From the IMG/VR virus record IMGVR_UViG_3300031521_000273, positions 1 to 30,235 of that record: a DNA stretch of 30,235 nt; one strand, written 5' to 3'. A model generated the notes under the pieces. The model searched no databases. It saw nothing but the letters and a program-made list of their open reading frames with translations, and was not told where the DNA came from. This document shows, piece after piece, positions 1 to 30,235 of this stretch. This DNA comes from a virus. The position numbers and the translations under genes were made by a program. How positions within the stretch are numbered: position 1 is the stretch's first letter; every line of letters starts with the position of its first letter.

Positions 1-1
1 T

Positions 2-409
2 ATTAAAGAGAACATAGGTGTTGATGCTGTAATTTCTTTCAAAACTACTCGCTGCGATAATCTCGACCATTTCTACTATCATGCTGCAAAACTCAAATAT
101 GAGCTTTCAGAGGGCATGTATCAAAAAGTAATGACAGATATAACAGGTCGCCAGTTCAATGTAACCATTATGATAATGCTTCAAACCGTCATACCATACG
201 ACGTGGCTGTGTTGTGGTGGGCACCTGAAGACTTGCAACTTGGAAAATACAAGTACGATTCAGCGATTCAAATCGTAAAAGATTGCTTTGATAAGAACTG
301 GTTTCCTGGTTTCGATGCCCGTGCCGAACAAGGTGCATACGGCATAATTGACATGAAACTCCCACAATGGAGCGAAAAGGATATTCACCCTACAGAAATT
401 GAATTTTAG
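2..409 (+). CDS. RecE-like / PD-(D/E)XK phage exonuclease, C-terminal part (cut by the left edge)
   Basis: The reading frame is open from base 2, so the protein starts outside the window and 135 C-terminal residues are visible. An ISFKTT segment is followed about 25 residues later by YELSEGMYQ, then hydrophobic strands and VAVLWW. This matches the layout of phage RecE / exonuclease VIII-like nucleases, in which a D-x-K-T strand is followed by a helix carrying Y..Q. Such enzymes resect double-stranded DNA 5' to 3' and feed a RecT-type annealing protein. The following genes (DnaQ-type exonuclease, SSB-tail protein) fit a recombination module. One oddity is that the residue expected to be the acidic metal ligand two positions before the Lys is Ser here; this may be an alignment artefact. 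The tag stop is three bases before the next ATG. The family call is moderately secure, activity is not. Confidence 0.55.
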   Translation: MKENIGVDAVISFKTTRCDNLDHFYYHAAKLKYELSEGMYQKVMTDITGRQFNVTIMIMLQTVIPYDVAVLWWAPEDLQLGKYKYDSAIQIVKDCFDKNWFPGFDARAEQGAYGIIDMKLPQWSEKDIHPTEIEF

Positions 410-412
410 GAT

Positions 413-970
413 ATGGAAATACTAGTATTAGATATTGAAACTACTGGTTTTCTAAATCAGGGTGGTAAAATTGTTGAGGTCGGGATAGTTTCTCTCGACC
501 TCAATACTGGACAAAAAAAGATATTGTTTAGCTCAGTCGTACATGAAAGACCTATCACTAAAAAGGAGGTTGAAGATAGCTGGATAGTTCATAATGGATA
601 TATGACAACTGAAGAAATTCAACAGTCTATTTGGCTTATAAATATATTGCCAGAAATACAAGCTATAATTGATATGCATCCAAATGGAGCAACGGCTTTT
701 AATCGGTCATTTGACTTTGACTTTCTCGAAAGCAGAGGCTTGAAGTTTCCTAAAAAGTTACCCTGCCCAATGCTTCTATCAACTGACATTTGCAAGCTTC
801 CAAATCGGAACGGATACTCAAGTTATAAATGGCCAAAGGTTGAAGAGGCTTGGAAACATTTCTTTCCTGAAATTGAATATGTAGAACTTCATAGAGGAGC
901 TGATGATGCTTTTCATGAAGCGGATATTGTATATGAGCTTTATAAAATGGGTGTTTTTAAATTAGAATAA
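413..970 (+). CDS. DnaQ-like DEDDh 3'-5' exonuclease
   Basis: This 185-residue protein has all three exonuclease motifs of the DEDDh superfamily (DNA polymerase III epsilon, RNase T): ExoI LDIETTGF (D7, E9), ExoII FNRSFDFDFL (N97, D101) and ExoIII with H160 and D165 in HRGADDA. These residues bind two metal ions and hydrolyse 3'-terminal nucleotides. The length is that of a stand-alone exonuclease domain, with no polymerase or beta-clamp tail. It lies three bases after the RecE-like gene and directly before small genes of the same operon, suggesting a role in replication or recombination end processing. An RNA substrate cannot be excluded from sequence alone. Confidence 0.85.
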   Translation: MEILVLDIETTGFLNQGGKIVEVGIVSLDLNTGQKKILFSSVVHERPITKKEVEDSWIVHNGYMTTEEIQQSIWLINILPEIQAIIDMHPNGATAFNRSFDFDFLESRGLKFPKKLPCPMLLSTDICKLPNRNGYSSYKWPKVEEAWKHFFPEIEYVELHRGADDAFHEADIVYELYKMGVFKLE

Positions 971-971
971 T

Positions 972-1241
972 ATGAAAGACTTCGACGCTAAATGTATGGC
1001 TCTATTGATAGAGGGAAGAGATCAAGACGGGAAATTTGCAGAAAAAAAAGACTGTGAATTATCGTTCTATCGTCGAGGTTATTTCTGTTACAAAAAGTAC
1101 TTAAATACTATCTATTCTCAAGCTATCTTAGATCAACAACAAATAATTAGTGAATTGAAAGAGGTCAAAGGCAATTTGATTTTAGAAAGAAAACACAACG
1201 AAAGACTTAAAAACGAAATAGAAATTTTAAAGAAAAAGTAA
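972..1241 (+). CDS. Small hypothetical protein with C-terminal coiled coil
   Basis: 89 residues, joined to the previous gene by a stop-T-ATG junction (taa, t, atg). The first half is mixed and contains a YRRGYFCYKKY stretch. The second half, from about residue 55, is a highly charged Lys/Glu/Leu helix with heptad-like spacing (ISELKEVKGNLILE and onward), so a coiled coil is likely. No enzymatic motif is visible and I do not recognise a family. Position inside the recombination operon suggests a phage accessory protein. Confidence 0.7.
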   Translation: MKDFDAKCMALLIEGRDQDGKFAEKKDCELSFYRRGYFCYKKYLNTIYSQAILDQQQIISELKEVKGNLILERKHNERLKNEIEILKKK

Positions 1242-1242
1242 A

Positions 1243-1854
1243 ATGGAGAAAGATTATTTACCGTCAGATGCAAAGTTTGATGTCCCAGAGCAGTTAGGAT
1301 TTCCAACTGTAATTTTTGAAGAGTTCACTAACATTGAAGACGTTCGGCAATGTGTAGCTTCTAAGTTAATCGCAATTCAAGAAAAGGACACTGTCGCAAC
1401 AAGATTCCTTGACGAATATGAAAAGGAAATGATTCGAGATGAATATCAGGTTCTACTCGAAAGTAAAAAACCGAGATTAGAGTCTGAGTTAGATGCAATC
1501 ATTGCAGAGGCAAAGAACAAAATAAAAGAGGCTAAAGCAAAGTATCAAGCTGTCAACACAGAGATTGACGACCTGGTTTCTCAGGTTCGTATTGGTACAA
1601 AGAAAATGGAGTTGAAATTTGGCGAAACTTTCCGTATCCCAGTAGGCGAAAACTACTTGTACTATTCTTGGATTAACGAACGATTCAAATTGTGCCACGT
1701 TCGCCAAATCCCACAATGGGAACGAAGTGACGTTTTCAATTCTTCCACCAAAAATGCAGACGTTTTCAAAGAACTCTACGGAGTTGAAATAAAGGAAATA
1801 AAACCTTTAGGTTCTGAGCATTTGGAAGAAGCAGAAGTTGAAGAAGTGGAGTAA
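1243..1854 (+). CDS. Hypothetical protein with central coiled coil
   Basis: 203 residues starting one base after the preceding stop. Residues about 60-120 are rich in Glu, Lys, Ala and Leu (ELDAIIAEAKNKIKEAKAK) and predict a long helix or coiled coil. The following region, about 125-165, is beta-like with aromatic residues (FRIPVGENYLYYSW). The last 15 residues are almost all Glu and Val. No catalytic motif is seen. It sits between the exonuclease genes and the HNH gene, so a DNA-transaction accessory role is possible but unproven. Overlapping minus-strand frames here are shadows. Confidence 0.75.
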   Translation: MEKDYLPSDAKFDVPEQLGFPTVIFEEFTNIEDVRQCVASKLIAIQEKDTVATRFLDEYEKEMIRDEYQVLLESKKPRLESELDAIIAEAKNKIKEAKAKYQAVNTEIDDLVSQVRIGTKKMELKFGETFRIPVGENYLYYSWINERFKLCHVRQIPQWERSDVFNSSTKNADVFKELYGVEIKEIKPLGSEHLEEAEVEEVE

Positions 1855-1857
1855 TAA

Positions 1858-2121
1858 ATGAGCCGTGTTCAACATATTAAAGGTCGTCCGACTAAATATC
1901 GGGCGAGCCTTAAAAACAACGAATACTGGAAGCAAGTAAAGCGAGAAGTCAAGCTGCGAGACAAACACAAATGTGTAAAATGCGGTAAGGACTTCGATCT
2001 TGAAATTCACCACCTGCGATACTATGTAAACGGTCAAAGCATAGTAGGAAAGGAGCTTGACCATTTAGATTGTCTGATTTGTGTTTGCGAAACGTGTCAT
2101 CAAAAAATACATAACAAATGA
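1858..2121 (+). CDS. HNH endonuclease-like protein
   Basis: 87 residues with the zinc and catalytic layout of HNH nucleases: CVKC, then EIHHLRYY carrying the His pair of the beta-beta-alpha-metal site, then a second CETC pair running into CHQKIH. The N-terminus is very basic. HNH enzymes nick or cut DNA, and in phages they serve as homing nucleases, packaging nickases or restriction enzymes. This one is short, without the NUMOD-type DNA-binding domains of typical homing enzymes. It lies inside a replication and recombination operon rather than beside the terminase. Its stop overlaps the next start as ATGA, suggesting translational coupling. Confidence 0.75.
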   Translation: MSRVQHIKGRPTKYRASLKNNEYWKQVKREVKLRDKHKCVKCGKDFDLEIHHLRYYVNGQSIVGKELDHLDCLICVCETCHQKIHNK

Positions 2122-2279
2122 AAACAAAAAGAAAAGTCCTATTTCTAAGAGGAGACGGACCACCATTTAGCTCAGAAAAGCAACAACGAAATAAGCCGTG
2201 CGCTTGTGGTTCAGGTAAAAAGCAAAAAAAATGTTGCGGAACAGAAACCAAGTATTTTTTAAATAAAAAAACAAAATGA
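2118..2279 (+). CDS. SEC-C motif microprotein
   Basis: 53 residues from ATG 2118, overlapping both neighbours by four bases (ATGA at each end), which strongly supports translation. The centre reads PCACGSGKKQKKCCG, a textbook SEC-C motif: C28, C30, C39 and C40 bind one zinc ion. In SecA the motif contacts SecB and the ribosome, and it also occurs in many small proteins of unknown role. Here the motif is nearly the whole protein, flanked by Lys/Arg-rich ends that could bind nucleic acid. The function is not known. It is the second of several tiny Cys-cluster proteins in this phage. Confidence 0.75.
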   Translation: MKTKRKVLFLRGDGPPFSSEKQQRNKPCACGSGKKQKKCCGTETKYFLNKKTK

Positions 2280-2680
2280 GCAACTTAGCAATTAAAATCA
2301 ATCTTTCAAGGATGCCCGGAGTTATGTTTTCAAAACTTACCGGAAAGACAGGGCAAAAAAAAGACTGCGTAATTATACCAGTTGAAGACTGTCATTTATT
2401 CGTAGGTGAAAAAGGAGTATATCTTGACCTTTCGGCTTATGAGTTCAGAGAACAAAAATATGCTGATACCCACATGGTAAAGCAAAGCTTCTCAAAAGAA
2501 CTTATCGAAGATATAAAAGCTGAAATTCAAACAAACAATCCAGAATTTACAGAGGCTGAAATTCAAAATATTCTAAACTCTCTTAATCCGATTATCGGAG
2601 GAATTAAGCCATTTGAAAAGAAAGCAATGCAAGCCGATGAAATTATTGATATGACAGGTTCAGACGACCTGCCATTTTAA
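2276..2680 (+). CDS. Hypothetical protein with SSB-like acidic C-terminal tip
   Basis: 134 residues ending in GSDDLPF. A terminal D-D-[LI]-P-F is the signature of bacterial single-stranded DNA-binding proteins, whose tip recruits RecO, RecG, PriA, RecQ and other partners. The body (residues 1-75) is beta-rich, with CVIIPVEDCHLFV and GVYLDLSAYEF. I do not see a standard SSB N-terminus, but an OB-like fold is possible. I recall similar proteins in Bacteroides phages and mobile elements beside recombination genes, though I cannot verify this here. The protein is probably a phage SSB or a factor that uses the SSB-interaction route. It starts in an ATGA overlap and closes the first gene block. Confidence 0.7.
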   Translation: MSNLAIKINLSRMPGVMFSKLTGKTGQKKDCVIIPVEDCHLFVGEKGVYLDLSAYEFREQKYADTHMVKQSFSKELIEDIKAEIQTNNPEFTEAEIQNILNSLNPIIGGIKPFEKKAMQADEIIDMTGSDDLPF

Positions 2681-2747
2681 AAATCCACCACTCAAATCTT
2701 ATTATGTTCGGTCGCACTTACATAGTCTGGTTTAGTGGTAGTGAAAC

Positions 2748-2848
2748 GGTGTAGTAGCTCAGATTGGTAGAGCAATTGAAATTAATGGCGCAAATTGGGT
2801 AAGTCGTCCCCAACCAACAGGTCGTCGGTTCAAATCCGATCTACATCT
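2748..2848 (+). tRNA. tRNA-like gene with disrupted, enlarged anticodon region
   Basis: Acceptor stem ggtgtag / ctacatc forms 7 bp with one G-T pair. The D arm is gctc-(9 nt)-gagc and the T arm is gtcgg-ttcaaat-ccgat, all with canonical spacing; aggtc precedes the T arm as a normal variable loop. Between D arm and variable loop lie 44 bases (2775-2818) instead of the normal 17 of an anticodon arm, 27 more than usual. No 5-bp stem with a 7-base loop fits. The best local hairpin is ttggg / cccaa (2795-2799 / 2809-2813) with a 9-base loop, and no U33-anticodon arrangement is convincing. No CCA is encoded. It may be a tRNA with an insertion, a decayed tRNA or a tRNA mimic, so no isotype is assigned. 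Confidence 0.55.
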
Positions 2849-2903
2849 CACAATCAACCACAAGAGGATTGGCAGACAGGAACAGTTTGCAAGTGGTATT
2901 TAT

Positions 2904-2930
2904 CCCCGGGCAATTCCGCTCGGGGTATTT
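2904..2930 (+). terminator. Rho-independent terminator candidate
   Basis: Eight base pairs between ccccgggc (2904-2911) and gctcgggg (2918-2925, one G-T pair) with the 6-base loop aattcc, followed by tattttatt. It lies after the tRNA-like gene and just before the ATG at 2941. This argues that the open frame running through it is not coding upstream of 2941. The T tract is interrupted, so strength is uncertain. The stretch 2681-2747 before the tRNA-like gene shows no gene. Confidence 0.55.
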
Positions 2931-2940
2931 TATTGCAAAT

Positions 2941-3111
2941 ATGGCAAAGAAAAAAGACGAAACAGAAAGGGTAATACCACACGTATGCTATTGTAAAAGC
3001 TGCAAAAACGGAGGTACTATTGAGGACTTTAAGGTATGGTGTAAGATAAAGAATATCTGGCAACACTCACCGACTAAATGCCCTAACTACTACGAAAAAC
3101 AAGTAAACTAA
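2941..3111 (+). CDS. Small Cys-cluster protein
   Basis: 56 residues from ATG 2941. The frame is open from a ttg at 2869, but that extension would cross the terminator-like hairpin, so I chose the internal ATG. Four to five Cys (CYCKSC, then single Cys in VWCKI and TKCPN) suggest a small zinc-binding fold, and the N-terminus is Lys-rich. No known family is recognised. It precedes the helicase-methyltransferase gene by eight bases and probably shares its transcript. The role may be nucleic-acid or protein binding, which is inference only. Confidence 0.6.
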   Translation: MAKKKDETERVIPHVCYCKSCKNGGTIEDFKVWCKIKNIWQHSPTKCPNYYEKQVN

Positions 3112-3119
3112 TTTATAAA

Positions 3120-5612
3120 ATGGACTACAAAGAATTTATAGAGCGAAAAATAAAGTTTTCACCACTCAGCGGTTTTGAGGTTGAACGTGACGAAATCAAT
3201 CCAATGTGTTTTGAGTTTCAGAAAGATTCAATCATTTGGGGTTTAAAGGGCGGAAAAAGGGCTTTGTTTAGCTCGTTTGGGCTAGGTAAAACATTCTGTC
3301 AGTTGGAAATGGCACGTTTGACTATCAAGAAAAAAGGCGGTTTGGCTTTGATTATTTGCCCTTTGGGGGTTAAACAAGAATTCACAGAAGACGGTAAGAA
3401 GTTGGACATTCATATTACCTACGTGAAGTCAAACGAGGATATTCTAAATTCCCCCACTCCAATAATGATAACCAACTATGAACGTGTTCGTGACGGTGGA
3501 ATTGACGTGAACCAATTTACATTCGTAACACTCGATGAAGCTTCTGTTTTGCGCTCGTATGGCTCAAAAACTTATCAAGAGTTTCTTCCATTATTCGAAA
3601 GTGTTCCTTATCGGTTTGTCTGTACAGCCACTCCTTCTCCAAATAAATTCAAAGAGTTGATTCATTATGCCGGATTCTTAGGAATAATGGACACTGGACA
3701 GGCATTGACCAGGTTCTTTGCTCGCAACTCACAAAAAGCAAACGATCTTACTTTATATCCTCACAAAGAAGAGGAGTTCTGGTTTTGGATGTCTTCATGG
3801 GCTTTGTTCATTACTAATCCTTCTGACTTGGGATATTCGGATGACGGATACGATTTGCCCCCTTTGAATATAATTTATCACTGTGTAACGGTTGACCACT
3901 CACTGGCAATTGATGAATTGGACGGGCAAAAGAAAATGTTTCGTGATTCAGCAATGGGGTTAGCGGAGGCTTCGAGAGAAAAAAGACTCACTCTGAATGA
4001 TCGTATTGATAAAATGCAAGAAATTATTCAAGGTGATAATGCGGATAAACATTGGTTGATATGGCACGACCTTGAAGATGAACGACGTGCGATTAAAAAA
4101 ACAATACAAGAATGCGTCGAGGTTTACGGCTCACAGGATATTGAAACCAAAGAGAGTAATATCATTAAATTCTCAAATGGAGAAATCAAATATCTAGCCA
4201 CAAAGCCACGTATCAGTGGTTCTGGGTGTAACTTTCAAAGATATTGCGCTGACATGGTATTCTTGGGAGTTGGGTATAAATTCAATGACTTTATACAGGC
4301 AATTCACCGCTGCTACAGGTTCTTGCAGACCAAAGAAGTAAACGTTCACATTATCTATGCCGAGAGCGAAGAGAGTATTCTTAAGGTTCTACTTGGTAAA
4401 TGGGCGCAACACATTGAACTTGTAGAAAACATGACTAAAATAATTAAACAATTCGGACTCACTCAAAATGCAATGGAGTCACTAAAAAGAACAATAGGAA
4501 TGGAACGATACGAAGTAAACGGGCAATTCTACACAGCAGTAAATAATGACTGTGTGGAAGAAACCAAAAGCATGGAAGAAAACAGTGTAGATTTGATTCA
4601 CACGTCAATTCCTTTTGGTAATCAGTACGAATATTCACCCTCTTACAATGATTTCGGCCATAACGAAGATAATGACCAATTCTTTGAACAAATGGACTTC
4701 TTGGTACCTGAACTACTTCGGGTTTTAAAACCTGGTCGAGTAGCTGCCATTCATGTAAAAGATAGGATTTTATTTGGGAATGCAACCGGTTTGGGAATGC
4801 CGTCAGTAGATCCTTTCTCAGATATGACCGTTGCAAGTTTTCGAAAGCATGGGTTTATCTTTTTTGGTCGTATAACGGTCGTTACTGACGTAGTAAGGGA
4901 AAACAACCAGACTTACCGTTTGGGTTGGACAGAGAACTCGAAAGACGGCTCAAAAATGGGATGTGGAATGAATGAGTATATTTTACTTTTCAGAAAACTA
5001 CCAACTGATACCTCAAAGGCGTATGCTGACGAACCGGTAACAAAACCAAAGGACGAATACACAAGGGCACACTGGCAAGTTGATGCTTCAGGGTTTTGGA
5101 GAAGCTCCGGTGATAGATTCCTATCAAGCGATGAAATTAAATCACTCCCTATCGAAAAAGTACAACGATACTTTCAGGATTTCAGCAAAAACAGCCTTTA
5201 TGATTATCGCGAGCATATACGAGTAGGTCAAGTTATGGAGGATGCAAATAAACTTCCGGCAACCTATATGAGTATAGCTCCAGTTTCAAACGACCCGAAT
5301 GTTTGGACAGACGTGCTGAGAATGCGAACACTCAACTCTAATCAAACACAAAAGAAACTTCAAAATCACGTATGCCCTCTACAACTTGATATTGTAGAAA
5401 GAATTATAGGTCGATTCTCAAATGAGGGTGATTTGGTTCTTGACCCTTTCGGAGGATTAATGACAGTTCCATATATGGCTTTAAAAATGAAGCGTAAGGG
5501 AATGGGTATTGAGCTTAATTCTGATTATTTCCGTGACGGACTTTTCTACTTGCGAAAGATTGAATGTGAGTTGACGGCTCCTACATTATTTGAATTCGAA
5601 GAAATTGCATAA
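3120..5612 (+). CDS. Superfamily 2 helicase fused to beta-class DNA methyltransferase
   Basis: 830 residues. The N-terminal half is an SF2 (SNF2/DEAD-like) ATPase: Q-motif-like FEFQ (31-34), Walker A FGLGKT (53-58), motif II LDEAS (138-142), motif III TATP (169-172) and motif VI AIHRCYR (394-400). The C-terminal half is an amino-methyltransferase: motif IV HTSIPFGNQYEYSPSYND (494 onward) and, near the end, motif I DPFGGLMTVPYMAL (about 775). The order IV before I is the beta class, which makes N4-methylcytosine or N6-methyladenine using S-adenosylmethionine. Motif IV reads SIPF rather than SPPY/DPPY, and motif I has GLMT where GxGT is usual. The likely role is modification of phage DNA, with an ATPase that may load or translocate the methylase. 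A type III/ISP-like restriction origin is possible, but no nuclease domain is visible. Confidence 0.85.
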   Translation: MDYKEFIERKIKFSPLSGFEVERDEINPMCFEFQKDSIIWGLKGGKRALFSSFGLGKTFCQLEMARLTIKKKGGLALIICPLGVKQEFTEDGKKLDIHITYVKSNEDILNSPTPIMITNYERVRDGGIDVNQFTFVTLDEASVLRSYGSKTYQEFLPLFESVPYRFVCTATPSPNKFKELIHYAGFLGIMDTGQALTRFFARNSQKANDLTLYPHKEEEFWFWMSSWALFITNPSDLGYSDDGYDLPPLNIIYHCVTVDHSLAIDELDGQKKMFRDSAMGLAEASREKRLTLNDRIDKMQEIIQGDNADKHWLIWHDLEDERRAIKKTIQECVEVYGSQDIETKESNIIKFSNGEIKYLATKPRISGSGCNFQRYCADMVFLGVGYKFNDFIQAIHRCYRFLQTKEVNVHIIYAESEESILKVLLGKWAQHIELVENMTKIIKQFGLTQNAMESLKRTIGMERYEVNGQFYTAVNNDCVEETKSMEENSVDLIHTSIPFGNQYEYSPSYNDFGHNEDNDQFFEQMDFLVPELLRVLKPGRVAAIHVKDRILFGNATGLGMPSVDPFSDMTVASFRKHGFIFFGRITVVTDVVRENNQTYRLGWTENSKDGSKMGCGMNEYILLFRKLPTDTSKAYADEPVTKPKDEYTRAHWQVDASGFWRSSGDRFLSSDEIKSLPIEKVQRYFQDFSKNSLYDYREHIRVGQVMEDANKLPATYMSIAPVSNDPNVWTDVLRMRTLNSNQTQKKLQNHVCPLQLDIVERIIGRFSNEGDLVLDPFGGLMTVPYMALKMKRKGMGIELNSDYFRDGLFYLRKIECELTAPTLFEFEEIA

Positions 5613-5621
5613 GTAAAATGT

Positions 5622-5739
5622 GCCTGAAAGCGTTCGGGCGTATTGCAGCGAAAAACATTAATCCAACTAATAATTTAATCCGGTTCTTAAAGGAGAACCT
5701 TTGAGTTGGCGATGTAGAATATCATGTTTTTCGCTGCAA
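5622..5739 (+). ncRNA. Structured non-coding element with 16-bp perfect inverted repeat
   Basis: No gene lies between 5613 and 5758. A 7-bp hairpin comes first: gcctgaa (5622-5628) with ttcgggc (5633-5639) and loop agcg. A perfect 16-bp inverted repeat follows: 5643-5658 (ttgcagcgaaaaacat) pairs with 5724-5739. Inside it ccaact (5663-5668) pairs with agttgg (5704-5709), and inside that ggttct (5682-5687) pairs with agaacc (5694-5699). A competing hairpin aaagg-agaa-ccttt (5689-5702) excludes the inner one, so two conformations are possible. There is no T tract after the long stem, so it is not a simple terminator. It could be a cis-acting RNA or switch for the next gene, a small RNA, a cruciform replication origin, or a MITE with terminal inverted repeats. 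The structure is seen directly; strand and function are inferred. Confidence 0.6.
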
Positions 5740-5758
5740 CTTATTAAAATAAAATGAC

Positions 5759-6094
5759 ATGGAAATCTATATCTCACTCCCAATAACAGATAAATGCAGA
5801 GAAACTCAATATAAAAAAGCATTGTCACTTCAACGGTATTTCGAGTCACAAGGCCATAAAGTTATTAATCCTTTCGATATTGCTAAACAGGTCGAAAGCA
5901 GAATTATGTCAATGTGTAAAAGAGAGCCAACACACGAAGAATATATGTATGAAGACTTGCTTGAATTGGAGTGGTGTTCTCACATATTTCTTTGTGAGGG
6001 TTGGACGGAGTCAAAAGGCTGCATGATTGAGGTAGACAAGGTAATTAAACTTGGACTTGGATTTTTTACGGAACTAACTTATAAGTTTGGATAA
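5759..6094 (+). CDS. DUF4406 / nucleoside 2-deoxyribosyltransferase-like protein
   Basis: 111 residues. The pattern YISLPITD...R near the N-terminus, then INPFD, EEYMYEDLLELEWCSHIFLCEGW and SKGCMIEVDKVIKLGL is that of DUF4406, a Rossmann-like family related to nucleoside 2-deoxyribosyltransferases. Relatives exchange bases on deoxynucleosides, and phage versions may shape the nucleotide pool or process modified bases. The YMYEDL and GW.ES.G segments correspond to the pocket region of the family. Start ATG 5759 is favoured over the out-of-frame ATG at 5754. The structured element at 5622-5739 lies directly upstream and could control it. The substrate is unknown. Confidence 0.75.
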   Translation: MEIYISLPITDKCRETQYKKALSLQRYFESQGHKVINPFDIAKQVESRIMSMCKREPTHEEYMYEDLLELEWCSHIFLCEGWTESKGCMIEVDKVIKLGLGFFTELTYKFG

Positions 6095-6129
6095 ATTTAT
6101 AATTATCACTATTAACTAATATACTTGAT

Positions 6130-6954
6130 ATGGCTGGATGGTTGAAATTAAGCAGGGATATAAATAAACACTGGATTTGGAAAGACCCTGTAAAATTAAA
6201 ATGGTGGGTAGATATTCTGCTTACCGTAAACTTTTCAGATAACAAAATCAATATAGGAAATGAATTATATGATTGTAAAAGAGGTCAGTCGATAATGAGT
6301 TTAAAATCTTGGGGGGAACGTTGGAATGTATCGAAAGATACCGTTCGCAACTTTTTCAATCTACTCGAAAAGGACAGTATGATTACACACGAAAACCTCA
6401 CGAAAACTACACGCATAACAGTTTGTAATTATGAAACTTACCAAAGTGATTTACACGATAGCCAAACGCAAACCGAACGCTTAACAAACGATATCCGTAC
6501 GCAAGCCGACCCAATAAAAGAAAGAAAAGAAGATAGAGAAAAAAAAGAAAGAAAAAAAAATATAGTTGTTGAGCCATGGAGGTCAGATTTCAAAATCTAT
6601 TTATCCGATTTGAGAAACACATACAGGCTTCTGATAAACGATGATTCTTGGATAAAAGAAAGAGAGAGATTCAACCCGAACTTAGACATAAAATTGACAA
6701 TTGAAAAGTCGTGTACTGAGTTTTGGGCTACAGAGGCTGGTTGGACTCATAAGAAGAAATCAAAATCGAAAGATATTGACTGGAAGAAAACACTAACAAC
6801 GGCTATTTCACAACCACAAAATAAGGTGTATAAACAAAAAGGAACTAATCTATTTCAGTCAGAGGGTTCAAAGCGCAGAGAAGCTGCTGCAGAACTTGGC
6901 AAAATGGCTGAAAAGATAGTTCAGAATACAGTTGTAGACTTAACAAAAGTATAA
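6130..6954 (+). CDS. Winged-helix replication initiator / replisome organizer-like protein
   Basis: 274 residues. The first 100 residues (WLKLSRDINKHWIW, a GQSIMSLKSWGERWNVS stretch, then DTVRNFFNLLEKDSMI) are typical of the N-terminal winged helix of phage replication proteins such as lambda O-like or DnaD-like initiators. The segment with SWGERWNVSKDTVRNF is the recognition helix-turn-helix. A Lys/Glu/Arg-rich linker at about 130-150 is encoded by runs of 8 and 9 A. The C-terminal part is helical and Trp-containing and resembles the helicase- or DNA-recruiting part of such proteins. The next gene may be its loader partner. It probably binds the phage origin; no clear iteron array was found inside the gene by eye. 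Confidence 0.7.
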   Translation: MAGWLKLSRDINKHWIWKDPVKLKWWVDILLTVNFSDNKINIGNELYDCKRGQSIMSLKSWGERWNVSKDTVRNFFNLLEKDSMITHENLTKTTRITVCNYETYQSDLHDSQTQTERLTNDIRTQADPIKERKEDREKKERKKNIVVEPWRSDFKIYLSDLRNTYRLLINDDSWIKERERFNPNLDIKLTIEKSCTEFWATEAGWTHKKKSKSKDIDWKKTLTTAISQPQNKVYKQKGTNLFQSEGSKRREAAAELGKMAEKIVQNTVVDLTKV

Positions 6955-6955
6955 T

Positions 6956-7534
6956 ATGATAGAGGTTTATAAACAACACGAAAGCATAATACTCTCCACT
7001 GGCAGAATACCACAGGTTATAATGCCAAAAACAAAGGAAGAAAGCATAATTCTTCTCGCGCAATATCCAAAACAGTACTACAACACGATTAAACCACTTT
7101 CGATTAAAGAATGTGTATTATCTCCTGTTTGCACTCTCGGGGCTTTCAATCGGGCTACAACCAACGAAAATACAGGTAATATGACAGTTTCTGCATTGGT
7201 AGTTACAATGCTTACTGACCTTGTCTCTTTTTTTAATGTTGGAAAAACAATGTCAGAGGTTCAATTGGCTCAGACTGCGGAGATAATCATAGATACTTAT
7301 GGATACTTGAAAATTGACGATTTCAAGTTCTGTTTTTCAAGTGCCAAAAAAGGTTTGTATGGGGTTGTTTATGACCGATTAGACGGGAATGTAATAATAT
7401 CATGGATTGAGCAGTATTTGTCAGATAGAATATCAGTGTCAGATAATTTGAACTACTCAGATCATGTGAGCATGAAAGCAAATGAAAAAAGCAGTCAATC
7501 ATTTTTAGAAATACAATCAAAGCATAAAATATGA
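6956..7534 (+). CDS. Replication-associated protein (DUF6633-like, tentative)
   Basis: 192 residues, with stop-T-ATG coupling to the initiator gene. The middle reads TMSEVQLAQTAEIIIDTYGYLKIDDFKFCF and then KKGLYGVVYDRLDGNVIISWIEQY, an alpha-helical pattern I associate with proteins found beside replication initiators in Bacteroidota phages and mobile elements. I believe this is DUF6633 but cannot confirm it. No Walker motif is present, so it is not an AAA+ helicase loader. A helicase-recruiting role is suggested by position only. The stop overlaps the next start as ATGA. Confidence 0.55.
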   Translation: MIEVYKQHESIILSTGRIPQVIMPKTKEESIILLAQYPKQYYNTIKPLSIKECVLSPVCTLGAFNRATTNENTGNMTVSALVVTMLTDLVSFFNVGKTMSEVQLAQTAEIIIDTYGYLKIDDFKFCFSSAKKGLYGVVYDRLDGNVIISWIEQYLSDRISVSDNLNYSDHVSMKANEKSSQSFLEIQSKHKI

Positions 7535-7938
7535 AAAAACAAGAATTACTAGCAATAAGCCTTTGGAGTGGATTAAAGATAATTACAGATAATAATCCTG
7601 AATTAATCTGGGATTTACACGCACACATGGACTCGGTAGAAATCGCAAATGATTTTGAACATATTTCAATAAGTAATTTATTTGATGAGCTAGAGGGAGG
7701 TGCTAACCACAAGCCGGTACTTTATCCACTTTCAGATTACGAAAAATTAGGATTAGATATTTCAGATGAAATTACAATTAGAAATATAATTGAAAAAGTG
7801 GATATAATTGATAATATCAGATTTGGTTTGGTGAAATATCTAATTAACGAACACTTTGATATTGCAGGGTTAATAGAAAAAAGAGATGCTGTTGACGTAA
7901 ATACATTACCAGAAAACCCATATAAAAATAAGCTATGA
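7531..7938 (+). CDS. Hypothetical protein
   Basis: 135 residues, overlapping both neighbours by four bases (ATGA at 7531 and 7935), consistent with translational coupling in the replication operon. It is acidic, with LWDLHAHMD early, KPVLYPLSDYEKLG in the middle and a run of helices with Ile/Asp repeats. The C-terminus is Pro/Asn-rich (TLPENPYKNKL). No motif is recognised. The conserved-looking LYPLSD segment may be diagnostic in a database search. Confidence 0.65.
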   Translation: MKKQELLAISLWSGLKIITDNNPELIWDLHAHMDSVEIANDFEHISISNLFDELEGGANHKPVLYPLSDYEKLGLDISDEITIRNIIEKVDIIDNIRFGLVKYLINEHFDIAGLIEKRDAVDVNTLPENPYKNKL

Positions 7939-8141
7939 AACAAGAATTCACAGACTCCCAAACAGGACAGATAAACGGAAAGAAAGTAGTTTGTCGCGTA
8001 TTAGACCAAAATACAAAAGTATCTGCGTGTCGGAAGTGTTGTTTCGACCACGAAAAAATGAGCGAAACGTGTGACACGGTCAATTGCGTTCCGAACGAAA
8101 GAGCTGACAAATTATATACTTACTTCGAATTGGTTAAATAA
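7935..8141 (+). CDS. Small Cys-rich protein
   Basis: 68 residues. Five Cys in the second half (CRKCCF, ETCDT, VNC) follow a beta-like N-terminus (GKKVVCRVLDQ), suggesting one zinc site. The start is in an ATGA overlap and the stop shares its last base with the A of the ATG of the methyltransferase gene (taatg), so the three genes are tightly coupled. The family is not recognised. Binding of DNA, RNA or the neighbouring methylase is possible. Confidence 0.65.
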   Translation: MKQEFTDSQTGQINGKKVVCRVLDQNTKVSACRKCCFDHEKMSETCDTVNCVPNERADKLYTYFELVK

Positions 8142-9853
8142 TGGAAAACAAAGATATTAAACTGATTTACGTTGATTTGTTTTGCGGTGCCGGCGGAACT
8201 TCGACAGGAGTTGAAAGTGCAAAAGTGAGAGATGAACAATGTGCAAAAGTAATCGCGTGTGTAAATCATGACAGAAATGCAATTGCTTCTCACGAAGAAA
8301 ATCACCCGGATGCACTACATTTCACAGAGGATATAAGAACGCTAGATTTGTCTAAATTGATCGCTCACGTTCAATTTATGAGGCTAATTTATCCTAATGC
8401 AAAGCTTGTTTTGTGGGCTTCACTTGAATGCACAAATTTCAGCAAAGCAAAAGGAGGTCAATCACGTGATGCAGATAGCCGGACGTTAGCTGAGCATTTG
8501 TTCCGATATGTTGAGGCATTGAACCCTGATTACATTCATATTGAGAATGTAGAAGAGTTTATGAGTTGGGGAGAATTGGACGACAATGGAAAGCCAGTAA
8601 GCAAAAATAATGGAAAAGACTATTTGCGCTGGATAAAACAAGTCTGCTCTTATGGCTATCACTCAGACTTTAGAATTTTAAACAGTGCCGATTTCGGTGC
8701 GTACACTTCAAGAAAAAGGCTGTTTCTCCAATTCGCAAAATATGATCTTCCAATATCATGGCCAGAGCCGACACATTGCAAAGGGGGTTCAGTCGGAATG
8801 TTCGCTTTCAAGAAATGGAAGCCAGTAAAAGAAGTGCTTGACTTCACTGATGAAGGTGTATCAATTTTCACCAGAAAGAAAGATTTATCCGAAAAAACAC
8901 TCGAAAGGATTTATGCAGGACTTATTAAATTCGTAGCAGGCGGTAAGGATAAATGGATTCTGAAATACAATTCCACTAATGGAAAAACAGGAAAGCATAA
9001 CCCACCGTCAATTGATGAACCGTGTCCGGTTGTAAGCTGTCAGAATAGATTAGGATTAGTTACAGCTAATTTTATTTCAAAGTATTATTCAGGTCACCCT
9101 GATAGTAAAAATGTTTCGGTAGAAGAACCTGCGGGAGTTATCACCACTAAAGATCACCACTCACTTATAAAATGTGATTTTCTTTCAGCTTACTATGGAA
9201 ATGGAGATAATGTTAGTTCGGTCAACAATCCAAGCCCAACAGTAACAACGAAAGACAGATTGGCTTTAGTATCTCCACGGTTTATTGACCAACAGTTCGG
9301 TAACGGAAAGGCTGCAACGGTAAACAATCCATTGGGAACGATAACAACGGTACCGAAATATAACCTTGTAACGGTTAAGCCGTGGATAATGAACACTAAC
9401 TTCAATAACGTTGGTAGCTCAATCGATGAACCGTCTCAAGTGATTACTGCTAATCGGAAATGGCATTACTTAATGAACCCACAATTCGGAAACCAGGTTC
9501 GCTCGGTCGATGACCCATGTTTCACTTTGATTGCTAGAATGGACAAAATGCCACCTTATTTCATCGTTGCTGAAGACGGTAAGATGCAAATTCGAATTGA
9601 GAAGGATGATTCTGAATTCACCGTAAAAATCAAAGAATTCATGTCGATTTACGGAATAGTTGACATAAAAATGCGAATGTTGAAAATTCCTGAACTGAAA
9701 ATGATAATGGGATTCCCAAAGGATTACAAGCTTATCGGAACGCAGGCAGAACAAAAGAAATACATCGGTAATGCCGTGGAAGTAACAATGGCACGTGTTC
9801 TTTGCGAAGCCGTTGCAATTAAGTTGCACGAACAAACAAAAATAGCAGTATGA
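8141..9853 (+). CDS. Cytosine-C5 DNA methyltransferase with tandem repeat array
   Basis: 570 residues. Motif I VDLFCGAGGTSTG (11-23), motif IV with catalytic Cys97 in SLECTNFSKAKGG (replacing the usual PPCQ.FS), motif VI IENVEEF (134-140), motif VIII SADFGAYTSRKRLF (182-195) and motif X YIGNAVEVTMARVL near the C-terminus are all present. The enzyme transfers a methyl group from SAM to C5 of cytosine, probably protecting phage DNA. Between motifs VIII and X, where the target-recognition domain sits, residues about 288-476 hold six copies of a unit of roughly 28-36 residues. Each has a [ID/VE/VN][EN]P turn (P294, P330, P364, P397, P431, P459) and usually I/V-T-T-K. The repeats may set sequence specificity. 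No restriction partner is visible. Confidence 0.92.
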   Translation: MENKDIKLIYVDLFCGAGGTSTGVESAKVRDEQCAKVIACVNHDRNAIASHEENHPDALHFTEDIRTLDLSKLIAHVQFMRLIYPNAKLVLWASLECTNFSKAKGGQSRDADSRTLAEHLFRYVEALNPDYIHIENVEEFMSWGELDDNGKPVSKNNGKDYLRWIKQVCSYGYHSDFRILNSADFGAYTSRKRLFLQFAKYDLPISWPEPTHCKGGSVGMFAFKKWKPVKEVLDFTDEGVSIFTRKKDLSEKTLERIYAGLIKFVAGGKDKWILKYNSTNGKTGKHNPPSIDEPCPVVSCQNRLGLVTANFISKYYSGHPDSKNVSVEEPAGVITTKDHHSLIKCDFLSAYYGNGDNVSSVNNPSPTVTTKDRLALVSPRFIDQQFGNGKAATVNNPLGTITTVPKYNLVTVKPWIMNTNFNNVGSSIDEPSQVITANRKWHYLMNPQFGNQVRSVDDPCFTLIARMDKMPPYFIVAEDGKMQIRIEKDDSEFTVKIKEFMSIYGIVDIKMRMLKIPELKMIMGFPKDYKLIGTQAEQKKYIGNAVEVTMARVLCEAVAIKLHEQTKIAV

Positions 9854-9933
9854 AAGTATTTCAATTCTTAGGATACGCAATCATTTTAGTAGGAGTGATA
9901 AGATTTATTTTACAAATAATTAAAAAGCGATAA
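9850..9933 (+). CDS. 27-residue single-span membrane microprotein
   Basis: The ATG at 9850 overlaps the methyltransferase stop (ATGA). The predicted product is a Lys/Phe start, one hydrophobic helix (GYAIILVGVIRFILQII) and a KKR tail, which would leave the C-terminus in the cytoplasm by the positive-inside rule. The stop is followed by t-atg of the next gene, so translation is supported by spacing on both sides. No family is known to me. Small phage membrane proteins can act in superinfection exclusion or lysis timing, but nothing here proves it. Confidence 0.5.
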   Translation: MKVFQFLGYAIILVGVIRFILQIIKKR

Positions 9934-9934
9934 T

Positions 9935-10105
9935 ATGGACGCACTTACAGACAAATCACTGATGCCATTCGGAAAGTACAAAGGAACTGAAATGGAAAAA
10001 GTTCCAGCCGGGTACCTTATCTGGATTTATGAAAACAATAAATGCACTGACGAGGTGAAAGAGTATATCGAGGATAATATGGACGTTTTAAAAATGGAGT
10101 TATGA
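9935..10105 (+). CDS. DUF3820-like protein
   Basis: 56 residues with MPFGKYKGTEM, then VPAGYLIWIYEN, the core of the DUF3820 family (called putative quorum-sensing-regulated virulence factor in databases). In that family the FGK.KG...VP..YL.W segment is found alone or attached to exonucleases and helicases. Here it forms the whole protein. It follows a stop-T-ATG junction and ends in an ATGA overlap with the next gene. The biochemical role is unknown; association with DNA-processing enzymes is the best hint. Confidence 0.75.
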   Translation: MDALTDKSLMPFGKYKGTEMEKVPAGYLIWIYENNKCTDEVKEYIEDNMDVLKMEL

Positions 10106-10719
10106 AAGTAGGAACGAAATCAGTTTTATTCGGGGCGCACTGCTTCTTTATCCACCCAATTTTTGTGGCATTAGCATGGGTGAAATTATACGGTTTTCCG
10201 TTCGACCCTCGTATATGGGTTGCATTTTTTGTTCATGACCTAGGATATTGGGGTAAGCCTAACATGGATGGAGTGGAGGGCGAAACGCACGTAGAACTCG
10301 GAGCAAGAATAATGCATAAGCTTTTTGATTGGAAGTTAATCAACACTTTTGAAATGATTGACGACAGTGGAAAATTAAAGAAAGTAAAATGCTATTATAA
10401 CATTTGGGGTGCATTTTCAATGAATCACTCCCGATATTATGCAAAGAAAAATAACGAAAACCCCTCAAAACTTTGCTTTGCGGATAAGCTATCCTTTTGT
10501 TTTACTCCACGTTGGTTATATCTGCCAATGGTAAACGCCACTGGTGAAATACATGAGTATTTAAAAATGGCTAAGAAGTCAGAAACGGAACACTGGAAGC
10601 CTGTCGAAGGTCAAAAAGTATGGCATAAACAACTTTGTGACTATATGACTAAATGGGTAGAAGAGCACAAGGACGGACGTGATGATACTTGGACTAATTC
10701 GAATCGACATGACAGTTGA
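10102..10719 (+). CDS. HD-like metal-dependent hydrolase, phage type
   Basis: 205 residues. An N-terminal hydrophobic segment with early His residues (LFGAHCFFIHPIFVALAW) is followed by WVAFFVHDLGYWGKP with the HD doublet, GETHVELGA and later NHSRYYAKK. This set of His and Asp residues matches a phage family that I take to be HD-domain-like phosphohydrolases, which bind one or two metals and cleave phosphate esters. The hydrophobic N-terminus may be buried core rather than a membrane span. A nucleotidase that reshapes the dNTP pool would suit a DNA-modifying phage, but the substrate is unknown. Confidence 0.65.
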   Translation: MKVGTKSVLFGAHCFFIHPIFVALAWVKLYGFPFDPRIWVAFFVHDLGYWGKPNMDGVEGETHVELGARIMHKLFDWKLINTFEMIDDSGKLKKVKCYYNIWGAFSMNHSRYYAKKNNENPSKLCFADKLSFCFTPRWLYLPMVNATGEIHEYLKMAKKSETEHWKPVEGQKVWHKQLCDYMTKWVEEHKDGRDDTWTNSNRHDS

Positions 10720-10739
10720 ATTTACAAATAATCAAAATC

Positions 10740-10964
10740 ATGAAAACAAGCCTAGTAAAAATACCATTCAAGTGTCCGTACTGTAACGAAAGTTGCAGAT
10801 ACGTTGACACCTCAACCTCCACACTTGATATGGATTGCAAAGAGTGTGATAATTCAAAAGAACAAGGTCGCGATATTCGAAAAAAATACAATTGCGTTTC
10901 TGTGATTTCAATTATAGCTACGTGTATTCTTTTTCTGATCGTGTCTGCATTGCTAATGTCGTAA
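10740..10964 (+). CDS. Zinc-ribbon protein with C-terminal membrane span
   Basis: 74 residues from ATG 10740. The frame is also open from a ttg at 10716, but the ATG is a better start. FKCPYCNESC then DCKEC forms a two-knuckle zinc ribbon in the first 40 residues. The last 20 residues (VISIIATCILFLIVSALL) form one membrane helix. The predicted topology is a cytoplasmic zinc ribbon anchored by a C-terminal span. No family is recognised. Confidence 0.6.
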   Translation: MKTSLVKIPFKCPYCNESCRYVDTSTSTLDMDCKECDNSKEQGRDIRKKYNCVSVISIIATCILFLIVSALLMS

Positions 10965-10967
10965 AAT

Positions 10968-11171
10968 ATGGAAACAGTCGAATTTACCACCTCTAAAGTG
11001 GCATTTATAGTAAAACCGATAACCGGAAAGAAGCTCACAGCAAAAGAGCTTGGAGAATACGCTCAGGTTATCGGAGTAAAGAAAGAAAATAGGAGACCTA
11101 ATTTGGGTGGAGCTTCTACCTATTGGTGGACGGAAGATGATATCGAAAAACTAAAAGAATTGATTAAATGA
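10968..11171 (+). CDS. Small hypothetical protein
   Basis: 67 residues, ending in an ATGA overlap with the next gene. The second half contains LTAKELGEYAQVIGV, then STYWWTEDDIEKLKELI, which could be a small helix-turn-helix fold in the style of MerR/excisionase domains (a helix, a loop, a Trp-rich turn and a Leu-rich helix). That is only a suggestion from the pattern. It sits just before a DnaA domain-IV protein, so DNA binding would be coherent. Confidence 0.6.
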   Translation: METVEFTTSKVAFIVKPITGKKLTAKELGEYAQVIGVKKENRRPNLGGASTYWWTEDDIEKLKELIK

Positions 11172-11455
11172 ATTATCTAACCATTATTTCGGAGCTTACC
11201 GGAATTCTTCCTAAAACAATCCTGTCAAACAATAGGATTCCAAAAGTAAACGAAGCCCGGCAGCTGTGCATGTATTTCTACAGAAATCAAAACGGTATAA
11301 GTGAAGCCGGAAGGATTCTTCGAAAAAATCACGGAACCGTTCAGCATGGGTTTAATCGAATATCAGAACTCCTCGAAGTGAAAGACAAAAGAACCATGCA
11401 ATTAGTATCCGAGATAAAATCAACCATTAGAAAAGAGATAAATTTTTTAAGATGA
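11168..11455 (+). CDS. Stand-alone DnaA domain IV-like DNA-binding protein
   Basis: 95 residues. KVNEARQLCMYFYRNQNG, then ISEAGRILRKNHGTVQHGFNRI, parallels the C-terminal DNA-binding domain of DnaA. There, AR....YL.R is followed by the DnaA signature DHTTVxHA that reads the DnaA box; here the signature is NHGTVQHG. The AAA+ ATPase domain of DnaA is absent, so it cannot act as an initiator alone. It might compete for DnaA boxes, repress host initiation, or work with the winged-helix initiator at 6130. It overlaps both neighbours by four bases. Confidence 0.75.
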   Translation: MNYLTIISELTGILPKTILSNNRIPKVNEARQLCMYFYRNQNGISEAGRILRKNHGTVQHGFNRISELLEVKDKRTMQLVSEIKSTIRKEINFLR

Positions 11456-11544
11456 CGTGTCCAATTTGCAAAACAAAATACAGACCAGGCAATTGCCCTA
11501 GGTGCGATTTTGACGGCTCCACGTTTGACCCAACTAAATTATGA
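11452..11544 (+). CDS. 30-residue zinc-ribbon microprotein
   Basis: ATG 11452 lies in an ATGA overlap with the DnaA-like gene and the stop overlaps the next ATG (11541) in the same way. The product holds TCPICKTKY and then NCPRCDFDG, two CPxC knuckles nine residues apart, enough for one zinc ion. Overlaps at both ends make translation likely in spite of the size. No known family is recognised; a nucleic-acid-binding or adaptor role is possible. Confidence 0.6.
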   Translation: MTCPICKTKYRPGNCPRCDFDGSTFDPTKL

Positions 11545-11867
11545 AACAAGTATCAACAAAACAAGCTGCTAAAAACAGAGAGCTTGCCAGGATAAAGAAA
11601 GAATTGATTGAGCAAAATGGGGAGCGGTGCATGATCTGCAGAATGAATAACGGAACAGATTTAATGCACATTCTCCCCAAATCAATATGGCCAGAACACT
11701 ATACAGCAGAATGGAATTTTGTAATCGGTTGCCGGTCATGCCATGATATTTTCGATAGTTCTGCAGCTTTCAGGAGAAAGACGGGATTGTACAAACATGT
11801 AGCCAAATATGACCCGCAAGGAGCGTACAGGTATTTTCAAATGAGTAACGAAGAGAATGATATATAA
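11541..11867 (+). CDS. HNH-like nuclease
   Basis: 108 residues with ERCMICRMNNG, then DLMHILPKSIWPEHYTAEWN and VIGCRSCHDIFD. The CxxC pairs and the spaced His and Asn agree with an HNH/beta-beta-alpha-metal site, though the usual HH doublet is a single H in LMHIL. The N-terminus is Lys/Arg-rich. It may be a phage recombination nuclease of the NinG/Rap kind or a nicking enzyme. It is distinct from the HNH protein at 1858, whose spacing differs. It is translationally coupled to the zinc-ribbon microprotein. Confidence 0.65.
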   Translation: MKQVSTKQAAKNRELARIKKELIEQNGERCMICRMNNGTDLMHILPKSIWPEHYTAEWNFVIGCRSCHDIFDSSAAFRRKTGLYKHVAKYDPQGAYRYFQMSNEENDI

Positions 11868-11868
11868 T

Positions 11869-12759
11869 ATGAAAACAAAAAGATTTGATAGTTCCGAAGG
11901 TAATGTTTGGAAATATGTATTTGATTTTGGAAATGCGGTGGCAGAAGCCGTATTGTATAGATATGAAGATTTTTATATCCGAACCGTCCTTTGTGTATCG
12001 GTTCAAAGTGGCTGCCCGGTTGGCTGTAAGTTTTGCGGAACTGGCAAAAAGTTCATTCGAAACTTAACCTCAAACGAAATAGTATCACAAGTGAAACATT
12101 GTTTGTCTAATATGAATATCGAAGACATAAATTCAACTGGTAAACGCTTTCAAATTATGTTTATGAGCATGGGCGAACCTATTTTAAATATCGACAATGT
12201 GATTTCTGCCATAAAGGATTTAAATAACTTATATCCAAATGCCGAATTACTTCTTTCGACAATGGGAGCAAAAAATCATACTGCTTTTGAAAAACTACTA
12301 AGAATTAGTGTTGAAATTCCAAAAGTAGGACTTCAATTTTCAGTACACGAAGCATTTGAAGAAAAAAGGAATGAGCTTATACCGTTCAAAAACAAGTTGA
12401 ATTTACGTGAAATCCGTGATTTTGGAATTGAATGGAATAAACAAACAAAACGACCTGTTTATGTGAATTATTGTATTGGCGAACACAATCAAAGTAGTGA
12501 AGAAATGGACAGGTTAAAGGATTTGTTTTCACCAGTTGTTTTCAATTTTACGTTTTCTGTAATTTGCTCGGCTGACGAAAATATGAAAGAAAAAGGTTAT
12601 CGGGAGTTTGATAAGATAAATGCTATAACATCTTCATTTGTAGAATGTGGGTATAACGTTCGAGTATTTGACCCTGCCGGACAAGATGATATCGGAGGTG
12701 GTTGTGGTCAATTATGGTACGTCCAAGATTGGATTAAACAACACGAAATGATTAAATAG
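11869..12759 (+). CDS. RlmN-like radical SAM methyltransferase
   Basis: 296 residues from ATG 11869. The frame allows an ATG at 11857, but 11869 lies in the stop-T-ATG junction used by many genes here. The radical-SAM cluster is C49-P-V-G-C53-K-F-C56. Flanking RlmN/Cfr family marks are RTVLCVSVQ with C42 (equivalent of the catalytic Cys118 in E. coli RlmN), IRNLTSNEIVSQV, MSMGEP, STMG, FSVHEAFEEKRNELIPF and, near the end, GGGCGQL with C279 (equivalent of the methyl-carrying Cys355). Both mechanistic Cys are kept, so an active C2-adenine methyltransferase is plausible. RlmN methylates A2503 of 23S rRNA and A37 of some tRNAs. The N-terminal accessory domain of cellular RlmN (about 90 residues) is missing, which may change the substrate. 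Confidence 0.82.
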   Translation: MKTKRFDSSEGNVWKYVFDFGNAVAEAVLYRYEDFYIRTVLCVSVQSGCPVGCKFCGTGKKFIRNLTSNEIVSQVKHCLSNMNIEDINSTGKRFQIMFMSMGEPILNIDNVISAIKDLNNLYPNAELLLSTMGAKNHTAFEKLLRISVEIPKVGLQFSVHEAFEEKRNELIPFKNKLNLREIRDFGIEWNKQTKRPVYVNYCIGEHNQSSEEMDRLKDLFSPVVFNFTFSVICSADENMKEKGYREFDKINAITSSFVECGYNVRVFDPAGQDDIGGGCGQLWYVQDWIKQHEMIK

Positions 12760-12825
12760 AAAAGGGTTGACCCGAAAGCCAACCCTTTACGATAAATAGG
12801 GAAAGTGCGACCGAACCCCGATTAT
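12755..12825 (-). ncRNA. Predicted small RNA of about 70 nt, minus strand
   Basis: The segment runs from the predicted start point of the minus-strand promoter to the T-rich tail of the hairpin at 12788-12761. No ATG or open frame of use lies on the minus strand here, so a non-coding RNA is the simple reading. Its 5' part contains gttcggtcgcactt, a 14-base string that occurs again on the plus strand at 2706-2719 next to the tRNA-like gene. The 3' end of the RNA would reach the last bases of the radical-SAM gene, so pairing with that mRNA end is possible. It is inferred from promoter and terminator only. Confidence 0.45.
12761..12788. terminator. 9-bp hairpin, better terminator on the minus strand
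   Basis: aaagggttg (12761-12769) pairs perfectly with caacccttt (12780-12788) around a 10-base loop. On the plus strand the stem is followed by only three T and then acg, a weak tail for the radical-SAM gene that ends at 12759. On the minus strand the stem is followed by ttttctattt, a better terminator tail. It therefore may serve both directions, and it fits the end of the predicted minus-strand RNA that begins near 12825. Confidence 0.5.
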
Positions 12826-12831
12826 CTTCAG

Positions 12832-12862
12832 CAAAAGTACAAATAAAATTTACACACACAAA
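12832..12862 (-). promoter_or_regulatory. Bacteroidota-type promoter on the minus strand
   Basis: Read on the minus strand, ttTG at 12862-12859 is followed by exactly 19 bases and then TACTTTTG (12839-12832). This matches the Bacteroidota housekeeping promoter, TTTG near -33 and TAnnTTTG near -7 with about 19 bases between, at every consensus base. It is the only site in the window where I found both boxes at that spacing. The start of transcription should be near 12825, directed leftward, away from the plus-strand gene that begins at 12864. Confidence 0.65.
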
Positions 12863-12863
12863 C

Positions 12864-13262
12864 ATGAATGAGATAGTAGCCAAGATTCAAGAAGTCAGAG
12901 AGCAAAGAAAACAACTAGAAAATACCGAAAAGGAGTTGATAACTTCGTTTTTTACTGCAAAATGCGATATTAACGAGGTAGTAAAAGAGTTCGTAAAGCT
13001 TAAGAAAGTTGAGAGAATAGAATGTTTACAAGACAAGAAGCTATTCGTATATGTCTGTATTTCATTATATTGTCCGTCTTTTTTTGTTGGTGACAGAATA
13101 AAGAAAGGAACTCGAAATAAACTAGCTGTTCTTACTGGTTTGTCGTGCTCCAGAATATCGAACATTAGTACAGAGGTTCGTTTTTTGTATTCACATTACA
13201 AATGCTTTAAACAGGAAGCTGACTACCTTTACCGAGAAATAAGACGGTCTTTGACTTCCTGA
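12864..13262 (+). CDS. Hypothetical protein with helix-turn-helix-like C-terminus
   Basis: 132 residues. The N-terminal 45 residues form a Glu/Lys-rich helix (EVREQRKQLENTEKELI). The C-terminal part contains FVYVCISLYCPSFFVGDRIKKGTRNKLAVLTGLSCSRIS as a continuous region, with LAVLTGLSCSRIS looking like helix-turn-helix, followed by YSHYKCFKQEADYLYREI. I have an impression of similar Bacteroides proteins but no name. It follows the radical-SAM gene after a 104-base gap that holds the minus-strand promoter and hairpin. Its 3' end overlaps the convergent gene by 34 bases. A regulator is possible. Confidence 0.6.
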   Translation: MNEIVAKIQEVREQRKQLENTEKELITSFFTAKCDINEVVKEFVKLKKVERIECLQDKKLFVYVCISLYCPSFFVGDRIKKGTRNKLAVLTGLSCSRISNISTEVRFLYSHYKCFKQEADYLYREIRRSLTS

Positions 13263-13474
13263 CTATTCATGCGAATTATTTCGCCTTTTCTGATTATGCA
13301 CCTGGAGTTTTCAAACTTGTTTGGGTCTTCTGAAAATCCACGACGAACCAAAGAATCATAGGAGCTACCTATTTGTTCAGAGGTTAAGTTTTGATAAATT
13401 GCTTTTACCGAACCGAAGTACAAATGTTTGTCTTCTGATTTCAAATATACGTGAATTACTTTTTTTGATTCCAT
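13229..13474 (-). CDS. Minus-strand small protein, possible regulator
   Basis: 81 residues, the only minus-strand gene I accept. Support comes from a TATATTTG promoter box 26 bases upstream of its ATG, an AT-rich divergent control region, and a natural-looking protein (LYFGSVKAIYQNLTSEQIGSSYDSL, then SRCIIRKGEII). I have an impression of similar short Bacteroides proteins with a YFGS..A....T.E..G..Y.SL pattern and a CxIRKG segment, but cannot name the family. It converges with the gene at 12864. Its divergent placement beside the middle operon resembles that of a phage control protein, which is inference. Confidence 0.65.
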   Translation of the reverse strand: MESKKVIHVYLKSEDKHLYFGSVKAIYQNLTSEQIGSSYDSLVRRGFSEDPNKFENSRCIIRKGEIIRMNSQEVKDRLISR

Positions 13475-13499
13475 TTTAGGAGCTGTTTAAATTTGAGTG

Positions 13500-13507
13500 C
13501 AAATATA
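13500..13507 (-). promoter_or_regulatory. TAnnTTTG box for the minus-strand gene
   Basis: On the minus strand the bases read TATATTTG, an exact match to the Bacteroidota -7 box. It sits 26 bases before the ATG at 13474, which gives a leader of about 20 bases. No TTTG was found at the ideal distance upstream, so only half the promoter is visible. Confidence 0.45.
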
Positions 13508-13591
13508 GTAAAAAATACATATATATGATTATTGTGTATATATTTAGCAAACATTAACTATAAATATACATACAATATAATTATAATGTTG

Positions 13592-13599
13592 TATTTTTG
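13592..13599 (+). promoter_or_regulatory. TAnnTTTG box for the rightward middle operon
   Basis: TATTTTTG matches the -7 box exactly and lies 42 bases before the ATG at 13641. No TTTG is present 19 bases upstream. Between this box and the divergent one at 13507-13500 is an extremely AT-rich stretch. It contains tatattta / taaatata arms around 13540-13568 and an imperfect palindrome around tataattata at 13575-13584, flanked by atacaa and ttgtat, which are possible operators. Confidence 0.45.
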
Positions 13600-13640
13600 T
13601 TGAGGTCAATAATTCAGTTGACAATTAATAAGTGCGACAA

Positions 13641-13925
13641 ATGAAAACAACAACAATCAAACACAAATCAACAGGCAATACATGTGAGGCTGAAATTTAC
13701 TCTTCATTTGTATATCTAGTTAATGAAATGAGACAGATTTCAAGACAAGACTTTGATGACTTCTATGTGGTTGTAGATTTAAAACAGAAAGTAACTGAAA
13801 GACTTATTGCAGGTGGCAATAATGAAAATGAAGTAGCTAAAATGGTCGAAGCTCATTTTGAGTATGCTTCAAGTCAATATAGCAGCGTTAAGTGTATTTG
13901 TGAATGTATCAGATCTATTTATTGA
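13641..13925 (+). CDS. Small hypothetical protein
   Basis: 94 residues from ATG 13641, the first gene after the divergent control region. The frame is also open from a gtg at 13632, but the ATG fits better and follows the leader aagtgcgac. The protein is helical, with IYSSFVYLVNEMRQISRQDFDDFYVVVDLKQ in the middle as a continuous region and a Cys-containing end (KCICECI). No family is recognised. As first gene of the operon it may be an early product. Confidence 0.6.
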   Translation: MKTTTIKHKSTGNTCEAEIYSSFVYLVNEMRQISRQDFDDFYVVVDLKQKVTERLIAGGNNENEVAKMVEAHFEYASSQYSSVKCICECIRSIY

Positions 13926-13932
13926 TTGCGCC

Positions 13933-14106
13933 ATGAAAACACTAAGTAAAGAAACAAGGCTGTTAGCAGCTATCCAATTGGTATTGATGGATTCAATCGA
14001 AAAGGGATATACAAATGCTGATGAATTAATTGATTATATGAAAATAGAGCGTTTTCAAAAATTAGTTGAGATTTATGTAGAGCTGATGCAAATAAATAAC
14101 TTTTGA
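13933..14106 (+). CDS. Small helical hypothetical protein
   Basis: 57 residues from ATG 13933; the longer ttg-started frame would overlap the previous gene by 68 bases, so I chose the ATG. It reads as two or three helices (KETRLLAAIQLVLMDSIEKG and ERFQKLVEIYVELMQI). There is no motif and no known family. Short spacing to both neighbours (7 bases each) supports an operon. Confidence 0.55.
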   Translation: MKTLSKETRLLAAIQLVLMDSIEKGYTNADELIDYMKIERFQKLVEIYVELMQINNF

Positions 14107-14113
14107 TTGTCTT

Positions 14114-14521
14114 ATGAAAATACTCAACAAACAATCAACAGCAACTTTCAATAAGTTAGTTGAGCTTGCAAAAGCAAACGAAGGTCATATAAAAATTGAT
14201 AACGCAAAAGGTGGCTTCATGCCGGTTTCAGTTGAAGTCCTGGAAAGTAACGAAAAACAGTCTTTAGTTTCAATTGCTCACTATTACGAACAATGTGGCG
14301 ATTTAATGGCAGATCCTGAAATGTGCTTTTTATTGAAAAACGATTCACTTGGCTGCATGGTAGTGCCTTACTATTTCAAACAAGATAATTTAGGTATCGA
14401 GCGTGAAAGTGTAAAAATTGAAAATGGCGAGTTTAAAGGGTATTATCCTAAAATGCAAGCAGACCAAACGGTTTTTGCTAACATGTGGTTAAAGAATATC
14501 AAACTTCAACAAGGCATTTGA
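14114..14521 (+). CDS. DUF6908-like protein
   Basis: 135 residues. The segment VSIAHYYEQCGDLMADPEMCFLL is the hallmark of a family I know as DUF6908, common in Bacteroidota and mobile elements. It is followed by a beta-rich part with MVVPYYFKQDNLG and, near the C-terminus, TVFANMWLKNI. The function of the family is unknown. It is co-directional with small genes on both sides and ends two bases before the next ATG. Confidence 0.7.
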   Translation: MKILNKQSTATFNKLVELAKANEGHIKIDNAKGGFMPVSVEVLESNEKQSLVSIAHYYEQCGDLMADPEMCFLLKNDSLGCMVVPYYFKQDNLGIERESVKIENGEFKGYYPKMQADQTVFANMWLKNIKLQQGI

Positions 14522-14522
14522 T

Positions 14523-14786
14523 ATGAAGACACACAAACAGGAATTTGAAGAGTGGGCAGATAAAAACAAAGCTGATTTTTTGCAAGAGTGCCCACTAAAT
14601 AGCGGTTTGAAAATTGGCGACAAAGTAACATTTACAAATGATTTCGGTGCAGTATTCGAAAATCACGAAGTATTAGGATTCACAAACTCACATTTACTTT
14701 TTCAATATGGTAGGTGCGTTTATTTGGACTTAGATTGTTACTGGATGCCAATTGCACCAAAAAATATAAGGTTAAGTAATAAATGA
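14523..14786 (+). CDS. Hypothetical protein
   Basis: 87 residues with stop-T-ATG coupling. After a charged helix (KQEFEEWADKNKADF) comes a beta-barrel-like part: LKIGDKVTFTNDFGAVFENHEVLGF. This looks like a KOW/SH3-type motif with a G-D-x-V-x-[FV]-x-N pattern. It ends with FQYGRCVYLDLDCYW. A small SH3-like nucleic-acid- or protein-binding fold is possible but not proven. It overlaps the next gene as ATGA. Confidence 0.55.
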   Translation: MKTHKQEFEEWADKNKADFLQECPLNSGLKIGDKVTFTNDFGAVFENHEVLGFTNSHLLFQYGRCVYLDLDCYWMPIAPKNIRLSNK

Positions 14787-14881
14787 ATAAAACAGTAACA
14801 TATCAAATAGGCGTTGACTTACTAGGTCAACCGCTTATTTGTGTTCACTACATAAATCAGCCAATTGTAAGAGTTGATTAA
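14783..14881 (+). CDS. 32-residue hypothetical protein
   Basis: ATG 14783 in an ATGA overlap; the frame ends five bases before the following tRNA. The product is beta-like (VTYQIGVDLLGQPLICVHYI) with no charge bias. The overlap favours translation, but the small size leaves doubt. No family is recognised. Confidence 0.4.
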   Translation: MNKTVTYQIGVDLLGQPLICVHYINQPIVRVD

Positions 14882-14886
14882 AATAC

Positions 14887-14958
14887 CGCGGGTTGGAGCA
14901 GTGGTAGCTTGCTAGGTTAACTTCCTAGAGGTCGGGGTTTCGAATACCTCACCCGCAA
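14887..14958 (+). tRNA. Initiator-like tRNA with anticodon AAC
   Basis: A complete 72-nt cloverleaf: acceptor cgcgggt / acccgca, D arm gagc-agtggta-gctt, anticodon arm ctagg-ttaactt-cctag, variable aggtc, T arm ggggt-ttcgaat-acctc and discriminator A. The first acceptor pair is a C1-A72 mismatch and the D stem has A11-T24, both hallmarks of bacterial initiator tRNA. The anticodon stem has G-C at 30-40 and 31-39, but A-T at 29-41 where initiators have G-C. The anticodon is AAC (positions 34-36, T33 before it, unusual T37 after), not CAT, so it would read the valine codon GTT. No CCA is encoded. The fold is secure; decoding identity is uncertain. Confidence 0.8.
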
Positions 14959-14987
14959 CTAAATTATTAATTAAAAAAAAGTGCAAC

Positions 14988-15347
14988 ATGAAAATTCTTC
15001 AGTTAATTATCAAACAAAATTTTTTCGATGAAATTATCGCCGGTACCAAGCCTCAAGAATTCAGAGAGATTCGCCCAAACACAATGCGTAAGTATTGCCA
15101 GGTTGATTCAGACGGATTTGTAGTTGAGGTTGACGGTATCATTCAACCACGCGAATACGATGCAATCCAATTCTATGTTGGGTATAACCCGGATAGAAAT
15201 TCAGCTCTTGTAGAAATAAAAGAAGCTGAAGTTTCGCTATTGGTTGACGATGACGATAATTTTGTTACATACCTACACGACGGTGAAGAGTACACGGCAG
15301 CTCAAATTGCCTACTCTTTAGGTCGAGTGATTGAAAAGAATGTCTAA
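14988..15347 (+). CDS. ASCH domain protein
   Basis: 119 residues. LQLIIKQNFFDEIIAGTKPQEFREIRP fits the ASCH domain N-terminus as a continuous region: a K..f..I..G.K..E.R pattern, part of the PUA-like superfamily. The later strands (AIQFYVGYN, SALVEIKEAEVSLLVDD) complete a small barrel. ASCH proteins bind RNA, and some hydrolyse modified nucleosides such as N4-acetylcytidine. This version carries an extra C-terminal part after the acidic DDDDN loop. It lies right behind the initiator-like tRNA, and a link to RNA or modified nucleosides is possible. Confidence 0.75.
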   Translation: MKILQLIIKQNFFDEIIAGTKPQEFREIRPNTMRKYCQVDSDGFVVEVDGIIQPREYDAIQFYVGYNPDRNSALVEIKEAEVSLLVDDDDNFVTYLHDGEEYTAAQIAYSLGRVIEKNV

Positions 15348-15415
15348 CAATTTAAATTAAAAGCTGAGTTAAAAGAGGAACAGGTTTTTCGACTTCAGGG
15401 TACAAAGGTGCTCGA

Positions 15416-15526
15416 ATGTCAGCCAGCACTGGAAGTGGTGGAAAAGTAGGTAGAGGTGGAAAGTTCGTTTCCAGAAACACTCGTTACCGCGATCTTCGTA
15501 GGTCGTTCGGTATGAGTGCCGGTTAA
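15416..15526 (+). CDS. 36-residue Gly/Arg-rich basic protein
   Basis: The ATG at 15416 gives a Ser/Gly-rich N-terminus (MSASTGSGGKVGRGGKF) and a basic end (RNTRYRDLRRSFGMSAG). The open frame extends upstream to 15368 with a similar style of residues (GTGFSTSGYKGAR) but has no ATG, GTG or TTG there. The true start may therefore be non-canonical, or the gene may have lost its 5' end. The stop overlaps the GTG start of the next gene. A nucleic-acid-binding role is likely from charge alone. Confidence 0.5.
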   Translation: MSASTGSGGKVGRGGKFVSRNTRYRDLRRSFGMSAG

Positions 15527-16202
15527 AGGATTAAGTCAAGTGGGTTCGATAGAAAACGCAAAGCAGATTATAGGCTCGATTAGTGCAAAAACTACTCGGG
15601 CTTTGCTGTTTTTTTCCTGTGGGAAAGACTCTATCGCTCTGCTTGACTTAATGTATCCTAACTTCGAAGAGATTACATGCGTACTAATGTACTTTGTTGA
15701 CGGGTTAGACCACATCGAGAATTACTTGAAATGGGCGCAAACAAAATACCCGAAAATAAAAATTCTCAAAGTACCTCACTGGAATTTGACGTACATACTC
15801 AGAACCGGTACTTTTTGTGTTCCAAACCCGAACGTAAAGCTTTTAAAAGTGGCTGACATTGACAATGCAATTAGATTGAAAACTGGCATTCAGTATTCGT
15901 TTTACGGCATGAAAAAAGCTGATTCGCTCAATAGGCGGTTAATGCTAATGACATACGAAAATAGTCAGAATTTAGGCAAGGTTTATCCTTTGGACGATTG
16001 GACTAACAAAGACGTTTTGGCTTACATGCGACAAAATAAACTTCCTGAACCGGTTCGATACGGAAAGAACGCTTCGGGTGGTGTCGGGTTTAACCTGGAT
16101 TGTTTTCTGTATTTGAGAAAGAACTATCCGGGGGATTTGGAAAAGATTTTAAAGGCGTTTCCAATGAGCCGTAAGATTCTATGGGACTATGATAATAAAT
16201 AA
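15516..16202 (+). CDS. PAPS reductase-like PP-loop ATP pyrophosphatase
   Basis: 228 residues from GTG 15516 (a second GTG at 15540 is an alternative). LLFFSCGKDSIALLDLM (30-46) is the PP-loop that binds ATP pyrophosphate, with Cys35 where SGGKDS has its first Gly. YPLDDWTNKDVLAYM near residue 150 is the second family signature. Relatives include PAPS reductase, DndC (DNA phosphorothioation) and IbrA. No C-terminal ECGLH active-site motif of true PAPS reductase is seen, so adenylation- or sulfur-linked chemistry on another substrate is more likely. It shares its neighbourhood with a ParB-like protein, as IbrA does with IbrB. Confidence 0.75.
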   Translation: MPVKGLSQVGSIENAKQIIGSISAKTTRALLFFSCGKDSIALLDLMYPNFEEITCVLMYFVDGLDHIENYLKWAQTKYPKIKILKVPHWNLTYILRTGTFCVPNPNVKLLKVADIDNAIRLKTGIQYSFYGMKKADSLNRRLMLMTYENSQNLGKVYPLDDWTNKDVLAYMRQNKLPEPVRYGKNASGGVGFNLDCFLYLRKNYPGDLEKILKAFPMSRKILWDYDNK

Positions 16203-16219
16203 TTAAAAAAGTGTGATTT

Positions 16220-16744
16220 ATGAAACCGATTGAATTTAAAGAGCAAAACAAAGTTCTGGGCAAACCGGAAAGTATGACAGACGAAGAGTGTAGTTCTCTT
16301 CCAGTATTCAGCAACGGAACTGAATGCATTTCGTGTTGGCAACTCACTGACGAAGAAATTCAAAAGATTGTCGAAACAAAACGTATTTGGATAGGTATTG
16401 TCAGTGGACAAACACAACCACCTATTTTCCTTTCGGTTGATACTCCTTTCGAAGAGAGAAAGAATGACGGAAAGTGGAAGATTTACATTGTCGAAGTTGA
16501 CGGAGAGAAGTTCTGGATTATAGCACAAAGTGAAGAAAGTGCCGTTGACTGCCTTTTGTTGGAGCATGATTACGAAACTTACGACATTGATTTGATTCGT
16601 GAGGCCACAATGGAAGAGATTGAGTCAACAAAGATTCAGTGCATTGACGAAATGAAAATGCCAACTCTCATGGATTATCACTTGAATTATATCGGTGAGG
16701 ATCCTCAGATTATTTGTTCAACCCTTTATGTGGAAGAATCATGA
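16220..16744 (+). CDS. Hypothetical protein in the PP-loop / ParB cassette
   Basis: 174 residues. The N-terminal part has KPESMTDEECSSLPV, ECISCWQLTDEEI and GIVSGQTQPPIFLSV, a pattern I have the impression of seeing in Bacteroidota phages but cannot name. Two nearby Cys (ECISC) could bind metal. The C-terminal part (GKWKIYIVEVDGEKFWIIAQ and SAVDCLLLEHDYE) looks like an alpha-beta fold typical of small phage proteins. The conserved-looking TQPP strand may be structural. Its stop overlaps the next gene (ATGA). Confidence 0.65.
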   Translation: MKPIEFKEQNKVLGKPESMTDEECSSLPVFSNGTECISCWQLTDEEIQKIVETKRIWIGIVSGQTQPPIFLSVDTPFEERKNDGKWKIYIVEVDGEKFWIIAQSEESAVDCLLLEHDYETYDIDLIREATMEEIESTKIQCIDEMKMPTLMDYHLNYIGEDPQIICSTLYVEES

Positions 16745-17052
16745 ACAAACAAGATTTAAACCTGATTCAACAGAATTTAGGTACCCAGTCACCGCCTCCG
16801 ACCGAAAGCGAGGTTCAAGAGGTAAAAGAACGGATTCAGCAGCGACTATCAGAAAAGCCGATTAATCGAACGGTGAATTTCGGAGTGAAAGAAGGATACA
16901 AGAAAGCAATTGAGGTTCTCGAAAAAAGAGAGCTGAATTACGACGGATTGAAAACAGTTCAGGGTCGAGCGATTGCAGCAATTACGTTTGACTATTTGGG
17001 CGGTACTTGTACTGCGGAGGTTTTGTGTAACGTTCCGATAAAGAAAAATTGA
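16741..17052 (+). CDS. Hypothetical protein
   Basis: 103 residues from ATG 16741 in an ATGA overlap; the longer ttg-started frame from 16714 is unlikely. The N-terminus is polar with a short Pro/Ser/Thr stretch (QSPPPTESE), the middle is a helix (EVQEVKERIQQRLSEK), and the end is compact (VQGRAIAAITFDYLGGTC). No family is recognised. It lies between the PP-loop group and the ParB-like gene. Confidence 0.6.
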   Translation: MNKQDLNLIQQNLGTQSPPPTESEVQEVKERIQQRLSEKPINRTVNFGVKEGYKKAIEVLEKRELNYDGLKTVQGRAIAAITFDYLGGTCTAEVLCNVPIKKN

Positions 17053-17054
17053 TT

Positions 17055-17765
17055 ATGGAAGAGCTAAATAAATATTTCAAAAGCGAAACGGTTGAAATAC
17101 TCCGTTCAAAGATTCACCCTGCAAGTTATAATCCACGTAAGATTTCAAATGAGGCGAAAAAGCTTCTAAAGAAGTCGATTAAACAATATGGGGTTGTTGG
17201 TGGAATGGTTGTCAATCAAATGACAAACAACACGCTCGTTTCAGGACACCAAAAGCTTTATATACTGGACGAGTTGAATAACTATCCAGAGGTTGATTAT
17301 CTATTGAAAGTGGAACTCATTTCAGTTGACTTGAAGACAGAAAAAGAGTTGAACATTTTTTTCAACAACGTGAACGTTTCAGGTACTTTTGATTTTGACA
17401 AGCTCCGTGAGTTGATTCCAGACATTGACTACAAGAATGCCGGATTATCAGACGAAGATTTGAGTTTGATTGGAATTGACTTTACCATGCAGACGGAAAC
17501 AGAGGTTAGCATAGCAAATCAGTTCAATGAAATGCTTGCTCCGGTTCAAATTCAAAAGGAGATTGACAAGCGACACGTAAAGGACGTAAAGAAACAAGTC
17601 AAAGAGGCTTCGGAAAGTGCAGCTAAAGACATGGAGTCTTACGTTATGATTAACTTCGATACAGCTGAGGCTAAAGAATCGTTTATGCTTCGTTTTGGGT
17701 TTCAACCTGGAGATAAGGTAATAAAGGGAGAATTGTTTGAAAATATGATAGAAAAGGTAGAATAA
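17055..17765 (+). CDS. ParB-like nuclease-domain protein
   Basis: 236 residues from ATG 17055 (a ttg at 17049 is in frame). KIHPASYNPRKISNEA, then SIKQYGVVGGMVVN and LVSGHQKLYIL, matches the ParB/Srx fold: P..yNPR, the helix L..SI..yG....v.vn and the G-H-x-R-like box (here SGHQK). This fold binds CTP or ATP in ParB and occurs in IbrB and phage nucleases. The C-terminal half has a Lys-rich coiled region and ends with a small alpha-beta part. In many phages such a gene precedes the terminase, as here. A role with the PP-loop enzyme in DNA or RNA modification, or in packaging, is inference. Confidence 0.78.
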   Translation: MEELNKYFKSETVEILRSKIHPASYNPRKISNEAKKLLKKSIKQYGVVGGMVVNQMTNNTLVSGHQKLYILDELNNYPEVDYLLKVELISVDLKTEKELNIFFNNVNVSGTFDFDKLRELIPDIDYKNAGLSDEDLSLIGIDFTMQTETEVSIANQFNEMLAPVQIQKEIDKRHVKDVKKQVKEASESAAKDMESYVMINFDTAEAKESFMLRFGFQPGDKVIKGELFENMIEKVE

Positions 17766-17776
17766 AAAGAGCGATT

Positions 17777-18037
17777 ATGAAAGTTTTCAAATTTTATTGC
17801 GAAGATCATTGCTATGCTTTCTCTGGAGAAACAGAAGAGCAAGCGAAAGAATGTTTTTTTGAAACTATCTGTCAGATGCAGATTGATAAAGTAGAAGAAA
17901 TACCCGAAGATCAATGGGATGATAAATTCATAAACATTTGGGAAGACAATGACCACGATAACGAGCCTTTCAGGGTATCTATTCGTGAGTGTATCGAAAA
18001 TACGCCAACTTTGATTTTCACAAACGATATTGATTGA
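17777..18037 (+). CDS. Small acidic hypothetical protein
   Basis: 86 residues, strongly acidic (about one residue in four is Asp or Glu). It starts with KVFKFYCEDHCYAFSGETEEQAKECF, a ferredoxin-like start in which a beta strand precedes a helix, as in many phage proteins that sense or bind partners. It ends with PTLIFTNDID. DNA mimicry is conceivable because of the charge, but nothing proves it. It is the last gene before the packaging block. Confidence 0.6.
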   Translation: MKVFKFYCEDHCYAFSGETEEQAKECFFETICQMQIDKVEEIPEDQWDDKFINIWEDNDHDNEPFRVSIRECIENTPTLIFTNDID

Positions 18038-18040
18038 TAA

Positions 18041-18071
18041 TTGACAAACTTGACAGTTCTCGCACGCGCGC
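18041..18071 (+). other. Tandem TTGACA and GC-rich alternating tract before terS
   Basis: Two copies of ttgaca lie 9 bases apart (18041 and 18050), followed by cgcacgcgcgc (18061-18071), an alternating purine-pyrimidine GC run directly before the ATG of the small terminase gene. Such a run is rare in this AT-rich genome. It could be a terminase-binding site or part of pac/cos, or a leader structure. The assignment is inference from position and composition. Confidence 0.3.
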
Positions 18072-18491
18072 ATGAAAAAACCAACATTAAAAAAGTTCAA
18101 AGAAGTATCACAAGCCTGCAATGGAAATATAACCTCCATTGCAAAGGCTTTTAGCGTGTCAAGGCAGGCGGTTTATGACTGGGCGAAAGAAGACGAATTG
18201 TTCAAGAGTACAATTGACGACTTCAAAGGTGCACTCCTAGACGAATGTGTCACAATGGGGCGAATTGTTGCTTTAGGTGTTCCTGATAGAGATGAAACAG
18301 GTAAGTTTATTGGCTGGAAAGAACGACCCGACCCAAGCATGCTCCGATACTTTATGTCAACGCTAGGAAGAAAAGAGGGCTACGGAGAAAATGTCGATTT
18401 GACTACAAACGGGAAAGACCTCCCGACTGCAAGGGTATTGAGCAAAGATGAGATAAAAGAGCTTTACAAAAGCATGAATAATGAATACTGA
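18072..18491 (+). CDS. terS: Terminase small subunit
   Basis: 139 residues. An N-terminal helix-turn-helix (NGNITSIAKAFSVSRQAVYDW, about 18-38, written here as one region) would bind the packaging start site. The central helices (LLDECVTMGRIVALG) suit oligomerisation, and the C-terminal tail (KDEIKELYKSM) is the usual contact to the large subunit. TerS recognises phage DNA and hands it to TerL. It overlaps terL by 11 bases. Identity rests on the HTH, size and position right before a clear TerL. Confidence 0.85.
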   Translation: MKKPTLKKFKEVSQACNGNITSIAKAFSVSRQAVYDWAKEDELFKSTIDDFKGALLDECVTMGRIVALGVPDRDETGKFIGWKERPDPSMLRYFMSTLGRKEGYGENVDLTTNGKDLPTARVLSKDEIKELYKSMNNEY

Positions 18492-19959
18492 TATTCGTGA
18501 TATAGACATAAAGAAGACATGGGCTTTAGAAAGTACACTCAATTACACTAGATTCTCTTTTAAGGAGAAAACGGGCGAAAAGTTTATAATCGGAGATCAC
18601 CATAAAATCATATGCGAAACGCTGGATAGAGTTCTTAGCGGTGAATTAAAAAAAGTCATTTTCAATATTGCTCCACGGTACTCGAAAACTGAGATAGTAG
18701 TTAAGAACTTCGTAACTGAGGGATTTGCAATAAACCCTAAGTCGAAGTTTATCCACCTATCGTACTCCGATGACCTTGTATTAGACAATTCAAGAGAGAT
18801 TCGAGAAACGATAGAGTCAGATTATTACAGACAGTTATTCGATGCTAGGACTACAAGTCGCAATAACAAAAAGTGGTACACGGCTCAGGGAGGTGGATTT
18901 TATGCAGTCTCAACAGGCGGTCAGGTTACTGGGTTCGGTGCTGGGATTGTCGCTCCCGAAAAGGAAGTTGAAGACAAGGAAAAAGAAGAAATAGACCTCT
19001 TTATACCCTTCTATGATTCCGAGTTTGCGGGTGCAATTATTATAGATGACCCGATAAAACCAGAAGATGCACTGTCTGAAACTTTGAGAGAAAAGGTAAA
19101 TCAGCGGTTTGAAACAACAATCAGGAGTCGCGTAAACAGTAGAGAAACTCCCATTATCATAATCATGCAGAGATTGCATGAACATGATCTATGTGGATAT
19201 TTAATTGAGCTAGAGGGAGACGCTAAAGAAGGTGGAGAATGGACGGTTATCTCATTGCCAGTTATTCAGATTGACGAAGACGGAAACGAGAAAGCATTGT
19301 GGGAGCATAAGCATACACTTGAAGAGCTTTATAAGTTGAAAGACAACAACTCGTATGTTTTTGAAACTCAATACATGCAAAATCCAAAACCGATTGAAGG
19401 TTTAATGTATGGAGAGTTCAAGACCTACGAAATGATTCCATACACTCAAGCAGCTATCAAAAAGAACTACACAGACACTGCGGATACAGGTAGTGATTAT
19501 CTATGTTCTATTTGCTATACTGAAACTGAGATTGGGAACTTTATTACAGACGTTCTCTACACTGATAAGGCAATGGAATATACAGAACCAGCAACCGCTA
19601 AAATGCTTAGCGAAAACGGGACTGAAAAAATAAACATTGAAAGTAACGGTGCCGGAAGGGGGTTTGCAAGAAACGTTGAAAGGCAGTTGAGAATAATCAG
19701 GAATGATAGAACTAAAGTAAATTGGTTCAATCAGAGCGAAAACAAACAGGTTCGCATATTTACAAAGTCTTCTGAGGTTCAGAACTTGACTTATTTCCCC
19801 TCCGACTGGAAAAGGAGATGGCCAGAGTTTGCAAGGCATATAACTTCATATAGGAAAGAGGGTGGAAATGCACATGACGATGCTGAAGATACATTGACCG
19901 GAACTATTGAAATGAGAAACCAAAAAGAAAAACAAAACATATCAGGAATATTCTATTAA
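18481..19959 (+). CDS. terL: Terminase large subunit
   Basis: 492 residues. ATPase: Walker A-type APRYSKTE (64-71), Walker B AIIIDDP (185-191) and a coupling region IIIIMQRLHEHDLCG (225-239). Nuclease (RNase H fold): DTADTGSD (332-339), INIESNGAG (385-391) and HDDAEDTLTG (near 465) carry the acidic metal ligands. The enzyme cuts concatemeric DNA and pumps it into the prohead through the portal. Between VTGFGAG (about 155) and Walker B is a charged insert of roughly 20-28 residues (KEVEDKEKEEIDLF and onward) not usual in relatives I know. The start ATG 18481 overlaps terS. Confidence 0.95.
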   Translation: MNTDIRDIDIKKTWALESTLNYTRFSFKEKTGEKFIIGDHHKIICETLDRVLSGELKKVIFNIAPRYSKTEIVVKNFVTEGFAINPKSKFIHLSYSDDLVLDNSREIRETIESDYYRQLFDARTTSRNNKKWYTAQGGGFYAVSTGGQVTGFGAGIVAPEKEVEDKEKEEIDLFIPFYDSEFAGAIIIDDPIKPEDALSETLREKVNQRFETTIRSRVNSRETPIIIIMQRLHEHDLCGYLIELEGDAKEGGEWTVISLPVIQIDEDGNEKALWEHKHTLEELYKLKDNNSYVFETQYMQNPKPIEGLMYGEFKTYEMIPYTQAAIKKNYTDTADTGSDYLCSICYTETEIGNFITDVLYTDKAMEYTEPATAKMLSENGTEKINIESNGAGRGFARNVERQLRIIRNDRTKVNWFNQSENKQVRIFTKSSEVQNLTYFPSDWKRRWPEFARHITSYRKEGGNAHDDAEDTLTGTIEMRNQKEKQNISGIFY

Positions 19960-19961
19960 AC

Positions 19962-20120
19962 ATGAAAATAACAATTTACATAACAATAATCCTTGTGATA
20001 CTCGCTTTAGGCGCGTTCGTTGGGAAAACTACAATATCAGAAAACGGAATATCAATGGAGCGTCCATTTACAGCCGTTTGTTTCGTTTTGACTTGTTTGT
20101 TTGGGATTTTAAATAAGTGA
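19962..20120 (+). CDS. Two-span small membrane protein
   Basis: 52 residues. Two hydrophobic helices (ITIYITIILVILALGAFV and FTAVCFVLTCLFGIL) are joined by a polar loop (GKTTISENGISMERP). The ATG follows the TerL stop by two bases and its stop is two bases before the next ATG. The size and topology are compatible with a class II holin, but no endolysin is visible nearby and the position after terL is not typical for one. Kept as an unassigned membrane protein. Confidence 0.6.
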   Translation: MKITIYITIILVILALGAFVGKTTISENGISMERPFTAVCFVLTCLFGILNK

Positions 20121-20122
20121 TT

Positions 20123-20464
20123 ATGGCAAAAAGCAGGGAACGTATTACACAAAACGGAAAGGCTGCATTTTATGCGAGTATATGGCCGGACTTGATGAAT
20201 TCTGCACTTGACTGCGGTTGGGCATTAGGTCTTCATGGTAGTCTGTCCTCCGATATGGATATCATGGCAATGCCGTGGATTGATGAAGCTAAGCCAGTCG
20301 AAGAGCTTATGCAATCTCTTTCTGATTGTTTCACCGGAAACATGTGGAAAGAAGAGCATATCAAACCGCATTACGATAAGCCTAACGGGAGAGTAGTTTA
20401 CACGATGAATATATGGGCTGATTTTTATCTGGATATAAATATTATTCAACAAAATAAAATTTAA
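20123..20464 (+). CDS. Minimal nucleotidyltransferase-like protein
   Basis: 113 residues from ATG 20123. WALGLHGSLSSDMDIMAMPW (36-55 approximately) contains the polymerase-beta-type nucleotidyltransferase signature: G-S, a short loop and D-x-D. The rest is helical with a Trp-rich C-terminal strand (MNIWADFYLDI). Such small NTases transfer nucleotides to proteins, RNA or small molecules. Phages often carry this family, whose role is unknown. The third catalytic acid expected on a later strand could be Asp in WADFYLD. Confidence 0.7.
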   Translation: MAKSRERITQNGKAAFYASIWPDLMNSALDCGWALGLHGSLSSDMDIMAMPWIDEAKPVEELMQSLSDCFTGNMWKEEHIKPHYDKPNGRVVYTMNIWADFYLDINIIQQNKI

Positions 20465-20465
20465 A

Positions 20466-20654
20466 ATGGCAAAAACCGACATTTACGAAGAATTAGCGCA
20501 AGAGATAGATAAGATAGAAAACCTTGTCTTTGCTATGAATCTACCTATGGGCTCTGACTTCCATGTTGAACAGCTTAAGAATCAACTGCCCGAAGTTGTA
20601 GAAACATTGAAAGGGCTTTATGTTGAGTTAACCGACGATAATCCTTGGGAGTAA
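20466..20654 (+). CDS. Small hypothetical protein
   Basis: 62 residues, acidic, starting one base after the previous stop. It has a helical pattern (EELAQEIDKIENLVFAMNL and LKNQLPEVVETLKGLYVEL) with a GSDFH turn, and ends in NPWE. This looks like a four-helix-type small phage protein. No family name is available. Spacing to neighbours is one and two bases, so it is part of the late operon. Confidence 0.65.
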   Translation: MAKTDIYEELAQEIDKIENLVFAMNLPMGSDFHVEQLKNQLPEVVETLKGLYVELTDDNPWE

Positions 20655-20656
20655 TT

Positions 20657-20776
20657 ATGAATGCACAGGAAGCTTACGATATTTTAATTCAGGCTATAAA
20701 AGCAGACAAAGAGCGACATTTCAAATCAAGAAAACCAATTAGTAAAAAACAGTTTCATCAACTCTTGAAATTATGA
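20657..20776 (+). CDS. 39-residue basic hypothetical protein
   Basis: ATG 20657; the stop overlaps the portal start as ATGA. The product is helical, then strongly basic (KADKERHFKSRKPISKKQFH). The overlap and the co-directional context support it. No family is recognised. A DNA- or RNA-contacting role is possible from charge only. Confidence 0.5.
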   Translation: MNAQEAYDILIQAIKADKERHFKSRKPISKKQFHQLLKL

Positions 20777-22218
20777 CACTCGAAGAAATCTACAGACTTG
20801 AACCAAAAGCGCGAATTGTTGAACTAAAAAAAAGAAAAACAGACCTTCCGGATGCCAGTGCGCTTTTGAAAGATTGGGATGAAAAGCAACATGCCGTTTT
20901 TGACCCCGAAAAACGACCAAAGCGAAGTGTGTTGATTGAGGATGAAATCAGAGATGCACAAGGTAAGGTGACAAAGCCGGCACGTTTCGAAAAAAAAGAA
21001 GTGAACCGTATTGCGCTCCCATTGGAACAAGATATTGTGAACATTCATACAGCTTTCACAGTAGGGATTGAGCCAACGCTAACTATCCAAGGAACTGACG
21101 AAAAACAAAAATCAGTTCTCGACATTTTGAAAAGTATCTACCGCCAAAACAAGATGAAGTTCCACAACAAGAGAGTTGTCCGGGCGTGGTTGGCTGAACA
21201 AGAGGTAGCGGAGTATTGGTACACGGTCGAAGATACGAATTGGTGGAAAAAGGTGCTTAATATGGTTCTGAAAGCCGTAGGAACGAACGTATCTACACGT
21301 AAATTGAAAGTCGCTATCTGGTCGCCTTTTCGTGGGGATAAATTATATCCATACTTTGATGAATATGGGGATTTGATTGTTATTTCAAGAGAATACATGA
21401 CGACTGACGTTGACGGAACGAATAACACTACAATGTTCATGTCCGTTGATAAGTCAAAAGTAACCATATACAAAAATGGTGAGTTCGTAAAAGAATTTGA
21501 ACATAAGTTTGAAAAGCTCCCAGTGATCTACATGTATCGAGACAGACCGTTTTGCGACAAAATCAAAACAATCAGAGAAAGGCTTGAAACACTTCTATCT
21601 AACTTTGCAGACTGTTTGGATTTCAATTTCTTCCCAAAACTAACATCTTCCGGTGTGGTTGAAAATATTATCGGTCGAAATTCAGGTTCAGAGATCATTC
21701 AGCTAGAGAACGGAGCTGAAATATCATACTTAACCTGGCAACAATCCCCAGAAATGGCGAAGCTAGAATTCGACAATCTAACAGAAAGAGCCTACGGATT
21801 GACCAATACGCCTCGCATAACATTTGAGAACCTAAAAGGAAACGGTACCGCTTTTTCAGGTGTTGCTTTTAAGTTTGCTTTCATGGGTGCGCACATGGCC
21901 GTAAGTAATCACGCTGAGGACGTGGAAGAGTTCCTTCAAAGAAGAGTGAACTTCGTTGTATCTGCAATCGGTTCAATGCAACCCTCCTATTCCGACATAG
22001 TAAAACAAGTTGAGATTGAAACTGAGGTAGTTCCGTACATGATTAATAACCGGTCTACAGATATTACTGACGCAGTGGCAGCAGTTGGCGGAGGTGTCGC
22101 TTCAACTAAGACGGGAATTATAATGGCTGGCCTAACAGATAATGCCGTATCAGAATTAGAAGAGGTAAAGTTGGATTCTGAATTAAGCAATGAAAATAAA
22201 ATAATTTCAAAAAAATAA
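20773..22218 (+). CDS. Portal protein (SPP1 gp6-like)
   Basis: 481 residues. The length, the order after terL, and features such as RIALPLEQDIVNIHTAFTVG, RERLETLLSNFADCLDFNFFP and FSGVAFKFAFMGAH (the long spine helix and crown region) fit SPP1-type portals. The dodecameric ring forms the DNA channel at the capsid vertex, and binds TerL during packaging and the connectors later. The C-terminus is short and ends with two Lys. Directly after the stop, in the same frame, comes the remnant of another gene (22219-22356). Confidence 0.88.
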   Translation: MTLEEIYRLEPKARIVELKKRKTDLPDASALLKDWDEKQHAVFDPEKRPKRSVLIEDEIRDAQGKVTKPARFEKKEVNRIALPLEQDIVNIHTAFTVGIEPTLTIQGTDEKQKSVLDILKSIYRQNKMKFHNKRVVRAWLAEQEVAEYWYTVEDTNWWKKVLNMVLKAVGTNVSTRKLKVAIWSPFRGDKLYPYFDEYGDLIVISREYMTTDVDGTNNTTMFMSVDKSKVTIYKNGEFVKEFEHKFEKLPVIYMYRDRPFCDKIKTIRERLETLLSNFADCLDFNFFPKLTSSGVVENIIGRNSGSEIIQLENGAEISYLTWQQSPEMAKLEFDNLTERAYGLTNTPRITFENLKGNGTAFSGVAFKFAFMGAHMAVSNHAEDVEEFLQRRVNFVVSAIGSMQPSYSDIVKQVEIETEVVPYMINNRSTDITDAVAAVGGGVASTKTGIIMAGLTDNAVSELEEVKLDSELSNENKIISKK

Positions 22219-22356
22219 ATCATTCTTAAATGTTGTAGAGGTGAGCACAAGACGGCTTATGGATTTATCTGGAAATTTGAAGATGACCAAAAACAAAATG
22301 CTATCAATTTAGCAGCAAAAACCGATATAAATGACAAAACACCTCCGACAAAATAA
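22219..22356 (+). pseudogene. C-terminal remnant of an HNH/NUMOD homing endonuclease
   Basis: The frame of the portal gene stays open after its stop for 45 codons and then ends at taa 22354-22356. The first residues read IILKCCRGEHKTAYGFIWKF. This matches the end of many NUMOD4/HNH homing endonucleases, where I..C..G..KTAGGY.WKY forms the last DNA-binding NUMOD1-like helix. No start codon or HNH core is present, so only the 3' end survives. The rest (NAINLAAKTDINDKTPPTK) is an ordinary tail. From 22357 to 22445 I see nothing coding. This explains most of the largest gap in the late region. Confidence 0.6.
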
Positions 22357-22445
22357 AACACAATCACGCAAAAATCAATAAAAGAATATCAATTTGTCAT
22401 AGTTATACATTTTTCTTGTTTTAAATTTTGTAGTCCATTACCTCG

Positions 22446-22481
22446 GAAAAGCTCGCTTGTGAAAGTGGGCTTTTCTTTTTT
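22446..22481 (+). terminator. Strong rho-independent terminator
   Basis: A 13-bp stem, gaaaagctcgctt (22446-22458) with aagtgggcttttc (22463-22475, including G-T pairs), is closed by a GTGA loop of the stable GNRA class. Six T follow (22476-22481). It lies between the portal block and the scaffold block and would stop transcription from upstream. Confidence 0.85.
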
Positions 22482-22557
22482 ATAAACAAATAACGAACCT
22501 AAATTAAACTGTTCGGTTATACGCCTCCTAAATCTATGTACTGCATTTCCTTACCCG

Positions 22558-22565
22558 TAAATTTG
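22558..22565 (+). promoter_or_regulatory. TAnnTTTG box for the capsid operon
   Basis: TAAATTTG matches the Bacteroidota -7 box exactly, 34 bases before the scaffold ATG (22599). At the proper upstream distance stands tatg (22535-22538), three of four bases of the TTTG box. It follows the strong terminator, so an independent late promoter here makes sense. Confidence 0.5.
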
Positions 22566-22598
22566 TAATTCAAAATTATAAATCAAAATCATTGTGCC

Positions 22599-23237
22599 AT
22601 GTACGAAAAAATCTTAGCAGCGATTAGAATTAAGTATGCAAACTTAGGGCTATCGAGCGAAACACTGGAGGGGATTTCAAAACAACTCGCAGGGTTCGTA
22701 AAAGAAGAAACTGAGATTGATGCAGCGGTCACCGGGGCGGAGGCAACGTTGAAAGCAATTCAATCATTTGGAGACAAACGGGCGACTTCCGAAGCCGAAC
22801 GTGTAAAAAAAGAGCTTGAAAAGAAACCTGAAGAAAAGAAAGAAGAAGTGAAAGTAGATGACATGCCAGCGTGGGCGAAAGCAATCGTTGACAAAGTCGG
22901 CTCTCTCGAAACCGGGTTAAATATTTTCAATGCAGATCGTCAAAGTCAAACATTAGCTCAAAAGCTCACTGGAATTCTTTCCGAAAAGAAAGTTCCCGAA
23001 GAGTTCTCGAGTGTAGCCTTGACTGGTCGCCAATTCAGGGACGAAACGGAGGTTCAAACATTAGCTGATACTATCGTAAATCAATACGAAGTATTCAAAC
23101 AAAAATCGGCTGATTTGGGATTTTCTTTCACCACTCCACCAGAACAAGGCAACCCTCCAAAATCAGACACTAGCGATATTGCCAAATTGATTGAGACAGG
23201 CACAAAGGAAATTATTGTCGAACAATCTAAAAAGTAA
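22599..23237 (+). CDS. Capsid scaffold-like protein
   Basis: 212 residues, highly charged and helical, with a Glu/Lys-rich coiled centre (KKELEKKPEEKKEEVKVDD, about 75-93), then MPAWAKAIVDKVGSLE and a polar, Pro-rich end. The position between portal and capsid, coiled-coil composition and size match phage scaffolding proteins, which guide coat assembly and leave before packaging. No protease domain is seen. It begins the operon after the terminator and promoter, so it is probably made in large amounts with the capsid proteins. Confidence 0.7.
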   Translation: MYEKILAAIRIKYANLGLSSETLEGISKQLAGFVKEETEIDAAVTGAEATLKAIQSFGDKRATSEAERVKKELEKKPEEKKEEVKVDDMPAWAKAIVDKVGSLETGLNIFNADRQSQTLAQKLTGILSEKKVPEEFSSVALTGRQFRDETEVQTLADTIVNQYEVFKQKSADLGFSFTTPPEQGNPPKSDTSDIAKLIETGTKEIIVEQSKK

Positions 23238-23241
23238 AATT

Positions 23242-23820
23242 ATGCCTATCGGAATAGCTTACGATTTAACGGAATTTCCTGTAACCGCAGAGAACTGCGA
23301 CGTTGCATCAATTCACCGTAGAACAGGCGGATTTAATCTGAACGACGCAAGTCTTGTATCAGGTTCATATCTTCCACCACTAGCTCCCCTGGCTATTGAC
23401 TTTGCAACTCGCAAAGCAGTGGCTGTTAAAAATGTAAAGGTAGTTGAAAACGCAGCAGCTAATGCTACAGCTATCAAAGTGAAAAAAGAATCTCTGGCTT
23501 ATGTCGGAATGTTTGTAGGTGACGGAACAAAATCCGCTGCCGTAACAGCAGTCAACAAAACCAATGCTAACTACGATACATTGACCGTGTCTTTGGCAGC
23601 AGCCGTAACAGCCGGACAAGTATTGTTTGAAACAGCTGACGGAGCTGCAACAACTCCAAAGAACAAAGCAACGCATTTGAACTATGCTCGTACGAAAGTC
23701 GAAACAGGTGCAATCGTAGACGCAATCTTTGCCGTCGATGAAGTGATCGAAAGTAAATTGATAGTTCCGTTGTCAGCTCCTGACAAAGTGAATTTAGGCG
23801 GTCGTTTTGATATAATCTAA
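23242..23820 (+). CDS. Head fiber / decoration protein
   Basis: 192 residues from ATG 23242; the longer frame from 23191 overlaps the scaffold gene and is not needed. The protein is Ala/Val/Thr-rich. The N-terminus has LPPLAPLAIDFATRKAV, the middle AYVGMFVGDGTKSAAVTAVN and AAAVTAGQVLFE, and the end has VEVI-like strands. This pattern of short beta strands is what I know from the head fiber proteins of Bacteroides and phi29-like phages. It would decorate the capsid surface, perhaps binding host or mucus glycans. It lies directly before the capsid gene, as expected. Confidence 0.65.
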   Translation: MPIGIAYDLTEFPVTAENCDVASIHRRTGGFNLNDASLVSGSYLPPLAPLAIDFATRKAVAVKNVKVVENAAANATAIKVKKESLAYVGMFVGDGTKSAAVTAVNKTNANYDTLTVSLAAAVTAGQVLFETADGAATTPKNKATHLNYARTKVETGAIVDAIFAVDEVIESKLIVPLSAPDKVNLGGRFDII

Positions 23821-23840
23821 CCCTTTTAAATAAAAAAATC

Positions 23841-24914
23841 ATGGTACTTACATTAGATAAGTTATTCAATGACCCAATGGTCATTAAAGCAGTGATTGAC
23901 AGGGTTAATCAAACTACCCTTGATACTGTGTTTTGGAAACGTTACCTGGACTTCGAGCAATCGAACTCACGGTTGTTTAAAACCTACTTCGGAACTGTTA
24001 CAGGTGTAACAATGGGTTCTATTATCTCGAAAAATGGCAAAAAACCATTACGTGAACGTAGAAACTTAGGTTCTGGAACTGGAGAAGTTGCTCCAATCGG
24101 AAACCGCTACCAAATGGACAATGACCGTTTGGATATGGTGAAAACTTTGATTGACAAGTTCAACGCTGCCGGAGCTGGACAGCCAGCCGTAATGACTGAA
24201 ATTATCAACTACATAGCCGATGATATCCGTCAATGTACATTAGCTCCGCACAAACGTATGGATTATGTTGTTGGGTTGCTTCGTTCAACTGGAACTGCTT
24301 CAGTGAATATCGCGAATAACAAAGACGGTATCGAGTTAATCGACATCGTTCTTCCAGTTATTGAAAAGAAACCGGCTTCTACTGATAAAGCAACTTTAGT
24401 TACTTACATTCAGAAACAAGTTCAGTCTTTGAAAGCGACAATCGGAACATTCTCCGTAATGGAAATGACCCAAACTACTTTCAACAATCGTATTGCTACT
24501 TGTACTGAGTTTCAGTCAATGTACAAAATGATCCTTGGTAGTTCTGAGCTTGCTGTATCCGGTGGACTTCTTTCGGCTGCAATGGCCAATCAGTTGCTTG
24601 TAGGTATTGGATTGCCTCCTATCCGTATCGTTGAAGAATATGTAGTAAAAGAAGACGGAACTTCTGTGAATACGTTTGCAGATGACCGTATCGCTTTGCT
24701 CATTTCTGATAAAATCGGTAAAATGGTTTGGCACCAGCCTTACGAAGTAACTGACCCTGTTCCAAACAAGGTTTATACTGGATTGGAAGGTGGTCACTTT
24801 ATCTCTACTCAACGAACTGACGAAGGTCGCTTCACGGAGTATATGGCTGAATGGATGCCGAATATCGCTAATCCAAATAAGATTGTAATTATCAATCTTG
24901 ACGATCTGGATTAA
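23841..24914 (+). CDS. Major capsid protein
   Basis: 357 residues, preceded by an A-rich leader without Shine-Dalgarno. The C-terminal third (DRIALLISDKIGKMVWHQPYE as one region, then EGGHFISTQRTDEGRFTEY and EWMPNIANPNKIVIINLDD) is typical of HK97-fold capsids of the gpE-like group. The N-terminal arm starts at LFNDPMVIKAVIDRVNQ, and the E-loop region includes GEVAPIGNRYQMDN. The coding style is rich in frequent codons (many gct, gaa, act), as in highly expressed late genes. It overlaps the next gene by one ATGA. It forms the icosahedral shell. Confidence 0.88.
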   Translation: MVLTLDKLFNDPMVIKAVIDRVNQTTLDTVFWKRYLDFEQSNSRLFKTYFGTVTGVTMGSIISKNGKKPLRERRNLGSGTGEVAPIGNRYQMDNDRLDMVKTLIDKFNAAGAGQPAVMTEIINYIADDIRQCTLAPHKRMDYVVGLLRSTGTASVNIANNKDGIELIDIVLPVIEKKPASTDKATLVTYIQKQVQSLKATIGTFSVMEMTQTTFNNRIATCTEFQSMYKMILGSSELAVSGGLLSAAMANQLLVGIGLPPIRIVEEYVVKEDGTSVNTFADDRIALLISDKIGKMVWHQPYEVTDPVPNKVYTGLEGGHFISTQRTDEGRFTEYMAEWMPNIANPNKIVIINLDDLD

Positions 24915-25216
24915 TGACAATCCTTGAATACATATCACAACAATTCACCTCACTGGGACTGGTTCTCAGTGAGGCTGATTGCGTGAATATGGGATTGTGG
25001 GACACAACTAAAGCAGTGGATGAATCGAACCAACCGGAAGTTTATATGGCTTTCGTAACGTACATTCCTGCACTTCTTTTGAGACCAGGTTCTGTTTCAG
25101 AGGGCGGAGTTTCAATAGTAAGGGCGCAACGTCAGGACATTGAACTATTCTACTCGAATGAATGCAAAAGACTGGGACTTAGAAATGAAATAACGCCAAG
25201 AGCTAGATTCCTATGA
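24914..25216 (+). CDS. Head-tail connector (DUF6706-like, tentative)
   Basis: 100 residues, first after the capsid gene. It is helical with LSEADCVNMGLWDTTKAV and ALLLRPGSVSEGGVSIV, and ends in KRLGLRNEITPR. This matches adaptor proteins (gp15/gp6-type) that bind the portal at the neck; in Bacteroides phages I know the pattern as DUF6706. The order capsid, connector, closure, completion and terminator supports it. It overlaps the next gene by four bases. Confidence 0.7.
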   Translation: MTILEYISQQFTSLGLVLSEADCVNMGLWDTTKAVDESNQPEVYMAFVTYIPALLLRPGSVSEGGVSIVRAQRQDIELFYSNECKRLGLRNEITPRARFL

Positions 25217-25524
25217 TACAAAATGGATTTGTTCAGATAAAAATTACTTCGGGAGGTGGATTAGATGAAGATGGTATACCTATCGAAGTAGTCTCTGATT
25301 TTGGAGATAAAATTCCATGTCACATTCAAACAAACTCACACAGTAACAACGGAAAATACCAAGACGGGAAGTTTATCATAAGCTCCTATATTATTTTCAT
25401 TCCAATGAAATCAGGATTCTCAACAGACAGAGTTAAGCTAATAATAGACGAAAGAGAAGTTGAGTTTGACGTTCAAAACATAGAGTTCCTTAAGTTGGTA
25501 GGTAGGATTAAAATAACCGTGTAA
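25213..25524 (+). CDS. Head closure / head-tail joining protein
   Basis: 103 residues, beta-rich: VQIKITSGGGLDEDGIPIEV, then FGDKIPCHIQTNSH and KFIISSYIIFIPMK. Size, beta-barrel-like pattern and place after the connector match stopper proteins (gp16-like) that close the channel after packaging. Its stop shares one base with the next start. Family assignment is mainly by gene order. Confidence 0.65.
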   Translation: MIQNGFVQIKITSGGGLDEDGIPIEVVSDFGDKIPCHIQTNSHSNNGKYQDGKFIISSYIIFIPMKSGFSTDRVKLIIDEREVEFDVQNIEFLKLVGRIKITV

Positions 25525-25943
25525 TGCCAATCACTCAATTAAAATCGAAATCCGAAATATCCAAAATAATCGACCAAAGAGTTGACAAGTTGGAATTAAG
25601 TTTAGTAGCTATGCTTATCGGATTAGGGAAGATTTGTATTGATGATATGGAGAAAAACAGAGGTTACAAAAACGTATCTAATAACTTGAGCGATTCACGT
25701 GGCTTTGTGGTCGTAAAAAACAAATCAATTATCTATTCTAGCTTATTTAAAAACACTGTAGGAGGTCAAACAGGTAGAAGTCTTACAATCGAAAGAGCTA
25801 GTCAATCAAATGGAATTATGCTTATCGTAGTAGCCGGAATGAAGTATGCCGAACTTTTAGAAGCTGTCGGTAAAAACGTAATTACTTCATCCGAGTTAAT
25901 GGCCGAAAGCTTAGTTCCCACTTTACTAAATCAACTTCAATGA
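25524..25943 (+). CDS. Tail completion protein (HK97 gp10-like)
   Basis: 139 residues. NLSDSRGFVVVKNKSIIYSS, then GIMLIVVAGMKYAELLEAVG and VITSSELMAESLVP, follow the HK97 gp10 pattern, in which a conserved VAGM.YA..VE..G element precedes a C-terminal helix. These proteins join head and tail. The beta strands around VVKNKS belong to the same fold. It lies exactly between the joining protein and the tail terminator and overlaps the latter by four bases. Confidence 0.75.
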   Translation: MPITQLKSKSEISKIIDQRVDKLELSLVAMLIGLGKICIDDMEKNRGYKNVSNNLSDSRGFVVVKNKSIIYSSLFKNTVGGQTGRSLTIERASQSNGIMLIVVAGMKYAELLEAVGKNVITSSELMAESLVPTLLNQLQ

Positions 25944-26356
25944 GAAAGACAGCCGGGGAGATAGAAACAGACGTTTTCAATATTCTGAAAACAAGCATTC
26001 TGAAAAGTATAATCAAAGGTTTGGTTTACCGAGAAGGTATAAGACCTATTGATTCGAAAGTTGAAGATGCAGTTATTTCGTTTCTGGCGGGAGTTGACGG
26101 AGAGATACAAACCGGTGTTTTCAACCTCAATGTTTATGTTCCAAACATAGACAATGGTCAAAACAAAGGTGTATTGGTCAAAAACGTATCTCGTTGTCTT
26201 GAAATTGAGAGAATCTGTGAGAATCTCGTAGAATCAATCAGTTTATCAGGGGAGTATAAATTTAGTTTAGATTCAATTATAAAATCATTCAAAGTTGATG
26301 ACATAGATCAGTATTTCGTCAATTGCAGATTGAAATTCAAACGTTCAACATTTTAA
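25940..26356 (+). CDS. Tail terminator-like protein
   Basis: 138 residues. GLVYREGIRPIDSKVEDAV, then FLAGVDGEIQTGVFNLNVYVPN and QYFVNCRLKFKR, gives the alternating helix and beta pattern of tail terminators (gpU / gp17-like), which cap the tail tube and set its end. The VNVYVPN-like strand and the final LKFKR strand are what I know from Bacteroides siphophage proteins. It is placed just before the major tail protein. No special motif otherwise. Confidence 0.7.
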   Translation: MRKTAGEIETDVFNILKTSILKSIIKGLVYREGIRPIDSKVEDAVISFLAGVDGEIQTGVFNLNVYVPNIDNGQNKGVLVKNVSRCLEIERICENLVESISLSGEYKFSLDSIIKSFKVDDIDQYFVNCRLKFKRSTF

Positions 26357-26367
26357 TACATAAAATC

Positions 26368-26820
26368 ATGGCAACATTATCATGGGGTAAACCTAAAATT
26401 GAAATTTGCGCATACGTAGCCGATGCAATGCCAGCTTCTCCTGTTTGGACGGTAGTTGACACCCCGGTGGAAGATACTACCAAGTTGACTCCTACAAAGG
26501 GAACTAAGTCAGAGGCAAAACAAGAGGGCGGTGGCGTAGTAGATGCCAAGTATGCTAAAAACTCATACGCATTTGAGTTTGAGTTGTACGCCAAAAAAGG
26601 CAAAACAAAACCAATCGTCGATAATGACGGAGTAGTAGTAGAACATTATGCTGTAAGATTGACACCGGAAGATGAAACATTGGAAGGCTTTATTCTTGAC
26701 AAAGTATCAGTTCAGGTTGAAGATACTTACACTCCGAAAGACGGTAAAAAATGGAAGTACACTTGCGATGCACTTGAGCCAGCAACTGGCAACATTTTGA
26801 AGCCTTACACAAAAGCTTAA
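26368..26820 (+). CDS. Major tail tube protein
   Basis: 150 residues from ATG 26368 (the frame opens earlier at a ttg, but this ATG is eleven bases after the previous stop and has the usual A-rich leader). The protein is beta-rich: IEICAYVADAMPASPVWTVV, then GTKSEAKQEGGGVVDAKYAK and FEFELYAKKGKTKPI, with ENTL-like loops. Lys/Glu pairs and length match tail tube proteins, which polymerise in hexameric rings. A strong terminator follows, as for an abundant structural protein. Confidence 0.8.
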   Translation: MATLSWGKPKIEICAYVADAMPASPVWTVVDTPVEDTTKLTPTKGTKSEAKQEGGGVVDAKYAKNSYAFEFELYAKKGKTKPIVDNDGVVVEHYAVRLTPEDETLEGFILDKVSVQVEDTYTPKDGKKWKYTCDALEPATGNILKPYTKA

Positions 26821-26824
26821 AAAT

Positions 26825-26855
26825 AAAACGGATTTATCTAGGTAAGTCCGTTTTT
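26825..26855 (+). terminator. Rho-independent terminator after the tail tube gene
   Basis: aaaacggattta (26825-26836) pairs with taagtccgtttt (26843-26854, one G-T pair) around loop tctagg, then continues as T. The 12-bp stem and T run directly follow the tail tube stop. It probably limits read-through into the tRNA and tail genes. Confidence 0.85.
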
Positions 26856-26862
26856 AAAAATT

Positions 26863-26936
26863 GCCTTTTTAGCTCAGTTGGCCAGAGCGGAACATTTGTA
26901 ATGTTTAGGTCATAGGTTCGAATCCTATAGGAGGCT
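26863..26936 (+). tRNA. tRNA-Thr (TGT)
   Basis: A 74-nt cloverleaf: acceptor gcctttt / aggaggc (two G-T pairs), D arm gctc-agttggcca-gagc, anticodon arm gaaca-tttgtaa-tgttt, variable aggtc, T arm atagg-ttcgaat-cctat and discriminator T. The anticodon is TGT, reading ACA (threonine), a frequent codon in this AT-rich phage. No CCA is encoded. It stands between the tail tube terminator and the tail chaperone gene. Confidence 0.9.
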
Positions 26937-26950
26937 CAAAATTAAATAGA

Positions 26951-27436
26951 ATGAATACAGCAGAATCAAAAACAGCCGATACGATACTTCAGAACTCCTC
27001 GATCATACGAATAGGAGATAATGAGTACATGACACAAAAGCCAACGGCTGCAACGCTTATTGAAGTCTCTAAATATATCTCAACACTACCTGAACTTCAT
27101 GTTGAGGACGAAAAAAGAGTAATATACGAGGTTCTAGCTCATGCTTCCGAGTGTGAATACATTAGCGACATACTCGCTATACTTATTTTAGGAAAAAAGA
27201 ACCTAGAGCCAATAGAGGTTATCACAAAAAAATATAAGTTCGGATTCATCCCCACTAAAATAAAGTCGACATACTACCCACGAGAGGAGTTAGCCAAACA
27301 GATTCTACTTGAGCTAAGCCCGGAAGAGATATTTGAATACACATTTTCAGCCCTTGAAAGCATGAAAGTCGCTTTTTTTTTGAACACTATAATTTTCCTA
27401 AGAGATGTAAATCTACTAAAGACGACGAAAGTTTAA
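26951..27436 (+). CDS. Tail assembly chaperone, zero-frame product (gpG-like)
   Basis: 161 residues. The position between the tail tube and the tape measure, the helical content (TLIEVSKYISTLPELHVEDE, YISDILAILILGKKNLEP) and the slippery T run near the end (27373-27381) identify the first tail assembly chaperone. Such proteins wrap the tape measure during tail assembly. A -1 shift on the T run joins its first 143 residues to the frame at 27379-27639. Without the shift the protein continues for 18 residues and stops at 27436. Confidence 0.8.
   Translation: MNTAESKTADTILQNSSIIRIGDNEYMTQKPTAATLIEVSKYISTLPELHVEDEKRVIYEVLAHASECEYISDILAILILGKKNLEPIEVITKKYKFGFIPTKIKSTYYPREELAKQILLELSPEEIFEYTFSALESMKVAFFLNTIIFLRDVNLLKTTKV
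27373..27379 (+). other. Programmed -1 frameshift site T_TTT_TTT
   Basis: Nine T (27373-27381) include the heptamer T TTT TTT in the right phase of the zero frame: gct, ttt, ttt, ttg. After slipping one base back, the next codon starts at 27379 and the -1 frame is open to 27639. The arrangement equals the lambda gpG / gpGT system. A downstream stem was not determined by eye. Confidence 0.7.
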
Positions 27437-27639
27437 GCGATAGCATATGGGCGGTTGTAGCTGGAGTATGCAAGAGCTACACACTAACTCCTGATTATGT
27501 TCTGAACGAGTTAAGCTATGCTAATCTGATTCTTTACAGCGCAGTACTCCCAAGTCACGATGACGAAAAAGAAGATGAAATAATTAGGGCTGACGACCCA
27601 AAAAACAAAGACAAAGTAAATAAGATTCTATATGGATAA
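27379..27639 (+). CDS. Tail assembly chaperone, frameshift extension (gpT-like part)
   Basis: 86 residues in the -1 frame, running from the slippery site to taa 27637-27639. After a short linker, DESLSDSIWAVVAGVCKSY, then LNELSYANLILYSAVLPS, shows the W..VA..C..Y....VL...SY.NLILY.A pattern I know from the second tail chaperone of Bacteroides siphophages. No proper start codon and no leader are found for separate translation, so it is made as a fusion of 229 residues with the gene upstream. The gpT-like part would bind the tail tube protein. The stop overlaps the tape measure start. Confidence 0.75.
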   Translation, partial: FEHYNFPKRCKSTKDDESLSDSIWAVVAGVCKSYTLTPDYVLNELSYANLILYSAVLPSHDDEKEDEIIRADDPKNKDKVNKILYG

Positions 27640-30235
27640 TTGGTACGGCATAGGATTAGACACAGATCAGTTACTTCGTGACTCCGACAAGGCTAAAGCG
27701 ATACTAAACAGTATCGGAAATAGTGCCGAAATTCAGGGTCAAAGACTGGACAGTCAATTTGCCAATATTGGCAAATCTATTGCCGGATATTTATCTGTTG
27801 CAGCCGTTGCCGGGTTTGTAAAAGAAGTTGCTAATGTTCGCGGAGAGTTCCAAGACTTAGAGACTGGATTCACCACCATGTTGGGAAGTAAAGCTAAATC
27901 AACAGAGCTTATGAACCAAATGGTAAACACGGCTGCCAAAACACCATTCACACTCCAAGAAGTAGCAGGTGGGGCTAAACAGCTCCTAGCCTACCAAGTT
28001 GCTCAAGAAGACGTAAACGACACACTCATAAGACTCGGAAATATATCTTCAGGTCTTAGCGTTCCCATTAGTCGCCTTATCATGGTTTATGGCCAGGTAA
28101 AGGCAAAAGGGAAATTAATGGGTGATGACCTCCGCCAATTTACAGAAGCGGGCGTGCCCATGATTCACGAATTGGCAAAACAAATGGGCGTTGCTGACGG
28201 TGAAGTTCAAAAACTCATTTCAAGTGGTAAAGTAGGATTCCCAGAAGTTCAAAAGGTAATTGAAAACCTAACGGCTTCCGGTGGAATGTTCTACAACCTA
28301 ATGGAAGAAAAGAGCAAGAATATCAACGGGCAAATATCCAACCTTGGAGATACAATTTCAAGATCATTCAATGCAATAGGCCAATCCAATGAGGGAGTTA
28401 TCTCTGATGCAATACTAGGGGCTACATTCATAGTTGAGCATTACGAGCAAGTAGGTAAAGTGATAGCTGGTTTAATCGCTGTCTACGGAACTTACAAAGC
28501 TGCTGTAATGACAATAAATGCGATAAATCTCATTCAAAAGGAGATTGCATACCAACAGGTTTTAGCCAATATCGCAAATGCAGGCTCCACAATTACATTA
28601 TCTACAACTGAAGGTATAGCTGCTGTTGTAAAAAGCAAGCTTACGGCTGCTCAATTGGCATTAAACAAAGCAATGCTATCAAACCCTTATGTTTTGGTCG
28701 CTATGGCTATAGCTGGCGTTGCTGTGGCAATGTGGGCGTTACATGATAGTACAACAGCTGCCGAAAAAGCACAATTGGCGTATAATGAAGAAAAGAAGTT
28801 GGCTACAGAAGCCGAGGAAAAACATCGCGGAGAAATTGAAAAGTTGATTGGTGCAGCGACTAACCAGGCTCTTGCTGATATGGAACGTATCGGAGCTCTT
28901 GAATCTCTAAAAAAGAAATATCCAGAGATATTCGCGAAGTATGACATTGAAAATTTAAAACTGGCTGATATTCTTAAGCTTAAAAAACAAATTTCAGAGG
29001 CTGATTCCGTAAAGTCAGTTCAAGGGAATAAGGATAAGGTTTCAGGAATTGACAAACAAATTCAAGACGCTCAAAATAAAATAACCGGATTAAAAAACTC
29101 GGACAGAGTTACCGAGGGAACTGCTCACTCAATAGTTTCGCTTGAGAAGTTTATAGTTGAACTTCAAAGCAAGAAAAGACTATATCAACAAGACGTTGAA
29201 AAAGACAGTGTGGCATCTTGGACATCCTCCATATCCAAAATGACAGATGCTCAAGTGAAAGCCGAAATTGCCAAAAGAAACAAAATTCTTTCTGCTATAA
29301 AAGAAAGTGGAAAGTCTGATTCTGTAGGTAAAGTTGGCTCGCTTGGTTATTTCAATGCAGACGAAATAAAATCTCAAAACTCCTCTCTTGAGGCTGCATT
29401 AAATAGTAGAAATGTAATTGTAGTCAAGAATGCTGCATTCTGGGAAGATCAAAAGAAAAAAGCGACAGACTCCCAAAAAGCAATGGGAGACGACATGCTA
29501 GGTACTAAAGATTGGAAAGCTCAACAGCAACTAATCGACGAAGCTGATAAGCATTTAAGTGCCAGGTCTACGAAATCAATCACAAAAAACAAAAAAGATG
29601 CTGATAAAAGAGCTCAAGGAATAGCCGATGCAGCATTAAGGGAAACAAATCTTATTGCTAAATCAGGTCTGGATAAATTACAAAAAGAACTTGATAATCA
29701 AAAAGCACTCGATAACCTGCTAGAAGACGGTTTTGCAAAGAAAAAAGCACTCATAGACGACGACCACAAACAAGAGCTTTTAAATATCGAGAAGCAAGCT
29801 CAAGATATGCTTGAGAAACAACAAGAGGCTGAAAAATTAGCTTGGGAGAAAGGTGGTAAAAAAGGTGTTTTCAAACCAACTTCAAATAGTATATCTGACT
29901 TGTCAGCAGAAAATAAAGGTGTTCTAAAAGCAAGCTCCACGGTTGTAGAAATTACATATAAATCCAATAGCGATAAACTTGTAAAAGAACTTAAAGATAA
30001 GTATGCTTCGTTTGATGAAAAAAGGAGGGAGATAGACAAGCAATACTGGCAAGATGAAGTTTCTATAAAATCAATGTTCAGTGGCGACGCCCTAAATGTT
30101 CGACTGGATGAATTAAACAGGCAACATAAGGATGCAATAGAAGCAAACGACAAAGAAGAGGCTGACAGTGTTCTGAAAAACACTGAGTTGTTTATTCAAT
30201 TATTCGGAGATATGTCCGATAAGTCTGTTTCTGAC
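27632..30235 (+). CDS. Tape measure protein, N-terminal part (cut by the right edge)
   Basis: The frame opens at ATG 27632, overlaps the chaperone end by eight bases and stays open for 868 codons to the window end. The N-terminal 200 residues (FQDLETGFTTMLGSKAK, TPFTLQEVAGGAKQLLAY and KLMGDDLRQFTEAGVPM) are the tape measure N-terminal domain of siphophages. Hydrophobic helices follow (VIAGLIAVYGTYKAAVM and YVLVAMAIAGVAVAMW). Beyond about residue 380 the protein is a long Lys/Glu/Ala-rich helical region with coiled coils. The protein sets tail length and helps DNA entry through the cell envelope. The C-terminus is outside the window. Confidence 0.92.
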   Translation, partial: MDNWYGIGLDTDQLLRDSDKAKAILNSIGNSAEIQGQRLDSQFANIGKSIAGYLSVAAVAGFVKEVANVRGEFQDLETGFTTMLGSKAKSTELMNQMVNTAAKTPFTLQEVAGGAKQLLAYQVAQEDVNDTLIRLGNISSGLSVPISRLIMVYGQVKAKGKLMGDDLRQFTEAGVPMIHELAKQMGVADGEVQKLISSGKVGFPEVQKVIENLTASGGMFYNLMEEKSKNINGQISNLGDTISRSFNAIGQSNEGVISDAILGATFIVEHYEQVGKVIAGLIAVYGTYKAAVMTINAINLIQKEIAYQQVLANIANAGSTITLSTTEGIAAVVKSKLTAAQLALNKAMLSNPYVLVAMAIAGVAVAMWALHDSTTAAEKAQLAYNEEKKLATEAEEKHRGEIEKLIGAATNQALADMERIGALESLKKKYPEIFAKYDIENLKLADILKLKKQISEADSVKSVQGNKDKVSGIDKQIQDAQNKITGLKNSDRVTEGTAHSIVSLEKFIVELQSKKRLYQQDVEKDSVASWTSSISKMTDAQVKAEIAKRNKILSAIKESGKSDSVGKVGSLGYFNADEIKSQNSSLEAALNSRNVIVVKNAAFWEDQKKKATDSQKAMGDDMLGTKDWKAQQQLIDEADKHLSARSTKSITKNKKDADKRAQGIADAALRETNLIAKSGLDKLQKELDNQKALDNLLEDGFAKKKALIDDDHKQELLNIEKQAQDMLEKQQEAEKLAWEKGGKKGVFKPTSNSISDLSAENKGVLKASSTVVEITYKSNSDKLVKELKDKYASFDEKRREIDKQYWQDEVSIKSMFSGDALNVRLDELNRQHKDAIEANDKEEADSVLKNTELFIQLFGDMSDKSVSD

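Follow-up and report, generated by a model that had tools for sequence, protein, structure and literature searches.

The window, meaning the whole stretch of DNA analysed here, is a virus record of 30,235 bases (IMG/VR IMGVR_UViG_3300031521_000273), whose host probably belongs to the Bacteroidales, because the large terminase and C5-methylase it encodes most resemble those of Bacteroides, Porphyromonas and human-faecal phages (52-66% identity). An intergenic gap at 5613-5758 separates a gene for a fused SNF2 helicase and N6-N4 DNA methylase (hereafter the helicase/methylase gene) from a DUF4406 gene, in a neighbourhood where all genes lie on the + strand. The gap is almost filled by an element of six predicted helices, P1 to P6 (Table 1), whose closing stem, P1, overlaps the stop codon of the helicase/methylase gene, its constant upstream neighbour. 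A scan of positions 5300-6300 gave no convincing promoter or terminator around the element.

Three further features were noted elsewhere in the window, all on the + strand. A tRNA-like gene of 101 nt at 2748-2848 scored 44 bits with Rfam and was not called by ARAGORN; its acceptor and T arm are well formed, some 28 additional bases lie around the anticodon/variable region, and it is perhaps an interrupted or unusual phage tRNA. A tRNA-Val (AAC) was called by ARAGORN at 14887-14959, and was not reported at the Rfam gathering score. Just upstream of it, at 14795-14850, lies a strong hairpin (aaataggcgttgac...gtcaaccgcttattt; z about -4.8) with no long T tract.

Table 1. Genes at the locus and structural parts of the element, in window coordinates
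Feature	Position	Strand	Remarks
SNF2 helicase / N6-N4 DNA methylase fusion gene	3120-5612	+	Pfam PF00176, PF01555
DUF4406 gene (nucleoside 2-deoxyribosyltransferase-like)	5759-6094	+	PF14359, phrog_355; downstream neighbour in the window only
DnaD-like helicase loader gene	6130-6954		Downstream of the element in the window
Whole predicted structured RNA element, P1-P6, ~136 nt	5609-5744	+	Fold z -6.5; second copy at L014:3949-4082
P1, 5' arm AUAAG	5609-5613	+	Holds the helicase/methylase stop codon (5610-5612); pairs with 5740-5744, probability 0.69-0.83; unchanged in L014
P1, 3' arm CUUAU	5740-5744	+	Partner of 5609-5613
J1/2 UAAAA	5614-5618	+	Invariant in both copies; its final two bases take part in the base of P2
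P2 hairpin	5617-5644	+	12 pairs; tip GAA-AGCG-UUC invariant; in L014 2 doubly and 2 singly changed pairs, pairing kept
P3, 5' arm	5643-5658	+	First arm of the perfect 16-bp repeat; UUGCAGCGA invariant
P3, 3' arm	5724-5739	+	UCGCUGCA invariant; upper stem covaries, 3 doubly changed pairs kept
P4, 5' arm CCAACU	5663-5668	+	3 doubly changed pairs, all kept
P4, 3' arm AGUUGG	5704-5709	+	Partner of 5663-5668
Single-stranded AAUAAUUUAA between P4 and P5	5669-5678	+	Invariant, 10/10 identical in both copies, with changed helices on either side
P5 hairpin GGUUCUU-AAAG-GAGAACC	5682-5699	+	98% pairing; in L014 2 double changes kept and the top 3 pairs lost or shifted in register
AAAGGA at the P5 tip	5689-5694	+	Invariant; resembles a Shine-Dalgarno core
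P6 hairpin	5711-5723	+	In L014 2 doubly changed pairs kept, 2 lost

Anatomy, rarity and stability of the fold

The original prediction, made by reading this DNA alone, had described a leading hairpin, a perfect 16-bp inverted repeat with arms 65 bases apart, an inner 6-bp stem and a choice between two inner hairpins. The repeat was located as described (P3, arms 65 nt apart), as was the inner stem (P4). The leading hairpin is also there, with 12 pairs in place of the 7 first given (P2), and to these parts our analysis adds the closing stem P1 and the sixth hairpin P6, both missing from the earlier description. As for the two inner hairpins, ggttct/agaacc forms P5 (-7.2 kcal/mol, probability 0.98), and the supposed competitor aaagg/ccttt reaches -2.2 kcal/mol and a probability of 0.014. 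A riboswitch with two mutually exclusive conserved folds therefore found no support in the alternative tested, aaagg/ccttt, which forms in 1.4% of cases and is not conserved in the second copy described below.

P3 is the window's only perfect inverted repeat of at least 14 bp with a loop of at most 100. A first-order Markov model of the window leads one to expect 0.09 places with a repeat of 13 bp and, by extrapolation, about 0.001 with one of 16 bp. Folding of 5613-5758 on both strands, which had been proposed as a check, gave -45.5 kcal/mol for the + strand RNA (z -6.49, reached by none of 200 shuffles) and -40.8 kcal/mol for the - strand (z -6.06), and when the entire window was scanned on the + strand in 130-nt frames, the element ranked first of 753.

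Relatives of the adjoining gene and a second copy of the element

When the helicase/methylase protein was used to query IMG/VR, two close relatives were found, here called L013 (93% amino-acid identity) and L014 (88%). L013 is syntenic with the window across several genes; it lacks the element, and its methylase stop codon directly overlaps the start of a DUF4406 relative (51% amino-acid identity). The L014 contig otherwise shares little with the window (an open reading frame at its end, within L014:1-500, starts with a short tandem repeat of about 7 residues, VNSGLNS..., in what looks like a repetitive protein), and it carries a diverged second copy of the element directly after the stop codon of its helicase/methylase gene, at L014:3949-4082. 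The gene that follows this copy encodes 97 amino acids and is unrelated to DUF4406. In both phages, then, the element begins precisely where the helicase/methylase gene has its stop codon, and the genes that follow it differ. Because the next gene in L014 is unrelated, and L013 has a DUF4406 relative without the element, the element is, judging from these neighbourhoods, linked to the helicase/methylase gene and independent of DUF4406. The proposal of a switch for the DUF4406 gene, and with it a DUF4406-specific leader or riboswitch, was consequently dropped. Since L013 lives without it, the element is, on the same comparison, dispensable. Over the last ~90 bases of the helicase/methylase gene the window is 85% identical to L014 and 76% to L013, the reverse of the rest of the gene, and this short stretch hints that gene end and element were exchanged together or jointly inherited.

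Folded alone, the L014 copy takes the same layout as the window copy with a z of -4.4. Stability by itself is a weaker argument, because 54 of 2000 simulated random descendants of the window copy, at the same divergence, match the stability of L014. More telling are the compensatory changes between the copies. In a hand alignment of these two sequences, 24 of the 50 pairs are unchanged, 23 are changed and 3 are gapped; pairing was kept in 12 of the 13 doubly changed pairs (null mean 6.1, p ~0.0007, a value that carries some hand choice, the alignment having been re-registered after a first version with weak covariation) and in 16 of the 23 changed pairs overall (null mean 8.7, p ~0.001). In the earlier version, with P4-P6 out of register, the corresponding figures were 8/13 for double changes (p 0.18) and 14/25 for all changed pairs (p 0.027). 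With an alignment based on sequence only, the consensus-fold energy had a z of -7.1, reached by none of 1000 column shuffles, and the structure-conservation index was reached by 5 of 1000. The double changes are spread over P2, upper P3, P4, P5 and P6; P1 and lower P3 are invariant between the copies, except at the edge of P1, where one T-A pair has become a T-C mismatch. A covariance model built from the two sequences (R1) scores them at 162 bits (window) and 149 bits (L014), values that are high by construction; among the loci retrieved, no other sequence gave R1 a convincing score.

Unpaired positions are more conserved than paired ones (77% against 60% identity between window and L014), a pattern as in RNAs whose loops are bound. 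Each copy also contains 4-5 G-U pairs in the + sense, which become A-C mismatches on the opposite strand, and on this account a + strand RNA is favoured over a reading as DNA or as - strand RNA. A DNA element, be it a replication origin, a single-strand initiation site or a cruciform, would agree with the nearby DnaD-like helicase loader gene and with a - strand that folds nearly as well, but we consider it quite unlikely given the G-U pairs in both copies, the lack of direct repeats or a direct-repeat array nearby, the absence of a GC-skew turn, and the distance of 3.4 kb between element and DnaD-like gene in L014.

Taken together, compensatory changes in an independent copy, across a family of two sequences (window and L014), indicate that the element is very probably a real, conserved structured RNA. 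Both the expectation of covariation in a related phage and the argument that such a repeat would hardly arise by chance were thus borne out. That only two copies are known, and that L013 does without the element, might still suggest a functionless chance repeat; this is very improbable with about 0.001 such repeats expected in the window, and is largely refuted by the conservation of the fold in L014.

Search for further copies

The exact 16-base arm of P3 was found at 11 loci in IMG/VR, at none of them with the second arm. Patterns combining hairpin and stem, run against IMG/VR and once against a genome collection, returned beyond L014 only matches judged to be due to chance, by inspection and by model R1. 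Searches by blastn of phages with either copy, and of plasmids with the window copy, gave nothing meaningful. Among 80 helicase/methylase relatives, down to 57% identity, the element follows the gene in none but L014; one 68% relative has in its place a terminator-like hairpin after the gene (gcgggaatcaatgcccgctttttc, L077:3380-3560). Model R1 found no copy in 395 genomes of Bacteroidota or in 98 from a single order, in a search whose filters lose weak matches, and neither R1 nor the patterns revealed a further copy within the window or the L014 record. Since model and patterns derive from two sequences, more diverged members could have escaped. In addition, a tblastn search with the DUF4406 protein (E 1e-3) gave no relative in phages, and the complement of AAUAAUUUAA, sought as an antisense target, occurs nowhere else in the window.

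These results bear on the idea that the element is a small mobile element, MITE-like or a palindrome of the IS200/IS605 type, inserted after the gene. Its absence from the same junction in L013 and its presence in two otherwise different phages are what one would expect of an insertion. Nevertheless, we regard this as very improbable: there is one copy per contig in two contigs, the patterns and models applied to viral, phage, plasmid and genome collections gave no more, the insertion point is identical in both copies, and the gene end is also L014-like, a hint that gene end and element were inherited or recombined together. The multiple copies at unrelated sites that would define a MITE, as the original prediction had offered among its options, were not found in the data searched.

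Proposed function

The evidence for a function is thin, and the reading that we tentatively prefer, without giving it even odds, is that of a cis-acting intercistronic mRNA element bound by a factor through its conserved loops (AAUAAUUUAA and AAAGGA). On this reading the + strand element would belong to a polycistronic phage mRNA, in which it lies where the helicase/methylase gene ends, and it would act on that mRNA in cis. The helices would display the invariant single-stranded UAAAA, AAUAAUUUAA and AAAGGA to a factor of the host or the phage, and the compact fold may guard or mark the 3' end of the helicase/methylase message. Alternatively, the fold may bring the stop codon within ~20 nt of the next start, though ~146 bases separate them; in L013 stop and start overlap directly, which is the usual layout for translational coupling. 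The output would be a set level of the next gene product, whichever gene follows. A cis-acting mRNA element fits because of the placement at a stop codon in a co-directional operon and the invariant loops held by changing helices.

The main rival is a processed trans-acting phage small RNA, cut from the operon transcript or started within it, with P1 closing its ends and the loops acting on a host protein or RNA. The compact, self-contained fold with its closing stem and invariant loops would suit such a molecule, as would independence from the downstream gene, and a weak promoter-like site (TTGAAT-18-TAAAAT) lies at 5590-5619. However, six such sites were found where 3.9 are expected, which is background frequency, and promoters of this type are not known to be used by Bacteroidota. 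Moreover, a terminator after the element is lacking, and an RNA acting in trans needs no fixed position at one gene's stop codon, so that we hold this alternative to be possible but doubtful.

A more speculative reading, which we would call a long shot, is a new phage RNA class, carried along with the helicase/methylase gene, whose invariant loops capture ribosomes or some other factor of the host. Here the AAAGGA of the P5 tip could, for example, base-pair with the ribosome's anti-Shine-Dalgarno tail, and a TTG-started frame of 18 codons begins 6 nt after AAAGGA and ends just before the next gene in both phages (window 5701-5757, L014:4039-4095). This link is a lead only, because the peptides differ between the two phages and because Bacteroidia ribosomes normally hide their anti-Shine-Dalgarno sequence (PMC9976891).

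Phages of Bacteroidota have numerous non-coding stretches that lack an explanation, and few RNAs have been described from them. The element offers a compact and testable object: its helices and invariant loops are defined, and it accompanies the same gene in two phages that otherwise differ. It matches no Rfam family, and it could lead to a regulatory RNA of Bacteroidota phages.

Comparison with known structured RNAs

An intrinsic terminator had already been doubted in the original prediction for want of a T tract, and rightly so: CTTATTAAAATAAAATG follows the long stem, with no T tract, and the terminator scan picked out a single site, the inner P5 hairpin, with TTTGAGTTGG after it. No Rfam 15 family matches the element at its gathering cut-off. 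The best score was for RAGATH-17 (RF03095), at 27.0 bits against a gathering cut-off of 102.3 (E 0.17), and the L014 copy had no match; the likeness consists of a short hairpin and, after it, an A-rich stretch of similar kind, whereas P3-P6 are left uncovered by the match in the window. The element is probably a new motif of conserved structured RNA.

The putRNAs of phage HK022 have two stem-loops in ~70 nt, lie near early promoters, bind RNA polymerase and suppress termination, and are examples of phage RNAs that act without dedicated proteins (PMC9378689). By analogy, the element could act in cis against termination or pausing, binding RNA polymerase while the RNA itself emerges. Compared by description, it would likewise be phage-encoded and located in cis, with two adjoining stem-loop domains (P2, then P3) in a long operon of early type, but it is ~136 nt long, sits mid-operon rather than close to a promoter, and has an inner multi-helix junction and a closing stem. 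With these differences, no Rfam match, and a terminator search that covered 5300-6300, we deem this reading unlikely. Surveys of microbiomes have also yielded candidate structured RNAs, some of them near phage genes in Bacteroidetes (PMC8040213, PMC2864571), and the element, compared with these as a kind of object rather than motif by motif, resembles them in being a folded intergenic RNA with compensatory changes.
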